DNA of 64,000 nt from Candidatus Tectomicrobia bacterium. GTDB lineage: Bacteria; UBA8248. Made by a program: the position numbers and the translations under genes. The notes below the pieces were generated by a model. That model worked only from the letters and a program-made list of their open reading frames with translations. It was not told where the DNA came from and made no database searches. Shown piece by piece: positions 1 through 64,000 of the stretch. The number at the start of each line of letters is the position of its first letter. Within the stretch, counting starts at the first letter, position 1. The DNA lies in assembly GCA_016192135.1 (NCBI GenBank), contig JACPUR010000013.1, positions 62,001-126,000 of the forward strand, in the 5' to 3' direction.

Positions 1-93
1 CTCTCCGCGATAGGCTGTGCCGCCCCGGAAGGAACACCCCGGGGCCTTCCTGCAGCTTGGTGGATATCGCCCTTCTTCGCCAAGGCTGATCTC

Positions 94-127
94 GCTTCGG
101 CTTGCCTTGACGTAAGCCAGCCGAAGC
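94..127. other. Stem-loop downstream of tRNA-Ser
   Basis: An inverted repeat has nine-base arms (GCTTCGGCT and AGCCGAAGC) and a 16-base loop, lying 16 bases past the encoded CCA end of the minus-strand tRNA. It could be a processing or termination hairpin for the tRNA transcript, but no T-tract follows on the minus strand, so the role is uncertain. Nothing else is recognisable in positions 1-142; any gene reaching in from upstream is not evident. Confidence 0.3.
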
Positions 128-142
128 TCGAAGAGGGAAGGC

Positions 143-228
143 TGGCGGAGGGAGAGGGATTCGAACCCCCGGAGCTTTCGCTCAGCGGTTTTCAAGACCG
201 CCGCCTTCGACCGCTCGGCCATCCCTCC
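143..228 (-). tRNA. tRNA-Ser (anticodon UGA)
   Basis: Read on the minus strand, the acceptor arm GGAGGGA pairs with TCCCTCC, followed by discriminator G and an encoded CCA (positions 143-145). The anticodon loop CTTGAAA places the anticodon TGA at 192-194, which reads UCA-type serine codons. A long variable arm (GAGC-GAAA-GCTC) marks it as a type II tRNA, as expected for serine, and the T-loop has the usual GGTTCGAATCC core. Without the CCA the gene is 146-228. Confidence 0.95.
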
Positions 229-337
229 GCGCTTCGAGCGAGGAAGGAGGTGGGATTCTAGCATGGCTCCCCGCCCGGGGCGAAAGGCGGGGGATCGAGG
301 AACCGTCCGGGGACGCGCCCGGGGGCCGGGTCCCCTC

Positions 338-1537
338 CTACTCCACCACCCACAGGTCGCGGCGGTTCGGGATGAGGCGCTCGTGGCCGCGCTCCGTCAC
401 CACCAGGCTGTACTCGAGCTGGAAGCCGCCGTAGCCCATCTCGTAGTAGGGGACCTCCACGTTGATCACCATCCCGGGCTCGATGACAAGCGCGTTCCCC
501 CGCATGAGGTCCGGCACGCGGGGCTCGATCCCGATGCCATGGCCGAGATCGGAGCGGAGGACGTCGTAGCCCTTGATGCCCCGCCCCGCGACCGTCTCCA
601 CGCCGGCCCGCCAGACGTCCTCGTAGGTCGCGCCGGGGCGGACTTTCTCCAGGGCGGCCTCCATGCCGGCGGTGATGGTGGCGTAGATCTCGCGCTGGCG
701 CGGCGTGGGAGGCCCCAGCACGGCGACGCCGCCCGTGTCCGCATGATAGTGGTCCAGGACCATGCCCGCGTCGAAGCGGTAGGTGTCCCCCTTCCGGAGC
801 CTGTAGGCGCCGGACTGGAAGAAGTCCCCCGCCCTGCGGCCCCCGGCCGAGTTCCAGAACTCGATCGCGCCGCCCCGGCGGGCCACCGCCTCGCTGTAGA
901 CCTGGAGAAGTTCCGCTTCGCTGACGCCCTCGCGAAGCCGGGCCATCACTTCGGCGACGGCCTCCTCGTTGGCCTGGGCGGCGCGGCGGAGGCGGGCCAG
1001 CTCCTCCTCGGTCTTGATGAGCTCGATCTCCTGCCAGATGGCCCGCGCCGGGCGGAAATCCGCCTTCGGACAGGCGGCCCTGAGCTCCGCATCCAGGCCG
1101 ACGTTCAGCCCGCTCTCGTCCAGGCCGATGGTCCCCCCGCTCAGCCCTCTGGCGTCCAGCGCGCGCGCGAGGAGCTCCGGCAGGGAGCGGGCGTTTCGGG
1201 CCTTGTCCTTGAGAATGGCGAGCAGGCACTCCTCGTCCGGGTCGGGCCGCAGGTCCTCCGGCCAGGTGATCTTGGAGGTGCCATAGGTCCAGATCTCCGG
1301 CATCCACATCTCTTGCCGCCGCTCCGCCAAGTAGGACGCCTCCCCGATGGACGCCAGGAGGGCCGCCCGGGAGGCATCGCGCGGCAGAAGGGCGAGGACC
1401 TCCTTGTCCTCGTAGATGCGGGGGGTGTGCCCGCCGTAATTGGAGGCGTAGGTGACGTGATTGGGATGGGTGGCAATCAGGGCGTCGAGTCCGTGCCTCT
1501 CCATCAGGGCGATTGCGCGGGGCTTGTTCAGAAGCAT
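338..1537 (-). CDS. M24 family metallopeptidase (Xaa-Pro aminopeptidase / creatinase fold)
   Basis: A 399-residue pita-bread-fold protein, the usual size for bacterial proline peptidases and their relatives. All five metal ligands of the family are visible: Asp256 (RFDAG), Asp267 (HADTGG), His333 (GHGIGI), Glu361 (NVEVPYY) and Glu375 (FQLEYSL), so it should be a dinuclear-metal enzyme. The N-terminal 150 residues match the creatinase-type domain. The start at 1537 follows GGAAGGAG seven bases upstream; the reading frame stays open further upstream but the extension looks non-coding. The gene stands alone between the tRNA and the divergent cyclophilin gene. Substrate cannot be read from sequence: dipeptidase, creatinase-like or other amidohydrolase activity are all possible. 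A second family member lies at 30310-31494. Confidence 0.88.
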   Translation of the reverse strand: MLLNKPRAIALMERHGLDALIATHPNHVTYASNYGGHTPRIYEDKEVLALLPRDASRAALLASIGEASYLAERRQEMWMPEIWTYGTSKITWPEDLRPDPDEECLLAILKDKARNARSLPELLARALDARGLSGGTIGLDESGLNVGLDAELRAACPKADFRPARAIWQEIELIKTEEELARLRRAAQANEEAVAEVMARLREGVSEAELLQVYSEAVARRGGAIEFWNSAGGRRAGDFFQSGAYRLRKGDTYRFDAGMVLDHYHADTGGVAVLGPPTPRQREIYATITAGMEAALEKVRPGATYEDVWRAGVETVAGRGIKGYDVLRSDLGHGIGIEPRVPDLMRGNALVIEPGMVINVEVPYYEMGYGGFQLEYSLVVTERGHERLIPNRRDLWVVE

Positions 1538-1812
1538 CGCGGCTCCTTCCGGGGTGGACAGGATGGCTGGGGGCGCTCCCTGGCCGGGGGGCGCGCCCTG
1601 GATGCGGTTCCCGAAATCTACCCGAACCCGCGGGGATTCCGCCAACCCCGCGGGGCTCGGCGGGCTTTCCCGGGGCTGGCAGGCGCCCCCCAAAGCCCGT
1701 ACAATGCGGCCGCGCATTTCCTTCGGGAAAGGGGATGCGCGGCCGCCCGCCGCACCGGCGCCCCGTTCTTTCTCTCCCATGCCGCCGCTTCCCCGATCAC
1801 GGAGGCAATCGA

Positions 1813-2640
1813 ATGAGGCTGTTCCTGGCGCTCGTCCTCACGCTCGTGGCCGCGGCCGCGGGCGCCCAGGGGCTCAAGGTGGAGAACCCGGCCCATCCGG
1901 TGGCCGTCATCAAGACCAGCCAAGGGGACATCCACCTGGAGCTCTTCCCCCAGGAGGCCCCCCAGACGGTCGAAAACTTCGTCGGGCTGGCGGAGGGCAC
2001 CAAGGAGTTCACGGACGCGAAGACGGGCCAGAAGGCGAAGCGGCCCTTCTACGACGGGCTGGTCTTTCATCGCGTGATGAAGGACTTCATGATCCAGGGC
2101 GGGGACCCCAACGGCAACGGCACGGGCGGGCCGGGCTACCGGCTCAAGGACGAGATCAACGCCGACGCGCTGGGCCTCGGGAAGATAAGCGCCGTCGACA
2201 AGGAGGGGAACCTGCACCCTCACCTCCTCGTGCGCTCCCAGGAGGACTTCAACCAGATGATCCTCATCCCCCTCCTGCGCAAGCTGAAGATCGCCAAGCA
2301 GGAGGAGTTCGAGAAGCGGAAGGACGAGATTCAGAAGGAGCTGAACCAGCTTACCATCAAGGCCACCTACGAGAACATGGGCTACCAGTACAGCCCGAAG
2401 CTCAAGTCGCGGCAGCCCTCCAAGGGCGTCATCGCCATGGCCAACGCCGGCCCGGACACCAACGGCTCGCAGTTCTTCATCAACCTGGCCGACACCCCCT
2501 GGCTCGCCGGCAAGCACACCGTCTTCGGCAAGGTGGTCCAGGGGATGGAGGTGGTGGAGAAGATCGGGGCGGTGGAGGTCGGCCCGAACAGCGCCCCGAA
2601 GCAGGAGGTGAAGATTCTCTCCGTGCGCGTCAAGAAATAG
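1813..2640 (+). CDS. Secreted cyclophilin-type peptidyl-prolyl isomerase with a charged insertion
   Basis: A 275-residue protein with a cleavable signal peptide (about residues 1-18, ending AAAAGA), so it should act in the periplasm. The cyclophilin core is clear: FHRV at 85-88, MIQGGDP at 93-99, the NGSQFFI strand near 217-223 and PWLAGKHTVFG near 229-239. That includes the catalytic arginine of FHRV and the usual Trp and His. Unusually, about 80 residues rich in Lys, Glu and Gln (about 121-203) separate the two halves of the domain. Ordinary bacterial cyclophilins are about 165-190 residues. The ATG at 1813 follows GGAGGC. Role inferred: proline isomerisation during folding of exported proteins. 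Confidence 0.9.
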   Translation: MRLFLALVLTLVAAAAGAQGLKVENPAHPVAVIKTSQGDIHLELFPQEAPQTVENFVGLAEGTKEFTDAKTGQKAKRPFYDGLVFHRVMKDFMIQGGDPNGNGTGGPGYRLKDEINADALGLGKISAVDKEGNLHPHLLVRSQEDFNQMILIPLLRKLKIAKQEEFEKRKDEIQKELNQLTIKATYENMGYQYSPKLKSRQPSKGVIAMANAGPDTNGSQFFINLADTPWLAGKHTVFGKVVQGMEVVEKIGAVEVGPNSAPKQEVKILSVRVKK

Positions 2641-2697
2641 GGGCGGAAGCCGGGAGCGCGCCCTTCGTCATCCGCCCGCTCATCCAGGAGAATCTTC

Positions 2698-3066
2698 GTG
2701 AAGCGGCGGGTCCTGCTGGTGGATGACGAGGAAGACGCCCTGGATATCCTGTCGGATATCATCTCCAGGATGGGTTACGAGGTCCACACCGCCGCCACCG
2801 GCCGGTTGGCGCTGGAGAAAGCCGGGCAAGCCAAGCCTGATCTGATGCTCCTGGATCTGCAGATGCCGGACATGAACGGGTTCGAGGTGCTGAAGGCGAT
2901 CCGGGAGGCCGGCATGGACTTCCCCGTCGTGATGCTGACGGCCCGCCGCGAGGAGCAGGCGGTGGAAGCGGCCCGCGCTCTCGGCGTCTCGACATACCTT
3001 ACGAAGCCCGTCCAATTCGGCGAGATCAAGAGAGTCCTCGCCTCCGCGCTCGGGGAGGCTTCCTGA
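2698..3066 (+). CDS. Single-domain response regulator (receiver only)
   Basis: A 122-residue CheY-like receiver with no output domain. It has the acidic pair D9-D10 near the N-terminus, the phospho-acceptor D53 in MLLDLQMP, a threonine in MLTAR and the conserved lysine in LTKPV. It starts with GTG 57 bases after the cyclophilin stop and could be co-transcribed with it. No histidine kinase is adjacent, so the partner is unknown. It should act as a cytoplasmic phosphorylation-controlled switch through protein contact rather than by DNA binding. Confidence 0.88.
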   Translation: MKRRVLLVDDEEDALDILSDIISRMGYEVHTAATGRLALEKAGQAKPDLMLLDLQMPDMNGFEVLKAIREAGMDFPVVMLTARREEQAVEAARALGVSTYLTKPVQFGEIKRVLASALGEAS

Positions 3067-3121
3067 GCCCGCCGCGCATCTCCCGCCGGCCCTCCCGCGA
3101 GCGGGGGAGCGCCCCCCGTCC

Positions 3122-3829
3122 TTACCGGCGGGAGGCTGCCTTCCGCAGGGAGGCGAGTTGCGCCCGGGCGCTCTCGGCCGCCTGCGCGTCCCCCATCTCC
3201 GCATAGACGACTGCGAGGTTCTCGAGGGCGAGAGCGATGGCCGGAGCATCCGGCTTGGGCTGCCGTTGGAGGATCGCGAGCGAACGGCGGAAGAGCGAGA
3301 CCGCCTCGGCATAATCGCGTTCGGCGAAGCGCAGGCCGGCGAGGTTGGCCAGGGCCGCGGCGGCCTCGGGACCCGCCTCTCCGGGGTGCTTCTCGAAGAT
3401 CGCCACGGCCCGACGGTAGAAGGGCTCCGCCTCCCGGAGCCTCTCCCGGGACTCATGGAGCCAGCCCAGGTTGTTCAGGACCATCGCCACGTGGGGGTGA
3501 TTCTCTCCGTCCGCCCGCTCGTAGATCCGGAGCGAGTCCCGGAGGAGGCGCTCCGCCTCCCCCGCCTCCTTCTGGGCGAGGCGGATCATGGCGAGGTCGT
3601 TCAAGATGGAGCCCACCAGGGGGTGGCCCGGCCCGAGCTTGCGCCGGTAGTCCTCCAGCACCTCCTCCCCCAGCGCGAATGCCTTGACGAGCTCGCGGCT
3701 CTGGTAGAGCCGTACCACCACCGTGTGGGCGGGGGAGGGAGAAAAGTGCGCCCCGGGGCCGTCGGCCTGCGCCGAAGGCGCCGTCAGGGCGGCCATGAGA
3801 ACCGCAGCCCCCAGCCGCCGCAGGATCAT
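3122..3829 (-). CDS. Secreted tetratricopeptide-repeat protein (kinesin light chain type)
   Basis: About 235 residues starting at the ATG at 3829, with a signal peptide of about 22 residues ending in PSAQA. An in-frame ATG 33 bases further upstream (3862) is possible but would put a poor sequence before the signal. The body holds about four TPR units of the 42-residue kinesin-light-chain type, seen as repeated A.I.NNLG/LA....E..YAEAE..YRRAL.I patterns. Such repeats form a protein-binding superhelix; the partner is unknown. It lies just downstream of a small secreted Ala/Lys-rich protein on the same strand (gap 54 bases) and may share its transcript. Confidence 0.75.
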   Translation of the reverse strand: MILRRLGAAVLMAALTAPSAQADGPGAHFSPSPAHTVVVRLYQSRELVKAFALGEEVLEDYRRKLGPGHPLVGSILNDLAMIRLAQKEAGEAERLLRDSLRIYERADGENHPHVAMVLNNLGWLHESRERLREAEPFYRRAVAIFEKHPGEAGPEAAAALANLAGLRFAERDYAEAVSLFRRSLAILQRQPKPDAPAIALALENLAVVYAEMGDAQAAESARAQLASLRKAASRR

Positions 3830-3883
3830 CGGGCGTCTCCGGAAGCCGGGGCCCCGGAACATCCGGGGCCCCGGAAGAAGATT

Positions 3884-4162
3884 TTACTTCACACTCTTGG
3901 CGAGGAGGGACACCGCGTCGGTGGCCTTCTTCATGGAGTCGGTATGGCCGGCCGGCTTCTTCTCCGCGACCGCCTTCTTGTGGGCGGCCTCGGCCTCGTC
4001 GAGGAGCTTCACGGCCTCGGCCTTGTCCTTCCCCTGCGCCTTGGCGGCCAGGGTGCGGCCGGCGCCGATCAGCTTGGGGCACGCGAACGCCAGGGCGTTC
4101 GGCGCCGTGAAGCCGACGACGAGGGCCGCCAGTGCGGCGATTCGAAGCATGCGCTGAACCAT
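3884..4162 (-). CDS. Small secreted Ala/Lys-rich protein of unknown function
   Basis: A 92-residue protein with an N-terminal signal peptide (about residues 1-25, ending NALAFA). A short, probably helical mature part follows, rich in Ala, Lys and Glu. A well-placed AGGAGG lies seven bases before the ATG, which supports real translation. No family is recognised. The mature part has one cysteine (FACPK). It lies upstream of the TPR gene on the same strand. The 216 bases between it and recR show nothing recognisable. Confidence 0.6.
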   Translation of the reverse strand: MVQRMLRIAALAALVVGFTAPNALAFACPKLIGAGRTLAAKAQGKDKAEAVKLLDEAEAAHKKAVAEKKPAGHTDSMKKATDAVSLLAKSVK

Positions 4163-4378
4163 CGGATTGCCTCCTGTGTCTCTGGGCCCCAGGGAGGCGG
4201 ACTCCCCGGCGGTCCGTGGCTATGCAGACGCCGCATCCCCGTGACGCGGCCGTTCTTTCGGCTCGCGTAGATAACACGAGAGGGCGGGCAAAGGTTCTCT
4301 GCGGGGGGAAAACCGTTCCCGGGAGGGGCGGCTTCCGGGGTGCGGGCCGGGCAAGAGGACTTTTGGAGCAAATCCTCT

Positions 4379-4987
4379 TCACATCTCCCGCCGGCCCTCC
4401 AGGGAGCGGGAAAGCGTCATCTCGTCCGCGTACTCCAAGTGGCTCCCCATCGGCAGGCCGTGGGCGAGCTGGGTCACCCGCACCCCCATCGGCTTCAGGA
4501 GGCTCGCGAGATAGAGGGAGGTCCCCTCCCCCGCCATGTTCGGGTTGAGGGCCAGGATGACCTCCTTCACCTGCTGGGCCTTCACCCGCTCGACGAGCTG
4601 GGCCACCGTCAGGTCCTCCGCCTCAACGCCCTCGAGCGGCGAGATCACCCCCATCAGGACATGAAAGCGCCCCCGGAAGCCTCCCGCGCGCTCGACCGCG
4701 AACACGTCGGCCGGCTCCTCGACCACGCAGAGGACGGAGGGGTCGCGGTCCCCGCACACCCGGCAGCCGGTCCCGCCCGCCTCCCCCTCGACCAGCATGG
4801 AGCAGGTGGGGCACAGCCGGACCCGCTCGCCGAGCGCGCCCAGGGCGGAGGCGATCCGGCGCGCGGCCTCGGGGTCCTTGGTGAGGAGGTGAAAGACAAT
4901 CCGCTGGGCGCTCTTGGGGCCGACGCCCGGCAGGCGGCGGAAGGCCTCGATGCAGGCCTCGATGGCGGGGAACCGGCTCAGCGGCAA
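4379..4987 (-). CDS. recR: Recombination mediator RecR
   Basis: A 202-residue protein, the family's usual length. It has a helix-hairpin-helix (LPGVGPKSAQR, about 19-29), a zinc finger with Cys59, Cys62, Cys75 and Cys78, and a Toprim domain beginning near residue 86 (LCVVEEP). The C-terminal Walker-like region GEGTSLYLA is present. RecR works with RecF and RecO to load RecA at single-strand gaps. The start is TTG at 4987, preceded by GGAGG at a six-base spacing; no better start fits. It lies downstream of dnaX and ybaB, the common bacterial order, with one extra zinc-ribbon gene inserted between. Confidence 0.96.
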   Translation of the reverse strand: MPLSRFPAIEACIEAFRRLPGVGPKSAQRIVFHLLTKDPEAARRIASALGALGERVRLCPTCSMLVEGEAGGTGCRVCGDRDPSVLCVVEEPADVFAVERAGGFRGRFHVLMGVISPLEGVEAEDLTVAQLVERVKAQQVKEVILALNPNMAGEGTSLYLASLLKPMGVRVTQLAHGLPMGSHLEYADEMTLSRSLEGRREM

Positions 4988-5021
4988 GGTCGTCCTCCGC
5001 GGGCGCGGGCCCGCCCTCCCT

Positions 5022-5291
5022 TCACCGCCACAACGAGAAGGCCAGCGCCAGGAACAGCAGGCCGGCCGCCGCCGCGGCCGCGACGGCCAGGCCGCCCCGC
5101 CCCAGGTCCGGCCGGTGCCCGCAGCGCGGGCAGCGGTGATGCAGGAAGACTTCGCGGGGACCGCGGAAGCCGCAGCGGCCGCACAGGGCCGTCTCGAGCC
5201 GGGCCCCGCACGTCGGGCAAACGGGCTCCCCCGCCAGCACGGGCTTGCCGCAGCGCCCGCACTGGAGACCCGAGGAGGCGTGGCGGGCCAT
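5022..5291 (-). CDS. Zinc-ribbon protein with C-terminal membrane anchor
   Basis: An 89-residue protein. Its first 60 residues carry four CxxC pairs (CGRC, CPTC, CGRC, CPRC), enough for two zinc ribbons. The last 25 or so residues are a single hydrophobic segment rich in Ala and Leu ending in SLWR, so the ribbons probably sit on the membrane surface. It sits 15 bases after the ybaB stop and 34 bases before recR and is probably co-transcribed, although no clear ribosome site precedes its ATG. I do not recognise a family beyond the zinc-ribbon folds. Confidence 0.65.
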   Translation of the reverse strand: MARHASSGLQCGRCGKPVLAGEPVCPTCGARLETALCGRCGFRGPREVFLHHRCPRCGHRPDLGRGGLAVAAAAAAGLLFLALAFSLWR

Positions 5292-5306
5292 GCGAAGCCG
5301 CGCCGG

Positions 5307-5624
5307 CTACATCATCCCGGGGATGGAGAGACCCCCGGTGATCTTCTTCATCTCCTCGGCCATCATTTCCCGGCCCTTCTTCACCGCCTCGTTGCAGGCG
5401 GCGCGGACGAGGTCCTCCAGCATCTCGACGTCCTCCGGGTCCACCACCTGCTTCTCGATCTTGATGGAGAGGATCTCGCCCTGGCCGTTCGCCGCCACGG
5501 TGACCATGCCTCCGCCCGAGGACGCCTCGACCCGCCGGGCCGCCATTTCCTCCTGGACCTTCTGCATCCGGTCCTGCATCTGCCGGGCCTGCTTCATCAG
5601 GTTTCCGATACCGCCTTTGAACAT
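5307..5624 (-). CDS. YbaB/EbfC family nucleoid-associated protein
   Basis: A 105-residue protein, typical for the family. The N-terminal helix is rich in Met, Gln and Lys (GNLMKQARQMQDRMQKVQEEMA), followed by the conserved Gly-rich strand GGGMVTVAANGQGEI and a C-terminal helix that mediates dimer formation. Family members bind DNA as dimers and coat the nucleoid. Its start codon overlaps the dnaX stop (TGATG), so translation is probably coupled. The dnaX-ybaB-recR order is a classical bacterial arrangement. Confidence 0.95.
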   Translation of the reverse strand: MFKGGIGNLMKQARQMQDRMQKVQEEMAARRVEASSGGGMVTVAANGQGEILSIKIEKQVVDPEDVEMLEDLVRAACNEAVKKGREMMAEEMKKITGGLSIPGMM

Positions 5625-7366
5625 CAGTCCTCTCCCTGGAAGTCCTCCGCCGCCCGGGGAACCCCCGCGCGGCGGCCCCGGTATGGCCGGTCGTCCACGA
5701 TCTGGCCGTTGAAAAGGTCCACCACCTCCTGGATCGCCGCCTGCTCCTCCTTCCGCCGCGCGTCGTCCCGGGCCGGCTCCGCCGCCGGGGCGACGGGGGA
5801 GGGCGCCTCGACCGCTATCCGCACGGGCCAGGGGGCGTGCCGCGCGAAATGCGCCTCGATGAGGGGCAGCGTGTCCCGGACCAGGTCGATGGTCTGGGCG
5901 TGGCCGTTGGCGGGCGCGACCCGGAGGCGCAGCCGCCCCGGACCCTCGAACTCCAGCTGCGCGCCCTTGAACAGCACCTGGCGGGCGGGTTTGAGCGAGT
6001 CGACCGCTTCTCCCCATATCCGCCTCGCCTCGGCCGGGTCCCATTCCGGGGAAGCCACGGCGGCGGCCCGCTCGCGCGGAGCGCGCGCGGGGGCGTCCGC
6101 CCCCCCCGGCGCGGGATGGGGCTCCGGCCCCGCGGCGGGGGCCGGGGGCCGGGATTCCTCCGCCCGGAAGGCGGGGGGCGGCGGGGGCGGCGGGGGGGCC
6201 TGGGGACGGGCGGCGCCGCCGGGGACTAGGGACTCCAGACGCTCCATCAGGCGCCCCAGGTCGGCCAGCGGCTCGATTTGGCACATCCGCAGGAGGGCGA
6301 GCTCGAGGGTCATGCGGGGATGGTCCGAGCCCCGGAGCTCCGCCTCCGCCCGCTGGAGGATGGCGTAGGCCTGGTGCGTCTCGGCGAAGGAGAGCCTCCC
6401 GGCGATCTCCCGCCGGGCCTCCATCTCCTCGGGGCCGGCGTCGAAGAGCTCCTCCCCCTCCCCCGCCGCCTGGAGCACCATGCAGTCGCGCAGGAACTCG
6501 AGCAAGTTCGCGCAGAAGAACCTCAGGTCGTGCCCCGCCTCGAAGATGCCGGCCAGCCCGGCGAGCGCGGCCCGGGCGTCGCGGGCGGCAACGGCGGAGG
6601 CGATGCTCTGGTAGACCTCGGACGAGGGGACCCCCAGCACCTCCTCCGCCGCCTGGGCCGTGAGCGTTCCCTCGCCGGAGTAGGCGAGCGCCTGGTCCAG
6701 GATGGACTGGGCGTCCCGCATGCTGCCCTCCCCCATCCGGGCGATTAGGCGCAGGGCCCCCTCCTCGGCCTTGATCTTCTGCTCCTTCACGATGCGGGCG
6801 AGCTGGGCCGCCACCTGGCCCAGGGAGATGCGGCGGAACTCGAAGACCTGGCACCGGCTGAGGATGGTGTCCGGCACCTTTTGGAGCTCCGTCGTCGCGA
6901 AGATGAAGGCCACGTGGGGAGGCGGCTCCTCGACCGTCTTTAATAGGGCATTGAACGCCGGCCCTGTGATCTGGTGCACCTCGTCGATGATGATGACCTT
7001 GTAGCGGCCGCGCAGGGGCCGGAACTGGAGCTTCTCCTGGAGCTCGCGCACGTTGTCGATGCCCCTGTAGGTGGCCCCGTCGATCTCCAGGATGTCCGGG
7101 TGGGCGCCGCGGGCGATCTCCTGGCAGGAGCCGCAGGCGTTGCAGGGCTCCGGCACGGGCTTGTCCGAGGACTCGCAGTTGAGGGCCTTGGCGAGGATGC
7201 GGGCGGTGGTGGTCTTGCCCACCCCCCGGGTGCCGCTGAAGAGATAGGCGGCCGCCACCCGGCCCGCCGCCAGCCCGTTCGAGAGGGTGCGGCGGACGTG
7301 GTCCTGCCCGATCAGCTCCTCGAACCGCTGGGGCCGCCATTTGCGGGCGCTGCCGATGAAGGCCAT
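5624..7366 (-). CDS. dnaX: DNA polymerase III subunits gamma/tau
   Basis: A 580-residue clamp-loader ATPase starting at ATG 7366, matching the family N-terminus (ARKWRPQRFEELIGQDHV). It has Walker A GTRGVGKT at 45-52, zinc-module cysteines 64, 75, 78 and 81, Walker B IIIDEVH near 125-131, and sensor 1 FATTE at 156-160. After about residue 370 a Pro/Ala-rich linker leads to a C-terminal tau-like domain that would contact polymerase and helicase. No A-rich slippery heptamer was seen near the linker, so a frameshifted gamma form is not evident. It lies directly downstream of the SRP RNA gene. Confidence 0.96.
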   Translation of the reverse strand: MAFIGSARKWRPQRFEELIGQDHVRRTLSNGLAAGRVAAAYLFSGTRGVGKTTTARILAKALNCESSDKPVPEPCNACGSCQEIARGAHPDILEIDGATYRGIDNVRELQEKLQFRPLRGRYKVIIIDEVHQITGPAFNALLKTVEEPPPHVAFIFATTELQKVPDTILSRCQVFEFRRISLGQVAAQLARIVKEQKIKAEEGALRLIARMGEGSMRDAQSILDQALAYSGEGTLTAQAAEEVLGVPSSEVYQSIASAVAARDARAALAGLAGIFEAGHDLRFFCANLLEFLRDCMVLQAAGEGEELFDAGPEEMEARREIAGRLSFAETHQAYAILQRAEAELRGSDHPRMTLELALLRMCQIEPLADLGRLMERLESLVPGGAARPQAPPPPPPPPAFRAEESRPPAPAAGPEPHPAPGGADAPARAPRERAAAVASPEWDPAEARRIWGEAVDSLKPARQVLFKGAQLEFEGPGRLRLRVAPANGHAQTIDLVRDTLPLIEAHFARHAPWPVRIAVEAPSPVAPAAEPARDDARRKEEQAAIQEVVDLFNGQIVDDRPYRGRRAGVPRAAEDFQGED

Positions 7367-7451
7367 GGAGGGAAGCCCTCGGGGAGGGGGACACGGGCCC
7401 CGCCAGAGGGCCCGCCCCCGGCCGAGCCTGCCGCCCGGGGGGCGGAGCAAA

Positions 7452-7588
7452 GGCGCGCGGCGCGGTCGACCGGCCAGGCGACCTCGTGGCACCCGGGAGT
7501 ATCTGCTTACCGCTGCTTCCTTCCGGATCTGACGGAGTTCACAGGCTCCCGCCGCACGAGACCCGGCCGGCCGGCCGCGCCGCGCGCC
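7452..7588 (-). ncRNA. ffs: Bacterial small signal recognition particle RNA (4.5S-type)
   Basis: The minus strand carries the diagnostic SRP RNA apical domain: the asymmetric loop motif GTCAGATCCGGAAGGAAGCAGC, including the GGAA tetraloop region (AGATCCGGAAGGAAGCAGC near 7512-7532). Flanking arms pair over a long distance: GCGCGCGGCGCGGCC near the 7588 end with its complement near 7452, and CTCGTG with CACGAG nearer the core. The extended stem gives about 137 nt, somewhat longer than the usual bacterial small form, and the exact ends are uncertain by 10-20 bases. Position immediately upstream of dnaX is the common bacterial arrangement. It scaffolds Ffh and FtsY for co-translational membrane targeting. 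Confidence 0.88.
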
Positions 7589-7739
7589 CATCCACATACT
7601 ACCCCGCCCCCATTCCTTTGGAAAGGGGCGGATTCCCGCGTGATTTCTCTTGAAAATCGGCCCAAAACCCCTCTTCGCGGCGCGTTTCGGGAGCGGTATG
7701 ATGAGGTGGAATCTCCCGAAAACCTCCCCAGGAGCCGCC

Positions 7740-8591
7740 ATGCCCGCCCTCCGCCCGCTTCTGTCCGGATTCGGCGCCGTCGGCCTCGTCCTCGCCTTTT
7801 CTTCTCCGGCCCGGGGCGCCGATCAGGCCTGGAACATCCCGTTCTCGCAGGAGTTCGAAGGAGCCGGGATCGAGTGGACGCTGTCGCCCATCCCGACCCG
7901 GGGGGCCGCCCTCAACCTCCTCGTGGGCCGCCCCCGGGGGGAGGCGCGGGGGGCCGTCCTCTTGTTCCCGGGAGGGCACGGCGCCGGGATGTTCCGCGAG
8001 CGATGGGACGGTTTCTGGCTGGGGGGCAACTTCCTGGTGCGGAACGCTCCCCGCTTCGCAAAAGAGGGCTTCCTGGCCGCGGTCGTGGACGCCCCCTCGG
8101 ACCACGCCTCGGGCATGAGCGACGCCTTCCGGACCAGCCCGGAACACCTGGCGGACGCCGAGGCCGCCGCGAACCATCTGGCAAAAGCGGGGGTCAAGGA
8201 CATCTTCCTCGTCGGCACGAGCCGGGGGACGCTTTCCGTGGCCTACCTCGCCACCCGCATCAAGCACCCGGCCGTGAAGGGTTTTGTCCTCAGCTCGAGC
8301 ATGAACTCCATCTCGAACTTCCCGCTGGAGGAGATCGCCCTGCCCACCCTGGTCGTCCACCACGCGCAGGACGAATGCAGGGCGACCGCCTATTCGGCGG
8401 CCCAGGCGGCCTATGGCCGCCTCAAGGCCCCCCGCAAGCACTTCGTCACCGTCTCGGGCGGGGACACCCCCGTCTCCGGGCCCTGCGAGGCCCGGAGCGC
8501 GCACGGCTATCTGGGGAAAGAGCGCGAGGTGATCGGCGCCATCGTCCGGTGGCTCAAGGGAGAGGCGGCACCCGCGCGGATCGATCCGTGA
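7740..8591 (+). CDS. Secreted alpha/beta-hydrolase
   Basis: A 283-residue protein with a signal peptide of about 27 residues ending in SSPARGA. The hydrolase fold shows an oxyanion-type LLFPGGHG stretch and the nucleophile elbow GTSRGT with Ser161. An acidic residue in HHAQDE and a C-terminal histidine in SAHGY could complete a triad. The start at 7740 follows CCAGGAG. The substrate is unknown; the sequence suggests a small dienelactone-hydrolase-like or chlorophyllase-like esterase rather than a lipase. It is divergent from the SRP RNA and convergent with the E1 beta gene, which ends one base away. Confidence 0.78.
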   Translation: MPALRPLLSGFGAVGLVLAFSSPARGADQAWNIPFSQEFEGAGIEWTLSPIPTRGAALNLLVGRPRGEARGAVLLFPGGHGAGMFRERWDGFWLGGNFLVRNAPRFAKEGFLAAVVDAPSDHASGMSDAFRTSPEHLADAEAAANHLAKAGVKDIFLVGTSRGTLSVAYLATRIKHPAVKGFVLSSSMNSISNFPLEEIALPTLVVHHAQDECRATAYSAAQAAYGRLKAPRKHFVTVSGGDTPVSGPCEARSAHGYLGKEREVIGAIVRWLKGEAAPARIDP

Positions 8592-8592
8592 C

Positions 8593-9576
8593 TCAGCGCG
8601 CGGCCCCGACCAAGCGCCGGACGCCCTCGACGACATCCTCTTTCTGCGGGATGTGGAGCTTTTCCAGCCTGGGCGAGTAGGGGACCGGCGTCTCCTTGCC
8701 GCAGACGCGCGCGATGGGCGCGTCGAGGTAGTCGAAGGCCTCCTCGCCCGCGATGGCCGCCATCTCGGCCCCCCATCCGCAGCGCCGGACGGCCTCGTGC
8801 GCGATGAGGAGCCTGCCCGTCTTCCGGATCGAGGCGAGGATCGTCTCCTTGTCGAGCGGGAAGAGGGTGCGCGGGTCCACCACCTCGCAGCCGATTCCCT
8901 CCTTCGCCAGCTCTTCCGCCGCCTGGAGGCACTTCGTCACCATGGAGGACGTGGCCACGATGGTGGCGTCCCGCCCCTCCCGCTTCACCTCGGCCACGCC
9001 GAGCGGGATGGTGTATTCCCCCTCCGGCACCGGGCCCTTCACCGTGTAGAGCCCCCGGTGCTCGATGAAGATGACCGGGTCGTTGTCCCGGATCGCGCTC
9101 TTGAGCAGGCCCTTCGCGTCCTTGGGGGTCGAGGGCATCACCACCTTGAGGCCCGGGACGTGGACGAACCAGGCCTCCAGGCTCTGGGAGTGCTGGGCGG
9201 CGGCGCTGCTGCCCCCTCCCCCGTGCATCCGGATGACGAGGCTCGTCCGCGCCTTTCCCCCGAACATGTAGCGCACCTTGGCCACCTGGTTCACGATCTG
9301 GTTCATGGCCACGGTGGCGAAGTCGATGAAGTGCAGCTCGGCCACCGGCCGCAGGCCCACCAGCGCCGCCCCCAGGGCCGCGCCCACGATGGCCTCCTCG
9401 GCGATGGGGGTGTTGCGGATCCGCTCGGGGCCGTGCTTCTCGAGCAGGCCGAGGGTGGCCTTGAAGGAGCCGCCGAACTGGGCGATGTCCTCCCCGAGGA
9501 CGAAGACGTCCCCGTCCCGCGCCATCTCCTCGTCGAGGGCCTCGACCAGGGCCTCGCGGAACATGATCTCGCGCAT
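8593..9576 (-). CDS. Thiamine-dependent 2-oxo acid dehydrogenase E1, beta subunit
   Basis: A 327-residue transketolase-type protein that matches PdhB/AcoB throughout: [13 protein letters not shown] and [13 protein letters not shown] at the N-terminus, the central [22 protein letters not shown] region and a C-terminal transketolase domain near 195-320. With the alpha subunit it decarboxylates a 2-oxo acid (pyruvate, acetoin-type or branched-chain) on thiamine diphosphate. The start follows a strong GGGAGAGAG. It lies 18 bases after the alpha subunit. No E2 or E3 gene is in the window, so substrate specificity and the rest of the complex are open. Confidence 0.9.
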
Positions 9577-9594
9577 GGGAATCTCTCTCCCGGC

Positions 9595-10569
9595 TCAGAG
9601 GACTTTTTCGTAGACGTCCGCCATCAGGTCGGAGGGCTCGGGGGGCGGGCTCTTCCGGGCGAACTCGACCGCCTCGTCCAGCTCCTTCCGGACGCGTGCA
9701 TCGAGCGCCTCGTCCTCCCTCCCGGCGAGCCACTTCCGTTTCTTGAGGAAGGCGGCGAAGGCGGGGATGGGATCGCGCTTCTTCCACTTGGGGAGCTCCC
9801 GGTCGTGCCCGTACACCGTCCCCGGGTCCCCCAGGTAATGCCCCCAGAAGCGGAAGGTCTTGGCCTCGATGAGGCTGGGGCCCTCCCCCGCGCGGGCGCG
9901 GCGGATGGCCTCGCCGGCCGTCTCGTGCACCGCGAGGGCGTCCATCCCGTCCACGACGATGCCGGGGATCCCGTAGGCCTTGGCCCGCTCGGCCACGTCC
10001 CGGACGCTCTGGTGGACCGCCTGGGGGGTGCTCTGGGCGTAGCCGTTGTTCTCGCAGACGAAGACGGCCGGGAGGCGCCAAGTGGCGGCCAGGTTGATGC
10101 CCTCGTGGAAGGCCCCAATGTTCGTGGCGCCGTCCCCGAAGAAGCTGACGGCGACTTCCTTCCTCTTCTTCAGCTTGAGGCCCAGGGCCGCGCCCGCCGC
10201 GATGGGGATGCCGCCCCCCACGATGCCGCTCGCCCCGAGGGCACCCAGGTCCTGGTCGGCGATGTGCAGGGAGCCGCCCTTCCCCTTGCAGCAGCCGGTC
10301 GAGCGCGCGTAGAGCTCGGCCATCATGCCCTTGAAACCGAGCCCCTTGGCGATCATGTGGCCGTGGCCCCGGTGGGTGGAGGTGATCAGGTCCCGCTCGC
10401 CCAGGTGGGCGCAGACCCCCGCCGCGACGGCCTCTTCCCCGATGTAGGGATGGATGAAGCCGGGCAGCTCGCCCGCCTGGAAGACCTCGATGGCGCGCTC
10501 CTCGAACCGGCGGATGCGGAGCATCGTCTCGTAGATCCAGAGCGCCTTCTCCCGCGTCAGTCCACCCAT
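9595..10569 (-). CDS. Thiamine-dependent 2-oxo acid dehydrogenase E1, alpha subunit
   Basis: A 324-residue protein. The thiamine-diphosphate motif begins GDG at 145-147 and ends NN at 174-175, with the usual 30-residue spacing. The phosphorylation-loop-like region HRGHGHMIAKG (66-76) and the KGGSLHIADQ motif near 97 are typical of PdhA/AcoA proteins. It is the first gene of a two-gene E1 operon transcribed away from the divergent carboxymuconolactone-decarboxylase-fold gene. Acetoin-dehydrogenase-like or pyruvate activity are the best guesses from similarity. Confidence 0.9.
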   Translation of the reverse strand: MGGLTREKALWIYETMLRIRRFEERAIEVFQAGELPGFIHPYIGEEAVAAGVCAHLGERDLITSTHRGHGHMIAKGLGFKGMMAELYARSTGCCKGKGGSLHIADQDLGALGASGIVGGGIPIAAGAALGLKLKKRKEVAVSFFGDGATNIGAFHEGINLAATWRLPAVFVCENNGYAQSTPQAVHQSVRDVAERAKAYGIPGIVVDGMDALAVHETAGEAIRRARAGEGPSLIEAKTFRFWGHYLGDPGTVYGHDRELPKWKKRDPIPAFAAFLKKRKWLAGREDEALDARVRKELDEAVEFARKSPPPEPSDLMADVYEKVL

Positions 10570-10775
10570 GCGCTGAACCTCCCCCTCTCGCGGCCGGAAC
10601 GGCCGCCCTCCCCGTCATGGCACGATGCCGGGATTCTGCCAGAACCGGGGAAGCCCTCCAATCCGCGTCCGCCGGGGACGCGGGTGCCCAGCGGCGGGAA
10701 AATGCGGTAATTTTCCGGCGGAATAGGAAGATTGCGGTGAACCGTTTGGCGCGGCAAAGGCCGAGGGAGAAGAGG

Positions 10776-11669
10776 ATGGACGAAGCCCGGGACCGCATCG
10801 TGGCCCATATCGATCACGACCCGGACGCGGAGGCGCGCATCCGGCGGGCCACGGAAGTACGAAAGGCGCTGGGGATCTTCGGCCGGGACGGCCAGGACCC
10901 GCCGGGATTCTGGCGGTTCGCGCCCGTGCACGCCCAGGCCATGTTCGAGTACTGCCACGGCATCGTCTGGGGCGGGCCCCTCCTGGGCCTGAAGGAGCGT
11001 GTGGTAGTCGTCCTGAGCGCGCTGGCGGCCCTCCAGGCGGAGGACGAGGTGGAGTGGCACGTCCGCGCGGCCCTCAACCTGGGCTGGACGCGCGAGGAGA
11101 TCGTCGAGATGCTCACCCAGCTCTCCCCCTACATCGGGATCCCGAGGGCGAACCTGGCCTTCAAGGCGGCGCTGCGGGCCTTCGAGAAGGCGGGCTGCGC
11201 CATCGAGGCGGCGCCCGGGCCCGAGGACGCGGAGGCCGAGGCGGCGGGCGACCGGATGCTCTCCCAGGTGGACCTGCACCCCGGCATCAAGGAGCGCATC
11301 CAGAGGGCGCTCGCGGTGCGCCAGAAGATCGGGATCTACGGGACGGGCGGGCAGGCCGACGACGGCCTCTACCGCATCTCCCGCGCCCACAACCATTCCA
11401 TCCTCGAATCCTGCTTCGGGATGGTCTGGAACACGCCCCTGCTCGGCATGAAGGCGCGGGAGCTCCTCGTCATCGCGGCCTCCACCGCGAACCAGTGCGA
11501 CAACGAGCTGGAGTGGCACGTGCGCAGCGCCCTGAAGGCGGGGCTCACCCGTGAGGAGATCGTCGAGTCCATCGCCCAGTGCTCTCCCTACATCGGGCTC
11601 TCCAAGACCAACCAGGGGCTGCGGGCGGCGAGGCGGGCCTTCCAGGCGCTGGACGCGCGGGGCGCATAA
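10776..11669 (+). CDS. Tandem carboxymuconolactone decarboxylase-fold protein
   Basis: A 297-residue protein made of two similar halves (about 1-145 and 150-297). Each carries the CMD-fold signature: a conserved E.EWHVR(A/S)AL segment followed by GxTREEIVE and (L/C)SPYIG. It lacks the CxxC pair of AhpD-type peroxidases, so decarboxylase-like or ring-cleavage chemistry is more likely than peroxide reduction. The ATG at 10776 has a strong GGGAGAAGAGG upstream; the open frame before it is probably untranslated. The duplication may give a pseudo-dimer. The pathway is unknown. A strong terminator follows. Confidence 0.82.
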   Translation: MDEARDRIVAHIDHDPDAEARIRRATEVRKALGIFGRDGQDPPGFWRFAPVHAQAMFEYCHGIVWGGPLLGLKERVVVVLSALAALQAEDEVEWHVRAALNLGWTREEIVEMLTQLSPYIGIPRANLAFKAALRAFEKAGCAIEAAPGPEDAEAEAAGDRMLSQVDLHPGIKERIQRALAVRQKIGIYGTGGQADDGLYRISRAHNHSILESCFGMVWNTPLLGMKARELLVIAASTANQCDNELEWHVRSALKAGLTREEIVESIAQCSPYIGLSKTNQGLRAARRAFQALDARGA

Positions 11670-11670
11670 G

Positions 11671-11707
11671 AGAGAGGGCCGCCCCTCCCGGGGCGGCCCT
11701 CTCTTTG
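11671..11707 (+). terminator. Rho-independent terminator, probably bidirectional
   Basis: A perfect 15-base-pair stem (11671-11685 with 11690-11704) and a four-base loop are followed by TTTG TTTCG on the plus strand. It sits between the convergent CMD-fold and CocE-type genes. On the minus strand the stem is followed by TTATG, a weaker T run, so it mainly serves the plus-strand gene. Confidence 0.85.
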
Positions 11708-11735
11708 TTTCGTTGTGCCCGGGCCCCTCCCCTCC

Positions 11736-13481
11736 CTACTTCGCGGGGATGACGGGCAGCAGGAGGTAGGAGGGCCGGTCGGGCCCGGCGTGCAAGGTGA
11801 CCTTCTTTCCGAACACCTCCGCCGGGCGGTCCCTCGGGTGGTCGTGGCGGAAGGGCCCCACCCCGGAATAAACCCGCCCCCGGACCGGCATCGGCGGATG
11901 CTCGAAGCCGGGCCACACGTAGTCCCGGCCCCGCACGCCCAGCCCGATCCGGCAGCCCTGGGGCACGACGATGCTCGTCGGCCAGATCTCCACGTCCAGC
12001 TCGTACACCTGGCCCGGCTTTAGGGGCTGGACCTCGTCGTGGGCGTGGCAGGGCCGGTAGGGGAGGCTGCGCTTCTTGTCGAGCTTGCGGCGCGAGGCCC
12101 GCAGCCAGCCGTGGCCCACGGCGGTATGGGGGTCGTTCGAACCCTGGAAGGTGATCTCCCGCAAGTCCGGGGTGAACAGGCGCAGGACGAGGAAGATGTC
12201 GGCGTCCTCGGTTTCGGAGGAGACGAACAGCTTGGCCGCCGCGGGGCCGGTGATCTCCGTCTCCTTCCCGAACGGCTCGGTCAGGAAGGTGAGGCCGTCC
12301 CCCAGGGCCTCGTAAGCCGCCTTGGCGTTGCCGGAGGGCTTGGCGGCCGAGAGGCCGAAACCGTCCGGGTGGAGGTGGTACTTCGTCCACTTCGTCCGGG
12401 CGAGGGGCCACTCGCCCTCGGCCCTCTGGACGAACTTCTCGCCGGGGTGGCGCACCTGGAGCTGCACCCGGGGCTGCTTCTCCCAGCCGTTCCTCTCGCC
12501 CTTGAGGAAGTGGCCGAAGAATTTCTTCTGAAGCTCCACGCCGTAGTCCGTGTAGAAGTGGGTGAAGTGATCGAGGCCGTGCATCTCGAGCCATTTCTGC
12601 TTCGTGCCCGCGGCGAGGAAGCCCTCGGTGTTGCCCCTGGGATGGAGGCCCACCCCTCCCCAGTTGCCCGCCGAGAGGAGCGGCACGCTGATCTTCGAGT
12701 AGTCGGGGATCCGGGCCTTCCAGTAGTCGTCGAGCAGGGGATGGCCGAGGAGGTCCCTGCCGAAGTCGCACCGGTTGGCGCCGAGCTCCTCCTCGGTGAG
12801 GGTTTCGGGCCCCTCGGCCCATTCCCCGTTCATGCGGCTGCGGTCCCCCCGCGCCCCCCGGCCGTGCTGGCGCGAGAGCACGGTGTCGCGGTACCAGGTG
12901 TCGCCGAACTGGGAATAGATGCCGCCGTGGTAGGCGAAGTCGCGGTAGAGGTCGGCCGCCCCCTCCCACACGCACATCGCAGCCAGGTGGGGGGGCTGGA
13001 GCGCGGCCACCTGCCACTGGTTCATCCCGTAGTACGAGATTCCGTTCAACCCCACCTTCCCGGTGCTCCAGGGCTGCTTCCCCGCCCATTCGATGCAGTC
13101 GTAGAAGTCCTTCGTCTCACGGGGCGACCATATCTCCATGAAGCCCGGGGAGCGCCCCGCCCCGCGCGAGTCCACCCGCACGCAGGCGTAGCCGTCGGGC
13201 ACCCATTTCTCCGGGTCCACCAGCTCCCAGTTCTGGTACTTGTTCGACGAGCCCGAGAGGGAGAGCGGGTGCTTCTCGTTCAGGACTTTCCACTGGGCGG
13301 GATAGCCGTCCTGGAAGTGGAGCCACTTGGCGTAGGGGCCGTAGGAAAGGATGACGGGGAATTTCCCTTTTCCGTCGGGCCGGTAGACGTCGCAGCGCAG
13401 GATGAGGCCGTCGTCCATCCGGATGGGAACGTCCCAGTCGATCCGCATCCCGTCGCGCACTTCGCTCTTGAAGGTGTCCAT
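11736..13481 (-). CDS. CocE/NonD family serine hydrolase (X-Pro dipeptidyl-peptidase-like)
   Basis: A 581-residue protein, the usual length for the CocE/NonD family. The N-terminal alpha/beta-hydrolase domain contains the nucleophile motif GISYYG with Ser149 and the family signature DSRGAGRS. The C-terminal third is the beta-sandwich XPD domain (LRLFTPDLREITFQG...), ending in PQGCRIGLGVRGRDYVWPGFEH. Members hydrolyse acyl esters or amides such as cocaine, penicillins and glutaryl amides. The substrate is unknown here. The start at 13481 follows GGGGAGGG. No signal peptide is seen, so it is probably cytoplasmic. It stands alone on the minus strand. Confidence 0.87.
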   Translation of the reverse strand: MDTFKSEVRDGMRIDWDVPIRMDDGLILRCDVYRPDGKGKFPVILSYGPYAKWLHFQDGYPAQWKVLNEKHPLSLSGSSNKYQNWELVDPEKWVPDGYACVRVDSRGAGRSPGFMEIWSPRETKDFYDCIEWAGKQPWSTGKVGLNGISYYGMNQWQVAALQPPHLAAMCVWEGAADLYRDFAYHGGIYSQFGDTWYRDTVLSRQHGRGARGDRSRMNGEWAEGPETLTEEELGANRCDFGRDLLGHPLLDDYWKARIPDYSKISVPLLSAGNWGGVGLHPRGNTEGFLAAGTKQKWLEMHGLDHFTHFYTDYGVELQKKFFGHFLKGERNGWEKQPRVQLQVRHPGEKFVQRAEGEWPLARTKWTKYHLHPDGFGLSAAKPSGNAKAAYEALGDGLTFLTEPFGKETEITGPAAAKLFVSSETEDADIFLVLRLFTPDLREITFQGSNDPHTAVGHGWLRASRRKLDKKRSLPYRPCHAHDEVQPLKPGQVYELDVEIWPTSIVVPQGCRIGLGVRGRDYVWPGFEHPPMPVRGRVYSGVGPFRHDHPRDRPAEVFGKKVTLHAGPDRPSYLLLPVIPAK

Positions 13482-13679
13482 ATGCCCTCCCCGGAGATTC
13501 AGGCCCCTGGCGTCTGTCGATTCGATGATGGCGAGTGAGCGGGGGGCTTCCGCGGGCTCCCGCCGCATCCCCCCTTCGCCGAAAGACAATCATGAAGACG
13601 GATGGTGGTCAACGAGCAGGGGGCTTCCCCATCCGGCATCCGGGAGCCGCCGGGGAAGGCTCGATGCGAAGCGGGGCTT

Positions 13680-14336
13680 TCAGGGGACCGTCGCGAGGAA
13701 AGCGGTGTATCCCTCCCGGCGCAGCCGGTCGAGCATTGCCCGGGCCTCGCTCGCCTCCCGGAAGCCCTGAAGCTGCACGTGGAAAGACCGGCCAGGGCCA
13801 TCGGCGGAGGCCACCACGCGGATATCCTTCCACCGCGCCCGGAAATTCATCGAGAACCTGCGCGCGTCTTCCTCCCGGCCGAATTTGCCGAGCATGACCA
13901 CCCACCGCTGCGCCCCGGCCGGAGGAACCCGAAGCGGGGTTAATCGCACGGGAGCCACTCCCGCCTCGACCATGCCCAGTTTCTCGGCGGACGCCCGCGA
14001 CAGATCGATCACGCGCCCCTCGATGAACGGCCCCCTGTCGTTGATGCGGACGCTGACCGCGCGCCCGTCGTCCAGCCGCTCGACCCGCACGATGGTATGG
14101 AAGGGGAGGGTGCGATGGGCCGCGGTCATCATGTGCATGTCGAACCGCTCGCCGTTGGCCGTCCTCTGGCCGTGATGGGGACGGCCGTACCAGGAGGCGA
14201 GGCCGGAAAGCTCATGCTCCGGAGAAGAGCGGGAGTAAGGCTCCGGCCGGGACGCGCATCCGCTCGCCGCCATTCCCAGCAGGAGGAGCCAGATCCGCCA
14301 GCGCAGCGCTCTTCCCTCCCGGGGACCCGAGGCCAT
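13680..14336 (-). CDS. rlpA: RlpA-like lipoprotein (double-psi beta-barrel plus SPOR domain)
   Basis: A 218-residue protein. A lipoprotein signal with lipobox AASGC puts the lipidated cysteine at about residue 27. A double-psi beta-barrel follows (GLASWYG at 45-51, then NDRGPF and GRVIDLS), and the C-terminal 75 residues form a SPOR peptidoglycan-binding domain. RlpA proteins bind denuded septal glycan, and several are lytic transglycosylases. The barrel keeps the Asp of NDRGPF used in catalysis. It is the last gene of an operon with a bactofilin and a methyltransferase-like protein, all probably acting in envelope shaping. Confidence 0.9.
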   Translation of the reverse strand: MASGPREGRALRWRIWLLLLGMAASGCASRPEPYSRSSPEHELSGLASWYGRPHHGQRTANGERFDMHMMTAAHRTLPFHTIVRVERLDDGRAVSVRINDRGPFIEGRVIDLSRASAEKLGMVEAGVAPVRLTPLRVPPAGAQRWVVMLGKFGREEDARRFSMNFRARWKDIRVVASADGPGRSFHVQLQGFREASEARAMLDRLRREGYTAFLATVP

Positions 14337-14339
14337 CGC

Positions 14340-15062
14340 CTATACACTCACTCCCTTCTGGACCAGAATCTCCCGGTAGCCTCCCTTCAAGAGGCAGAAG
14401 TCCAGGACGCGAAAGCCGGAGAATACCTCCATGATCTCGGCGTTCTTGTAGGGGTGCCGCTCCGGACGCCCCGCGCCTCCCGGCAGAGGTTCGATGCGAT
14501 CCTGATCGAGAATCCGGAAACCCTTGCAGGAACCCGCCCCGCCGGGCCGGAGGCCCCCGAATAGGGACAGGATCATCCCGCCCGGCTCCAGCATGCGGTG
14601 GAGGAGCTTCACGAGTTCCCCAGCCCAGGCCGGGGGCATATGGTCGAGGCTGTCCCAGCAGATGACGCCATGGACCGACCGCGGCGGGTATTCCAGCCCG
14701 GCCAGGACCTTCCGCCAGCCCTCGGCGGCGAGGGCATCGGCATCGGGCGAGCCCGCGCCGGGAGGCGCGGGGAGCTCCCGCTCCCCCAGGAAATCGTTTA
14801 CCAAGACCCGGCAGCCCTGGCTTCCGAGAAAGAAGATGTTGCCGCCGTTGACGCGCCCCAGGTCCAGGACCGCCGGGCGGGGAAAGCGCGCCAGGACATC
14901 CACGAAGACCTTCAGGGACTTTATCGCCCAGGCGCCCGGCCCGTCCGCGGCGGCGCCCGGTCCGGGATCCGCCGGGGCCTCCGGCCTGAAGGCCTTCTTC
15001 AGCAGGAAAAGCTCATTCGGGATGCTGTTCTTGTGGCTATAAAGATTCCGGAACCGCTCCAC
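14340..15062 (-). CDS. Class I SAM-dependent methyltransferase-like protein
   Basis: A 240-residue protein starting with GTG at 15062 after GGGGGCG. The Rossmann motif I is VLDLGRVNGGN (about 64-74) rather than the classical DxGxGxG, so cofactor binding may be weakened. A later motif VICWDSLDHMPP resembles motif II and the post-motif. Three bases separate it from rlpA and 13 from the upstream bactofilin gene, so the three genes form an operon. The substrate is unknown; envelope or cytoskeletal targets are suggested only by the neighbours. Confidence 0.65.
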   Translation of the reverse strand: MERFRNLYSHKNSIPNELFLLKKAFRPEAPADPGPGAAADGPGAWAIKSLKVFVDVLARFPRPAVLDLGRVNGGNIFFLGSQGCRVLVNDFLGERELPAPPGAGSPDADALAAEGWRKVLAGLEYPPRSVHGVICWDSLDHMPPAWAGELVKLLHRMLEPGGMILSLFGGLRPGGAGSCKGFRILDQDRIEPLPGGAGRPERHPYKNAEIMEVFSGFRVLDFCLLKGGYREILVQKGVSV

Positions 15063-15075
15063 CTCACGCCCCCGG

Positions 15076-15594
15076 TCAGTTCTTCACGGCCCCTTCCAAG
15101 GGACGGTGGGCGCCGTTCTCCCCCTTCGGCTGAAGCTGGACCGGCTCGCGATCCTTCTTCTCCTTCCCGGCCGGCGCCGCGCGCTCGCCCGTCATGTCCA
15201 CCGAGCCCTTGAACTTGCCGCCGTCGGCAATGGCCAGCCGGGGCGCGCGGATGTCCCCGACCACGGAGCCGGACTCCATGATCTCCACCCGCTCCTTGGC
15301 GTTGAGGTTCCCCTCCAGGCGCCCGATGACGGTGATCTTCTTGGCCTCGACGTCGGCCGTGAGATTGCCGCCTTCGCCGATCACCAGGTGATGGTCCTTG
15401 AGGTCGACGTGTCCCTCCACCCGCCCTTCGATGATCAGGTCCTCGCCTCCGCTGAGCTCGCCGCGGATGACGATGGTCTTGCCGATCTTGGCCTGCGGCG
15501 CCTGCTTCTCCGCCCGGCCCCTTTCCACAACCGGCGCCGCCGCGGCGGGCGAGGAATGCTGCTCCAGTTCTTTCTCGCGGCTGAATATGCTCAT
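15076..15594 (-). CDS. Bactofilin (polymer-forming cytoskeletal protein)
   Basis: A 172-residue protein with a central beta-helical bactofilin domain (about 36-130) made of short repeats such as GGEDLIIEGRVEGHV, KKITVIGRLEGNLNA and GSVVGDIRAPRLAIADGG. Flexible, charged N- and C-terminal tails flank it, as in known bactofilins. The family self-assembles without nucleotides into filaments that localise cell-wall enzymes. Co-transcription with an RlpA protein fits a cell-shape or septal role. The ATG has GGGAGAAGG upstream. The 245 bases between it and the divergent symporter gene are more AT-rich and must hold both promoters, but I could not assign boxes. Confidence 0.92.
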   Translation of the reverse strand: MSIFSREKELEQHSSPAAAAPVVERGRAEKQAPQAKIGKTIVIRGELSGGEDLIIEGRVEGHVDLKDHHLVIGEGGNLTADVEAKKITVIGRLEGNLNAKERVEIMESGSVVGDIRAPRLAIADGGKFKGSVDMTGERAAPAGKEKKDREPVQLQPKGENGAHRPLEGAVKN

Positions 15595-15839
15595 GGCCTT
15601 CTCCCGAGTTTGAGTTCACTGACCGGATGCGGATAAGAATTCGAACAAAGCCTAGCACACTCAGGAGAGTACCTGACGGAAAAGACGGGGAGATCCATGG
15701 TAAATGCAAAGGATTTTTACCGCTTTCGCTTTTTGCGACGAATCTTATGTAAATGTTGCGTCAATGAAGCGTTAATATCTGTCCCAGCGCACCACTCGCG
15801 CCGCTCTCGCGGCGCGCTCGATACTCAAAGGCGGCGTTC

Positions 15840-17456
15840 ATGATTACGGCTCTCGACTATGGAATCTTGTTCCTCTATTTCGCCGGGATGATCGCGCTGT
15901 CGGTCTTCCTCGGCCGCCGGTACGCCGGCCGGAAGGATTACTTCCTCGGGGGCCAGCGCATCCCGGACTGGGCCATCGCCGCCTCCATCATGGCCACCCA
16001 GGCCAGCGTCATCAGCATGATCAGCGCCCCCGCCTTCGTGGCCGTGCGCCCGGGCGGAGGCCTCATTTGGATTCAGTACGAGTTCGCCCTCCCGCTCGCC
16101 ATGATCCTCGTGATGGCGGTCCTCGCCCCCTACTTCTACAGGGCCAAGATCATCACCGTGTACGAGTACCTGGAGCGCCGCTTCGACGCCCGCACGCGGG
16201 CCGTGTTCAGCCTGGTGTTCCAGCTCAGCCGCGCCCTGGCCACGGGGGTCGCCATCTATGCCGCGGCGATCCTGCTGTCCATCATCCTGGACACCCCGCT
16301 GTGGGCCTCCATCCTGCTGATGGGGTCCATCTCGATCGTCTACACGACCATCGGCGGCATCTCGGCCGACATCTGGAGCGACGTGATCCAGCTCGTCCTC
16401 CTTTGGGCGGGGACGTTCGTCGTCCTGTGGTTTGCCGTCGCGGCGGGCGGGGGCTGGACGGAGGTGATCGCCCACATCCCGGCCGAGCGGTTCCGCGCGG
16501 TGGACTTCGCCTCGCATGGAATCGGCGACGGCAGGACGTTCGGCTTCTGGCCGATGGTGCTGGGAGGTTTTTTCCTCTACGCCTCCTACTACGGATGCGA
16601 CCAGAGCCAGATTCAAAGGGTGCTATGCGCGGAATCGGAGCGGAAGGCGCGCCGCGCCCTGTGGCTGAACGGGCTGTGGCGCTTCCCGCTGGTGCTCTCC
16701 TACTGCCTGGTGGGCCTGGTCATGGCCGGCTTCGTGGTGAAGGAGCCCACCTTCACGGCCTCCATCCCGGAGGACCACCTCGACTACATGATCCCCCTCT
16801 TCATCAAGCACTACGTCCCGCCGGGCCTGACGGGGCTCATCCTGGCGGGGATGTTCGCCGCGGTCATGTCCAGCATCGATTCCGCCTTCAACTCCCTCTC
16901 GGCCGCCAGCGTCCAGGACGTCTACGTCCGCTACGTCAACCCCAGCGCCACGGAACGCCAGTGCCTCTTCTGGTCGCGCGCCGCCACGGCCATCTGGGGC
17001 GTCCTGTGCACGGGGCTCGCCTTTTGGGTGGGGAACCTGGCCCCGACGGTCATCGAGGGGATCAACAAGATCGGCTCCGCCTTCTACGGGCCGACGCTCG
17101 CCGCCTTCTTGGTCGCGATTCTCAGCCGGCGGGCGACGGGGAACGGTGTGGTCTGGGGGCTTGCGTGCGGGGTGGGGCTGAACATCGTCCTGTGGGCCGG
17201 GTACGACGATTCCGTCTCCTGGCTATGGTGGAACGCCATCGGCTGCGCCGTCACGGTGGCCGTCGCCTCCCTGCCGGCCTTCAGAGGGCCGGGGCTCCCG
17301 CCCGCCCAGGCGGACCAGCTGACGATGAGCTGGGCGGAGATGCGGAAGGGCTTCTGGGAGGAACGGGCCATGTACGGGTCCCTGGCCTTTTACTTCCTGC
17401 TCATCATCCTCGTCTCATACGGCCTGTGGTTCCTGCAGCCCGGACCGGGCCGGTAG
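15840..17456 (+). CDS. Sodium:solute symporter (SSS family)
   Basis: A 538-residue integral membrane protein with about 13 hydrophobic segments and the SSS-family organisation. The N-terminal part reads FLGRRYAGRKDYFLGG and IPDWAIAASIMATQAS; the core has YYGCDQSQIQR near 245 and GMFAAVMSSIDSAFNSLS near 340. The Ser/Asp-rich helix in the last motif corresponds to the region that contributes to sodium binding in family members. It imports an organic solute (sugar, amino acid or compatible solute) with sodium. The location next to the glucosylglycerate and trehalose genes suggests, but does not show, a role in osmolyte uptake. Confidence 0.92.
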   Translation: MITALDYGILFLYFAGMIALSVFLGRRYAGRKDYFLGGQRIPDWAIAASIMATQASVISMISAPAFVAVRPGGGLIWIQYEFALPLAMILVMAVLAPYFYRAKIITVYEYLERRFDARTRAVFSLVFQLSRALATGVAIYAAAILLSIILDTPLWASILLMGSISIVYTTIGGISADIWSDVIQLVLLWAGTFVVLWFAVAAGGGWTEVIAHIPAERFRAVDFASHGIGDGRTFGFWPMVLGGFFLYASYYGCDQSQIQRVLCAESERKARRALWLNGLWRFPLVLSYCLVGLVMAGFVVKEPTFTASIPEDHLDYMIPLFIKHYVPPGLTGLILAGMFAAVMSSIDSAFNSLSAASVQDVYVRYVNPSATERQCLFWSRAATAIWGVLCTGLAFWVGNLAPTVIEGINKIGSAFYGPTLAAFLVAILSRRATGNGVVWGLACGVGLNIVLWAGYDDSVSWLWWNAIGCAVTVAVASLPAFRGPGLPPAQADQLTMSWAEMRKGFWEERAMYGSLAFYFLLIILVSYGLWFLQPGPGR

Positions 17457-17494
17457 CCTGGGTGGGCCTGCATTGTGCCGGCGCGGCCGCCGTT

Positions 17495-18787
17495 TCATGT
17501 GAACGAAGCCTCTACCTGCCGGCCCCACTTCTCGCCGCTCTCCCAGCGGTCGATGAGATAGTCCTTGTGTGTCTCGAAGACCTCGGCCTGCTCCTCCACC
17601 AGGGTCTCGGCCTCCCGGCTGCTCATTTTCTGGGTGTGCGCGACGAAGGAACCCACGCGGGCGTAGTAGAGCGGGCTCATCAAGTCCACGAGCTTGAAGT
17701 GGTGATCGGGCAGGTGGTGGAAGACGGCGGCGAAGTCGTAGAGGATTCGCACCCAGACCTCATCCGGCAAGACGAAATTCCGGACGTTGCGGACGCGCGC
17801 CAGATGGTGAAGCAGCTTGAAGCTCTCCGGATCGATCAAGTCCCGCCACGTGCTCTTGAAGAGATGGAAACCCGTCTGGTAGGCGGAGATGAGCTTGCTC
17901 AGGCTGGCCTGGACCGCCTCGGGCTCCTGCGCCCACAGGTCCACCTGCCCGAAGGAATCCACGGGCTGGCTCCCCCGGATTTTTTTCCAGATGTGCTCGC
18001 TCACGCCCATTATGCGGAAGAGCGTGATCACGACCTGCCGGAACATGAAGCCCAGGTCCGTCGCCGGATCCTTGGCGTCATGCACCTTGAGGCCCAGATT
18101 GGCTTGGCAGATCTTGAAGCCTTGGGTGATGGCCATCGTGGTCATCCAGATGTCGATTCCGTAGCGGGCGACGTCGGTGTCCCACACGTCCTGCTCGGAA
18201 TAATAGCGGGCCAGGGTGTCGCGGAAGCCGAAGTCGCCCCCGATCGGCTGGCGGATGCGCTTGCCGTACAACGCGCGGGTGAGGCTGTAGACGATGTTGT
18301 TCGTGATGGTCCCGTCATACTTGCTGCGGGCGTAGTTCGGCGCGACGAAGTCGTAGCCCTTGACGAGCATGGGATCGAGCAGATAGCGGATCCAGTCCGG
18401 GGTGATGCTCCTCAGGTCCGAGTCGAACACCACGCAACCCTGGGCGCCGAGCCTCTGGACCGCCTCGAAAATGAGCCGGAAGGCGGAGCCCTTGCCGCCG
18501 GGCCCGCGGTAGATGGTGACGATCAGCTCTTGCCAGGGAGCGAGCTCGACCTCACGGGCGACCTCCCGGGTGTCGTCGGTGGAGCCGCCGTCCGAGACGA
18601 TGATCACGGCCCGGAGGCTCTTGTCGTATTCCTTGAGGCCCTTGCTGGCGGTGGAAACGACGTGGGCGATCGTGTCCACGTTGTTGAAGCAGGGGATGCC
18701 GATCACGACATCCGCCTTGCCTATCTGTTCCATCCTGCGCGCGACCGGAGGCCTCATCGCGGAATGTATCTTGCCGAATTTGCCCAT
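17495..18787 (-). CDS. Glycosyltransferase, glucosylglycerate-synthase-like (GT81/GT78-type fold)
   Basis: A 430-residue inverted-repeat-free GT-A protein. The nucleotide-sugar region shows VVIGIPCFNNVDTI (27-40), IVSDGGSTDDT (63-73), GPGGKGSA (95-102) and a metal-binding DSD (122-124). GGDFGFRD near 205 and DTDVARYGIDIWM near 220 resemble acceptor-side motifs of mannosyl- and glucosylglycerate synthases. The C-terminal 150 residues are helical. It starts 18 bases after the phosphatase gene on the same strand and probably shares its transcript. Direct synthesis of glucosylglycerate (from NDP-glucose and glycerate), or extension of it, is inferred from context. Confidence 0.75.
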   Translation of the reverse strand: MGKFGKIHSAMRPPVARRMEQIGKADVVIGIPCFNNVDTIAHVVSTASKGLKEYDKSLRAVIIVSDGGSTDDTREVAREVELAPWQELIVTIYRGPGGKGSAFRLIFEAVQRLGAQGCVVFDSDLRSITPDWIRYLLDPMLVKGYDFVAPNYARSKYDGTITNNIVYSLTRALYGKRIRQPIGGDFGFRDTLARYYSEQDVWDTDVARYGIDIWMTTMAITQGFKICQANLGLKVHDAKDPATDLGFMFRQVVITLFRIMGVSEHIWKKIRGSQPVDSFGQVDLWAQEPEAVQASLSKLISAYQTGFHLFKSTWRDLIDPESFKLLHHLARVRNVRNFVLPDEVWVRILYDFAAVFHHLPDHHFKLVDLMSPLYYARVGSFVAHTQKMSSREAETLVEEQAEVFETHKDYLIDRWESGEKWGRQVEASFT

Positions 18788-18805
18788 TCGCCCCTCTCGC
18801 TGCGA

Positions 18806-19651
18806 TTAACTTCCGGACAATAAAGGCTCCAGGTTCAATTCGCGGAACAAATCCTCCACGCCGGCCTTCCAGCCGGCGGGGCCGGGCGCGGGAGCCACCC
18901 GGACGCCGGGCACCGCGGCGAGCTCGGGCCTGAGCCCCTCTTTCGCGGGAATGGCGACGGCGCGGTCCGCCCAGCGCAGGAGCGGTAAATCGTTCGGGCC
19001 GTCCCCGATCCCTATCGTGAGGACGCCGCCGGTCTTCCGCCGGTACATGTCCGCGAGGCGGGCCGCCGCCGTTCCTTTATCGAAGGATCCCGTCAGGTGG
19101 TGAAACCGCCCCCCCCGGGCGTAGCGGAGCCCCTTGGAGCCCGCCCACTCCCGGACGGGGGCCAAGTCCTCCGCCGCCGTCCCGCCGGTCCGGATGAACG
19201 GAACGCTGGCCCGGCGATCCCGCATCCTGGGAATCCAGCCGGCCGGCAGCGAGGTCAGCCTCTGGAGCTCGGCGTCGTCCATCTCGAAATATGCGCGCAG
19301 AGGAAGGGCCAGCGCCCGCCGCATCTCAAGGAACGCCTCCCGGAGCGCCTCCACAGGCGGCCCGAGGGTTTGTACGCTGTAGCCCCCCTCCTCCCGGGAG
19401 CCGTCCGGCGCATCCGGGAAAAGGCCGGCCGGGCAGAAGAGGACGCCTCCCCCCTCGGCGATGAACGGATCGGCCAGGCCGAGGTTTGTTACGTAACCTT
19501 CGATCTCGGCGCCGGTCTTCGAAGAGGTGAGGATGAGGGCGGCGCCGCTCTTCCGCAGGTCCTGGGCGGTCTTGCGCGCCTCATCCATTCCGTAGGTGTC
19601 ATGGTCGAGGAGTGAGCCGTCGAGGTCTGAAAAAACCAGGATTTTCCGCAA
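18806..19651 (-). CDS. HAD-family mannosyl/glucosyl-3-phosphoglycerate phosphatase
   Basis: A 281-residue HAD-IIB protein, the usual length for MPGP/YedP phosphatases. It has the nucleophile motif FSDLDGSLL with Asp9 and Asp11, motif II ILTSSK, a Lys in FDKG and motif III/IV GIGDGPNDLPLL near 220. The start must be TTG at 19651 because no ATG or GTG fits before motif I; GGAG lies ten bases upstream. It should remove the phosphate from glucosyl-3-phosphoglycerate made by the divergent GpgS, yielding glucosylglycerate. Mannosyl specificity cannot be excluded from sequence. Confidence 0.87.
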   Translation of the reverse strand: MRKILVFSDLDGSLLDHDTYGMDEARKTAQDLRKSGAALILTSSKTGAEIEGYVTNLGLADPFIAEGGGVLFCPAGLFPDAPDGSREEGGYSVQTLGPPVEALREAFLEMRRALALPLRAYFEMDDAELQRLTSLPAGWIPRMRDRRASVPFIRTGGTAAEDLAPVREWAGSKGLRYARGGRFHHLTGSFDKGTAAARLADMYRRKTGGVLTIGIGDGPNDLPLLRWADRAVAIPAKEGLRPELAAVPGVRVAPAPGPAGWKAGVEDLFRELNLEPLLSGS

Positions 19652-19955
19652 GTCGCATGAACTCCAGCGATAAAAAACAAGGCGGAGGCCGGATTTTCCA
19701 CGAATGGGCGTCCAGCTTTCGCTTCCATGAGTGTAAAAAAAGTTTCCCGCCCCTGTAAAGACACCTTCTTGCGCTATTTGTTTGGATATCCTAGAATTCG
19801 CCCCGTCTTTAGCCCCGGGGCATGGCCTTTCCGGGGCATGGCCTTTCCGGGGCGCTCCTGGCCCACCGCCTTTTAAATACATGATCCGGCGCGACTGCCT
19901 GCTGCATATCAAAGCCGGTCCTTTATCTCCGCTGCCCAACGATGAGAGAACTCCC
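19652..19955. promoter_or_regulatory. Divergent control region of the glucosylglycerate genes
   Basis: These 304 bases separate the phosphatase (minus) and gpgS (plus). A good sigma-70-like pair reads toward gpgS: TTGCGC at 19769-19774 and TAGAAT at 19792-19797 with 17 bases between. That would start RNA near 19804 and leave a leader of about 150 bases containing a tandem repeat. The stretch near 19665-19760 has A/T runs and probably holds the opposite promoter, though no clear boxes were found. No gene is seen. Confidence 0.45.
19815..19853. repeat. 16-bp tandem repeat in the gpgS leader
   Basis: The unit CCGGGGCATGGCCTTT occurs at 19815-19830 and 19831-19846 without change, followed by a partial third copy (CCGGGGC). 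CCGGGG and CCTTTCC alternate, so the repeat can vary by slippage. It lies downstream of the predicted gpgS promoter and about 100 bases before the start codon. Confidence 0.8.
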
Positions 19956-21215
19956 ATGGCAGATTTCTTCCAGAACGGCGTCATCACCACCCTGAATAAA
20001 ATCCGCACCGATAATGTGGAAAGGCTGGAGGCGCAGTTGCGCCGCTTCAATGAGGTCAGTCCCATCTCCTTGCTGCTCCCCTGCCTCTACAGCGAACTGG
20101 AAGGTCCCGCCCTCCGGAATATCGTGGACGTCCTCTCGAAGGTGGATTACCTCGACGAGATCGTGGTGGTGCTGGGCCGTGCGCACACCTCCGAGTTCCT
20201 CCATGCCATCGATTTCTTCTCCCCGCTCCGCAATTGCACGATCCTCTGGCTGGACAGTCCTCGGATGAAGGCGATCTTCAAGCTTCTCGACGAGAACGAG
20301 ATCCAGGTGAACATACCGGGAAAGGGACAGGCGGTCTGGATCGGCATCGGCTACATCCTGGGCAAACGCCGGGCCGACACCATCGTCCTTCACGATTGCG
20401 ACATCCTGACCTACGACAGCGGGTTCATCGCCCGGCTGTGCTATCCGATCGCCAACCCGAGCTTCGATTACGAGTTCACCAAGGGCTTCTACGCGCGGGC
20501 CTCGAACCGCCTGAACGGGCGGGCTTCCCGGCTGCTCGTCAACCCGCTGAGCCGGGCCCTCCGCCACCACGCGGGCCAGGGAGGGAAGCATCCCTTCCTC
20601 GACTACCTGGACAGCTTCCGTTATGCGCTGGCCGGGGAGATGGCCATCCGGCGCGAACTGGCCCGCATCAATCGCATCCCCATGGATTGGGGCCTTGAAG
20701 TGGGCACCTTGGCGGAAGTCTTCCGCAACTCCTCGACCAAGCGCGTCTGCCAGGTGGAAGTATGCGACGTCTATGACCACAAGCATCAGGACCTCTCCGC
20801 GGACGATCCGGGGGGCGGTCTCTTCCGCATGAGCATCGACATCACCCGTTCCATCCTCTACACCCTGGCGTCGGAGGGCGTCTCCTTCTCGGCCGGCTTC
20901 ATCCGCTCCCTGACGGCCGCCTATCTCCGGAACGCGCAGGACGCCATCGTCCACTACCACGCGGTGGCGAGCTACAACGGCTTCCAGTTCGACCGCCATG
21001 CCGAAGAGACGGCGATCGAAACCTTCGCGGAGGGAATCAAGATCGCCTGCGAGGTTTTCCTGCAGGAACCTCTGGAGTCCCCACAGGCGCCCAATTGGAA
21101 CCGGGTGGCCGCGGCGGTCCCCGGCCTCATGGGCCAACTCGTCCAGGCGGTCGCGGAAGACAACGCCAATCCCAGCGTGGAGATATTGACCGGGGAATTG
21201 AAGGAGCGGGTGTGA
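19956..21215 (+). CDS. gpgS: Glucosyl-3-phosphoglycerate synthase
   Basis: A 419-residue GT-A glycosyltransferase, close to the family's usual length. It has LLLPCLYSELEGPAL (39-53), PGKGQAVWIG (121-130), a metal-binding DCD (147-149) and the acceptor region MDWGLEVGTLAEV near 245-257. It transfers glucose from a nucleotide sugar to 3-phosphoglycerate, the first step of the two-step route to glucosylglycerate, an osmoprotectant. The start at 19956 is chosen from family length; the frame is open further upstream but that would run into the predicted promoter. The ribosome site (GAGAG) is weak. It is divergent from the phosphatase and second glycosyltransferase. Confidence 0.88.
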   Translation: MADFFQNGVITTLNKIRTDNVERLEAQLRRFNEVSPISLLLPCLYSELEGPALRNIVDVLSKVDYLDEIVVVLGRAHTSEFLHAIDFFSPLRNCTILWLDSPRMKAIFKLLDENEIQVNIPGKGQAVWIGIGYILGKRRADTIVLHDCDILTYDSGFIARLCYPIANPSFDYEFTKGFYARASNRLNGRASRLLVNPLSRALRHHAGQGGKHPFLDYLDSFRYALAGEMAIRRELARINRIPMDWGLEVGTLAEVFRNSSTKRVCQVEVCDVYDHKHQDLSADDPGGGLFRMSIDITRSILYTLASEGVSFSAGFIRSLTAAYLRNAQDAIVHYHAVASYNGFQFDRHAEETAIETFAEGIKIACEVFLQEPLESPQAPNWNRVAAAVPGLMGQLVQAVAEDNANPSVEILTGELKERV

Positions 21216-21445
21216 ACCCGGCCGCGGCCCCATCGGCGCGGCGAAAAGGGGGATCGGTCCGTGCCCAAACGCTTGAAAAAGAGCCGCAACCTCTATAGAT
21301 TCATTGCGGGACGCCGGCCGCGCGGTTCCTTCTGAGCCGTCCGGGGCGGCTGCCGCCACGCTTCTTTTCTTTTCGTTCCTGACCGCCTCCTTCCAGAGTC
21401 TCGCCGTGATGGCCAAACAATCCGTCCGGCCCCTTCCGGCCGGAC

Positions 21446-23602
21446 ATGCATAGCCGCTCGAGTGCCACGGGATTCTTCCAGGCCGGAAGAAACTGCTGGC
21501 GCGTGGAAGAAGCCTCGCGCGTCGCCTTCCTCGTCGACGCCGCGGCCTATTTCTCCGCCTTCGCATCGGCCGTGAGGCGGGCGAGCCGGTCCATCCTCAT
21601 CTGCGGATGGGACATCAACAGCCAAGTGGAACTCCTCCGGAACGGCGAGGACAACGGCGGCTTTCCCAGCCGAGTGGGGCCCTTCCTCGACGCCGTCGTG
21701 GCCAGGAATCCCGATCTCCACGCGCACATACTGACGTGGGATTTCGCCATGCTGTACGCGCTCGACCGGGAGTTCTTTCCCGTTTTCCGGCTGGATTGGA
21801 GCACCCACCGCCGCATTCACTTCCAGCTGGACGGCACCCACTGCCTTGGCGCCTGCCATCACCAGAAAATCGTTGTGATCGACGACGCCGTCGCCTTCGT
21901 CGGGGGTATCGACCTCGCGCAGGACCGATGGGATACGCCGGAGCATCTCCCCAACGATCCGCGGCGGGTAACCCCGGGCGGCGTTCCTTACCCGCCCAAG
22001 CACGACGTCCAAATCATGGTGGAAGGCCCGCCCGCCGCCGCGCTTGGAGCGCTCGTGCGGGAGCGCTGGATGCGGGCGACCGGCGCCACCATCGCGGAGC
22101 CGGTCCCCGCCGCAAGCTCCAGGAGAGACATTTGGCCCTCGGCCTTTCCTCCCGGCATGGAGAATGTCCCCGTCGCCATCGCCCGCACCTATCCTGAATT
22201 CAAGTGCTGGCCGAAGGTGCGCGAGGTGGAGGCGCTGTATCTCGATTCCATCCGGGCGGCGCGCCGGGCGATATACGTCGAAAACCAGTATTTCAACTCA
22301 TTCGCCGTCGGAGAGGCGCTGGAGAAAAGGCTCCGCGAGCCGGACGGGCCCGAGATCCTCCTGCTGCAATCCAAGGAAATCACGGGCTGGCTCGAGGGGA
22401 CGACGATGGGGACCCTCCGGGCCAGGCTCATCCGGCGCCTCAGGGAGGCGGACCGGTTCGGCCGCTTCCACGTGTGTTATTCCGCCCTCCCGGACCCGGC
22501 CGTAGACCTGACGATTCACTCCAAGCTGATGGTGGTGGACGACTTCCTGGTGCGAGTGGGCTCATCCAACCTGAACAACCGCTCCATGGGCTTGGATTCG
22601 GAATGCGACCTCTGCATCGTCGCCGAGGACGAGCGGACCCGGAAGGCCATCGCCGGCATCCGCAACCGGCTTCTCGGAGAGCACCTGGGGGTCCCTCCGG
22701 AGAAGGTGGAGGAAACCTACCGATCGAGCGGCTCCTTGGCTTTCACCGCGGCCGCCTTGGGCGGGGAGAACCGGCGCCTCGTTCCCCTCGAGGTGAAGGC
22801 CGACGAATGGCTGGACACCGCGCTGCCCTCGTCGGTGGATCCGGAGCGGCCGGTATCGACGGATGAGCTGCTCGAATGGTTTCTGCCGAAAGATGAGGAA
22901 GGCAAGGCGGCTTATCCCCTGATCGGGTTCGGCGCCGCCGTGGCTGTCATGCTTGCCCTGGCCGTGGCCTGGCGGGTCACCCCGATGAGCGAGTGGCTGA
23001 CCGTCGAGGCCCTCGCCGGCTGGACGGCCTATTTCAGGGCCGGCCTGCCCGAACTCCTCCTGATTCCGGCCCTGTTCGTCCTCGGGAGCCTGGTCATGTT
23101 CCCGGTGACCATCATCGTCGCCATGCTTCCCCTTATTTTCGATCCGCTCTCCAGCCTCCTCTATTCATTCATGGGCATCCTGGCGAGCGCCTCGGCGACC
23201 TATGCCGCCGGCCGCTTTCTGGGCCGGGACGCGGTGCGGAAGATGGGGCGTACGAAATTGAACCGCCTGAGCCGGGTGCTCGCCAATCAAAGCTTCACCA
23301 CGATGAGCATCGTCCGCCTGATTCCCCTGGCGCCCTATTCGGTGGTCAACATGGTCGCGGGGGCCTCCCGCGTGCCGTTCGGATCGTTCCTGCTCGCATC
23401 GCTGGTCGGCATGTCCCCGGGCATCCTCGCCGCCACCCTCTTTTCGAACCAGCTGAAATCCGCCTGGAACAACCCCGGCCCGGGAAGCCTCCTCATGCTC
23501 GTCTTCATCGTGGCGGCCACGGCGGCCGGGAGCGTTTGGCTGCACCGGAGGCTCAGGCCGCAGCTTGAATCCTCCGGGGCCGGCGATGGGAGAGGCGCGT
23601 GA
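21446..23602 (+). CDS. Phospholipase D-family protein fused to a VTT/DedA membrane domain
   Basis: A 718-residue protein with two modules. Residues 1-about 450 are a PLD-type enzyme with two complete HxK(x)4D motifs: His139/Lys141/Asp146 (HHQKIVVIDD) and His358/Lys360/Asp365 (HSKLMVVDD, followed by GSSNLNNRSMG). After a linker, residues about 490-700 form a hydrophobic VTT (SNARE-associated, DedA-like) domain with GRFLGRDAVRK and RLIPLAPYSVVNMVAG. The enzyme half should hydrolyse or transfer phosphatidyl groups; the VTT half may bind or move lipids. The stop overlaps the GTG of the next gene. No strong ribosome site precedes the ATG. Confidence 0.88.
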   Translation: MHSRSSATGFFQAGRNCWRVEEASRVAFLVDAAAYFSAFASAVRRASRSILICGWDINSQVELLRNGEDNGGFPSRVGPFLDAVVARNPDLHAHILTWDFAMLYALDREFFPVFRLDWSTHRRIHFQLDGTHCLGACHHQKIVVIDDAVAFVGGIDLAQDRWDTPEHLPNDPRRVTPGGVPYPPKHDVQIMVEGPPAAALGALVRERWMRATGATIAEPVPAASSRRDIWPSAFPPGMENVPVAIARTYPEFKCWPKVREVEALYLDSIRAARRAIYVENQYFNSFAVGEALEKRLREPDGPEILLLQSKEITGWLEGTTMGTLRARLIRRLREADRFGRFHVCYSALPDPAVDLTIHSKLMVVDDFLVRVGSSNLNNRSMGLDSECDLCIVAEDERTRKAIAGIRNRLLGEHLGVPPEKVEETYRSSGSLAFTAAALGGENRRLVPLEVKADEWLDTALPSSVDPERPVSTDELLEWFLPKDEEGKAAYPLIGFGAAVAVMLALAVAWRVTPMSEWLTVEALAGWTAYFRAGLPELLLIPALFVLGSLVMFPVTIIVAMLPLIFDPLSSLLYSFMGILASASATYAAGRFLGRDAVRKMGRTKLNRLSRVLANQSFTTMSIVRLIPLAPYSVVNMVAGASRVPFGSFLLASLVGMSPGILAATLFSNQLKSAWNNPGPGSLLMLVFIVAATAAGSVWLHRRLRPQLESSGAGDGRGA

Positions 23603-24309
23603 GGAGGGAGCACGGCTGCTTCTCCATCTCCTCCTACAACATCCACCGGTGCATCGGAAGCGACGGCGGAATGGACCCGGGGCGGATATCCCAGGTGATT
23701 GGCGAGATGGATTGCGACATCGTCGGCCTGCAGGAGGTGGACTCGCATCGAACGGACGGGGGCCTCTCGTATCAGATGGATTATCTGTCGGACGCGACCG
23801 GCCTCGTGGCCATCCCCGGACCCACCATCCAGACCCAGGACCGGCACTACGGGAACGTGCTGCTGTCCGCCCATCCCGTCCTGGACGTCCGGCGCCTGGA
23901 TCTGAGCGTCCGGGGAAGGGAGAACCGCGGGGCCCTCGATGTCGATGTGGAAATTCACGGCCGGCGGGTCCGGGTGGTGGTCACCCACTTCGGCCTTTTC
24001 GGCACGGAGCGCCGGCAGCAGACCGCGCGCCTGCTGGAGTACCTTGGGACGGCCTGCTGCGGGATGTGCGTCCTGCTGGGCGACATCAATAACTGGCTCC
24101 CGTTCGGCCCGATGTCGCACCGCCTGAACTTCCACTTCGGGCGCACGCCGCTGCAGAGGACCTATCCCGCCTGGCTCCCCATCCTGGGCCTGGACCGAAT
24201 CTGGGTGAGCCCGCCGCGGGCGCTCCTGGACATCAGTGTGCACCGCTCACGGCTCGCGCGGATGGCCTCGGATCACCTTCCGCTGAAGGCCGTCATCCGG
24301 GCGCTGTGA
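23599..24309 (+). CDS. Endonuclease/exonuclease/phosphatase (EEP) family protein
   Basis: A 236-residue protein starting with GTG (23599) that overlaps the stop of the PLD-VTT gene by four bases, so translation is coupled. EEP motifs are visible: SYNIHRCIG at the N-terminus with the family Asn, LQEVDSHR with the metal-binding Glu, VTHFGLF, LLGDINNW and a final SDHLPLKA. The family covers nucleases, inositol phosphatases and sphingomyelinases. Coupling to a phospholipase D suggests a lipid headgroup phosphodiesterase or phosphatase rather than a nuclease, but this is inference. Confidence 0.85.
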   Translation: MRREHGCFSISSYNIHRCIGSDGGMDPGRISQVIGEMDCDIVGLQEVDSHRTDGGLSYQMDYLSDATGLVAIPGPTIQTQDRHYGNVLLSAHPVLDVRRLDLSVRGRENRGALDVDVEIHGRRVRVVVTHFGLFGTERRQQTARLLEYLGTACCGMCVLLGDINNWLPFGPMSHRLNFHFGRTPLQRTYPAWLPILGLDRIWVSPPRALLDISVHRSRLARMASDHLPLKAVIRAL

Positions 24310-24365
24310 CGCGGGAAGCGGGGATAGCGAATGCGTGAGGCGGCGAGGACAGGAGACATGAACGG

Positions 24366-27224
24366 ATGAGCCCGCGCCGGAGCGCCCGAGCCGCTCCTCC
24401 CCGACGCATGAAAGCCCCGGCTCTCCCTCCGGGCGCCACCTACCGCATCCAGTTCAACCGCCGCTTCACCCTCGACGATGCCGTTCGAATCTGCCCTTAC
24501 TTGCGGGAACTCGGCATCACCCACCTGTACGCCTCCCCCATCTTCGCCGCCCGCCCGGGAAGCGGGCACGGATACGACGTCATCGATTTCTCCTCCGTCA
24601 ATCCAGAGCTGGGGGGCGAAAAGAGCCTCCGCCGCCTCGTCCGGGCGCTCGCGAAACGGGACATGAGCCTCCTGCTGGATATCGTCCCCAACCACATGTG
24701 CATCGCCCACGAGGGAAACCTTTGGTGGCAGGACGTCCTTGAGAACGGCCGCTCCTCCTCCTACGCCGAGTTTTTCGCCATCGAATGGGAGCCCCCCCAG
24801 AAGGAGCTCCGCCGGCGCGCCCTGCTTCCCGTCCTCGGGGCCTCGCTCCAAGAGGTGCTGCGGAATCGGGAGATCAGGCTTTTCTTCGGCGGCGGAAGCC
24901 TTTGGGCGCGTTACTACACCTCCCGCTTTCCGCTTGCGCCGGACACCTGGCCGCCCATTCTCGATCTGGCGGCCAGTAAGAGCCGGGCGACCCGCGGCGC
25001 CCGATTCCTGCAGGGCCTGAGCCGCATGCTGTCCCGGCTTCCCGATCACTGGAGCGGGCATCCGGAAGAGGCGAGGAAGCGCCGGGACGAGGCCGCCCGC
25101 GTCAAGCGGCGGCTCGGGGCGATCACGCGGCGCGGAGGCGCCCTTCTTCGGGCCCTGGAAGCCGCGCTGGAGGAGATCAATTCGGCGAAAGGCCGCCGCC
25201 TGCTCGCCTCGATTCTCGAGTCCCAGCCTTACCGGCTGGAGTTCTGGCGGGAGGGGCACCGCAGGATCAACTACCGCCGGTTCTTCGACATCAATGAGCT
25301 GGCGGGCCTGAGAGTGGAGCGCCCGGAGGTGTTCGAGGCCGTCCACGGCCTCGTCCTCCGGCTGATGCGCGCGGGGTGGGTGCAGGCCCTCCGGGTGGAT
25401 CACGTGGACGGCCTCTACGACCCGGAGAAGTACCTTCGCGACCTTCGGCGCGCCATCCGGGCCGGCCGCCGAGCAGGCCCCCAGCGCAATCCTTTCATCC
25501 TCGTTGAAAAGATCCTCGCGAGGGACGAAACCCTGCCTCCGCGCTGGCCTGTCCAGGGCACCACCGGCTACGAATTCCTGAACCTGCTGAACGGCGTTTT
25601 CGTGGCGGCGGAGGATGGGGATGCCCTCCGGCGCATCTACGCGCGGTACGCGGGGGAGAGGCGCCCCTTCGGGAAAATCGTGCGCGAGAGCAAGAAGCAT
25701 GTGATCGAAGCCTCCTTCGGAAGCGATGTGAACCGCCTCGCCCGCCTGCTGAATGAGGCGATTTCGGGCCATTCGAAGCGCCTCGGCCTCTCCCAGCTGG
25801 AAAAGGCGCTGTCCGAGCTCCTCGCCGCCTTCAGGGTCTACCGTACCTACGGGCGCGGCGGAAAGCTTTCGGCCGTGGACGCCCGCCGGGTGCGCGAGGC
25901 GGTGCGGGACGCCCAGGCCCATAATTCCCGCCAACGCGGTGTCCTCGCCCGCATCGGAAAGCTCTTGCTCGGCGAAGAGCGCCGGGCCGACCCTTCCCTG
26001 CGGAGGGAGTTCCTCCTGCGCTTCCAGCAGCTGAGCGGGCCGGTCATGGCCAAGGGCTACGAGGATACGGCCCTCTACCGCTACTACCCCCTCGCCTCGC
26101 TGAACGAGGTGGGCGGGGAGCCGGACCGGTTCGGCGGGCCGCTGGAGGAGTTCCACCGGGAGAATCTCAGCCGCCTTCGCCGCTTCCCCCATGGGCTCTC
26201 CGCCACCAGCACGCATGACACCAAGCGGAGCGAGGACGTGCGGGCCCGGCTCGACGTGCTCTCCGAGATTCCGGAGGAGTGGGAGGAGACCATCCGGCGC
26301 TGGCGGACCCTCAACCGGAGGTGGAAATGCCGGATAAAGGGCGCGGAAACCCCCGCCCCGGACGACGAGTACCTCCTGTATCAGACCTTGGCGGGGGCAT
26401 GGCCCTGCGAATCCATGGACGAAGTGGTGCGGTGCGAGTTCACCGGTCGCATCCAGGCGTACACGCAGAAGGCCCTCCGGGAGGCCAAGCGGCGCACCAG
26501 CTGGCTCAATCCGGACGAGTGCTACGAGGAGGCGGTCCGGAGCTTCATCTCCGCCATCCTGAAGCGCGGCCGAGGGAACCTGTTCCTGGAAGAATTCCAG
26601 GAGTTCATGGCGCGCATCATTCGGCCCGGCCTCTATAACTCCCTCTCCCAGACCCTCCTCAAGATCGCCTCGCCGGGGGTGCCGGATTTCTACCAAGGCT
26701 GCGAATCCTTGAGTTTCTCCCTCGTCGATCCCGACAACCGCAGGCCTGTGGATTTCACCCGCCTTCAGCGCGTCCTCGCCCGCATCCGCGGCGCCGCCGA
26801 TTACGCTGCGCTGGCCGGGAGGCTGGCCCGGGCGCCGGAGGACGGCCGCGCCAAGCTTTTCGTGACCTGCCGGGCGCTCGAGGCCCGGCGGAGGCACTCC
26901 GGCCTCTTCGCACGGGGCGCATATCTTGCCGTCAAGGCCGCCGGCAGGCGGAAGGGGCATGTGGTCGCTTTCGCGCGGACGAAGGGGAAAAAAGTCTTCG
27001 TAGCGGCGGCGGGGCATTTTTTCGTACAACTGGATGCAGCGCGCCGACCGCCGGTGGGGGAGGACGCCTGGGAGGATACCGCCCTGCGCCTCGGCCGGAG
27101 GCTCGGCTCGTCCCGCTGGAGGGACTGCCTTACGGGAGAGGAATGCAAGGCCGCCGGCGCCGGCCTCCCCTTGGCGGAGGTTTTCTCCCGGATGCCGGTC
27201 GCCCTGCTGGAGCGGATTTCGTAG
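24366..27224 (+). CDS. treY: Malto-oligosyltrehalose synthase TreY
   Basis: A 952-residue GH13 protein. TreY proteins are usually 700-950 residues. The N-terminus TYRIQFNRRFTLDDA and GSGHGYDVID region is diagnostic, followed by LLLDIVPNHM and the catalytic region LRVDHVDGLYDP near residue 345. The large inserted helical domain typical of TreY follows, then TSTHDTKRSEDVRAR and the C-terminal PGVPDFYQGCE motif. It isomerises the reducing-end bond of maltodextrins to trehalose linkage. It is followed by treZ after 61 bases; together they convert glycogen or maltodextrin to trehalose. No debranching gene (treX) is in the window. Confidence 0.96.
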   Translation: MSPRRSARAAPPRRMKAPALPPGATYRIQFNRRFTLDDAVRICPYLRELGITHLYASPIFAARPGSGHGYDVIDFSSVNPELGGEKSLRRLVRALAKRDMSLLLDIVPNHMCIAHEGNLWWQDVLENGRSSSYAEFFAIEWEPPQKELRRRALLPVLGASLQEVLRNREIRLFFGGGSLWARYYTSRFPLAPDTWPPILDLAASKSRATRGARFLQGLSRMLSRLPDHWSGHPEEARKRRDEAARVKRRLGAITRRGGALLRALEAALEEINSAKGRRLLASILESQPYRLEFWREGHRRINYRRFFDINELAGLRVERPEVFEAVHGLVLRLMRAGWVQALRVDHVDGLYDPEKYLRDLRRAIRAGRRAGPQRNPFILVEKILARDETLPPRWPVQGTTGYEFLNLLNGVFVAAEDGDALRRIYARYAGERRPFGKIVRESKKHVIEASFGSDVNRLARLLNEAISGHSKRLGLSQLEKALSELLAAFRVYRTYGRGGKLSAVDARRVREAVRDAQAHNSRQRGVLARIGKLLLGEERRADPSLRREFLLRFQQLSGPVMAKGYEDTALYRYYPLASLNEVGGEPDRFGGPLEEFHRENLSRLRRFPHGLSATSTHDTKRSEDVRARLDVLSEIPEEWEETIRRWRTLNRRWKCRIKGAETPAPDDEYLLYQTLAGAWPCESMDEVVRCEFTGRIQAYTQKALREAKRRTSWLNPDECYEEAVRSFISAILKRGRGNLFLEEFQEFMARIIRPGLYNSLSQTLLKIASPGVPDFYQGCESLSFSLVDPDNRRPVDFTRLQRVLARIRGAADYAALAGRLARAPEDGRAKLFVTCRALEARRRHSGLFARGAYLAVKAAGRRKGHVVAFARTKGKKVFVAAAGHFFVQLDAARRPPVGEDAWEDTALRLGRRLGSSRWRDCLTGEECKAAGAGLPLAEVFSRMPVALLERIS

Positions 27225-27285
27225 TGCTGCGAATGGGAGTCATTCGTCTTCATCATTGCACCGCAAGAAAACGAGGAATCGCTCC

Positions 27286-29130
27286 ATGAGCGACGCTCAT
27301 AAGCCGCTCGGCGCAACCTGCCTGGGAGACGGCCGGTGCGAATTTTGTCTCTGGGCTCCGGCCGTGGAGCGGGTGGAGGTCCGGCTCGTGGGGCCGGACG
27401 ACCGCATCCTTCGGCTTTTCCGGGAGGAGAACGGCTACCACCACGTCATCGCCGAGGGGGTGCAGCCGGGCGCGCGGTATCTCTACCGCCTGGACGGCGA
27501 GAAGGAGCGGCCCGACCCCGCCTCGCGCTTCCAGCCCGAGGGCGTCCACGGACCCTCGGAGGTGACGGACGCCTCCTTCGCCTGGACGGATGCCGGGTGG
27601 AAGGGCATCCCCCTGGGCGACTACATCCTCTATGAGCTCCACGTGGGGACTTTCTCCGGCGAGGGCACCTTCGGCGCGGTCATCCCCTTCCTGGACGGGC
27701 TGAAGGAACTGGGCGTCACCGCCGTCGAGATCATGCCTGTCGCGCAGTTCCCGGGAGAGCGGAACTGGGGCTATGACGGCGTCTATCCCTTCGCCGTCCA
27801 GAACTCCTACGGGGGCCCCGAGGGGCTGAAGCGCCTGGTCGACGCCTGCCACGCCCGGGGGCTCGCCGCCGTCCTCGACGTCGTCTACAACCACCTCGGC
27901 CCGGAGGGGAACTACACCCGGGACTTCTCCCCCCTCTATTTCAATCCGGCCTACCACACGCCATGGGGCGCCGCGCTCAACTTCGACGGGCCGGGGAGCG
28001 ACGAGGTGCGCCGCTTCTTCATCGAGAACGCCCTGTACTGGGTCCGGGACTTCCGCTTCGACGCCCTGCGCCTGGACGCCGTCCACGCCATCCTGGACAC
28101 CTCCGCCCGTCCCTTCCTGGAGGAGCTGGGCGAGGCCGTCCACCGGCAGGGGGAGGCCGAAGGCCGGAAAATCTATCTCATGCCCGAGAGCGACCAGAAC
28201 GACCCCCGGCTCGTGACGCCCCGGGAGGAGGGAGGCCATGGGCTGGACGCGGTGTGGACGGATGACTTCCACCACGCCTTGCACGCCGCGCTCACGGGGG
28301 AGCGCGGGGGTTACTACGCCGACTTCGGCCGCCTGGCGGACCTCGCCAAGGCCTTCCGGGAAGGCTTCGTGCACTCTGGCGGCTACTCGCGCTACCGCAA
28401 GCGCCGGCACGGAAGGAGCGCCCGCCATCTCCCCGCCTTTCGCCACGTCGTCTGCGCCCAGAACCACGACCAGGTGGGCAACCGGATGCGGGGGGAGCGC
28501 CTGAGCGCCCTCGTCCCCTTCGAGAAACTCAAGATGGCGGCGGGGCTCGTGCTGCTCTCGCCCTTTCTCCCTCTCCTGTTCATGGGGGAGGAGTACGGGG
28601 AGACCGCTCCCTTCCTCTATTTCGTCAGCCATACGGATTCCGGCCTCATCGAAGCGGTCCGGAAGGGCCGGGCGGAGGAGTTCTCCTCCTTCGGCTGGCG
28701 GGAGACGCCACCCGACCCGCAGGGCGAGGCGGCCTTCCTGCGCTCGAAGCTCCAACACCGCCTCATGGACGAGGACATGCACAAGAAGCTGCGCGAATTC
28801 CACCGGGCCCTCATCAGGCTTCGGCGCGGGTCCCCCGCCTTGTCCCGCCTCCGCAAGGAAGACCTGGAAATCCAAGCGTTCGAGGAGCGGAAGGTGCTGC
28901 TCCTCCGCCGCCGGGGCGGGGGAGAGGAGGCGGCGGCCGTCTTTCATTTCGGCGAATCGGAAGGCTCGTTTCCCCTCCCCGGCGGCCCTTGGACAAAGAA
29001 GCTCGCCTCCGCCGACGCCCGGTGGGGAGGGCACGGGACGAAGATGGCCGACGGGGACATCGCCCGGGAAGGCGAAGGGCTGGGCCTCCCGCCCCACTCG
29101 TTCTTCCTTTTCACCAAAAGCCTTGCGTAG
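27286..29130 (+). CDS. treZ: Malto-oligosyltrehalose trehalohydrolase TreZ
   Basis: A 614-residue GH13 enzyme starting at the ATG 27286 (GAGGAA upstream), the family's usual size. It has an N-terminal CBM48-like sandwich (CEFCLWAPAVERVEV), then LYELHVGTFSGEGTF near 118, VYNHLGPEGNYT near 205, the catalytic Asp in FDALRLDAVHAI near 260 and AQNHDQVGNR near 390. A C-terminal beta domain ends the protein. It releases trehalose from maltooligosyl-trehalose made by the upstream TreY. A 181-base gap with no clear terminator separates it from the next gene. Confidence 0.95.
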   Translation: MSDAHKPLGATCLGDGRCEFCLWAPAVERVEVRLVGPDDRILRLFREENGYHHVIAEGVQPGARYLYRLDGEKERPDPASRFQPEGVHGPSEVTDASFAWTDAGWKGIPLGDYILYELHVGTFSGEGTFGAVIPFLDGLKELGVTAVEIMPVAQFPGERNWGYDGVYPFAVQNSYGGPEGLKRLVDACHARGLAAVLDVVYNHLGPEGNYTRDFSPLYFNPAYHTPWGAALNFDGPGSDEVRRFFIENALYWVRDFRFDALRLDAVHAILDTSARPFLEELGEAVHRQGEAEGRKIYLMPESDQNDPRLVTPREEGGHGLDAVWTDDFHHALHAALTGERGGYYADFGRLADLAKAFREGFVHSGGYSRYRKRRHGRSARHLPAFRHVVCAQNHDQVGNRMRGERLSALVPFEKLKMAAGLVLLSPFLPLLFMGEEYGETAPFLYFVSHTDSGLIEAVRKGRAEEFSSFGWRETPPDPQGEAAFLRSKLQHRLMDEDMHKKLREFHRALIRLRRGSPALSRLRKEDLEIQAFEERKVLLLRRRGGGEEAAAVFHFGESEGSFPLPGGPWTKKLASADARWGGHGTKMADGDIAREGEGLGLPPHSFFLFTKSLA

Positions 29131-29311
29131 CACCTAGGGCCTCGGGAGCGCGGCCTCTCCCGCGCCGGAGACGGGCGGGTTTGTCGCTGGCGGGGATTTT
29201 CCTTAATATTCCTTCTCCATCCGGCCTCCGGGGAACCTCATCTCTCCCGCAGCCGCGCGGGGGCGAGGCCGCGGAATCGCCTGGAAACCTTTCGATCGGA
29301 GGCTATTGCCC

Positions 29312-30271
29312 ATGGCCCGGTTCCACTTCGGTTACCTCCTCCCCACCCGCGGCGTGGTCGTCCAGGCGAAGGGAGCGGGAGCGGACTGCCGCCCCATCTT
29401 CGACCTCGCCCGGAAGGCCGAGGCGCTGGGGCTGGATTCGGTCTGGCTCGGGGACAGCGTCCTGGCCAAGCCGCGCCTGGAGAGCTACACCACCTGGGCG
29501 GCCGTCCTGGCCTCCACGAAGCGGGTGAAGGTGGGGACGGCCGTCCTCCTGGCCGCTCTGCGCCACCCGGTGATGCTCGCCCAGGCGCTCAGCACCCTCG
29601 ACTGCATGGCGCCCGGGCGCGTGCTCCCCGGCCTGGGCGTGGGGAGGCCGGACCTCAAGTTCGAGTTCGAGACCTTGGGAGTGCCCATCAACGAGCGCGC
29701 GCGCCGCTTCACCGAGACGGTGGAGATCCTCAAGCTCCTCCTCCGCGATCCCAAGGCGGACTACGAAGGGAGGCATTTCTCCTTCAAGGGCGTCGAGCTG
29801 GAACCCCGGCCCATGACTCCGGGCGGCCCGCCCATCTGGATATCGAGCAACCTCGTGGAATCGGGCCTGAAGCGCGTGGCGCGCCTGGCCGACGGCTGGA
29901 TCACCAACTCCATCACGGCCGGCCTCTACCGGCAATGCTGGGAGAAGATTCTCGCCTACGCCGGCGAGGCGGGCCGCCGGGCCGAGGCGGAGCGGATGCC
30001 CCAGTGCCTCTACGTGACCATGAACATCAATCCGGACGCGAAGAAGGCCGAGCGAGAGTGCGGGGAGTTCCTCTCCAAGTACTACCACAAGACCTTCGAG
30101 GAAGTGCGCAAGCAGCTCCTCGTCGTGATGGGGGACGGGCCCCGGGTCGAGGCGGAGCTCCGGGGCTACATCGAGGCCGGTGCGACCGTCTTCGTCGTCC
30201 GCTTCGCCGGCGGCAGCCAGGAGGAACAGCTCGAGAACTTCGTCTCGGAGCTCCTCCCCCGGCTCAATTAA
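29312..30271 (+). CDS. LLM-class flavin-dependent oxidoreductase
   Basis: A 319-residue luciferase-like TIM-barrel protein. The N-terminus FGYLLPTRG, the GTAVLLAALRHPVMLAQ strand, the PGLGVGRPD loop and ADGWITN near 195 are typical of FMN- or F420-dependent members. Start ATG 29312 has GGAGG nine bases upstream; a TTG six bases earlier is too close to it. It is a paralogue of the gene at 38426-39388, sharing GDSVLAKPRLE. The gene heads a plus-strand set with an M24 peptidase and a sarcosine-oxidase-like flavoprotein. The substrate is unknown. Confidence 0.88.
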   Translation: MARFHFGYLLPTRGVVVQAKGAGADCRPIFDLARKAEALGLDSVWLGDSVLAKPRLESYTTWAAVLASTKRVKVGTAVLLAALRHPVMLAQALSTLDCMAPGRVLPGLGVGRPDLKFEFETLGVPINERARRFTETVEILKLLLRDPKADYEGRHFSFKGVELEPRPMTPGGPPIWISSNLVESGLKRVARLADGWITNSITAGLYRQCWEKILAYAGEAGRRAEAERMPQCLYVTMNINPDAKKAERECGEFLSKYYHKTFEEVRKQLLVVMGDGPRVEAELRGYIEAGATVFVVRFAGGSQEEQLENFVSELLPRLN

Positions 30272-30309
30272 CCTCGCCCTCCGCGCGTTTCGCGGACAGG
30301 GAGGCGCCG

Positions 30310-31494
30310 ATGGTCATCGAGAGCGGAACGGGCGTCTCCAAGGAGGAGATAGAGGGCCGCCTCGCCCGGGCGCGGGAGCGCATGCGCTCCCAGGGGCTCG
30401 GCATCCTCCTCGTCATCGGCCGCTCCTTCTACGACCGGATGGGGAGCCTGGCCTATCTCACGAACCACTTCCCCCCCTTCCCGCCGGGCGCCTTCAGCGA
30501 GAAGGTCCGGGGCATGGGCCACGGGTTGCTCGTCCTGCCCCTCGAGGCGGAGCCCGTCCTCTTCGTCGATCACCGCAACTTCCGCCGGGAGATGGTCCAC
30601 ATCCCGGACGTGCGCCCCGAGAGCAACATTTCCCTCGCCTGCGCGAATCAGCTCAAGAGGCTCGGCGCGGAGAAAAGCCGGGTCGGCATCGCGGGCGAGG
30701 ACATCATGCCCGCCACCATGTACCGGGACCTGACCGGGGCGCTGCCCGAAGCCAAATTCGAGAACGCGAACGAGCTGGTGGACGGCCTGCGGGCCTCCAA
30801 GAGCCCGGCCGAGGTGGATTACCTGCGGGGGGCGGCCCGCATCGTCGAGGCGGGCTACGCGGCCATCTTCGCGGCCATCCGGCCCGGCGCCCGCGAGAGC
30901 GACCTCTGCGCCGAGGGCCACGCGGCGGGGATGCGGGCGGGGGCGGACTTCGTGCGCTACGTGCGGGTGCACAGCGGCCCCTGGGCGAGCTGGGGCTCGC
31001 GCTGGCCCCAGGCCACCCAGCGCCGCCTGGAGCCGGGGGACGTCATCCGCTTCGACTACGTGGGGGCGTTCGAGGGCTACGGCTTCGACGTGAACCGGAC
31101 GGCCGTCGTGCCCGGCAAGAAGCTCGATCCCAAGGTCGAGGCCATGATCGAGCTGTGCGCCGCGGCCACCGAGGCGGCAGTCGCCACGGTGCGGGCGGGC
31201 GCCAGCGCGGCGGACGTTCACCGCGCCGCTTCGCATTTCCTGGACCAGAACGCGGGGGGCGCGGGCCGGTATCTCTATCCGATGGCCGGGCACGGCATCG
31301 GCCTGGAGACGGTGGAAGCCCCTCTCATCCAGCCGGACAACGGCGCCCGCCTCGCGCCGGGGATGGTGCTCTGCGTCGAGCCCACCTTCAACCTGCCCGA
31401 GGTGGGGGGCGCCAACGTCGAGCAGATGGTGCTCGTCCAGGAGGGCGGATGCGAGGTGCTGACGAAGACCCCCACCCGCCCCTGGCGGAAATGA
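30310..31494 (+). CDS. M24 family metallopeptidase
   Basis: A 394-residue creatinase/prolidase-fold protein. The five metal ligands are present: Asp249 (RFDYVG), Asp260 (GFDVNRT), His328 (GHGIGLE), Glu357 (CVEPTF) and Glu371 (NVEQMVL). The N-terminal domain is of creatinase type. The ATG at 30310 lies 38 bases after the LLM gene with GGGAGG upstream. With a neighbouring sarcosine-oxidase-like enzyme, a creatinase-like C-N hydrolysis giving a sarcosine-type amino acid is an attractive idea, but dipeptidase activity is equally possible. Confidence 0.88.
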   Translation: MVIESGTGVSKEEIEGRLARARERMRSQGLGILLVIGRSFYDRMGSLAYLTNHFPPFPPGAFSEKVRGMGHGLLVLPLEAEPVLFVDHRNFRREMVHIPDVRPESNISLACANQLKRLGAEKSRVGIAGEDIMPATMYRDLTGALPEAKFENANELVDGLRASKSPAEVDYLRGAARIVEAGYAAIFAAIRPGARESDLCAEGHAAGMRAGADFVRYVRVHSGPWASWGSRWPQATQRRLEPGDVIRFDYVGAFEGYGFDVNRTAVVPGKKLDPKVEAMIELCAAATEAAVATVRAGASAADVHRAASHFLDQNAGGAGRYLYPMAGHGIGLETVEAPLIQPDNGARLAPGMVLCVEPTFNLPEVGGANVEQMVLVQEGGCEVLTKTPTRPWRK

Positions 31495-31524
31495 GGCCGA
31501 AGGCTCCTCCAGAGGAAGCCCGCC

Positions 31525-32673
31525 ATGACGTTCGATGTCCTCGTCATCGGCGGGGGCCTGAACGGCCTCGCCTCCCTCAACCACCTCCGCCGCCTCGGCG
31601 TCCGCAGGCTGGGCCTCATCGAGCGCTTCCGCCTCGGCCATGACCGGGGCAGCTCCCACGGCCAGGCCCGCATCACCCGGAGCACCTACGCCTCCCCCCT
31701 GTACGCCCGCCTGATGCACCTCCTCCACGAGGAGGAATGGCCCCGCCTGGAGCGGGAGGCGGGGGAGCGGCTCGTCCATCCCTGCCCCGGCTGCTTCTTC
31801 GGCCCCCCCGGCGAGGCGCTGGAGAAATACAAGCGCGCCGTCCTCCAGGCGCAGGCCCGCGTGGAGTGGCTCACGCCCGCCGAGGGCCGCAGGCGCTTCC
31901 CCCAGTTCCGCTTCGAGGATGCCGAGGGCATTCTCCTCGACCACACCGCGGGGGTGGTCGCCGCCGACGACGCCATCGCGGCCTTGATCCGTCTCGCCCG
32001 CGGCGGCGGGGCCCAGATCATGGAGGAGACGGAGGTCCTCTCCATCGACGCCTCGCGCCAGCCCCTCGAAGTGGCGACGGAGCGGGGGGTGTTCCGCGCC
32101 GAGCGGCTCATCGTGACAGCGGGGGCGTGGGTGGGGCGGCTCCTGCCCTTTCTCCGGCCCCGCCTCAAGGCCGCCCGGCAGACCGTCGGATATTTCGAGC
32201 CGGCGGGCGCTCGGGCGGACTACGGGATCGGCCGGTTCCCGGTCTGGCTCTACATCGCGGACGGCGAGAACGGCCATTACTACGGCATGCCCGAGTTCGG
32301 CCGGCCCGGAATCAAGGCCGCCCGCCACCTCGCCCAGGGCATCGACGACAACCCGGACGCCGCCCCCGCGCATCCCGATCCCGCGCGCATTGAGGAGCTT
32401 TGGGGGTTCCTGCGCGCCCAGCTCGCCGCCGTCCCGCGCCGGCTCCTGGCGTGGGAGCACTGCCTTTACACGAACACCGAGACGGAGGATTTCATCCTGG
32501 ACCTCCACCCCGGAAATCCGCTCGTCGCCGTCGGCGCGGGCTTCTCCGGGCACGGCTTCAAGTTCGGGCCATTCACGGGCCGGGTGCTGGCCGAGCTCGT
32601 CCTGCACGGCAAGACGTCCATCCCGGAGTTCGAGGAGGCGAGGGGCGAGTTTTCCATCCACCGGCCCCGATGA
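31525..32673 (+). CDS. Monomeric sarcosine oxidase-like FAD-dependent oxidoreductase
   Basis: A 382-residue DAO-family protein. The FAD dinucleotide motif is VIGGGLNG at 7-14, followed by the GSSHGQARITR loop typical of MSOX and N-methyltryptophan oxidase. Cys313 in HCLYTNT aligns with the cysteine that binds FAD covalently in MSOX, and AGFSGHGFKF near 340 is the conserved C-terminal flavin contact. It should oxidise an N-methyl or secondary amine with oxygen. It lies 30 bases after the M24 gene, probably co-transcribed. The following 221 bases include an AT-rich stretch and probably a new promoter for the TRAP genes. Confidence 0.9.
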   Translation: MTFDVLVIGGGLNGLASLNHLRRLGVRRLGLIERFRLGHDRGSSHGQARITRSTYASPLYARLMHLLHEEEWPRLEREAGERLVHPCPGCFFGPPGEALEKYKRAVLQAQARVEWLTPAEGRRRFPQFRFEDAEGILLDHTAGVVAADDAIAALIRLARGGGAQIMEETEVLSIDASRQPLEVATERGVFRAERLIVTAGAWVGRLLPFLRPRLKAARQTVGYFEPAGARADYGIGRFPVWLYIADGENGHYYGMPEFGRPGIKAARHLAQGIDDNPDAAPAHPDPARIEELWGFLRAQLAAVPRRLLAWEHCLYTNTETEDFILDLHPGNPLVAVGAGFSGHGFKFGPFTGRVLAELVLHGKTSIPEFEEARGEFSIHRPR

Positions 32674-32894
32674 GGCCCGCCGGCGCGAGGACCGGCCGGT
32701 CGCTCGGACCGGTGCGAGAAGCGCCGCTTTGGGTTTGGAGGCCGATTTTGCTAAAATAATTTCTTCAGCTTCTGCTTCGCCCAGGTAACGCCAGGGAAAC
32801 AATCCTCTGGTAATTTTGCTTATCTCCGACTCTTCCCCACGCGCTCCGGCGGACGGGAAGGAACGGTTCTTCCCCTCGGCTCGATGAGGCCCAG

Positions 32895-34790
32895 ATGAAG
32901 AAGTTCCTCCATCCGGTCGCCCTGCTGGCCATCCTCTGGTCCCTTCTCCAGCTCTACTGGGCGGTGTTCGGGATGTCGCACGTTCTCCTCGTCCGGCCCA
33001 TCCACCTGAGCTTCGCCCTGGCCCTCGTGTTCCTGACCACGCCGGCCTGGAAGGAGGCGAAGACAGGCGCCTGGGACTATGCCCTCGCCCTCACCGCCCT
33101 CGCCTCGGCCGGCATGTACGCGGCGGAGTGGGATTTTCTGAACAACCGCATCCGTGATGTGGACCCGGTGCCCCTGCGCTACCTCATCGCGGGCGTCCTG
33201 TACCTTCTCCTCACCCTCGAAGCCTCCCGGAGGTCCCTGGGCTGGGGGGTCACGTCGATCGCCCTGGCGGCCCTGGCCTATAACTTCCTCGGCCACTTCA
33301 TCCCGGGCAACTTCGGCCACCGGTCCGTTCAGTTCGCCCCCTTCGTGGAGTTCCAGACGATGGGGGTGGAAGGGCTGTTCGGCGTCCCCCTGGGCGTGAG
33401 CGCCGAGGTGGTCTTTTACTTCGTGCTGTTCTCGGCGGCGCTGGAGATCTCGGGTGGGGGGCGCCTGTTCATCGACATGGCCGTGAGGCTCACGGGCCCC
33501 TACCGCGGCGGCCCCGCCAAGGCCGCGATCGTGAGCAGCGGCCTCATGGGCACCATCAGCGGGAGCGCCACCGCCAACGTGGTGGGGACGGGGGTGTTCA
33601 CCATCCCCCTCATGAAGCGGCTCGGCTTCGCGCCGCATTACGCGGGCGCGGTCGAGGCGGTCGCCTCCACGGGCGGGCAGATCATGCCCCCCATCATGGG
33701 CGCCGCCGCGTTCATCCTCGCCGACATGACGGGAATCCCCTACCTGAGTGTGGCCGCCGCCGCGGCCATCCCCGCCGTCATCTACTATCTTTCCCTCTTC
33801 TTCATGGTGGACCTCGAGGCGCGGAAGAGGGGGCTTGCCGGGATGCGCCGGAGCGAGCTACCCCTGCTGCGCGGAATCCTTCTCGAGCGCGGGCTGCTCT
33901 TGCTCCCCATCATCTTGATCGTGGGCTATATGGTGGCGGGCTACACCCTGATGTGGTCGGCGACCTCGGCGGCGATCGGGGTGGTGGTTCTGAGCTGGGT
34001 GCGCCGCGCCACCCGGATGGGACCCGTCAAGATCATCGAAACCCTCGAATCCGCCGCCCGGATGGCCATTCCCGTCGCCATTCCCTGCGCGGTGGCCGGA
34101 ATCATCGTCGGAGTGCTCGTGGACACCGGCCTGGGGCTCAAGTTCTCGGGCCTCATCGTGGACGTCGCGGCCGGCCGGCTCCTGCCGGCGCTCCTCCTGG
34201 TGATGGTCGCCTGCATCATCATGGGCATGGGCATGCCCACCTCGGCGGCCTACATCATGGCGGCCACCCTCATGGGGCCGGCGTTCGAGAAGATGGGGCT
34301 CCTCCCCATCGCGGGACACTTGTTCATCTTCTACTTCGCGATTCTCTCCATGGTGACCCCTCCCGTGGCGCTCGCCTCCTACGTCGCGGCGGGGATCGCG
34401 GACTCGGGCCTCTCGGAGACCGGCTGGAAGGCCTTCCAGCTCTCCTTCGCGGCCTTCCTCGTCCCCTTCGCTTTCGCCTACAATCCGGCCATGCTGCTCG
34501 AGGGTCCGCTGACCGAGACACTGTGGGTGACCGCCACCTGCGCTTTGGGGGTGTTCGCCTTGGCCGCCGCCGTGACCGGCTATCTGGCCGGCCCGGCGGC
34601 CGGGTGGGAGCGCGCGGCTTTCCTGGCGGGCGCGATCGGGCTAATCGTCCCGGAGAAGACGACCGACTTGCTGGGGCTGGCGCTGCTCCTGTTGAGCGGC
34701 TGGATCCACGTCCACCGCGTCAGGCGGGCCGCCCCGGCGGGACACCGGATGGAACATCCCAAGGCGGCTCCCGCGCAGGAGCCGAGGTGA
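32895..34790 (+). CDS. TRAP transporter permease, fused 4TM/12TM (DctQM type)
   Basis: A 631-residue membrane protein in which the small (about residues 1-120) and large TRAP subunits are one chain, as usual for TAXI-type systems. Conserved motifs of the large domain include SSGLMGTISGSATANVVGTG, ASTGGQIMPPIMGAAAFI and the duplicate GMGMPTSAAYI near 440. It uses an ion gradient with the adjacent TAXI binding protein to import an organic acid or similar solute. The stop is followed by about 100 bases containing GC-rich inverted repeats before the binding-protein gene. Confidence 0.93.
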   Translation: MKKFLHPVALLAILWSLLQLYWAVFGMSHVLLVRPIHLSFALALVFLTTPAWKEAKTGAWDYALALTALASAGMYAAEWDFLNNRIRDVDPVPLRYLIAGVLYLLLTLEASRRSLGWGVTSIALAALAYNFLGHFIPGNFGHRSVQFAPFVEFQTMGVEGLFGVPLGVSAEVVFYFVLFSAALEISGGGRLFIDMAVRLTGPYRGGPAKAAIVSSGLMGTISGSATANVVGTGVFTIPLMKRLGFAPHYAGAVEAVASTGGQIMPPIMGAAAFILADMTGIPYLSVAAAAAIPAVIYYLSLFFMVDLEARKRGLAGMRRSELPLLRGILLERGLLLLPIILIVGYMVAGYTLMWSATSAAIGVVVLSWVRRATRMGPVKIIETLESAARMAIPVAIPCAVAGIIVGVLVDTGLGLKFSGLIVDVAAGRLLPALLLVMVACIIMGMGMPTSAAYIMAATLMGPAFEKMGLLPIAGHLFIFYFAILSMVTPPVALASYVAAGIADSGLSETGWKAFQLSFAAFLVPFAFAYNPAMLLEGPLTETLWVTATCALGVFALAAAVTGYLAGPAAGWERAAFLAGAIGLIVPEKTTDLLGLALLLLSGWIHVHRVRRAAPAGHRMEHPKAAPAQEPR

Positions 34791-34888
34791 AGAATCCCGC
34801 CGCCGGCTCCGGCGGGAGGCTATGGCCACGGCCCGGCCGCGCCGGTTGCCGGGCCGGGCGGAACACCCATTCAGGAGGGGTTGTCGTC

Positions 34889-35887
34889 ATGACGCAAAAA
34901 GCATGGAAGCGCCTTTTCGTGCTCCTGGCGGTTCTCGCTCTCTGCCTCGCCGGCTCCGGCCGATCGGAAGCCGCCAAGCGCATCCAGCTCGGGAGCTGGA
35001 ACCCGGGGAGCGGCTGGTACATCTACGCCGCGGCGATGGCGAACATCATCAACAACGCCAACGTGGGAGTTCAGATGGACGCGCTCGCGAAGGGCGGCGC
35101 CATCGGAAATCCCATCAACGTGAGCGAAGGCAAGTATGACGCCGCCCTCACCTTCAGCATCGCGGCCAACTGGGCCTATCAGGGGAAGGTGGCCTACAAG
35201 AAGGCCTACAAGAACCTTCGGGGCCTCATCGGCGGAATGGACGAGTACTACCTCGGAATCGTCACGACCAATCCGAAGGTGCAGAAGATCAGCGACATCA
35301 AGGACAAGAAGATTCCCGTCCACTACGTGACCGTCCCCCGCGGGGGCCTAGGCCAATGGGCCACGGAGGCCATGCTCGAAGCCCACGGCATCAAGTTCGA
35401 CGACATCAAGAAGTGGGGGGGCTCGGTCACCCACACCGGCTTCAACGTCATCACGAGCCGGATCAAGGACGGCCAGGCCGACATGTTCAGCCACACCGTC
35501 AACCCCGGGCACCCGTCCCTGACCCAGATTGCCATCGAGAAGAAGGGCCAGCTCCGCTTCCTCGGCGTCAACGACTCCGTGCGGAACCAGCTCATGAAGA
35601 TCGGCTTCCTCAAGGAGACCATGCCCGCCAACACCTTCCCCGGGCAGACCCAGCCGCTCCCCACCTTCGGCTTCACGACATCCATGAACGTCGCGGCCTC
35701 GATGGACAACGAGACCGCCTACATCATCGTCAAGACGCTCATCGATCGAATCGGCGAGCTGCGGGCTTCCCACAAGGGGCTGAAGACCTTCAAGCCCGAG
35801 AAGACGGCCTGGCAAGAGGACCAGATGGGAACCCCCATCCACCCGGGCGCCGCGCGATACTACAAGGAAAAGGGCTGGCTGAAGTAG
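34889..35887 (+). CDS. TAXI-family TRAP solute-binding protein
   Basis: A 332-residue periplasmic binding protein with a signal peptide of about 29 residues (ending GSGRSEAA). Its mature part reads RIQLGSWNPGSGWYIYAAAMA, like other TAXI proteins, and continues with the typical two-lobe fold (KKIPVHYVTVPRGGLGQW). A strong AGGAGGGG precedes the ATG. It captures the ligand for the fused permease immediately upstream. A GC-rich perfect palindrome just after the stop may let it be expressed above the downstream genes. The ligand is unknown; the following cyclase and UbiD genes hint at an aromatic or unsaturated acid. Confidence 0.92.
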   Translation: MTQKAWKRLFVLLAVLALCLAGSGRSEAAKRIQLGSWNPGSGWYIYAAAMANIINNANVGVQMDALAKGGAIGNPINVSEGKYDAALTFSIAANWAYQGKVAYKKAYKNLRGLIGGMDEYYLGIVTTNPKVQKISDIKDKKIPVHYVTVPRGGLGQWATEAMLEAHGIKFDDIKKWGGSVTHTGFNVITSRIKDGQADMFSHTVNPGHPSLTQIAIEKKGQLRFLGVNDSVRNQLMKIGFLKETMPANTFPGQTQPLPTFGFTTSMNVAASMDNETAYIIVKTLIDRIGELRASHKGLKTFKPEKTAWQEDQMGTPIHPGAARYYKEKGWLK

Positions 35888-35898
35888 CCCCGGCGGAA

Positions 35899-35934
35899 GC
35901 CCGGCCTCCCCGCCCCGGGGCGGGGAGGCCGGGC
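35899..35934 (+). terminator. Perfect GC-rich palindrome after the binding-protein gene
   Basis: Thirty-six bases form a perfect palindrome with 18-base arms (GCCCGGCCTCCCCGCCCC and its complement), followed by GACTTTCC. It lies 12 bases after the TAXI stop and 23 before the cyclase start. The T-run is short, so it may be a partial terminator or an RNA-stabilising hairpin within the operon rather than its end. Confidence 0.6.
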
Positions 35935-35957
35935 GACTTTCCCTCACAGGAGGCGAG

Positions 35958-36779
35958 ATGGGCTACCGGTTCGTGGATCTGACCCTGGTCATGGATCCGA
36001 AAGACACCTACGTCCAATTCCCCCGCGACGAGATTTACGGCAAGCCCGCGCCAGGCACCACCATCACGCCCATCGCCACCCTGGACGTGGATCACATCGC
36101 CAACTTCCGGTTCGAGACCACCACCCAGAGCTACACCCATTACGACGCTCCCGCGCACTTCTACCACGACGGCCTGAAGAACCACGAGGTGCCGCTCGAC
36201 CATCTCTGCGGGGAGGCGTGCGTCATCAAGATACCGGGCAAGGGGCCGTCGGACACGGTGTCGGCGAAGGACCTCGAGGCGGCGGGGGTCGGGGTGCGGC
36301 CGGGGGACATCGCCATCGTGAGCACGGAGTGGACCGACCGCGCCTGGGGCTCGCGCGATTTCTGGGAGCACATGATCTACCTCACCACCGACGCCGCCGA
36401 CTGGCTCATCGGGAAGGGCATCAAGGCCCTCGTGCAGGACTTCATGACCTGCGACTCGCCTCTCTACCCCCCTCCCGAGCGGAAATGGCCGGCGCCCGAC
36501 TGGAGCCCCAATCACATCAAGTTCCTGAGCCGCGGGATCTGCCTCATCGAGTGGTGCACCAACATCGGCGCCATCCGGAAGGAGCGGGTCCTGCTCGTGA
36601 CCGGGGCGCTCAAGCTCAAGGACACCGAGGGCGCGCCCGCCCGGGTGATCGCCATCGAGGAAGTCGAGGGCTCTCCCTCGCGCGAAGGCCTTCCCCCCCT
36701 TCCCCCGCTCGAGAATCCCTACAAGGACCGGGGCGCCTGGGCGAAGGGCGGCGGCGCGCGGCGCGCCGCGGGGGCGTGA
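35958..36779 (+). CDS. Cyclase family protein (kynurenine-formamidase-like metal hydrolase)
   Basis: A 273-residue protein with the swivelling beta/beta/alpha fold of the PF04199 cyclase family. The metal motif is THYDAPAHF with His61, Asp63 and His67, close to the consensus HxGTHxDxPxH though the first His-Gly is replaced (QSYTHYD). The following H/E-containing helices are present. Members hydrolyse formyl or cyclic amides. AGGAGGCGAG gives a strong ribosome site. It precedes a UbiD-type decarboxylase by two bases and follows the TRAP uptake genes, suggesting uptake, hydrolysis, then decarboxylation of one substrate. Confidence 0.85.
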   Translation: MGYRFVDLTLVMDPKDTYVQFPRDEIYGKPAPGTTITPIATLDVDHIANFRFETTTQSYTHYDAPAHFYHDGLKNHEVPLDHLCGEACVIKIPGKGPSDTVSAKDLEAAGVGVRPGDIAIVSTEWTDRAWGSRDFWEHMIYLTTDAADWLIGKGIKALVQDFMTCDSPLYPPPERKWPAPDWSPNHIKFLSRGICLIEWCTNIGAIRKERVLLVTGALKLKDTEGAPARVIAIEEVEGSPSREGLPPLPPLENPYKDRGAWAKGGGARRAAGA

Positions 36780-36781
36780 GC

Positions 36782-38167
36782 ATGGCCGATCAGAGCCTGC
36801 GCGGCTTCCTCCGCATGGTGGAGCGGGATTTCCCGGAGGAATTCATCCGCATCCGGGAGCCGGTGAGCCGGAGGCTGGACATCACCTCCACCGTGTTCGA
36901 GTTCGAGCGCGCGGGGCGCCAGCCGGTGCTCGTGTTCGACCGCGTGGAGGGCTTCGACATCCCCGTCGTCACCAACATCGCCGCGAACCGCCGGCTCCTC
37001 GCGGCGGCCCTCGGCGTGAAGCCGGACGCGCTCCCGGCGGCCTACCGCGAGCGGTGCCAGAACTACATTCCGGTCGAGGTGGTGCCCGACGCCCCCTGGA
37101 AGGCGGTGGTCCTCGAAGGGGACGAGGTGGACCTGACCCGACTGCCCATTCCCATCCATTTCGAGGTGGACGCCGCGCCCTACATCACGGCCGGGCAGCT
37201 CGTGGCCCGGGATCCGGAGACCGGGGTCGACACCACGGGCTTCCACCGGCTCATGCTGAAGGGCAAGAACCGCCTGGGGCTCTCTCTTCACTCCCGCCGC
37301 CGCATGTACGAGTTCCACCGGCGGGCGGAGAGCCGGGGGGAGCCGCTGCCGGCCGCCATCACTCTCGGCATCCATCCCATCCACTACATGGGCTCGATGG
37401 CCTACCACTACCCACCCGGCGTCCGGAAGTACGAGATCATCGGCGCCCTCTTCGGCGAGCCCTACCGCGTCTCTCCCTGCGGAATCCCGGGGATCGAGGT
37501 CCCCGAGGGGGCCGAGATCGTCCTCGAGGGCGAGATATTGAACGAGGTGCGGGAGCCCGAGGGCCCCTTCAGCGAGTTCACCGGCTACGCCTCCTACCGC
37601 AGCACCGAGAACGTCTTCGTGGTCAAACGCATCCAGATGCGCAAGGACGCCATGTTCCACAGCGTGGCCTCCGGCATGTCGGGGGACCATCTCCTCGTCT
37701 CGACGGTGAGCCGGGAGGCCGAGATCCTGAACACCCTGCGGCGGAACATGCCGAACGTGCGGTCGGTCCACGTCCCCCTCATCACGGCGGGGGCGCTCAT
37801 GGCCGTCATCTCGATGAAAAAGACGGCCGAGGGCCAGCCCCAGCAGGCCATCATGGCCGCCCTGGGGACGGAGTTCTACTGCAAGTGCGTCATCGTGGTG
37901 GACGAGGACGTGGACATCTTCAACCTGTCGGACGTGATGTGGGCCGTCATCACCCGCACCCGGGCGGAGAAGGACATCATCTTCATCCCCGGCGCGATGG
38001 GCGCCATCCTCGACCCGACGTCCGACCCCGAGACCCACACCCTTACCAAGGTCGGGATCGACGCCACCAAGCCGGCGGGCCGGGACTTCGCCGAGCGGCT
38101 CACCATCTCCGAGGAGCAGCGCGCCCGGGTCCAGCGGATCCTGGAGGGCACCGGGGTGCGCTTCTAG
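36782..38167 (+). CDS. UbiD-family (prenylated-FMN) decarboxylase
   Basis: A 461-residue protein of normal family length. The prenyl-FMN/Mn region includes ITAGQLVARDP near 140 and the conserved Glu-rich stretch REPEGPFSEFTGYAS near 260, containing the catalytic Glu of UbiD/Fdc enzymes. The C-terminal half carries HVPLITAGA and DEDVDIFNLSDVMWA. Its ATG lies two bases after the cyclase stop, so translation is coupled. It should reversibly decarboxylate an unsaturated or aromatic acid, and needs a UbiX-type flavin prenyltransferase that is not in this window. Two more family members are at 39405-40754 and 55457-57061. Confidence 0.9.
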   Translation: MADQSLRGFLRMVERDFPEEFIRIREPVSRRLDITSTVFEFERAGRQPVLVFDRVEGFDIPVVTNIAANRRLLAAALGVKPDALPAAYRERCQNYIPVEVVPDAPWKAVVLEGDEVDLTRLPIPIHFEVDAAPYITAGQLVARDPETGVDTTGFHRLMLKGKNRLGLSLHSRRRMYEFHRRAESRGEPLPAAITLGIHPIHYMGSMAYHYPPGVRKYEIIGALFGEPYRVSPCGIPGIEVPEGAEIVLEGEILNEVREPEGPFSEFTGYASYRSTENVFVVKRIQMRKDAMFHSVASGMSGDHLLVSTVSREAEILNTLRRNMPNVRSVHVPLITAGALMAVISMKKTAEGQPQQAIMAALGTEFYCKCVIVVDEDVDIFNLSDVMWAVITRTRAEKDIIFIPGAMGAILDPTSDPETHTLTKVGIDATKPAGRDFAERLTISEEQRARVQRILEGTGVRF

Positions 38168-38425
38168 GGTGTGCAATCCAGACACGTTGTTCCCTCCCGG
38201 AGGGGCCGGTTTTCTCACACTCTCCCCTTGGGAGAGGGCGGAACATCCAAGCGGCAGGCCGCTTGGGTGCTCCGGGTGAGGGATGATTCTCGGCGGCGTA
38301 GCCTCCCCTCACCCCTTCCCCTCTCCCGGAGGGAGAGGGGGGCAAAGCCCAGCGAACGTCTGTTGAGGAAGGGTGCCCCTGTGAACGACTTGCTTAGACT
38401 TCACTTCTAGGGAAGGAGCGGGGCC
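38168..38425. repeat. Intergenic repeat with paired CTCTCCC/GGGAGAG hairpins
   Basis: The 258-base gap contains two hairpins: CTCTCCC-loop-GGGAGAG at 38220-38236 and CCCCTCTCCC-GGA-GGGAGAGGGG at 38318-38340. GGGTGAGGG-like and CCCCTCACCCC-like words lie between them and could pair with each other. This matches the general look of dispersed intergenic palindromic elements common in high-GC bacteria. No gene is seen. The second hairpin could end the upstream UbiD transcript although no T-run follows. Confidence 0.55.
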
Positions 38426-39388
38426 ATGCCTGAGCGGAAGGTGAAGCTGTGGGTCCTCCTCCCCACCCGGGGGGTGCTGCTCTGGAACAGGGGAGTGCCC
38501 GAGGTGGGACCCATCGTGGATCTGGCCGTCCGGGCGGAGGAGCTGGGCTACGACTCCGTCTTCGTGGGGGATTCCGTCCTCGCCAAGCCCCGGCTCGAGG
38601 CTCTCTCCGTTCTCTCGGCTCTGGCGGTCAAGACCCGGCGGGTGAAGCTGGGGACCGCCGTCTTCCTCCCCTGCCTCCGGAACCCGGTGTTCCTCGCCTA
38701 TCAGGTGGCGACGCTCGACGTGATCAGCGGCGGCCGGGTCATCCTGGGGGTGGGCATCGGCCCCCCCAAGCCCCAGGAGTGCGAGCACGAGTTCGAGACC
38801 CTGGGGGTGCCCTTCCGCAAGCGGATGTTCTACCTCCAGGAGCACATGACCCTCATGCGGAGGCTCTGGAGCGAGGACCACATCACCTTCGAGGGGAAGT
38901 ACTACCGGTGCAAGGACGTGACCCTGGAGCCCAAGCCCATCCAGCGGGTTGTCCCGATGTGGATTGCCTCGGCCACGGTGGAGACGGCCTGGCGGCGCGT
39001 CGCCCGCTTCGGGGACGGCTGGTTCCCCAACCGGGTGACGCCGGAGGAGTTCCGGGCCACCTGGGCCAAGATCGAGGCCGAGGCGCGCTCCCTCGGGCGC
39101 GACCCGGGCGTCCCTGCCTGGTACATGACCACCTGCCTCGACGACAGCAAGGAGAAGGCGATGAAGAACGGGGAGGAGTTCCTCCTCGCCTACTACTACA
39201 CCCCCTTCTGGGGGGACAGCATCGAGAAGTGGGGGGTGTACGGCACGGCGGAGGACCTGACCCGCCGCATCAACGCCTTCATCGAGGCGGGCGCCCGGCA
39301 CATCTCGCTCCGCTTCACCCATAAGGACCAGATGGGCCAGCTCGAGCGGTTCACCAGGGAAGTCCTGCCGAATCTGAAGCTGGATTGA
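38426..39388 (+). CDS. LLM-class flavin-dependent oxidoreductase
   Basis: A 320-residue luciferase-like protein starting after GGAAGGAG. Motifs: LWVLLPTRG, GDSVLAKPRLEALSV, GTAVFLPCLRNPVFLAYQ, LGVGIGPPKPQE and a C-terminal HISLRFTHKDQMGQLERF. It is a clear paralogue of the LLM gene at 29312-30271, pointing to a local duplication. It is convergent with the UbiD gene at the end of the large minus-strand operon (16-base gap). FMN or F420 dependence cannot be told from sequence. Confidence 0.87.
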   Translation: MPERKVKLWVLLPTRGVLLWNRGVPEVGPIVDLAVRAEELGYDSVFVGDSVLAKPRLEALSVLSALAVKTRRVKLGTAVFLPCLRNPVFLAYQVATLDVISGGRVILGVGIGPPKPQECEHEFETLGVPFRKRMFYLQEHMTLMRRLWSEDHITFEGKYYRCKDVTLEPKPIQRVVPMWIASATVETAWRRVARFGDGWFPNRVTPEEFRATWAKIEAEARSLGRDPGVPAWYMTTCLDDSKEKAMKNGEEFLLAYYYTPFWGDSIEKWGVYGTAEDLTRRINAFIEAGARHISLRFTHKDQMGQLERFTREVLPNLKLD

Positions 39389-39404
39389 AAAGAGCCCGCC
39401 TCCG

Positions 39405-40754
39405 TTAGTCCTTCAGCCAGGCATCGAGGTCGATCTCCTCCGCCCCCGGGATGCGGAGGGAGCGGAAGCTCGTCTCCAGGGTCCCGAGGGGGACGGTGGC
39501 GTCCATCCCCATCTTGGCGGTCACCCCCTCGTGCGCGGAGGGGTCCAGCCGGCTCCCCCAGGCCCCGGGTACGACGACCAGGTCCTTGTCCGCCTGGAAG
39601 CGCGTGGCCAGGGCCCAGTCCACCATGGCGGGGTCGTGGGGGTCGATGTCCCGGTCCACGGCGATGGCGTGCTTGACGTCGTAGTGGGCGGCCAGGGCGG
39701 CCAGGAGGGCGCTCTTGGGCTCCCCCTCGTTCCGCTTGTCCAGCTGGACCACGCAGTGGTAGCGCCCGGCGCCCGAGAGAGGGAGCGCCACGTCGGTCAC
39801 CGAGGGCACCGCCCGCTGCAGGTCCCGGAGGAGCCCCGCCTCGCGCGGCACCGCCCCCATGAGCAGGTGGTCCCGGCCCGCGGGCAGGATGGAGTAGAAG
39901 AGGGCCCCCTCCCGCATCGAGACGGCCCGCACCCGCAGCACCTCGCGCTCCCCGGCCGGGCTGTAGTAGCGGGGGAACTCCCCGAAGGGCCCCTCCCGGC
40001 GGCGCTCCCCAGCCGGGATCTCCCCCTCGATGACGATCTCCGCCTGGGCCGGCACTGGGATGCCCGACCACGGGGCCGGGACCACCTCGACCGCCTCCCC
40101 GCACAGGCCCCCGGCGATCTCCAGTTCGTCCTCCCCTGGGGAGAGAACCAGCTGGCTCGCCACCAGGAGAAGGGGATCGAGCCCCACCGCCACCGCCACC
40201 TTGAGCGCCTCGCCCCGCTCCCCGGCCCGGCGGATCATCCCCTTCAGGTGGCGTGGGAGGACGAGGAGGCCGAAGAGGTCCCTTTCAAGGCAGTGCATCC
40301 GGTGGATGGAGACGTTGCCCGCCCCGGTGTCCGGGTCGCGGGCGAAGAAGACGCCGGCCGAGATGTAGGGGCCGCCGTCCATCTCGTGATAGGTGGGGAG
40401 GGGGAGCGACTTCCTCACGTCGATGCCCCGCGTCTGGACGTTCCGCAGGAAGGGCGCATCGGCGGCGGGGCGGGGCGGGATGCGGACCTCCTGGCGCCGC
40501 TGGAGCTCGGGGAGGAGCCGGCCAGGCGGGACGCCCATCGCCTCGGCGTACCACTCCCGGCGGGCGCAGATGTTCGCCAGGACCGGCATGGGCGGGCCGT
40601 CCGTCGCCTCGAACAGCACGGCCCGCTCGCCGTCCAGCCTCTGGGAGAGGGCCGCCATCTCGTGGCGCAGGCTGACCCGCTTCCGCACCCGGAGGAGGCG
40701 GCCGGACGCGTCCAGCCGCTCCAGCCAGTCGCGGAGGCCGCGGACGGGCGTCAT
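39405..40754 (-). CDS. UbiD-family (prenylated-FMN) decarboxylase
   Basis: A 449-residue family member with ISAGVFFARDPDTG near 135, the catalytic segment RREGPFGEFPRYYS near 250 and DRDIDPHDPAMVDWALATR near 370. It is the last gene of the nine-gene operon, and its ATG overlaps the TGA of the molybdenum subunit (ATGA). Its sequence differs clearly from the other two UbiD proteins in the window, so they probably act on different acids. No partner UbiX is nearby. Confidence 0.9.
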   Translation of the reverse strand: MTPVRGLRDWLERLDASGRLLRVRKRVSLRHEMAALSQRLDGERAVLFEATDGPPMPVLANICARREWYAEAMGVPPGRLLPELQRRQEVRIPPRPAADAPFLRNVQTRGIDVRKSLPLPTYHEMDGGPYISAGVFFARDPDTGAGNVSIHRMHCLERDLFGLLVLPRHLKGMIRRAGERGEALKVAVAVGLDPLLLVASQLVLSPGEDELEIAGGLCGEAVEVVPAPWSGIPVPAQAEIVIEGEIPAGERRREGPFGEFPRYYSPAGEREVLRVRAVSMREGALFYSILPAGRDHLLMGAVPREAGLLRDLQRAVPSVTDVALPLSGAGRYHCVVQLDKRNEGEPKSALLAALAAHYDVKHAIAVDRDIDPHDPAMVDWALATRFQADKDLVVVPGAWGSRLDPSAHEGVTAKMGMDATVPLGTLETSFRSLRIPGAEEIDLDAWLKD

Positions 40755-43045
40755 TTGACGCCGCCCTCGGACTTCGCCGCCTCGATGGCCTCCAGCACCC
40801 GCTCGGGCGTGAAGGGAAGGGTGCGGATGCGGGCGCCGGTGGCGTGGAAGATGGCGTTGGCGATGGCCGCCGCGGTGGGGTTGATCGCCGTCTCCGCGAG
40901 GCCCTTGGCCCCGTAGGGGCCGTGCGGGTCGATGGTCTCGAAGAACTGGTGCTCGACGGGCGGCGCGTCCAGGGAGGTGGCGATCAGGTAGTCGTGGAAG
41001 TTGGCCCCCCGGATGCGGCCGTCCCGGGGGGAGAGCCCCTCCATCAGGCAGAAGCTCATGGCCTGCACCGCTCCCCCCTCCACCTGGCCCTCGGAGCCCA
41101 ACCGGTTGATGACCCGCCCGGGATCATGCCCCGCCGTCACCCGCAGCACCGTCACGATGCCGGTCTCGAGGTCCACCTCGACCTCGGCGGCGTGGGTGGC
41201 GAAGGAGTAGGTGGTGGAGGGGTTGCCGTACTTCTTCTTGTCCAGGACCTCCCCTCCGGCGAGCCAGGTGCCCCTTCCCTGGATCAAGCCCCCCGCCGCC
41301 TGCACCACCTCCTTCACGGTGGTCCGCCGGCCGGGGAACCCCTTGACGGCGATCTCCCGGCCCTCGACCGCGAGCTGCTCGGGCGCCGCCTCGAGCACCT
41401 CGCCCGCCGCCGCCAGCAGCGCCTGGCGGGCGTCCGCCGCCGCGATCTTGACGGCATTCCCGCCGATGAGGGTGATCCGGCTCGCGAAGGCCCCGAAGCC
41501 GAAGGGCATGCATCCCGTGTCGGTCGGGGGGACGTCGAAGTCCTCGACGGGGAGCCCCAGCTCCTCGGCGGCGATGTAGGCCATGACGCTCGCGGAGCCC
41601 TGCCCCAGGTCGGACTCCCCGGTCCATATCTCGACCTTTCCGTCCTCCTTGATGCGGACGATCCCGCTTGAGGGCTCGGTGTCGTCCGGCCCGAGCTCGA
41701 CAGCGAACCCCTTGTTGCCCGAGACGTGGATGGTGCTCGCCATCCCCACCCCCCGGCCCCGCCCGCCCCGCTTCCGCTTCTCCGCCCAGCCGATGGCCCC
41801 GGCGGCGTAGCGGGCGGCGTCGGCCACTCCGCAGCTCGCGATCTTCCAGCCGTGGAGGGTGACGTCCCCTTTCTCGACATAGTTCCGGAGCCGCAGCTCG
41901 AGGGGGTCCATTCCCAGGCCCGCGGCCACGTTGTCGAGATGGCTCTCCCAGGCGAAGGTGGCCTGGACGTTGCCGAAGCCGCGCATCTGGCCCGAGGGGC
42001 AGACGTTCGTGTAGACGAGCCGCGCGTCGATGTCCACGGCGGGGGTGCGGTAGAGGTTGTCCGTCCGCAGCGCGACCGAGCTCATGATGGCCGGGGAGAG
42101 GGAGCTGTACGCCCCGTTCTCGGCCACGATCTCGACCCGCTTGGCGAGCAGCTTCCCGTCCTCGCGGAAGGCGGACTGGAGGCGGAAGTGGACCGGCATG
42201 CGCGGGCGCATGCTGATCAAATCCTCGCCCAGGGAAAGGAGGAAGCTCACCGGCTTCCCGGCCGCCCGGCTGAGCATGGCCGCGAGGAGGGCGGCTTTCA
42301 CGTCGAGTTTCCCGCCGAAGGCGCCGCCGGGTTTGGTCTGGATCACGCGGAACTTCTCCGGCGCGATGCCCATGACGGGGGATAGCATGAAGGTGCGGAT
42401 GACGAACACCGACTGCAAGCAGCCCCATACGGTGATCTCATCGCCGGGGCGCCACTCCGCGGCGCAACCCGTCGGCTCGATGTAGGCCTGGTGGGCGAGA
42501 TGGGTGTGGAACTCGTCCTCGAAGCGGGCGTCCGCCGCCTCGAAGGCGGCATCCACCTCTCCCCGGGCGACGTGGAACTGGCTGGCGATGTTCCCGGGAA
42601 TCGCCTCGTGGACGAGCGGAGCGCCCCTGCTGAGCGCGGCGAAGGGGTCCGTGACGGCCGGCAGGGGCTCGTACTCGACCTGGATGAGAGAAAGAGCCTC
42701 GCGGGCGGTGTCCTCGTCCACGGCGGCCACGGCGGCCACCTCATCCCCGATGTAGCGGACTTTCTCCCGGCAGAAGGCCGTCTCGTCCTTGTGGTTGATG
42801 CCGAAGCGGGCAGCTGGGGTGTTCTCCCGGGAGAGGACGGCGTGGACCCCCGGCAGGTGCTCCGCCTTGGAGGCGTCCACCCGGAGGATGCGAGCGTGGG
42901 GATGGGGGCTCCGCAGCGCCATGCCCGTCAGCATCCCGGGCAGGCGGAGGTCGGCGGCGAACTGGGTCGCCCCGGTCGCCTTCTCCACGCCGTCCACGAA
43001 GGGAAGGCGGGCGCCCACCACCCGCGTCTCGACCCGCTCCGTCAT
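40751..43045 (-). CDS. Xanthine dehydrogenase-family molybdopterin-binding subunit
   Basis: A 764-residue large subunit of a CoxL/aldehyde-oxidase-type Mo hydroxylase. Seen in order are the N-terminal domain (VVGARLPFVDGVEKATG), HLAHQAYIEPTGC, TKPGGAFGGK, the substrate-cofactor loop SGQMRGFGNVQ near 345, GESDLGQGS near 470 and the C-terminal PYGAKGLAETAIN, whose Glu aligns with the catalytic base of the family. With the FAD and 2Fe-2S subunits just upstream it should hydroxylate a heterocycle or aldehyde using water. Its start overlaps the 2Fe-2S gene's stop and its stop overlaps the UbiD start. Confidence 0.92.
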   Translation of the reverse strand: MTERVETRVVGARLPFVDGVEKATGATQFAADLRLPGMLTGMALRSPHPHARILRVDASKAEHLPGVHAVLSRENTPAARFGINHKDETAFCREKVRYIGDEVAAVAAVDEDTAREALSLIQVEYEPLPAVTDPFAALSRGAPLVHEAIPGNIASQFHVARGEVDAAFEAADARFEDEFHTHLAHQAYIEPTGCAAEWRPGDEITVWGCLQSVFVIRTFMLSPVMGIAPEKFRVIQTKPGGAFGGKLDVKAALLAAMLSRAAGKPVSFLLSLGEDLISMRPRMPVHFRLQSAFREDGKLLAKRVEIVAENGAYSSLSPAIMSSVALRTDNLYRTPAVDIDARLVYTNVCPSGQMRGFGNVQATFAWESHLDNVAAGLGMDPLELRLRNYVEKGDVTLHGWKIASCGVADAARYAAGAIGWAEKRKRGGRGRGVGMASTIHVSGNKGFAVELGPDDTEPSSGIVRIKEDGKVEIWTGESDLGQGSASVMAYIAAEELGLPVEDFDVPPTDTGCMPFGFGAFASRITLIGGNAVKIAAADARQALLAAAGEVLEAAPEQLAVEGREIAVKGFPGRRTTVKEVVQAAGGLIQGRGTWLAGGEVLDKKKYGNPSTTYSFATHAAEVEVDLETGIVTVLRVTAGHDPGRVINRLGSEGQVEGGAVQAMSFCLMEGLSPRDGRIRGANFHDYLIATSLDAPPVEHQFFETIDPHGPYGAKGLAETAINPTAAAIANAIFHATGARIRTLPFTPERVLEAIEAAKSEGGVK

Positions 43046-43512
43046 TCGCGCATCTCCTCGGCGGCGGCCGCGATCGCCTCGAATAGCTTCTGGTAGCCCG
43101 TGCAGCGGCACAGGTTCCCCGCCAGCCCCCGCCGGATGTCCTCGAACGACGGCGAGGGATTCCTGTCCAGGAGGGCCTTGGCCGCCACCACGATCCCCGG
43201 GGTGCAGAAGCCGCACTGCACCCCGCCCTTCTCCACGATCTGGCGCTGGATGGGGTGGAGGTTCGCCTCCGTTCCGATCCCGCGAACCGTGACAATCTCG
43301 CAGCCATCCGCCTGGGCGGCGAAAACCAGGCAGGCATTCACCGCCTCCCCGTCCAGGAGAACGGCGCAGGCCCCGCAGTCCCCCGCCTCGCAGCTCGTCT
43401 TCACCTCCACATGGCCCAGGTCGCGGAGAACGCGCAGGAGGGTGTCCTGCCCCCGGACGGAGGCCCGCCGGGCCTCCCCGTTCACCCGGAACGTGACTTC
43501 ATACCTCTCCAC
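43042..43512 (-). CDS. Xanthine dehydrogenase-family 2Fe-2S subunit
   Basis: A 156-residue small subunit with two 2Fe-2S clusters: Cys41, Cys46, Cys49 and Cys61 in the N-terminal plant-ferredoxin fold, and Cys100, Cys103, Cys135 and Cys137 in the C-terminal helical domain. The start is GTG at 43512, with GGAGAG six bases upstream. It carries electrons from the Mo site to FAD. It lies between the FAD subunit (21-base gap) and the Mo subunit (ATGA overlap). Confidence 0.94.
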   Translation of the reverse strand: MERYEVTFRVNGEARRASVRGQDTLLRVLRDLGHVEVKTSCEAGDCGACAVLLDGEAVNACLVFAAQADGCEIVTVRGIGTEANLHPIQRQIVEKGGVQCGFCTPGIVVAAKALLDRNPSPSFEDIRRGLAGNLCRCTGYQKLFEAIAAAAEEMRE

Positions 43513-43533
43513 CGGATGCTCTCCCCATGCCCG

Positions 43534-44382
43534 CTATCGCTCCGGAAGGCCCGCCGCCCGCCGCAGCAGGCGCCGGACCAGCACCTCGCACATGCGCTTG
43601 CGGTATTGGGCGGAGGCGCGCACGTCGTCGATGGGCCGGGCCTCCTCCCGGGCGGCGGCCGCGGCGACCCCGATTTCGGCTTCCCCCAGCGCCCGGCCCC
43701 GCAGCGCGGCCTCGGCCGCCGCGGAGCGGTAGGGGACGGGCGCCACCGCCCCCATGCCGATGCCCGCCTGGCGGCAGGTTTCCCCTTCCATCCAGAGCGC
43801 CACGGCCGCGCTCACCACCGAGATGGCCATCGCGCGCCGGAGCTGGAGCTTTTCATAGGCCGAGCGCCCGCTCGGCCCGAGGGGCCGGAGGGACACGGCG
43901 CAGAGAAGCTCCCCGGGCCGGATGGCCGTCTTGCGGTAGCCGAGGAAGAAGTCCTGCAGGAGCACCCGCCGGCCGCCCTGGGCGGACCGGAGCTCGGCCT
44001 CGCCGTCTTGGGCCAGGAGGGGCGGGGCCAGGTCGGCCGCCGGGGAGGCGTCGAGCAGGTTGCCCCCGATCGTCGCTCGGTTGCGGACCAGGGGGCCCGC
44101 GAACTCGAAGGCGCTCGCGCAGAGCGGCGGAGCCTCGCGGCGGATGAGTTCGGACTCGAGCAGATCGGTGACCGTCGTCAGCGCGCCGATCCGGAGGCGC
44201 CCCTCCCGCTCCTCGATGAAGCGGAGCTCCCGCAGCCGGCTGATGTCCACCGCGACGGCGGCGCTCCTGCGGCCGAAGAGGATGTCCGGCACCAGGTTCG
44301 TGCCCCCGGCCACGAAGGCCGCGCCGGGGGCCTGGGCCGCCTGGAGGGCCTCCTCGACAGAAGAAGCGCGGACGTAATCCAC
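43534..44382 (-). CDS. Xanthine dehydrogenase-family FAD-binding subunit
   Basis: A 282-residue CoxM-type medium subunit. FAD motifs AGGTNLVPD near 32-40 and ATIGGNLLDASPAAD near 110-124 are clear, followed by the CO-dehydrogenase flavoprotein C-terminal domain. The start is GTG at 44382 with GGAAAGGA upstream; the longer open frame upstream is not coding because it overlaps the cysteine-synthase-like gene in another frame. The gene follows that one by 56 bases, the widest gap in the operon. Confidence 0.9.
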   Translation of the reverse strand: MDYVRASSVEEALQAAQAPGAAFVAGGTNLVPDILFGRRSAAVAVDISRLRELRFIEEREGRLRIGALTTVTDLLESELIRREAPPLCASAFEFAGPLVRNRATIGGNLLDASPAADLAPPLLAQDGEAELRSAQGGRRVLLQDFFLGYRKTAIRPGELLCAVSLRPLGPSGRSAYEKLQLRRAMAISVVSAAVALWMEGETCRQAGIGMGAVAPVPYRSAAAEAALRGRALGEAEIGVAAAAAREEARPIDDVRASAQYRKRMCEVLVRRLLRRAAGLPER

Positions 44383-44438
44383 CTCGGACGATCCTTTCCT
44401 TCCGGACGCCTCGCGGCAGGCGGCCTGCGCCCACGGGC

Positions 44439-45521
44439 CTAGCGGACGATCTCCCAGCCCGCCGAGTACCGATCCAGCTCGGCCGCGCTGTAGGGGTCCA
44501 CCTCGTGATCCCGCTCGGGGATCTCGACGTGCTTCTCCTCCCCGCAGAGCGCGGTGGTGAAATAACGCTGGCCGGTGTCGTTGATGTTCGTGACGATGTG
44601 CCGGAGCTCCGGGTGGGCGCGGGCGGCCTTGATGGCGGCGGCCACGTTGCAGCCCGAAGATATGCCGCAGAAGATCCCCTCCTCGCGGGCGAGGCGCCGC
44701 GCCATGTCCAGGGACTCCTGCGTCGTGGTGGTCACGATCCCGCTCAGGAGAGAGAGGTCCAGCGCGCGCGGCACGAACCCGTCCCCGATGCCCTCGATGC
44801 CGTGCGGGCCCCAGCCACGGCGGCTGAGCAGCGGGCACTCCTCGGGCTCGACCGCGAAGAGAAGCACTCTGGGATTCCGTTCCCGGACGTACTTCCCCAC
44901 TCCGCTCACCCAGCCTCCCGTCCCTTGGGAAGCCACCACGGCGTCCACCCGGCCGTCGAGCTGCTCCCAGAGCTCCGGTCCCGTGGTCAGGTAGTGCGCC
45001 TCGTTGTTGTCGAGGTTGTCGAACTGGGCGGGGACCCAGTACTCGTCCGTGTTCGAGGCGCGGATCTCCTGGAGCTTCTCGAGCGAGAGGTCCACGTCAC
45101 TCTCCCCGCCCGGAGTGAAAACGAGCTCCGCCCCGTAGGCCCGCATGAGCTTCTTCCGCTCGTCGCTCATGCCCTCGGGCATCACCACCACGCAGGGGTA
45201 CCCCTTCACCGCCGCCACGAAGGCGCAGGCGATGCCCGCGTTCCCCGTCGAGCACTCCAGCAGGGTCATGCCGGGGCGGAGCTCCCCGCGCTCCTCGGCC
45301 TTGGTGATCATGTTGTAGTAGATGCGGTCCTTCAGGCTGCCCGAGGGGGAGTACCACTCGATCTTGGCGAAGATCGAGGGGCCGAGGCCCTCCGCCACGC
45401 GCCCGAGGCGGACGAGCGGCGTCCCGCCGATGGTGTCGAACATGTTCTCGCTGTACCGCCGGAACGAGTCCCACGGCCTGCGCTTCAGCCCCACCGTCAG
45501 CCTCCTCCCCCCGGCGGTCAT
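44439..45521 (-). CDS. Cysteine-synthase-family PLP-dependent enzyme
   Basis: A 360-residue fold-type II PLP enzyme. It has the Schiff-base lysine Lys64 in SPSGSLKDR, the phosphate loop GTGGWVSG near 200, GIGDGFVP near 250 and GISSGCN near 290. The substrate-binding loop reads S91-T92-G93-N94-A95-G96 instead of the TSGNTG of true O-acetylserine sulfhydrylases, so substrate use may differ. An N-terminal extension of about 25 residues precedes the usual IGGTPLVRL start. It overlaps the upstream LLM gene by ATGA and lies before the Mo-hydroxylase genes. Its role in a catabolic operon (sulfur or amine elimination, or cysteine-like product formation) is inference. Confidence 0.87.
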   Translation of the reverse strand: MTAGGRRLTVGLKRRPWDSFRRYSENMFDTIGGTPLVRLGRVAEGLGPSIFAKIEWYSPSGSLKDRIYYNMITKAEERGELRPGMTLLECSTGNAGIACAFVAAVKGYPCVVVMPEGMSDERKKLMRAYGAELVFTPGGESDVDLSLEKLQEIRASNTDEYWVPAQFDNLDNNEAHYLTTGPELWEQLDGRVDAVVASQGTGGWVSGVGKYVRERNPRVLLFAVEPEECPLLSRRGWGPHGIEGIGDGFVPRALDLSLLSGIVTTTTQESLDMARRLAREEGIFCGISSGCNVAAAIKAARAHPELRHIVTNINDTGQRYFTTALCGEEKHVEIPERDHEVDPYSAAELDRYSAGWEIVR

Positions 45522-46471
45522 CCTTTGAGGCGGGGGATGATCTCCTTCGCCACCATCTCGACCTGCTCCATCTCGTACTTATAAGGGACGAAGATGATTC
45601 GGTCGACGCCCGTCGCCACGTGCGCCCGGAGCTGCCGCACGCATTCGTCCACCGTCCCCATGACGGCGCTCGCGGCGGTGGACTCGCTCCAGTCGGCGTA
45701 GTCCCACTCCGTGCGGAGCCATTCGTTCATCGGCCCCTCCACCTCGGCCCGGGATTTTCCGATCATGATGGGGAGCTGATTCGTGCTTTCGAGGGCGTCC
45801 GGGTCCCTGCCCGCCTCGCGGGCGAACTTTCGGACCTTCTCCCACGACTTCGTGAAGCTCTCGGGGGTATAGAAGTAGGTCAGCCAGCCGTCGCCCTTCG
45901 TGCCCGCCCGCTTGAGCACCCGGTCCACGTAGCCCCCGATGAGCATCTTGGGCCGGGGCCGCTGGGCGGGCTTGGGGAACATCACCGAGTTGCGCAGGTT
46001 GTGGGGCGGGAGCTCTGCCCGCACCATGTCCTCCTGCCAGAGCCGGGTCATGATCTCGAGGTTCTGGTCCATGATGGCCCCGCGTTTCTCGAAGGGCACC
46101 CCGACGGCGTCGAACTCGCGCTTGTACCAGCCGGAGGCCAAGCCGAGGATGAGACGGCCGTTCGAGATGAGGTCGATGCTCGAGAGCTGCTTCGCCAGCA
46201 CGACCGGGTTGCGCAGGGGGAGCACCAGCACCCCCGTGCCCAGCTTGATCCGGCTCGTCCGGGCGGCCACGGCGGTGAGCAGGGAGAGCGACTCGATGAT
46301 CGGGAAGTGCGGCTCCACGCCGAGGAGGATATGATCCCATACCCACACCGACTCGAACCCCAGCTCCTCCATCCGGACGCCGTACTCGATGAGCTTCCGG
46401 GCGTCGGGTAGCTGGGGAAAGGCGGTGAAGTTCCGCATGGCGATTCCGTATTCCACGCCGCGCCCGGGCAT
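45518..46471 (-). CDS. LLM-class flavin-dependent oxidoreductase
   Basis: A 317-residue luciferase-like TIM barrel. The sequence shows FESVWVWDHILLG, IKLGTGVLVLPLRNPVVLAK, LILGLASGWYKREFDAVGVP and the C-terminal VDRIIFVPYKYEMEQ, typical of F420- or FMN-dependent monooxygenases or reductases. It is more distant from the two LLM paralogues in the neighbouring cluster. AGGAGG precedes the ATG. It sits 15 bases after the M20 gene and overlaps the cysteine-synthase-like gene, so it belongs to the same transcript. Confidence 0.88.
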   Translation of the reverse strand: MPGRGVEYGIAMRNFTAFPQLPDARKLIEYGVRMEELGFESVWVWDHILLGVEPHFPIIESLSLLTAVAARTSRIKLGTGVLVLPLRNPVVLAKQLSSIDLISNGRLILGLASGWYKREFDAVGVPFEKRGAIMDQNLEIMTRLWQEDMVRAELPPHNLRNSVMFPKPAQRPRPKMLIGGYVDRVLKRAGTKGDGWLTYFYTPESFTKSWEKVRKFAREAGRDPDALESTNQLPIMIGKSRAEVEGPMNEWLRTEWDYADWSESTAASAVMGTVDECVRQLRAHVATGVDRIIFVPYKYEMEQVEMVAKEIIPRLKG

Positions 46472-46486
46472 TGGGCCTCCTTGCCG

Positions 46487-47755
46487 TTATTCCGCGCCAC
46501 ACCAATCGCAGATCGAGAGGACGAGGGTCTTGGTGGCGTCGATCAGGTCGTCCACGGCCACCCATTCGTTGTTGGCGTGCATCTGCGTGGTGGGCCCTGG
46601 GCCGAAGATGACGGTCGGGATCTTGCCGACTCCGCTGAGGAAACGGATGTCCGCCGCGCCCTGCCGGCCCGAGATCTCGGGCTCCTGGCCGGTGACCTCC
46701 CTGTAGCTCCGGGCTACGGTGCGGACGATGGGGTGGTCCGGCGGGATGGCCGCCGCCTCGGCGTAGTAGCCGACGAAGTGCACCTCGGGAGGATGATTCT
46801 TCATCCAGGGGTCGGCCTGAGCGGCCCGGGCGACCTGATCCACGAGGCTCCGTTTGGCGGCGGCGTGGTCCTCCCCAGGGACCGTGGCCATGCTCCCCTT
46901 GAGGAGGCAGGTGTCGGGGAAAGCGCTGGGGAAGCTCCCGGCCTCGAAGGAGCCGATCATGCAGGGGATGGCGTCGATGATCTTGGGATAGAGAGGGTGG
47001 GAGACGGTCTCGAGGCGTTTCTTCTCCAGATCGGCCACCGCCTGGACGATCTTGTAGCCCAACTCGATGGCGTTGACGCCCTCGTAGCGGCGCTGGATGC
47101 CGGCGGGCTTGCCCTTGATGCGGACCTCGAACCAGATCCGCCCGATGCTGCCGGGCTGGACGGCGTTGCCGCTCGTCTCGCAGCAGATGCCGGCGTCCGC
47201 CCGGTAGCCACGCAGGATGGTGTCCAGGGTGCCGTGGCCGCTCAGTTCCTCGTCCACCACGATATCGAGAATCACGTCCCCCTTGGGCCGGAGCCCTGAC
47301 GCGATGAAGCACTCGGCGGCGGCGATGATGGCGGCCACCCCGCTCTTCATGTCCGAGGCGCCCCGGCCGTAGAGCCGGCCGTCCACGATCTCGGCCCCCA
47401 GGGGATCGTGGTCCCAGGCCTCGCGGGGGCCGTTGGGGACGGTGTCGGTGTGCCCGTTCAGGAGGAGGGATTTTCCCCCGCCCGTTCCCTTGATGACTCC
47501 AACCACGTTGGGCCTTCCCTCGTAGCCGCGGGTGACGGGGACGTACTCGGGGTGCTTCTTGAGGGCCTCCCAGTCCGGCTCCCAGACGTCGACCTTCAAC
47601 CCCATCGCGCGCAGGCGGTCCGCCACGAAGCGCTGGACCTCGCCCTCCTCCCCCGTCACGCTCGGGATGCGGACGAGCGCCTGGAGGAGCTCGACGATGC
47701 GGCCGCGCCGCGCGTCCACCTCGGCCAGGAGCCTCCGCTTCGCTTCCGCGCTCAT
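46487..47755 (-). CDS. M20-family ArgE/DapE-type deacylase or aminoacylase
   Basis: A 422-residue dinuclear zinc hydrolase. It has GHTDTVP near 93, GRGASDMKSG near 118 with the bridging Asp, DEELSGHGT near 155 with the Glu pair, and the C-terminal metal histidine in QMHANNEW near 400. The lid domain lies between. The start at 47755 follows GGAGAGG. Members remove acyl or carbamoyl groups from amino-acid-like substrates. The gene lies 16 bases after the CoA-transferase beta gene. The substrate is unknown. Confidence 0.88.
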   Translation of the reverse strand: MSAEAKRRLLAEVDARRGRIVELLQALVRIPSVTGEEGEVQRFVADRLRAMGLKVDVWEPDWEALKKHPEYVPVTRGYEGRPNVVGVIKGTGGGKSLLLNGHTDTVPNGPREAWDHDPLGAEIVDGRLYGRGASDMKSGVAAIIAAAECFIASGLRPKGDVILDIVVDEELSGHGTLDTILRGYRADAGICCETSGNAVQPGSIGRIWFEVRIKGKPAGIQRRYEGVNAIELGYKIVQAVADLEKKRLETVSHPLYPKIIDAIPCMIGSFEAGSFPSAFPDTCLLKGSMATVPGEDHAAAKRSLVDQVARAAQADPWMKNHPPEVHFVGYYAEAAAIPPDHPIVRTVARSYREVTGQEPEISGRQGAADIRFLSGVGKIPTVIFGPGPTTQMHANNEWVAVDDLIDATKTLVLSICDWCGAE

Positions 47756-47771
47756 GTCCTCTCCGCGGCGG

Positions 47772-48545
47772 TCAAGCGGTGTAGACGCCATCGGGGTCGA
47801 GGCGGCGGAGGGCGGCCAGCTCCTCCGCCGTCGGAGGATTGGTGAACCCCGCATCGGGACCGACCGGCAGCTCGAATCCCGTGTTCGCCTGGACCTGATC
47901 CGGCGTCACGCCCGGGTGGAGGGCCTCCACCTTCATCCGGCCCGTCTTCTCGTCGAAGTCCAGCAGGGCCAGGTCGGTCACGACCTTGTACATCCCGCCC
48001 GCGATGAGGCCGGAGTCCTTCCGGCTGGTGCCTCCCCGGAGGGAGCCCGGGCTGGTGATGAAATCCACCTTCTCGACGAAGCGGCGCTTCTCCTGGGGCA
48101 TCGCCACGATCATCTTGGCCAGGCTCGCGATGTCGTTCCCGCCGCCCGTGCCCGGGAGCCGCACCTGCGGATCGTCCGCCGGGCCGATGAAGGAGCTGTT
48201 CAGGTTGCCGAACTGGTCAATCTGCGCCCCGCCCATGAAGCCCACGTCCACGTAGCCCCGCTGGAGAAGAAGGAGCACCTCGGTGATGCCCACCAGCATG
48301 TTCGCCCGGCGGGTGCAGCGCTGCTCGTTGGTGGTGGGGGGAAGCTGGCCCGGCACGATGTGCGGTCCGATGGTGCCCCCCTCGAAGAGGATGGTGAGGC
48401 CTGGGGCGTGCAGGCGCTGGGCCAGCGTCGCGGCCAGGAGGGGGATGCCGACTCCGGCGAAGACCACCTGGCCCTCCTCCAGGAGGCGGGCGCTCATCAC
48501 GCACAGGAGTTCGGAGGCGGTGTAGGGCTTCACCTCAGTCGGCAT
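47772..48545 (-). CDS. CoA-transferase family I, beta subunit
   Basis: A 257-residue protein of the glutaconate/3-oxoacid CoA-transferase beta type. It has VFAGVGIPLLAATLAQR, ILFEGGTIGPH, a GGAQIDQFGNLNSSF motif and a PGTGGGNDIASLA glycine-rich loop. The usual ExG active-site glutamate region is represented by FEGG near residue 54. It overlaps the alpha gene by 11 bases, so subunits are made together. The pair probably activates, or removes CoA from, a catabolic acid intermediate, or acts as an IpdAB-like hydrolase that opens a ring. Confidence 0.87.
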   Translation of the reverse strand: MPTEVKPYTASELLCVMSARLLEEGQVVFAGVGIPLLAATLAQRLHAPGLTILFEGGTIGPHIVPGQLPPTTNEQRCTRRANMLVGITEVLLLLQRGYVDVGFMGGAQIDQFGNLNSSFIGPADDPQVRLPGTGGGNDIASLAKMIVAMPQEKRRFVEKVDFITSPGSLRGGTSRKDSGLIAGGMYKVVTDLALLDFDEKTGRMKVEALHPGVTPDQVQANTGFELPVGPDAGFTNPPTAEELAALRRLDPDGVYTA

Positions 48546-49488
48546 AGATGCTCCTCCCCCGCCGCGTGGCGTCGAGCAGCGGCTCGAGCCCCACGAGGTT
48601 CAGGTACTCGGTCCAATTCTTGGGACCGTAGTAGAACCGGTCGAGGTATTCCTTCACGCCCTTCTCGGGGTCCTTGCGGGTGAGCTCGGCGTAGAAGTCC
48701 ATGTGGGTGAAGAGGGGCTCGTAGGCGCCGAAGCACTCGTGGGGGGCGCACCCGTAGGGCGCCTCCACCACGGCGTCCACCGCGAAAAAGGGGATCTTGG
48801 TCTGGTCCGGGGCGCGGCGGATCTGGTCGTTCGAGACGATGCGCTCCGCGGTGATGATCACCCGGTTGGCCGCCATAGCGATGTCGGTGTCCATGAAGAG
48901 CAGCCCGTCGATCTGGGCGTTGCCGTAGGGGTCGCACCGCTGAACGTGGATGAGAGCCACGTCCGGGTTGAGCGCGGGGACGAGCAGGAGCTTTTCCCCG
49001 GTGAAGGGGCAGGTCATCTCGCGCAGGTCCGGGAGCCTGCCGGCCACGTCCGAGCCCATCATGGAGCGCATCGGCATGAAGGGGATGCCCATGGCGCCCG
49101 CCCGGTAGCGCAGCCCGATGGACATGTGGCTCCACTCCTCGAACCGGGCCCGCTTGCTCTCGGTGTAGGCGCGCATCACCCGGGAGACGCCCCAGACGAT
49201 GCCCTGGCTGAACCAGCTCGTGAGGATGTGGCGGCTGGCGCCCGAGGCGAAGAGGAGGTCGCCCTCGGTCGAGACGATGCTCCGCGAGACGGCGAGATCC
49301 TTCCGACCCGCCCGGATGAGGGCCCAGATCATCGCCATGGGGGTGCGGGAGGCGGTCGAGCCCCCCAGGGCGACGTGCTCCCCATCCCGGACGAGGGCGG
49401 CGGCCTCCTCGAGGGACATGACCTTCTCGCGGAGGCTGCGGTCCCGGGCCTGGGTCCGCCGGCGAAGCTCGAGGTAGGGGATGGTCAC
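48535..49488 (-). CDS. CoA-transferase family I, alpha subunit
   Basis: A 317-residue protein starting with GTG at 49488. It shows VALGGSTASRTPMAMIWALIRAGRKDL, the family's CoA-site loop region, then DVALIHVQRCDPYGNAQIDG near 150. The last 60 residues include MDFYAELTRKDPEKGVKEYLDRF, also present in glutaconate-CoA-transferase-like and IpdA-like subunits. It is the promoter-proximal gene of the nine-gene operon. The intergenic region to the divergent LysR gene is AT-rich and is the likely control point. Confidence 0.86.
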   Translation of the reverse strand: MTIPYLELRRRTQARDRSLREKVMSLEEAAALVRDGEHVALGGSTASRTPMAMIWALIRAGRKDLAVSRSIVSTEGDLLFASGASRHILTSWFSQGIVWGVSRVMRAYTESKRARFEEWSHMSIGLRYRAGAMGIPFMPMRSMMGSDVAGRLPDLREMTCPFTGEKLLLVPALNPDVALIHVQRCDPYGNAQIDGLLFMDTDIAMAANRVIITAERIVSNDQIRRAPDQTKIPFFAVDAVVEAPYGCAPHECFGAYEPLFTHMDFYAELTRKDPEKGVKEYLDRFYYGPKNWTEYLNLVGLEPLLDATRRGRSIYAD

Positions 49489-49615
49489 GCGAAACCTCGC
49501 TGGGCCGGAGCGGAAAATTCCGCCGAAAGCGGTCTATTGCTGGGAAGAAGTCCGGCGCAAGGATATCGTAATCAGGCCCGGATGAATGCACAATGGCAGA
49601 AAAAACAAGGGCAAT

Positions 49616-49647
49616 CATTGATTTCCATAATAAATCGAGAAATAATG
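49616..49647. promoter_or_regulatory. Possible LysR operator and promoter between the operon and its regulator
   Basis: In the AT-rich 228-base divergent region, CATTGATTTC and GAAATAATG form an imperfect inverted repeat (one extra base) about 13 bases apart. A sigma-70-like pair reading toward lysR lies on the same bases: TTGATT at 49618-49623 and AATAAT at 49641-49646, with 17 bases between. Overlap of a dyad with the regulator's own promoter is typical for LysR-type autorepression with divergent activation. No opposite-strand boxes were assigned. Confidence 0.35.
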
Positions 49648-49716
49648 TCTAGGCAGAGGGCCGAGCAGGAAAGTAGATAACTATTTGTTTTTAAAAGTTT
49701 ACTAGGAAAACGTTGA

Positions 49717-50601
49717 ATGCTGAACCTGAGGCAGCTCGAGTACTTCTATTACGTTTCGAAATATGGCGGGTTTACCCAGGCCGCCCGGCGGCTTCCTTTT
49801 TCCATCCAGCAGCCGGCGTTGAGCGTGAAGGTGAAGGCGCTCGAGGAGAACTTGGGGGTCAAGCTGTACCAAGTCATCGGCCGCCGGTTCCGGCTCACCC
49901 CCGCCGGGGAGCAGCTCTACGGCGCCATCGTCCCCTTTTTCGAGTCCCTCGACGGGCTCGAACGGCACCTCAAGGGCGAGGAGCGGGGGCGGCTGATCAT
50001 CGCCGAGGCGGCTCCCATGCTCATCCTGAAGGACCGCCGGGATGTATTCTCGCTCTTTCGGGCGCGCCATCCGGGGGTCCAGCTCTCCATCCTGGAGCGG
50101 CCTTGGGCCACCCTCCTGAACGGCGTGCTCGAGGGGGAGGTGGACATCGCCTTCGGCTCGGCTCCCGAGCTCCGCGGCGGCATCTCCTTCGAGGAGTGGA
50201 CCGAAACGGATTACCTTCTCCTATGTCCCGCCGGCCACCCCTTGAGCGGCTCGTCCGCTCCGGCCTTGGCCGACATCGCCGCGCACCCTCTCGTCCTGCT
50301 CGACCGGGGAACCGCCGATCGCCACCACATCGAGTCCCGCTTCGCGGAACACAGGCTCAGCCCCAGGGTCGCCCTGGAGACATCCTCGTACAACCTCATC
50401 AATGACGCCGTCGAGGACGGCTTGGGCCTCGCCATCGTCAATGCCCTGTGGCCGCGGCCACCATCGGCCGCACCATTGGCGACCTCGAACGTCTCGCATC
50501 TCTTCGGCAAGAAGCAGATCGGGCTGTTCCGGCTGACCAGCCGTTACGTTCCCCCCTATGTCAGGTCATTCCTGTCCATTCTGCGGGAAGCCGGGGAATG
50601 A
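49717..50601 (+). CDS. LysR-family transcriptional regulator
   Basis: A 294-residue regulator. The N-terminal winged helix (1-60) reads LRQLEYFYYVSKYGGFTQAARR and SIQQPALSVKVKALEENLGV, followed by FRLTPAGE. The C-terminal effector domain (about 90-290) is of the periplasmic-binding type. Divergent placement next to the CoA-transferase genes marks it as the likely regulator of the nine-gene operon, responding to a pathway substrate or intermediate. AGGAAAA lies upstream of the ATG. Confidence 0.93.
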   Translation: MLNLRQLEYFYYVSKYGGFTQAARRLPFSIQQPALSVKVKALEENLGVKLYQVIGRRFRLTPAGEQLYGAIVPFFESLDGLERHLKGEERGRLIIAEAAPMLILKDRRDVFSLFRARHPGVQLSILERPWATLLNGVLEGEVDIAFGSAPELRGGISFEEWTETDYLLLCPAGHPLSGSSAPALADIAAHPLVLLDRGTADRHHIESRFAEHRLSPRVALETSSYNLINDAVEDGLGLAIVNALWPRPPSAAPLATSNVSHLFGKKQIGLFRLTSRYVPPYVRSFLSILREAGE

Positions 50602-50607
50602 GCAAAC

Positions 50608-50639
50608 AAAGGATTCCCGGGTCGCCCCGGGAATCCTTT
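50608..50639. terminator. Terminator hairpin between convergent lysR and DUF892 genes
   Basis: A perfect 13-base-pair stem (50608-50620 with 50627-50639) has a six-base loop. On the minus strand it is followed by TGTTTGC, a better T-rich tail than on the plus strand (TGAACC), so it serves the ferritin-like gene best and may also end lysR transcription. Confidence 0.7.
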
Positions 50640-50671
50640 GAACCGGTTCTCAGGCCAGGTTGGACAGGACG

Positions 50672-51160
50672 CTAGGCGTTCGCGTTCACTTTCTCCGCCA
50701 CCTGGGTGAGTTTCTCGTCCGCATGCTTTTCCTCGCCCAGATTCTTTTTCAGATAATCCACCGCATCATCAAAGCCGAGCAATTCGCCCCAGGTGCACAA
50801 GGTCCCATACGTGGCGATCTCATAGTGCTCCACTTTCTGGGCCGCCGCGATCAGCAGGGCATCCGACACCTCGGACTCGGCATTGGCTTCAATGATCTCC
50901 TCGCCCTCCTTCAACAATCCCTTGATTCCCTCGCACTCATGCGCCCTGACACTTTCCTGCAACGACCCCAGGGCGCTTTCGATGCGCTGTACGTGCTCTT
51001 GCGTCTCCTTATGATGCTTCTCGAAAGCCTTTTTCAGATCGGAACTGGACGCCGCCTTCGTCATCTTGGGAAGCGCCTTGAGAATCTGCTTTTCCGCGCT
51101 GAGCGTATCGCGCAACTCGAACACGAAAGCATCCTGCAGATCGTTGAATGTCGCCGCCAT
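50672..51160 (-). CDS. DUF892 ferritin-like protein (YciE/YciF family)
   Basis: A 162-residue four-helix-bundle protein. The start at 51160 (MAATFNDLQDAFVFELRD) matches the family and follows GGGAG; an in-frame ATG further upstream is less likely. Metal-ligand-like glutamates and histidines (E.H within KKAFEKHHKETQEHVQRIE and KVEHYEIATYGTL) are at the expected helix positions. Family members are stress-induced, often osmotic or stationary phase, and their chemistry is unsettled. The gene stands alone and is convergent with lysR. Confidence 0.87.
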   Translation of the reverse strand: MAATFNDLQDAFVFELRDTLSAEKQILKALPKMTKAASSSDLKKAFEKHHKETQEHVQRIESALGSLQESVRAHECEGIKGLLKEGEEIIEANAESEVSDALLIAAAQKVEHYEIATYGTLCTWGELLGFDDAVDYLKKNLGEEKHADEKLTQVAEKVNANA

Positions 51161-52163
51161 TTCATTCGCTCCCTTCCGATTGGGGTCCAACGAAAAGTCA
51201 GGCATGAGGTGCCGCCGTTATGGCTCAATATGGAAGCCGTGGGCGGTTTTTCAACACGAATTTCGAACCAATGGAAACAGGGAAATTCCCCGATCGCCAT
51301 CCGGCTCGCGCCCGTGAAGCGCCGGCCGCGCTCCTCCTTTCATCAGGCTTACGTGAAAAATCATGCCTTTGGGCCGAATAACCCTGCGGGGCCAAACAAC
51401 CCTGGGGCGATCTTGATGTCCTGAATGCGCGGGTCACGGAAAATCGACTTTTTCTTGAAATTTTTTGGAAGCAGACAATGAAAATTTCGACGACCGAAGC
51501 GAAAATCCCCTTCTTTTTTAGTTCCTTCCGCGAAAATCCCGCGATTCACTTCTTTTTTTGTTCTGCCGGGGCCCGTTCCCCCTCAAATGCGCTCTCTTCG
51601 TGTGCGGGCGAGCCTCCCGGGCGGAGGCGCCTCCGCTTCAAGCTTTTCGGCGACGGCGCCCGGACAGATCCGGGACCAAGCGGCCCTGGAACGATGCGCC
51701 GGAGCCGCATGAGCATTCAGCTGATGGGTGCCGTAGGGGCGGTCTCGCTGGTGACCATCGGGATTTTCGCCTGGGTCAGCATCACCACTCAACGGGACCA
51801 GTTCGTCGACGAGACGATCCGCAGCGCCTCCCAATTCAGCGATACGTAAAGAGAAGCACCCGCCACGCCCCTATGGGGAGGAGTGGCTCCTGCGGGTGAG
51901 GGTCCCGAGGCTGAAGGCCAACCGGGCAAGCCTCATGTCAGGCGATCTGGCGCAACGGTGGATGGAGGGGATTTGCGAGGAACTCGGCGGCCGGCTCTCT
52001 CCGGAACTCGGCCTTCTCTCCCAGGACAGCGGCACGCCGGTCGAGGGCGTGGCGCAGGGCACCGAGCCGTCGGATGGGGACCGGGTGCGGGAAAATTCCT
52101 CCTGACCTCCTAGGCCTTGGAAAAGGGGGCCTTCTCGCGGTGGAAGCGTGACGGAGGAAGGGA
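51161..52163. other. Gene-poor kilobase with lower GC
   Basis: No intact gene is convincing here. The first half (about 51330-51570) has A/T runs and is clearly lower in GC than the surroundings, including two near-copies of a GGGCCGAATAACCCTG-like word at 51373-51410. A truncated sensor-kinase start lies at 51694. From about 51890 to 52110 both strands have short open frames without family matches or ribosome sites. It looks like decayed sequence between two operons. Confidence 0.6.
51694..51887 (+). pseudogene. Broken 5' end of a membrane sensor kinase
   Basis: The frame from ATG 51694 encodes a basic start, a transmembrane helix (LMGAVGAVSLVTIGIFAWVSI) and QRDQFVDETIRSASQFSDT, then stops at 51849. 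This matches the usual N-terminus of two-component sensor proteins whose periplasmic part continues with a KRSTR-type segment. The next reading frame does continue with VKRSTRHA at about 51846-51872. A one-base change therefore shifted the frame, and everything after that is missing: no HAMP, kinase or ATPase domain follows. Confidence 0.6.
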
Positions 52164-54203
52164 TCAGAACCAGCTCCACAGGAGACCCTCCGGCAGCGGC
52201 ATTTTGAGGACCCAGTCCATCAGCCCGTGGACAAACAAGAAACCGCTGCCCGAGAGGGCGAGGCTGAGGCCCCAGCCCTCACGTGCGCCCGCTTTCAGGT
52301 AAAGGAACATGACCAGCAAAACGCCGAACGCGAAGCCCAGGAACCAGATGCCGGCGAGCAAGCCGACAATCCAGCCCCAGATGGCCAAGGTGCGGCGCGC
52401 ACTCACGTCCGGCGTCGGCTCGGCGCCGGCGTGAGCCATGCTCTCTAGACTTTCACGGCCTTTCCGGCCGGTGAGGTCGAGACCGAACTGAACCAGCGCC
52501 ATCAAAAACCCCGGACCCCCGATGATCCAGGGAAACAGGCCGGCCCGGCCCGGGAAATCCAGGCTCATCCAGAGGCCGGTCGCGAAAAAGAGCGCCAGGA
52601 AAAGACTGAACGCCGCCTCCGGCGTGAAGCGCAGCCCTGTCCGCCCGTCCTGCGTGGCCCCCGGATTTTCGGAAACCCGCGCGAACCTTGGGAAGTAGGA
52701 ATCCCGGAACCGCCGTTGAAAGCGCCATTTCTGGAAGGCCGGATAAAGAATGCCCGCCAGCATGAGGACGAACAGGACCATCACCCCCGGACGCGTCATC
52801 CACTCCCATCCATAGCTGCTCAGGGAAAGGAACAGCCGGTTCTCGGCCAGCGGCCCCAGCACAAGGCCCAGGAGAAGGGGGGGCCGGGGCCAATCGAGCT
52901 TCACCATGGCCCAGCCCACTGCGCCGAAAATCAGCATGACCGCCATGTCCTCGAAGGCGTTCTTCTCGGCGAACGCCCCCAGGTAAATGAGAAACAGGAT
53001 GAAGGGGATGAGCAGGCTCCCCCGAACGAAGGTGATCTTGGCGAGATGCTCCAGGAAGAGGAAGCAAATGCCCACCGTGATCAAGTTCGAGATCACGATG
53101 AGCCAGACCATGGAAAAGGTCAGGCTCAGGTGGCCGCCGTTGGCCTCCGGGATCAGCATGGGAGGGCCCGGGACCAGGCCCTGGATCAGAAAGGCGCCGA
53201 GAAGGATGGCCGTGCTCAGGCTTCCGGGAACCCCGAAGGCGACGGTCGGCACCAAGGCTCCGCCCAGCGTGGCGTTGTTCGCCGCCCCCGGCCCGAGAAC
53301 CCCCTCGATGGCCCCCTTGCCCATCCGGCTCTTGTCGGCCACGCTCTGGGCGGCGTGGGCGTAGGCCGCCCATTGGGAAACGGAGCCGCCCATGCCCGGT
53401 ATGACGCCGATATAGGTCCCGATGGCACTGCACCGGAGGACGAGCCACCCGTGCCGGAAGGTGTCCTTCACACCCTCCATTACCCCTCCCAGCTTCTCCG
53501 CGTCGCGCCGTGCGATGCTCGTTCCCTGGACGGCGAGATCGATGGTTTCCGGGATGGCGAACAGCCCGAGGGTGACGGGGAGCAGGCCCACCCCGTCCCA
53601 GAGGAAAAGCTGGGAAAAGGTATAGCGCTCGATGGAGGCGGTCGCCTCCAGCCCCACCATGGCGAGAAGGAAGCCGGCGGCGCCGGCGATGAGCCCCTTG
53701 AGGACGGTCCGGCCCGAGAGGGCGGCGATCATGGTGGTGCCGAGGATGGCGAACATGAAGAGCTCGGGCGAGCCCACGGAGAGGACGAGGGGCTGCACGA
53801 TCGGGATGGCGAGAGCCAGGGCGAATGCGCCGAAGAGCGCGCCGATCAGCGAGCTCATCAGCACCGCGCCCAGGGCGCGGCCCGCCTCGCCGTTCTTCGC
53901 CATGGGATGCCCGTCCACGACCGTCGCCGACGCCGTCCCCTCCCCGGGCACGCCGAAGAGAATCGAGGTGATATCTCCGGTGGTGGCGGTGACGGAGACC
54001 ATGCCGAGGAGGAACGAGAAGGCCTCGACCGGCGTCATCCGGAAGATGAAGGGGAGCATCAGGGCGAGGGTCGTGGGCCCCCCCAGGCCGGGAAGAATCC
54101 CGACCGCGAACCCCACGGCGATGCCGATGAGCATGAGGCCGAACGCCGGCCAGCCGAATACCTGTGTGAAGCCGGTCAACGAGGCTTGTAGGATCTCGCC
54201 CAT
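52164..54203 (-). CDS. Tripartite tricarboxylate transporter permease, TctA-TctB fusion
   Basis: A 679-residue membrane protein. Residues 1-about 500 are TctA (GILPGLGGPTTLALMLPF, GVPGEGTASATVVDG and GVIPGMGGSVSQW, all family motifs). After a hydrophilic linker, residues about 525-679 add four more hydrophobic segments resembling TctB (FTPEAAFSLFLALFFATGLW and GFLFVHGLMDWVLKMPLP). In most systems TctB is a separate gene. It imports a carboxylate bound by the TctC-type protein encoded 72 bases upstream. The ligand is unknown. Confidence 0.9.
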   Translation of the reverse strand: MGEILQASLTGFTQVFGWPAFGLMLIGIAVGFAVGILPGLGGPTTLALMLPFIFRMTPVEAFSFLLGMVSVTATTGDITSILFGVPGEGTASATVVDGHPMAKNGEAGRALGAVLMSSLIGALFGAFALALAIPIVQPLVLSVGSPELFMFAILGTTMIAALSGRTVLKGLIAGAAGFLLAMVGLEATASIERYTFSQLFLWDGVGLLPVTLGLFAIPETIDLAVQGTSIARRDAEKLGGVMEGVKDTFRHGWLVLRCSAIGTYIGVIPGMGGSVSQWAAYAHAAQSVADKSRMGKGAIEGVLGPGAANNATLGGALVPTVAFGVPGSLSTAILLGAFLIQGLVPGPPMLIPEANGGHLSLTFSMVWLIVISNLITVGICFLFLEHLAKITFVRGSLLIPFILFLIYLGAFAEKNAFEDMAVMLIFGAVGWAMVKLDWPRPPLLLGLVLGPLAENRLFLSLSSYGWEWMTRPGVMVLFVLMLAGILYPAFQKWRFQRRFRDSYFPRFARVSENPGATQDGRTGLRFTPEAAFSLFLALFFATGLWMSLDFPGRAGLFPWIIGGPGFLMALVQFGLDLTGRKGRESLESMAHAGAEPTPDVSARRTLAIWGWIVGLLAGIWFLGFAFGVLLVMFLYLKAGAREGWGLSLALSGSGFLFVHGLMDWVLKMPLPEGLLWSWF

Positions 54204-54275
54204 CGGCGGCGCATCCCCGGAGAAAACGCGGGCGGCGCCCCATCCCTGGAGCGCCGCCCGGCGGAAAGTTTCAGG

Positions 54276-55319
54276 CTATTTCTTCTTGCCCGAGAAGACC
54301 GCCTTGAGCTTCGCCGCGAGCTCCGGCTTCATCGAGAGGAGAGCATTGAAGTTCTCCTTCACCTGCTCCGACGTCAGCGGGTCGGTATCGAGTTTCGCCT
54401 TCTCCGCTTCGGCGAGGAAATCCTTGTCCTTCGTGGCTTGAACGAATGCCTTGCGAAGGATCTCCACCTTGTCCTTGGGCGTCTTCGGCGGGAAGGTGAA
54501 GTAGCGGTTCACCATGCCGGGCGCGGCGATGCCGAGCCGGATGAGCTGCTTCGCCTCGTCGGTCTTGGCGAGGTCCAGGGCAAGGGGGATGTTCGGGAGG
54601 TCCTCCACCTTCTTCAGATGGGTCTGGAGGACCGGGACGATGTCCCCGCTCTTGATCTGCGCCGCCCAGGTGGATTTGATGGAATCCCAGGCGAAGCAGG
54701 TGCCGTCCACCTCGCCGCCGTCCACCGCCAGCCGGATCTTCGAGGTCCCCGTGTATCCGGGCACATGCTGGAGAGGCAGGCCCAGGGCCGCGTGGAGGAC
54801 CAGGGGAACGTCGTGGGCGCTCGAGCCCGGGCTGGTGCCGCCCACCTTGACCGGCTTCGGCGAGGACCGCCACTTCTCCAGGTTCGTGATGCCGCTCTTC
54901 TTCGAGAAGACGCAGACGGTCTTGTAGGGCGCCGGAGAGCCGATGACCTCGAACTGGCGCACATCGAACTGAACGCCCTTGCGCCCGAGGAGCTGCCCCA
55001 TCACCGTGGCCCCGCTCACCATGCCGATGGTCAACCCGTCCGGCTTGGCCGCCTTGGCGATATGATTGGCGGCCTTTAGGCTGCCCGCCCCCGGCATGTT
55101 CTCGACGACCAGGGTGGGCTTCCCGGGGATGTACTTGCCCAGATGGCGGGCCAGGGTGCGGGCCTGGACGTCGAACCCGCCGCCCGCGTCGAACCCCACG
55201 ATGACCCGGATGGTCTTGCCGGCGTAGAAATCCGCCGCCTGGGCCGGAGCGCCCGCGGAAGCGGCCAGAAGCGACAAGAGGAGCGCCCCGACGAACCGTC
55301 CCAAGGAGTTCCAACTCAT
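54276..55319 (-). CDS. TctC/Bug-family solute-binding protein
   Basis: A 347-residue periplasmic protein with a signal peptide of about 28 residues (ending APAQAA), then FYAGKTIRVIVGFDAGGGFD, the typical Bug-family first lobe. It also has the GTSPGSSAHD and PGYTGTSKIRLAVDGGEVDG regions. The start at 55319 is preceded by GAGAAGGAG-like sequence; the longer upstream frame lacks a signal. It delivers substrate to the fused TctA-TctB permease. Residues LTSEQVKENFNALLSM near the C-terminus are also family-typical. Confidence 0.92.
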   Translation of the reverse strand: MSWNSLGRFVGALLLSLLAASAGAPAQAADFYAGKTIRVIVGFDAGGGFDVQARTLARHLGKYIPGKPTLVVENMPGAGSLKAANHIAKAAKPDGLTIGMVSGATVMGQLLGRKGVQFDVRQFEVIGSPAPYKTVCVFSKKSGITNLEKWRSSPKPVKVGGTSPGSSAHDVPLVLHAALGLPLQHVPGYTGTSKIRLAVDGGEVDGTCFAWDSIKSTWAAQIKSGDIVPVLQTHLKKVEDLPNIPLALDLAKTDEAKQLIRLGIAAPGMVNRYFTFPPKTPKDKVEILRKAFVQATKDKDFLAEAEKAKLDTDPLTSEQVKENFNALLSMKPELAAKLKAVFSGKKK

Positions 55320-55456
55320 GCTTTTCTCCTTCTCAAGAAATCCGCGCCGGGCGGCCTCGCGCCGGCCCTGGCGGCTGGGACGCCGTCCAGGCGGCTCGGA
55401 TTTCCGCCGCAGCTTCCGCAAAACCTACCAAACGAACGTTTCGTCCAGATGACGGA

Positions 55457-57061
55457 CTAGCTCTTCTTTCGCGCCGGGGGCGCGGCCGCAAGGGACGAAC
55501 CGGAGAGGCAGTGCCTCCCGACGGAGTCCTGCCATATCTCGCCGCGGACATGGAGCACGCCCATCGCCCGCGCCACAGCCGGGAAGCCCTCCTCCTCGAA
55601 GCGCTCCGCCACCTGCGCGAAATACATGGGCTCCTTCTCGAGGGCGGCCCGGATGCGCCCGGCCAGGGCCTCGACCCCGGCCTTCGTCCACTCGCCCGGC
55701 CGGGAGGCGGAGGGCTCCGCACTTCCGTTCAGATAATCTTCGAGCTTCAGGTGCTCCGAATGCGCGTAGGTGATGCGGTGATAGCGCTCGCGGGGCACGT
55801 CCACGGGGATGGTCGCGTCGATGCCGCACTTGGCCGTGGTGGGGATCCAGCCCGGGGTGGGGGGCAGGCTGGGGTCGAGCGGCTTGGAGCGGGCGTTCGA
55901 GATGATCACGAGGTCACGGTCGGCCTGGACGCGCGTGGCGATGGCCCATTCCACGTCCATCGGGTCGAACACGTCGATGTCGTCGTCCACGACCACCACA
56001 TGCTTCATGTCGCCGATCGAGAGGGCGGCCATGATGGCGTTCTTCCCGTCCCCCGCCTGGCCCTTGATGGCGATAACGGCGTGCCAGTGGCAGCAGCCGC
56101 CGGGCGTCACATTGATGGCCTTCGCCTGGACGCCCGCCTCCTTCAGCGCGCGCCGGAGCATGGCCTGGAAGCCGTGCTCCTTCAGCCAGATGTTCTCCCA
56201 TGGCATGTGGAGCGCGTAGTAGATGGCGTCCCTGCGGCGGGAGATCGCCTTCACCCGCACATAGGGGTTCCAGTGGAGCCCGCCCATGAGGCGGGTGAAC
56301 TCGCCGAAGCGGCCCTCGGGCTTGGTCCACCCGGTGGGCAGGATCTCCGCCTCGAGCACGATTTCGCTGTCCGCGATGCAGGGCACGTCCACAGTCTCGC
56401 AGGGTGCGAGCCGCACCGCCTCGCCCCGTATGCCTCCGGCGATGCCCATCTCGTCCGTCCCGATGGGGGCCTTGTAGAGGGAGGCGATCATCTCGATGGG
56501 ATGGGTGCCGATGTTGATGGAGATGGGGAGGGGGCGGTTCTCGGCGAGCGCCCGCTCGGCGTACCGCCTCAGGTTGTTCGGGGTGACGATGTCGATGCCG
56601 GTGAGATTCCGCTCCTTCACCTGGAAGCGGTAGGTCCCGGCGTTGAGGCCGTGCTCGGGGTCCACCGCGAGGGTCACGCCGGCGGTGATCATGGGGCCGC
56701 CGTCGAAGACGGAGCAGATGGGGACGGGAAGGCTGAACAGGTCCACTTCGTCCCCCTCCATGAACACTTCCCGCTCGGCCCCGGCCTCGATGAGCGCCGG
56801 CGGAATGGGATTGTCGAGCGCCTGGCGAAGCTTGTGTTCCGTCTCGGAGTAATCGCATTTCATGGAGATGGCGATGCGCTTGCGGCTGTTCGTCAGCCCG
56901 GAGAGGACCGGCATGTCGTACCCGATCACCTTGTGGAACAAGAGCGCCTTGGGCGATTTGTCCACCAGGGCGGCGATGTAGCGGATATCCACGGGCTTGT
57001 GGATCTCGACGAGCTCCCCCGCGGCGCGGAGGTCATCGAGAAAGCTGCGGAGGCCGGACAT
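55457..57061 (-). CDS. UbiD-family decarboxylase
   Basis: A 534-residue UbiD protein, longer than the other two here because of a C-terminal extension of about 70 residues. The cofactor-metal region includes ITAGVTLAVDPEHGLN near 135 and the Glu-rich motif KPEGRFGEFTRLMGG near 250, with Arg in place of the usual Pro. DDDIDVFDPMDVEWAIATR is near 385. The start at 57061 gives the family N-terminus SGLRSFLDDLRAAGELVEI. It lies 137 bases upstream of the TctC-like gene in the same direction. A related carboxylic acid may be both the transported and decarboxylated substrate. Confidence 0.89.
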   Translation of the reverse strand: MSGLRSFLDDLRAAGELVEIHKPVDIRYIAALVDKSPKALLFHKVIGYDMPVLSGLTNSRKRIAISMKCDYSETEHKLRQALDNPIPPALIEAGAEREVFMEGDEVDLFSLPVPICSVFDGGPMITAGVTLAVDPEHGLNAGTYRFQVKERNLTGIDIVTPNNLRRYAERALAENRPLPISINIGTHPIEMIASLYKAPIGTDEMGIAGGIRGEAVRLAPCETVDVPCIADSEIVLEAEILPTGWTKPEGRFGEFTRLMGGLHWNPYVRVKAISRRRDAIYYALHMPWENIWLKEHGFQAMLRRALKEAGVQAKAINVTPGGCCHWHAVIAIKGQAGDGKNAIMAALSIGDMKHVVVVDDDIDVFDPMDVEWAIATRVQADRDLVIISNARSKPLDPSLPPTPGWIPTTAKCGIDATIPVDVPRERYHRITYAHSEHLKLEDYLNGSAEPSASRPGEWTKAGVEALAGRIRAALEKEPMYFAQVAERFEEEGFPAVARAMGVLHVRGEIWQDSVGRHCLSGSSLAAAPPARKKS

Positions 57062-57224
57062 GGAGCCAATCTCCCAACGGTGAATGCCAGAAGGGCAGCC
57101 TGGGTGACGGGGATTCGCAAGTGATTCCAGGGGCAAACGATAATCTGTGACGATGGAAAACTGTAGCATTTCTCGCCGGGCGGTTCAACGACACGCAATC
57201 CCGCCGGGAGAGGGCGGCCGAGGG

Positions 57225-58217
57225 CTACTTCGCCTTTTCCCCGAAAGGCATCTCGAGCCCCAGGCCCTTCTCGTTCGCCAGCCGGTAGATCCAATGGCCT
57301 ATCCCGGCGTCGAGGATGCCCATGCCCGGAGACTCGTACAGGAGGATTTCATCGGTGCTCCGCCGGCCGGGCTTCTTGCCCGCCACGACATCGCAGAACT
57401 CGGCCGCGACGTCCTCGGGCTTGAACCTGCCGCTGGCCAGGAGGCCGGGGAAAGGCATCCGGGGCGGGGTGTCCCCGAGCACCTGCTCGGAGCCCGAGAG
57501 GAACACCCGCGAGCGCAGCACCGTCTCCTCGTCGAACTCCCCCGGGGCCAGCGACATGAACAGCACGCCCGGCTCCAGCCAGCTCCCCTCGAAGACGATG
57601 GTGTTCCCCGTGGTGGCCGTGATCATGATGTCGGCCCCCCTGACGGCCTCCCGGCCCGAGGCCGCGGGCGCCACCTCGATGGAAAGCTCCCGCTCCATCT
57701 CTTTCCGGAAGTCCCGCACGTTCTCGGGATTGCGGCTATATACCTGCACGCGCCGAATGGGCCGGACGGCCCGGACGGCCCGAGTCATGCCGCGCGCGTA
57801 GCGCCCCGTGCCGATGATGCCCAGGGTGCTCGACTCCGGGCGGGAGAGATACTTGGCGGCGACGCCGTAGGGCGCGGCGGTGCGGATGGCGTGGAGGTGG
57901 TAATCGGAAATGATCGCCACCATCTCCATGTCTTCCCAGGCGAACAGGCAGATGATCTCCGAGCGGTTGGTCCCCTTGTAGCCGGAATAGACGCGGACCG
58001 CGGCCACTCCCATGTCCGGGACCATCCCCGGCAGGATCCGGATGTTATGCCAGAGATGCCCCGGGAACTTCGGATGCGCCATCGTGTAGCGCTTCAGATG
58101 GTAGGTGCTGCCCTCGGATTGCTGCCGGAGCACCTCTTCGACGACCTCGACCGATTCGAGGCCCGCATCGCGGCCCTCCAGCACCTGGATGACATCGTTT
58201 TCCGAGAGTATTCGCAT
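57225..58217 (-). CDS. Ornithine cyclodeaminase / mu-crystallin family protein
   Basis: About 330 residues with the family fold: the N-terminal VLEGRDAGLESVEVVEEVL and HLKRYTMAHP, the NAD(P)-binding motif GIIGTGRYARGM near 135, and SLAPGEFDEETVLRSRVF in the second half. Two ATG codons six bases apart are possible (58223 and 58217); GGGGAG is correctly spaced only from the second. Family members are cyclodeaminases, imine reductases or amino-acid dehydrogenases. The conserved Asp used by true ornithine cyclodeaminase could not be assigned with confidence. It precedes the UbiD gene by 163 bases on the same strand. Confidence 0.85.
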   Translation of the reverse strand: MRILSENDVIQVLEGRDAGLESVEVVEEVLRQQSEGSTYHLKRYTMAHPKFPGHLWHNIRILPGMVPDMGVAAVRVYSGYKGTNRSEIICLFAWEDMEMVAIISDYHLHAIRTAAPYGVAAKYLSRPESSTLGIIGTGRYARGMTRAVRAVRPIRRVQVYSRNPENVRDFRKEMERELSIEVAPAASGREAVRGADIMITATTGNTIVFEGSWLEPGVLFMSLAPGEFDEETVLRSRVFLSGSEQVLGDTPPRMPFPGLLASGRFKPEDVAAEFCDVVAGKKPGRRSTDEILLYESPGMGILDAGIGHWIYRLANEKGLGLEMPFGEKAK

Positions 58218-58442
58218 CCGCATCTCCCCGCGGGCCGCTTCAGCCGAGCCGAGTCCGCCGTTCCGGATCCTGATCTTGAATGTACGCGGGACGGGACGGC
58301 ATCTTCTTCCTTGTCCGGCGGAAGATCAATGGGCCTGTGCGCGCCCGGCGCGGCATGCGCGATCCGCCCCGCGCGCGTTGAATCGGCGGCGGAGAGTGCC
58401 TAGAATCCCGCCCGGGGCCCTTTCAACCTCTGGGACAACCGC

Positions 58443-60386
58443 ATGCCGAAGCTCGACTACGAAGCGCTGGGATTCCGTTCGGGGCTGGAAGTCCATTACC
58501 AGCTCCTGACGGATCGGAAGCTCTTCTGCAGCTGCCCCGCCGGGCGGTACTCCACCCGCTTCGACGCCGAGATCCTCCGCCACATGCGGCCCACTCTCTC
58601 CGAGTTGGGCGAGTACGATGGCACCGCGCTGATGGAGTTCAAGACCCGCAAGGAGGTCGTCTACCAGATCCGCAACGACTCGGTCTGCACATACGAGATG
58701 GACGACACGCCCCCCTTCCCGCCGGATCCGCATGCGGTCGATACCGCCCTGGAGGTCGCCCTCCTGCTCGGCTGCAGCGTCGTGGGCGAGATCCACATCA
58801 CCCGGAAGCAATACCTGGACGGCAGCATCCCCACCGGCTTCCAGCGCACAGCCATCGTAGGGGTCGAGGGGAAGATTGTCCTTTTCTCCGGACAGGAGCT
58901 CCCGGTCGTCCAGGTCAGCTTCGAGGAGGATTCCTGCCGGGAGGTGAAGGACGAGGGGCACCGGATCGTCTTCCGGACCGACCGGCTGGGGATGCCCCTG
59001 GTGGAAGTGGTGACCTACCCGGAGATGCGGTCCCCCCGCGAGGTCGCCGAGGCGGGACGGCGGATCGGCCAGCTCCTGCGCTCCACGGGCAAGGTGAGGC
59101 GCGGGCTCGGCTCCGTGCGCCAGGACGTGAACGTGAGCATCGAGGGCGCCCCCCGTATCGAGATCAAGGGCGTCCCCCGCCTCCAGGCCTTCGAGCGCCT
59201 CACGCACAACGAGGCCCTGCGCCAGAAGGGCCTCCTCGAGATCCGGGAGCGGCTCCGGGGGCGCGGCCTGAGCGCCGATAAGCTGAACGTCACGTCCGTC
59301 CCCGCCCCGCCGGAATCGCTGGACCACCCCGTCCTCCAGAAGGCCCTCGGCCAGGGGAAAAAGGCGCGGGTAGTCCGCATCGCGGGCTTCGGGGACGTGA
59401 TGGCCTGGCCCCTCCAGGAGGATCCCCGCGGGGAGGAGGTCCCCTTCCTGCGGGAGCTGACGGGCCGCGTCCGGGTCATCGCTTGCTTGGACGCGCCGCC
59501 CATCCTTTTCTGCCGGGAGGCCCATGACCCCCGCCATCCGGAGCGGCTGGGCGGCCCCTGCTGGGAGGCGGCGGCCCGGGCGGCCGGCGCCGCGCCCGGC
59601 GACGCCCTGCTGATCGCCTGGGGAACGGACGGGGATCTCGACACCGCCGTCCAGGAGATCGCCATACGTTGCCGGGAGGCGGCCGAGGGCATCCCGCAGG
59701 AGACGCGCCAGGCGCTGAAGGACGGCACCACCGATTTCGAGCGCATCCTGCCCGGGCCCGACCGGATGTACCCGGACACGGACCTCCCCCTCATTCCGGT
59801 CGAAGAGGAGCGCCTGGCCCGCCTCGAGGCGGAACTGCCGGTCACGCCCTGGCGGTGGGAGGAGGATTTCCGCGCCTGGAAGATTCCCGAGGACGCCATC
59901 GAGGCCTTGGTCGATTCCCCCCGCGCCCATCTGCTGGACCGGATCGTCCGGGAGACGGGGGCGCCCCCCGTCCTCGCCGCCACCGCCCTCACCCGCGATG
60001 CCAAGGCGCTCGGCAGGCGGAAGATCGACCTCGGCCGCTTGGGAGAAGACCGGTGGGTGGACCTCTTCCGCTCGCTGCAGGCGGGAACCTTCGGCCGGGA
60101 GGCCATCCCCGTCCTGCTAGAGGCGCTGGCCGCCTCTCCTGGCCTGACGGCCGCTCAAGCCGCCGAACAAGCCGGGCTCCGCGTGCTGGCGGACAGCGAA
60201 CTGGGCGAGATTGTGGACGAGGCCATCGCCGCGCATGGGGAAGACCCCATGCACAACCCCGGCGAGGCTAACCGGCTCAGGTACTTGATGGGGCTTCTCA
60301 TGAAGCGGGTGAGAGGAAAGCGGGACGGGAATGAGATTCTCGCCCTTCTCCAGAAGAGGTGGAAGGCGAGCCGGCCCTCGGCCTAA
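58443..60386 (+). CDS. gatE: Archaeal-type Glu-tRNA(Gln) amidotransferase subunit E
   Basis: A 647-residue protein. It begins YEALGFRSGLEVHYQLLTDRKLFCSC, the GatB/GatE cradle start, with the GatE-type longer lead. An inserted GAD domain (about 290-400), absent from bacterial GatB, is present. The diagnostic archaeal GatE segment IPQETRQALKDGTTDFERIL with PGPDRMYPDTDLPLIPV follows at about 420-460. A C-terminal helical plus YqeY-like tail region completes it. With GatD it should amidate Glu-tRNA(Gln). Its stop is three bases from the stop of gatD on the other strand. A weak ribosome site precedes the ATG. Confidence 0.92.
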   Translation: MPKLDYEALGFRSGLEVHYQLLTDRKLFCSCPAGRYSTRFDAEILRHMRPTLSELGEYDGTALMEFKTRKEVVYQIRNDSVCTYEMDDTPPFPPDPHAVDTALEVALLLGCSVVGEIHITRKQYLDGSIPTGFQRTAIVGVEGKIVLFSGQELPVVQVSFEEDSCREVKDEGHRIVFRTDRLGMPLVEVVTYPEMRSPREVAEAGRRIGQLLRSTGKVRRGLGSVRQDVNVSIEGAPRIEIKGVPRLQAFERLTHNEALRQKGLLEIRERLRGRGLSADKLNVTSVPAPPESLDHPVLQKALGQGKKARVVRIAGFGDVMAWPLQEDPRGEEVPFLRELTGRVRVIACLDAPPILFCREAHDPRHPERLGGPCWEAAARAAGAAPGDALLIAWGTDGDLDTAVQEIAIRCREAAEGIPQETRQALKDGTTDFERILPGPDRMYPDTDLPLIPVEEERLARLEAELPVTPWRWEEDFRAWKIPEDAIEALVDSPRAHLLDRIVRETGAPPVLAATALTRDAKALGRRKIDLGRLGEDRWVDLFRSLQAGTFGREAIPVLLEALAASPGLTAAQAAEQAGLRVLADSELGEIVDEAIAAHGEDPMHNPGEANRLRYLMGLLMKRVRGKRDGNEILALLQKRWKASRPSA

Positions 60387-60389
60387 TGA

Positions 60390-61784
60390 TTACTTCAAGT
60401 ACCGCCCGAGGGCGCTGTCCACCTCGGGCAGCCCTCCCTGGAGCACCAGATATCCGTTGGGCGGCTCGCGGTCGGTCATGTCGTCCGAGATCCGCGTCAG
60501 CATGATCCGGTTTACTTCCTCGATGTCCTTCGTCTGCCCGAGCGCCCAGCCGAGCTTCACGTAGGCGACCTCCGGCAGCATGTTCGCGAGCGGGACGACG
60601 CCGCGCGCCATCATGTCGCGCCCCGTGTCGTATACGTACATCTGCGCGTATCCCCAGAGGGTCTGGACGGTCATGTACATGGGGACCCCGGCCTTCTGGG
60701 CCTTCTCCAGAGCCGGATAGAGCGGCTTGTTGACGTGGCCGAGCCCCGTGCCGGCGATGACGATGCCCTTGTAGCCGTTGTCGATGAGCGCCTCCAGGAC
60801 GTCGGGCTGCATGTTCGGGTAGTAGTAGAGAATCGCGACTTTCTCCTCGAATCGCGTCTCGAGCTTCACGCTCCGGTCCCGCCGCCTCGGTTTCCAGTCC
60901 GGCTTGATGGGGGTGACGGTATCGCCCTGCACCCGGGCCAGCGGAACGTCGCTCAGCGTCCGGAAAGTGGAGCGGTAGCTGCTGTGCATCTTCCGCACCC
61001 GGACGCCCCGGTGCAGGAGGCCGTACAGGTCGCTCGTGGGACCGAACATGCAGACCATCACTTCGGCGATGGGGCCCCTCGCCGCCGCGTTCGTCGCATG
61101 GATGAGATTGAGGGCGGCGTCGGAGCTGGGCCTGTCGCTGGACCGCTGCGAGCCCACCATCACGATCGGCACGGGCGGGTCCTGCACCATAAAAGTGAGG
61201 GCCGCGGCGGTGTAGTGCATGGTGTCGGTGCCGTGACCCACGACGATGCCGTCCACGCCGCTCTCGATCTCGCGCGCGATGGCCCGGGCCGTCCCGACCC
61301 AATGCTCGGGGCCGATGTTCTCGCTGAACACGCCGTACAGCTTGATGGTCTTGAGGTTGCAGATGTCGGCGAGCTCAGGCACGGCGCCGTACAATTCCCC
61401 CGGGGAGAAGGCGGGGATGACGGCGCCCGTCCGGTAGTCCAGCCGGCTGGCGATGGTTCCCCCGGTGCCGAGGAGGGTCACGTTCGGCTTCGCCGAATCG
61501 AAGGGGAACTCCTTCTCGGGAATCTGGTAATGGGCCTCCCGCCGCCCGATCTCCCGGATGGCCAGGACGTTGTCCGCCTTGATACCGACGTTGTAGCCGG
61601 TCACGAGCTTCAGGACGATGTGCTTATCATCCGCCGTCTCGGAGCGCGGAAGAACGATTCCACGGAACTTGCCGCGCGTCGTCTCGGCCTCGACCTCGCT
61701 CCAGACGCTGGCCTGGAACGACTTGAGCACCTCCCGGGCGCGGCCGCGGTAGCCCTTCAGGGAATCCGGCGGGGTCGCATTCAT
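60390..61784 (-). CDS. gatD: Archaeal-type Glu-tRNA(Gln) amidotransferase subunit D (asparaginase-fold)
   Basis: A 464-residue protein. The N-terminal domain (about 10-80; RGIVLPRSE and LKLVTGYNVGI) is the small beta domain unique to GatD and absent from free asparaginases. The asparaginase domain has all four catalytic residues at family spacing: Thr110 (TGGTIAS), Thr186 and Asp187 (HGTDTMHYT) and Lys265 (VRVRKMHSS). GSQRSSDRPSSDA is another GatD signature. It hydrolyses glutamine to supply ammonia to GatE. The ATG at 61784 has GGAGG upstream. It is convergent with gatE. Confidence 0.93.
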   Translation of the reverse strand: MNATPPDSLKGYRGRAREVLKSFQASVWSEVEAETTRGKFRGIVLPRSETADDKHIVLKLVTGYNVGIKADNVLAIREIGRREAHYQIPEKEFPFDSAKPNVTLLGTGGTIASRLDYRTGAVIPAFSPGELYGAVPELADICNLKTIKLYGVFSENIGPEHWVGTARAIAREIESGVDGIVVGHGTDTMHYTAAALTFMVQDPPVPIVMVGSQRSSDRPSSDAALNLIHATNAAARGPIAEVMVCMFGPTSDLYGLLHRGVRVRKMHSSYRSTFRTLSDVPLARVQGDTVTPIKPDWKPRRRDRSVKLETRFEEKVAILYYYPNMQPDVLEALIDNGYKGIVIAGTGLGHVNKPLYPALEKAQKAGVPMYMTVQTLWGYAQMYVYDTGRDMMARGVVPLANMLPEVAYVKLGWALGQTKDIEEVNRIMLTRISDDMTDREPPNGYLVLQGGLPEVDSALGRYLK

Positions 61785-61984
61785 CGTCGCCTCCGCGGGG
61801 CCAGAGGAACGGTCGCAGGCCCTGCCATATCCGAAATCGCATGACACACCGCCGAACATACGTCATGCCGGCAAGGGAAGGCAATTCAAGGAGGAACCGA
61901 TTTTCGCCACGAGGCCGGGGATTCGATGAAAAATGTGGAGGTTGGTCAGGCGGTAGATCGTCCTAATTCTCGCTTCAGGTGCGC

Positions 61985-62206
61985 TCAGCGGGCGCCGGTC
62001 AGCTCGCGTTCCGCCTTCGGGTAGGGGCAATGGCGGCATGCGCAATCGCAGCAGTACCCGCGTTCGATATGATGGGCCGCGGTGAAAACAGATTCGCCCG
62101 TGACCGGATCCGTGTATGCCGCGGCGCCTTGGCTCATGGCCTCCTGATGCGCCCTCCGGATGAGCTCTCTCTGCTCCGGAGACAGCAGCCTCCGCCGCCC
62201 GCGCAT
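61985..62206 (-). CDS. Small cysteine-rich protein, DUF5522-like
   Basis: A 73-residue protein. Its C-terminal half carries the cluster ERGYCCDCACRHCPYP, with five cysteines in a CCxCxCxxC arrangement characteristic of small DUF5522-type proteins that follow a YTDP..G..VFTAA motif. It may bind a metal. GGGAGG precedes the ATG at 62206. It lies 200 bases upstream of gatD on the same strand. Function unknown. Confidence 0.75.
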   Translation of the reverse strand: MRGRRRLLSPEQRELIRRAHQEAMSQGAAAYTDPVTGESVFTAAHHIERGYCCDCACRHCPYPKAERELTGAR

Positions 62207-62612
62207 GCCTGTTCCTCCCGAATCGATCCTCGTCTCAACCGCCCCTGGCGCTTTGCCAGATGGGGCAAATGCAGCGTCGAGGTGCAACCCGGATGCCGGA
62301 GAAGAGCAGAGCGTGAGAAATAGGGGTAAACGGCTCTGAAATGACCGAATTTGTCATTCTTTTTGTAAATTGCCCAGCCGCAGGATGCCTTTTCCGATAA
62401 CCGGCCACCAATTTGCGGCAGGGAAAACTGACTCAGTGTCTCCCGCCAGATTCGCATTTTTGTCACTATTTCAGATATGTCCATCCTTTGACTGATAATT
62501 TTCCTGCGGCCTTGTCCGCCTTTTTGGGATGGCCTTATTTTGTGGATTGGAGCACCATCGGGCGCCCTTGCCCGCTCGTTGCATCAGGTGGTCCCCGGCG
62601 GAGGAGATCGAG
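62207..62612. promoter_or_regulatory. Divergent intergenic region with lower GC
   Basis: About 400 bases between the divergent DUF5522-like and flavoprotein genes hold no recognisable gene. Positions 62330-62540 are rich in T and A and include several TTTGTCA-like words (62351-62356, 62459-62465), which may be promoter or operator sequences for either side. No confident boxes were assigned. Confidence 0.4.
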
Positions 62613-63872
62613 GTGCCAGGGCTTGATCATCAGCCATTCGATATCGCCATCGTGGGGGGCGGCCCGGCCGGGAGCGCCGCGGCGGCCGCACTGGCACGGC
62701 GAGGCTGGAACGTTCTCCTGCTGGAGAAATCTCCTGCTCCCGCGCCCAAGATTTGCGGCGAGTTCGTCTGCCCGCGGGCCCTGGAGATCATCGAGGAGAT
62801 TGGCGCCCTTTCCGAAATCGAGGCGGAACCCCACCGCCAAGTGGCCGGCATGCTCCTGTCCACGCCGAGAGGCCTTCACATCGAGACAAGCTTCCCCGCC
62901 TATGGGGGGGCCCTCTCCGTCCGGCGGCTTGGCTTGTCCATGCCCCGCAACCGCTTCGACGGAATCCTGCTGGAGAACGCGCGGCGCCAGGGCGCCGATA
63001 TCCGCCTCGGTACCCGGCTCTCTGGCATCCGCATGGAGCGCGGCGGAGCTGTGCTAACCCTCGCCGCAAGCCATGGAAGGACCGCCTTCCAGGCGCGGGC
63101 ACGGCTGGTCATCGGGGCGGACGGGCGCGCCTCCTCCGTTTCCCGGCTGATGGGGCTCTCTCTCCCCCCGCGCGGCCGGGTGCGCGCGGTGGCGCACACC
63201 TACTTCGAGGGAGTCCGGGGGATGGGGGAACGCGGAGAGATGCATATCCTTCCGGGCGGCGCCTATTGCGCTCTCGACCAAACCCCGGCGGGACTCTGCA
63301 ACGTCTCCTACGTGGACGATCTGGAAGCCCTTCGGCCGTGGCGGCGGGAGGAGGCGCTCCTGCGGGAGGCGTTCGGCCGGAATCCCCTCCTGCGAGAGAG
63401 ATTTTCGAGCGCGAAACGCGCACGGCCGATCCGCGTGCTGGCCCCGCTCCAGGTCAGGTCGAAGCGCCCCGTTGCGGACCGGGTGATGCTCGTCGGCGAT
63501 GCCGCCGGATTCTACGACCCCTTCACGGGGGAAGGCATCTATGCCGCCCTCCGGACGGCCATGATGGCAGCCGAAGTGGCGGACGAAGCCCTGGCCGGCG
63601 ACCGGCTCTCCGTCCGGACTTTGGCGCGGTACGAATCGATGCGGGCGAAATGGATGGGGCCCAAGCTGCTCGTCTGGCGGTTCTTCCAGTCTCTCATTCG
63701 GCGCGATCGGCTGGTCGAACGCTTCGGGCGGGAGTTGGCCCGCCACCCCGAAATCGGGGATCTCCTGGTGGGGCTGACGGGGAATTACGTGCCCCCGCGC
63801 GCCCTGCTCCAGCCTTCGGTGCTGGCCCGGCTCGTGGCCGGGCTGGTGCCGTTCGCTTCTTTTTTCCCGTAG
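62613..63872 (+). CDS. Geranylgeranyl-reductase-family FAD-dependent oxidoreductase
   Basis: A 419-residue flavoprotein. The FAD dinucleotide motif is IAIVGGGPAGSAAAAALARRG near 12-32, followed by CGEFVCPRAL and GADGRASSVSRLMG near 175. The late FAD contact GDAAGFYDPFTGEGIYAALR near 305 is also typical of geranylgeranyl-reductase-like and halogenase-like oxidoreductases. The start is GTG at 62613, with GGAGGAG six bases upstream; the upstream in-frame ATG lacks a ribosome site. Such enzymes reduce prenyl chains or accompany type III polyketide genes; neither partner is present before the window ends. Confidence 0.87.
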   Translation: MPGLDHQPFDIAIVGGGPAGSAAAAALARRGWNVLLLEKSPAPAPKICGEFVCPRALEIIEEIGALSEIEAEPHRQVAGMLLSTPRGLHIETSFPAYGGALSVRRLGLSMPRNRFDGILLENARRQGADIRLGTRLSGIRMERGGAVLTLAASHGRTAFQARARLVIGADGRASSVSRLMGLSLPPRGRVRAVAHTYFEGVRGMGERGEMHILPGGAYCALDQTPAGLCNVSYVDDLEALRPWRREEALLREAFGRNPLLRERFSSAKRARPIRVLAPLQVRSKRPVADRVMLVGDAAGFYDPFTGEGIYAALRTAMMAAEVADEALAGDRLSVRTLARYESMRAKWMGPKLLVWRFFQSLIRRDRLVERFGRELARHPEIGDLLVGLTGNYVPPRALLQPSVLARLVAGLVPFASFFP

Positions 63873-63915
63873 CGGCCCGGCATATCCCGCTGGGCGCTCG
63901 CCTGAAAGGAAAGCC

Positions 63916-64000
63916 ATGCAGACGATGCGGAAGCGGAGCGCGTGGCGGTGCGCCGTGTTTTTCGCTTTCGCCCTCCTCGCAGCCTCCTCCGCCTCGGCGG
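63916..64000 (+). CDS. Start of a secreted protein, cut by the window end
   Basis: The first 28 codons encode a classical signal peptide: a basic start (MQTMRKRSAWR), a hydrophobic core (AVFFAFALLA) and a likely cleavage site ASSASA. AAAGGAAA precedes the ATG at 63916. The rest lies beyond the window, so no function can be given. It is 43 bases after the flavoprotein stop and may be in the same operon. Confidence 0.65.
   Translation, partial: MQTMRKRSAWRCAVFFAFALLAASSASA

Follow-up and report, generated by a model that had tools for sequence, protein, structure and literature searches.

A probable one-step glucosylglycerate synthase beside a GpgS-phosphatase route in Candidatus Tectomicrobia

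Glucosylglycerate can be made with or without a phosphorylated intermediate. The Ggs of Persephonella marina reportedly makes it directly from ADP-glucose and D-glycerate, while Petrotoga mobilis (Fernandes et al. 2010) is said to possess Ggs plus the GpgS/MggA pathways to mannosylglucosylglycerate; the second-sugar enzymes of Petrotoga are reportedly proteins other than Ggs. Mannosylglycerate synthase (MGS) is also a one-step enzyme. Both glucosylglycerate routes have already been reported for P. marina, in the titles of Fernandes et al. (2007, J Bacteriol 189:4014) and Costa et al. (2007, J Bacteriol 189:1648), as listed in PMC3899277, and another title reports that this organism accumulates glucosyl-glucosylglycerate (Lamosa et al. 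2013, PMC10077225). The pairing of two routes is therefore a known arrangement, and the locus described here, from a window of 64,000 nucleotides of a Candidatus Tectomicrobia genome, is a new example; what the analysis adds is the recurrence of the pairing across genomes. For comparison, one genome was taken to be that of P. marina, and its transferase gene adjoining gpgS was taken to be ggs, the assayed one-step glucosylglycerate synthase.

Three ORFs were of note, at 17495-18787 and 18806-20065 on the minus strand and at 19956-21215 on the plus strand (Table 1). The first-pass annotation had placed an extra transferase 18 bases downstream of the phosphatase, and the ORF coordinates bear this out, both genes lying on the minus strand. 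The gpgS gene diverges from this pair across a 304-base gap and, being transcribed away from it, is outside its operon, a detail that the first-pass annotation did not mention. The phosphatase probably starts at the TTG at 19651, within the longer ORF 18806-20065; this start was chosen because the upstream part of the ORF overlaps the divergent gene. Two promoter-like sequences were found in 4 kb, against 0.4 expected from shuffles, as matches to the consensus only. Family profile matches showed that a trehalose pathway adjoins the locus.

Table 1. Coordinates of the glucosylglycerate locus within the window
Feature	Position	Strand	Remarks
Ggs-type glycosyltransferase	17495..18787	-	430 aa, ATG; probable one-step glucosylglycerate synthase; GT-A fold, C-terminal domain helical
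GpgP-like phosphatase, mannosyl/glucosyl-3-phosphoglycerate phosphatase family (HAD-IIB)	18806..19651	-	281 aa from TTG start (inferred)
Divergent intergenic region	19652..19955		304 bases; one promoter-like match, minus strand, 19759-19730
GpgS, GpgS_Meth type	19956..21215	+	419 aa; ATG 19956 within ORF 19782-21215

The locus was interpreted as encoding two parallel routes to the compatible solute glucosylglycerate, a reading given a probability of roughly 0.75. In terms of the substrates, product and cellular use that we infer for both routes in this organism, GpgS would use a nucleotide sugar to glucosylate 3-phosphoglycerate, after which the phosphatase would remove the phosphate; by the other route, the second transferase (Ggs) would glucosylate D-glycerate directly, with ADP-glucose as the probable donor. 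The computed evidence, given below, covers the protein families, kinship to the proteins of P. marina and, for each transferase, its structural class.

The first of these routes had been recognised in the first-pass annotation from GpgS and a phosphoglycoside phosphatase, and family matches upheld both. The plus-strand protein matched NF040724 (GpgS_Meth) at 338 bits (E = 5.9e-101), which is below the model cut-off of 700. This shortfall was rejected as evidence against GpgS; the cut-off is a poor test, because GpgS from the presumed P. marina genome scored only 363 bits against it and none of the genomes searched for GpgS reached it. The plus-strand protein was 45.8% identical to that P. marina GpgS over 406 aa, and structure comparison matched it to GpgS of M. 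hassiacum (GT81) with Z = 27.2 over 280 residues, against 20.5 for mannosylglycerate synthase. By kinship and fold it is assigned as GpgS (EC 2.4.1.266). The phosphatase matched TIGR01486, the MPGP/GPGP phosphatase family, at 214.5 bits (cut-off 164.75), its relatives of solved structure were mannosyl-3-phosphoglycerate phosphatases, and it shared 31.9% identity over 273 aa with its homologue in the presumed P. marina genome.

The second transferase obtained no specific name from NCBIfam or Pfam searches. It matched the general Pfam model Glycos_transf_2 (43.2 bits, cut-off 23.3) and fell under the cut-off of NF010496 for GpgS (63 bits versus 262). Pfam MGS_GT (PF21969) did not match it at E<=0.1, but did match the transferase of the presumed P. 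marina genome (37.3 bits, cut-off 27). With this latter protein, encoded beside gpgS, it shared 49.5% identity over 412 aa (417 bits). The family profile gave 545 bits for the gene in the ggs position of that genome and 24.5 for the next best, and in its own genome the window protein was the only match to its own search at E<=0.001. It is thus a putative orthologue of the gene product taken for P. marina Ggs (EC 2.4.1.268). Phosphatase, glycerate kinase, ggs and gpgS occur together in that genome; in the P. marina family group, the transferase was present in 22 of 41 genomes and a copy (complete, partial or broken) lay beside GpgS in all 22.

A structural comparison proposed in the first-pass annotation was applied to the AF2 model of the transferase (pLDDT 92.1). 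The best solved structure was MGS, which matched at full length (Z = 35.5, 359 residues aligned between residues 27 and 413, rmsd 3.1) despite a sequence identity of 16-17%, while GpgS matched with Z = 20.8 over 226 residues, mostly in the GT-A part. Among 72 aligned Ggs-type proteins, K99, D122, D124, R154, T160-I161-T162, P181, G183-G184-D185, D212 and H236 were invariant. PMC2581804 describes the acceptor carboxylate as being held by Val186 N and Thr187 in GpgS, and by Ile138 and Thr139 in MgS; the alignments placed the invariant Ile161 and Thr162 at these positions. The residue preceding them was Thr160 in 72/72 Ggs-type proteins and Arg in 21/21 aligned GpgS. On this evidence, the second transferase is probably a one-step glucosylglycerate synthase.

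The donor loop of the transferase reads QPIGGD, as it does in the presumed P. marina counterpart. Glycine in this loop is associated with room for mannose in PMC2581804. Reading donor specificity from the loop was nevertheless rejected, since the GpgS of M. hassiacum also has Gly there. This mannose-linked glycine and the MGS_GT result for the window protein weigh against the one-step glucose reading. In a tree of 88 rows from a short search, built with no outgroup, the window transferase sat on a long branch near members of Thermodesulfobacteriota, Myxococcota and Aminicenantes, with P. marina in a neighbouring part, its exact place being unsure.

Ggs-type transferases are repeatedly paired with GpgS across many phyla. 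GpgS was encoded nearby in 29 of 80 Ggs-type loci, and all three genes (transferase, gpgS and gpgP) occurred together in 22 of the 80, a count that includes one locus added by hand (L068), where the phosphatase, truncated at the end of its contig, matched at 54 bits. Of 49 genomes without a GpgS at the Ggs locus, 37 had a GpgS match elsewhere, strong in 22 and weaker in 15. The linkage to GpgS together with the phosphatase recurred in several phyla, and one GT81 GpgS-Ggs fusion was found. Such frequent company and the fusion go beyond what a merely redundant route would require, and the recurrence in many phyla makes it a testable question why cells keep both routes. Two genomes (G144 and G145) had the phosphatase adjoining a Ggs-type transferase and no convincing GpgS, and two incomplete relatives (G048 and G023) encoded the transferase, while none of their proteins passed a cut-off for GpgS; these cases, like the frequent company and the fusion, weigh against the reading as two parallel routes.

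As regards precursors, the window's own genome encodes GlgC, for ADP-glucose, and a glycerate-kinase-type gene; starch synthase, another user of ADP-glucose, was matched by 11 of the 113 ORFs selected from gene neighbourhoods in relatives. The genes of the locus were absent from the 17 other sampled genus and family members of this lineage, and the present genome is one more predicted to make glucosylglycerate both ways. Upstream of gpgS in another genome (G041) was a gene for a 490-residue protein that had no match in Pfam, NCBIfam (E<=1e-6) or PDB; its identification as a GT4 transferase was unsupported by family searches, and a search of the window's own genome, run without a control, found no counterpart.

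The first-pass annotation had left the extra transferase as either a parallel one-step route or a means of extending the product to a di-glucosyl form; the former is favoured by P. marina kinship, synteny and the full-length structural match to MGS. If the transferase instead worked in series with GpgS, its acceptor would be glucosylglycerate or glucosyl-3-phosphoglycerate, to which it would attach a second sugar; the product would be di-glucosyl or mannosylglucosyl, and the neighbouring phosphatase would act on the phosphorylated form. The company of GpgS, at the locus or elsewhere in the genome, agrees with this, as do the fusion, the phosphatase gene lying 18 bases from the transferase gene and divergent from gpgS, and the glucosyl-glucosylglycerate named in the P. 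marina title. However, the model matches a one-step enzyme along its full length, P. marina Ggs is said to use D-glycerate with ADP-glucose as donor, and Petrotoga reportedly adds its second sugar with other proteins; serial action is considered unlikely. A related and equally tentative proposal is that Ggs in vivo acts on, or is channelled with, the products of GpgS, for example adding a second glucose to give glucosyl-glucosylglycerate, and that one-step synthesis is an in vitro side activity; on this proposal, the company of GpgS across many phyla, the fusion and the Ggs-phosphatase operon would reflect a role for Ggs beyond a backup route.

One-step mannosylglycerate synthesis by the second transferase, with the locus making both mannosylglycerate and glucosylglycerate, is very improbable. 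MGS is indeed its closest solved structure and the donor loop has an MGS-like Gly (PMC2581804), but the protein is far more similar to its P. marina counterpart (49.5% identity) than to MGS (16-17%), this counterpart has an identical loop, and the starch synthase neighbours point to ADP-glucose. The first-pass annotation had named an unrelated lineage, such as the polysaccharide synthases, as the finding that would overturn its view. The general Pfam match would accord with an ordinary glycosyltransferase of family 2 that serves polysaccharide or polyprenyl-phosphate synthesis; this identity was rejected on the structure ranking and is scarcely credible, given that ArnC, GtrB and dolichyl-phosphate mannose synthase reached only Z = 16-17 against 35.5 for MGS, that the query TM-score was 0.38 for hyaluronan synthase against 0.66-0.68 for mannosylglycerate synthase, and that linkage to GpgS and the phosphatase recurs in several phyla.

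Read as two parallel routes, the locus can be set beside known systems. The MGS of Rhodothermus marinus (GT78) resembles the window transferase in its full-length fold and in the two glycerate-carboxylate positions; it differs in sequence (16-17% identity) and in its mannose donor, and the window protein is without the Pfam MGS_GT match (E<=0.1). Mycobacterial GpgS (GT81) shares the GT-A domain, the DxD motif and a related donor loop, whereas it has the Arg of GRVTEL where Ggs-type proteins have Thr, and its structural match is limited to 226 residues, mostly GT-A. Petrotoga mobilis reportedly also combines Ggs and GpgS in one genome, and differs in having extra second-sugar transferases. In P. 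marina, as here, the three kinds of gene are clustered (transferase 49.5%, GpgS 45.8% and phosphatase 31.9% identical) and both routes occur in one organism; there, however, every gene has the same orientation and a glycerate kinase gene separates the phosphatase gene from ggs, while in the window gpgS points away from the phosphatase-ggs pair, and the gene of glycerate-kinase type lies on a different contig.

The locus comprised three genes between positions 17495 and 21215 of the window. The extra glycosyltransferase gene lay 18 bases downstream of the phosphatase gene on the same strand, as the first-pass annotation had described. Its start codon was preceded by a Shine-Dalgarno-like GAGAGGGG, while a promoter-like TTTACA-18-TACACT, a consensus match only, was directed at the phosphatase. 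Given the strands, the short gap and these signal matches, the phosphatase and extra transferase probably form a single operon, from which GpgS diverges. The divergent intergenic region also contained a short perfect tandem duplication.

Features of the locus and its surroundings (window positions)
Feature	Position	Strand	Remarks
Sodium:solute symporter	15840-17456	+	TIGR00813, 233.8 bits
Extra glycosyltransferase	17495-18787	-	430 residues; ATG start
Phosphatase	18806-19651	-	probable TTG start
Tandem duplication	19817-19848		GGGGCATGGCCTTTCC, two copies
GpgS	19956-21215	+	begins 304 bases from phosphatase start
TreY	24366-27224	+	TIGR02401, above NCBIfam cut-off
TreZ	27034-29130	+	TIGR02402, above NCBIfam cut-off

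Family models bore out the proposed pairing of GpgS with a phosphoglycoside phosphatase. The phosphatase scored 214.5 bits against TIGR01486, the mannosyl-3-phosphoglycerate phosphatase family (cut-off 164.75), and the plus-strand protein matched GpgS_Meth (NF040724) with E = 5.9e-101; its score was below the 700-bit cut-off set for NF040724, and so was that of the GpgS from G081 (363 bits), the genome taken for P. marina. An AlphaFold2 model of the window GpgS (21-sequence alignment, pLDDT 87.7) was nearest to GpgS of GT81 (Z = 27.2, 280 residues), with mannosyl-3-phosphoglycerate synthases next. For the extra transferase, the model (built from 72 aligned sequences; pLDDT 92.1, pTM 0.90) aligned over its full length, residues 27-413, with the one-step mannosylglycerate synthase, MgS (Z = 35.5, 359 aligned, rmsd 3.1), and far less well with GpgS (Z = 20.8, 226 aligned) or polyprenyl-phosphate transferases (Z = 16-17); for the window GpgS the order was reversed (27.2 against GpgS, 20.5 against MgS). 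By these opposite rankings the models sorted cleanly, the extra transferase with the one-step enzyme and the window GpgS with the two-step enzyme. By sequence only, the extra transferase was slightly nearer to GpgS (45 bits) than to MgS (35 bits).

According to PMC2581804, Val186 N and Thr187 hold the acceptor carboxylate in M. tuberculosis GpgS and correspond to Ile138 and Thr139 of MgS; the phosphate itself is disordered in the GpgS structure. HMMER alignments placed Ile161 and Thr162 of the window transferase at these positions, and both were invariant (72/72 aligned). The preceding residue was Thr160 in all 72 Ggs-type sequences, while Arg was found there in 21/21 aligned GpgS_Meth proteins and also in the solved mycobacterial GpgS. 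We infer from these alignments that Arg at this position may mark enzymes using phosphorylated acceptors.

Searching genome_contigs with a transferase alignment of seven members yielded at least 578 relatives, of which the best 80 were kept; by titles and tree labels, these included Thermodesulfobacteriota, Myxococcota, Aminicenantes, Planctomycetota, Spirochaetota, Nitrospirota, Actinomycetota, Aquificota and others. One Hydrogenothermaceae match (L117) pointed to the family of Persephonella. In G081, which we take to be the P. marina EX-H1 genome, a phosphatase, a presumed glycerate kinase (Pfam DUF4147 and MOFRL), a 417-residue transferase homologue and GpgS occurred in succession. Identity between the window and G081 was 49.5% for the transferase (412 residues), 45.8% for GpgS (406) and 31.9% for the phosphatase (273). 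Within the Persephonella family group, the transferase was present in 22/41 genomes and GpgS in 23/41, and a transferase copy adjoined GpgS in 22/22 cases (partial in G061, broken in G094). The P. marina gene was reportedly identified as Ggs by Fernandes et al. in 2007, grouped with gpgS and gpgP in an operon-like arrangement, its product being said to make glucosylglycerate from ADP-glucose and D-glycerate in one step. PMC3899277 gives the titles of Fernandes et al. 2007 and Costa et al. 2007 (the latter on P. marina GpgS and GpgP), together with EC 2.4.1.266 and 2.4.1.268.

Among the 80 loci, GpgS lay within the fetched stretch in 29 (25 GpgS_Meth type, 4 mycobacterial type), the phosphatase in 25 (one counted by hand) and all three genes in 22; these counts are lower bounds, with 32/80 loci having less than 3 kb on one side. 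The other 51 loci had no GpgS within the fetched stretch; of these, the L117 genome encoded one (388.6 bits), and the remaining 50 loci represented 49 genomes, each searched whole. GpgS_Meth was matched at 265 bits or more in 22/49 and at 147-228 bits in 15/49, the latter being mostly longer proteins (about 460-490 residues) or split genes, and therefore apparently more distant kin. A TIGR01486 phosphatase adjoined seven of these 15 (G112, G113, G117, G126, G130, G134, G140). The last 12 genomes included three with mycobacterial-type GpgS above cut-off, four with a GT81-like gene (85-101 bits) and five in which the whole-genome search found no convincing GpgS (G109, G119, G128, G144, G145). 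As a control, NF040724 had matches in 3/14 well-known genomes. Across the window genome and 60 sampled relatives, the transferase (at least 205 bits) occurred in 7/61, GpgS_Meth (over 100 bits) in 5/61 and both in 3/61 (Fisher p = 0.009, ancestry ignored). G109 (L045) contained several GT81/Ggs-like genes, some 424-465 residues long, which suggests paralogues with other functions. Of the five genomes lacking a convincing GpgS, G144 and G145 carried a phosphatase-Ggs pair (L097, L098), in which the phosphatase lacks an obvious substrate.

In the 17 other sampled genomes of the window's genus and family, several of them incomplete, GpgS_Meth was not found and transferase matches were weak (22 bits or less), which suggests gain by transfer. 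The window's own genome encoded GlgC (430.4 bits, cut-off 424.9) as well as a protein homologous to the glycerate kinase of P. marina (299 bits). TreY and TreZ constitute a trehalose route 3 to 8 kb downstream, so the organism probably makes a second compatible solute as well. The symporter, convergent with the Ggs gene and ending 38 bases from its end, is possibly a solute importer. Elsewhere, starch synthase matches accounted for 11/113 neighbouring ORFs selected near the 51 loci that had no GpgS in the fetched stretch, and mechanosensitive-channel-like proteins, named by eye, flanked the transferase in G048 and G037. Related proteins lay immediately 5' of gpgS-ggs in G018 (L158, 7674-9101) and G041 (L159, 5820-7289), and in each of the two a second, weaker copy followed downstream; the L159 protein (490 residues) had no match in Pfam, NCBIfam or PDB.

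The parallel one-step route proposed for the second transferase agreed with its MgS-like fold and its kinship to the G081 homologue. Ggs may have a serial role with GpgS, given how often the two transferases occur together, the phosphatase-Ggs pair and a 735-residue protein of G037 (L014, 505-2709) in which a GT81 GpgS of the mycobacterial type (361 bits, exceeding the cut-off) is fused to a Ggs-type transferase. Most likely, the window locus encodes a one-step as well as a two-step route to glucosylglycerate. It is a further case of the arrangement known from P. marina, where genes for both routes also occur together, but in a different order.

Follow-up and report, generated by a model that had tools for sequence, protein, structure and literature searches.

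A GatDE-Type Amidotransferase Pair of a Candidatus Tectomicrobia Bacterium Falls in a Separate Clade Found in Many Bacterial Phyla

GatDE has been termed an archaeal signature protein; reviews of 2021–2022 state that it occurs only in archaea, and LUCA scenarios have been built on this exclusivity (PMC8762117, PMC9499178, PMC8007984). The window considered here, a 64,000-nucleotide stretch within a 277-kb contig of a Candidatus Tectomicrobia metagenome assembly, carries what an initial annotation described as a complete archaeal-type GatDE in a bacterial genome. The locus thus raises the questions of whether the pair is a genuine GatDE, how it relates to the archaeal enzyme, and what it would amidate. 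In archaea, labor is divided such that GatDE serves Gln-tRNA and GatCAB serves Asn-tRNA.

The gatE and gatD Genes and Their Locus

Both open reading frames are intact, and their products, referred to below as type 2, exceed the curated GatE and GatD cut-offs. gatE (58443..60386, + strand, 647 aa) is assigned on profile, structural, and domain evidence. It scores 427 bits with TIGR00134 (gatE_arch, cut-off 320) and 498 bits with NF003107 (cut-off 456), whereas the GatB models yield 67–148 bits, the best being 148 against a cut-off of 338. These scores, which exceed the curated cut-offs for GatE and all values for GatB, place the protein in the GatDE structural family. The cradle/kinase domain (residues 1–275 and 406–452) is interrupted by a putative GAD insert (about 276–405) and followed by a helical domain and a YqeY-like tRNA-binding tail (546–640), the latter recognized by PF02637 in 26 of 29 type-2 GatEs. 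The PGPDRMYPDTD signature is present as originally noted. The insert has the right place and length for GAD, although this GatE does not itself reach the Pfam GAD model, which 13 of the 29 type-2 GatEs do.

gatD (60390..61784, − strand) combines a GatD_N domain (PF18195, 49 bits, cut-off 25.7) with a type I asparaginase domain and passes both GatD models (500 bits with TIGR02153, cut-off 324). The ATG kept in relatives gives 464 aa; a second ATG lies upstream at 61859. The private N-terminal domain and the Thr-Thr-Asp-Lys catalytic set read from the sequence at the outset are confirmed, the latter as T110, T186, D187, and K265. However, the spacing is not identical to that of the methanogen enzyme, being 76 and 79 versus 76 and 77 in M. 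thermautotrophicus. The protein ends in a type-2-specific C-terminal tail, REPPNGYLVLQGGLPEV.

The best solved structures for both subunits are two archaeal GatDE complexes (1zq1 and 2d6f). AlphaFold models of GatE (pLDDT 84) and GatD (pLDDT 75) recover the same entries first by fold, and the GatE model aligns with the GatE of both, with a TM-score of 0.82 against 1zq1_C (by target). GatD shares its catalytic domain and fold with type I L-asparaginases but differs from them in having GatD_N, passing the GatD models, and being paired with gatE. Likewise, GatE shares the kinase-cradle core of GatB in GatCAB, yet it contains the putative GAD insert, falls far below the GatB cut-offs, and is paired with an asparaginase-type rather than an amidase-type (GatA) glutaminase. 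The pair is not a GatB accompanied by a free asparaginase.

The two genes are convergent, with the 3 bp at 60387..60389 separating their stop codons, as first described. The surroundings are bacterial: a small SRP RNA is found at 7469-7568, and genes for a UbiD-family decarboxylase and an ornithine-cyclodeaminase-family protein lie upstream of gatE. These two belong to a − strand group (52164-58223) that also encodes a putative tripartite tricarboxylate transporter, with TctC- and TctA-like ORFs lacking an NCBIfam match. The group is not beside gatDE in the sister genome G011, whose gene neighborhood is unlike that of the present genome.

Convergent adjacent gatE and gatD occur in four of the 18 genomes of the group (the present one, G011, G014, and G016), and two of these four contigs recur in the public set (Nitrospinota bacterium UBA8248 and PW3.concoct.202). 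The other 14 have GatB-level matches only, or none. This recurrence in four separate metagenome-assembled genomes (MAGs) of the family removes the initial doubt about a chimeric assembly, and the pair is indeed not a single archaeal transcript that was transferred recently. GC and GC3 of both genes match the host. Relative to G011, differences at codon positions 1, 2, and 3 amount to 0.23, 0.19, and 0.50 for GatE and 0.14, 0.10, and 0.41 for GatD; their concentration at third positions points to strong purifying selection on both subunits. A search of the neighborhoods for a third conserved gene beside gatDE returned lineage-specific synteny only. No relatives were found in viral contigs and no type-2 members on plasmids; the best plasmid matches listed comprise asparaginases, GatB, and a single GatE of haloarchaeal type.

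Two GatDE Clades and the Spread of Type 2

The pair had been described as archaeal-type GatDE, but in the trees it falls outside the canonical archaeal clade. In the GatE tree, a branch of 0.93 changes per site (SH-aLRT 100) splits canonical archaeal GatE, including both PDB entries, from a second clade (“type 2”) that comprises all bacterial sequences and some Thermoplasmatota. The GatD tree contains the same split (SH-aLRT 100). The trees are quick ones with SH-aLRT as the only support, and the canonical comparison set consists mainly of Thermoplasmatota and the two PDB entries. Because the two trees split alike, the subunits appear to co-evolve and to share one history; together with the gene pairing, this suggests that GatD and GatE would form a heterodimer. 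Three Thermoplasmatota archaea (G022, G078, and G087) harbor both kinds of GatE. When rooted on GatB, the GatE tree places canonical and type 2 as sisters. Nesting of type 2 inside archaeal GatE is not rejected by an AU test (p 0.22), and thus no claim is made on the direction of transfer. A GatD tree rooted on one asparaginase was discarded for its outgroup branch of about 10.

The two types have in common both subunits, domain order, fold, and the NCBIfam cut-offs passed, as well as 71 GatE and 74 GatD positions conserved at >90%, which include all catalytic ones. They differ in that type 2 is only about 33% (GatE) and 40–46% (GatD) identical to canonical GatDE and has its own residues near the catalytic motifs. 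In GatE, these invariants (T83, Y84, Q123, Y124, L125, I129, P130, C165, T179, and D445) are interleaved with the catalytic motifs, and T83, Y124, P130, and D445 are GatB-like; in GatD, they comprise W28 and the conserved C-terminal tail. Mean identity is higher within type 2 than within the canonical clade for GatD (73% versus 46%), GatE (52% versus 44%), and the GatE catalytic domain (68% versus 55%), whereas it is lower for the GatE tRNA-binding tail (22% versus 34%).

A pattern scan of 84,980 genomes matched 437 relatives. Among the best 80 of these, 78 are named bacteria, from Ignavibacteria, Bacteroidota, Kapabacteria, Aminicenantes, Acidobacteria, Calditrichota, KSB1, Latescibacterota, Planctomycetota, Zixibacteria, and others. 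Type-2 GatDE is therefore found in many bacterial phyla and is not an archaeal oddity in one bacterium. The canonical order is gatD-gatE, whereas type-2 genes are arranged gatE-gatD, divergently or convergently. Both genes lie on the retrieved stretch at 70 of these loci, where the arrangement is co-directional gatE-gatD in 65 cases, divergent in four, and convergent in one. In an Acidobacteria MAG (L120:8001-9905), the matched stretch of GatE contains one in-frame stop. Most genomes are MAGs, so that calls of absence are soft. No paper on bacterial GatDE was found in a literature search whose cover leaves out most subscription journals, and the separate branch is apparently undescribed.

Routes to Gln-tRNA in Type-2 Hosts

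GatDE had been proposed as possibly the lineage's normal route to Gln-tRNA. A role as the sole route is contradicted by the genome itself, which encodes GatA (625 bits) and GatB (641 bits), and by the relatives, most of which have no GatE above GatB level. Of the other genes that the initial annotation had suggested seeking, none was recovered: the GlnRS profile matches only GluRS (65 bits, cut-off 426), the AsnRS profile gives weak matches on two PF00152 genes, none over cut-off, and phmmer returns nothing convincing for GatC near gatA and gatB. The latter two share one neighborhood (L053:6288-10336, on contig C21). An isocitrate/isopropylmalate dehydrogenase superfamily gene, below every curated cut-off, lies between them in three family genomes (loci L053, the present one, and L054 and L055).

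A single GluRS of bacterial type (540 bits) is present, and with no match for GlnRS, Glu-tRNA(Gln) must be made in this organism. The GluRS gene adjoins tRNA-Gln(CUG). Both tRNA-Gln genes (CUG and UUG), located with RF00005 and ARAGORN, have U1-A72; a tRNA-Gln search pattern does not fit the tRNA-Gln of this phylum, whose variable loop is apparently shorter. In contrast, archaeal GatDE reads A1:U72 (PMC9499178), which counts against Glu-tRNA(Gln) as the GatDE substrate in this host.

Bacterial type-2 hosts differ likewise from those of canonical GatDE in having U1-A72 tRNA-Gln and further Gln-tRNA routes. GlnRS and/or GatB is present in 39 of 43 type-2 bacterial genomes: GlnRS occurs in 30 (14 with GatB, 16 without), and nine more have GatB without GlnRS. 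The remaining four have neither; three of these also lack any GluRS-class gene and are probably incomplete. In the 16 hosts with GlnRS and no GatB, Glu-tRNA(Gln) may hardly exist, which argues against a Glu-tRNA(Gln) role. The complete genome CP054675.1 (G023) has GlnRS (767 bits), GluRS (583 bits), and AsnRS (489 bits), with GatB not found, yet carries the GatE-GatD pair. Moreover, a second GluRS, the expected supplier of Glu-tRNA(Gln), is found in 10 of 21 hosts with GatB but in only one of the 18 that lack it (hand-read counts; Fisher p=0.005). It thus tracks GatB rather than GatDE, which also counts against this role.

Several observations concern glutamine decoding more generally. GlnRS is over cut-off in nine of 11 Thermoplasmatota genomes with type-2 GatE, although reviews describe archaea as lacking GlnRS. 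In one Thermoplasmatota MAG (G033, C36:1-4500, L279), a full GlnRS (1834-3519, +, 730 bits, TIGR00440) is flanked by tRNA-Gln(CUG) at 1740-1814 and tRNA-Gln(UUG) at 3578-3649, both with archaeal A1-U72 pairs. In several GlnRS-bearing bacteria (L314/L315, L316/L317, L318/L319, and L320/L321), the bodies of tRNA-Gln(UUG) and tRNA-Gln(CUG) are very different, the latter having a eukaryote/archaea-like D-arm, which suggests different origins. The GlnRS-containing KSB1 genome G020 (C273, L331) has an extra GluRS near tRNA-Gln(CUG), a hint of separate charging routes for the two isoacceptors. The idea of an isoacceptor reserved for GatDE was dropped, as the present genome lacks such a pattern.

Proposed Function and Alternatives

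On the basis of conserved active-site residues, the pair very probably performs GatDE chemistry, in which ammonia from Asn or Gln is passed to an activated acidic side chain. GatD would hydrolyze Asn or Gln via T110, T186, D187, and K265, and the ammonia would then move to GatE, which would phosphorylate and amidate the side chain of a glutamate (or aspartate), most likely esterified to tRNA. The likeliest substrate in this organism would be Glu-tRNA(Gln) from the single GluRS. As Glu-tRNA(Gln) must exist here, the simplest reading is that the pair assists GatCAB in an auxiliary, back-up, or clean-up capacity; its genes probably came from other bacteria, and it is probably dispensable. Such a functional heterodimer of a second subfamily, acting on Glu-tRNA(Gln) as an auxiliary to GatCAB, is given about an even chance. 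The retained YqeY-like tail and the catalytic residues common to both types speak for this reading. Conversely, the weaker conservation of the type-2 tail alongside a better conserved catalytic domain counts against it, as does the negative search for GatC near gatA and gatB.

A lesser but substantial possibility is that the substrate has changed, for example to a different aminoacyl-tRNA, to a modified tRNA, or to a carboxylate not borne by tRNA, making type 2 a dedicated enzyme of another pathway. This would account for its coexistence with complete Gln and Asn routes, as in CP054675.1, and with canonical GatDE in the three Thermoplasmatota archaea. The type-specific and partly GatB-like invariants among the catalytic motifs, the contrast between highly conserved GatD and GatE core and the divergent tail across phyla, and the missing second-GluRS partner point the same way. 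Nevertheless, the tRNA-binding domain persists, no conserved neighbor gene indicates another pathway, and positive evidence for any alternative substrate is lacking. The broader proposal that a cross-domain second GatDE subfamily has departed from Gln-tRNA supply and amidates another substrate is advanced tentatively. Assigning the main Gln-tRNA route to GatDE and only Asn-tRNA to GatCAB, on the archaeal pattern, would fit the missing GlnRS and the GluRS gene adjoining tRNA-Gln(CUG); it is improbable given the bacterial-type U1-A72 tRNA-Gln and the absence of full-length GatE from most of the 17 relatives, which have GatB. An artefact of assembly or binning is very improbable, as is a transferred gene pair in decay: the metagenomic origin and the GatE frameshifted in its contig in G014 would allow it, but the long contig, the four separate assemblies, the host-like GC and GC3, and the few changes at codon positions 1 and 2 oppose it.

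A widespread, separate bacterial GatDE clade undercuts the premise of archaeal exclusivity and makes it testable. The persistence of type 2 beside GlnRS, AsnRS, GatCAB, or canonical GatDE poses the concrete question of what is amidated. Automatic annotation as Glu-tRNA(Gln) amidotransferase may be wrong for many bacteria; if the substrate has indeed changed, the protein so annotated across many bacterial phyla would be a different enzyme.
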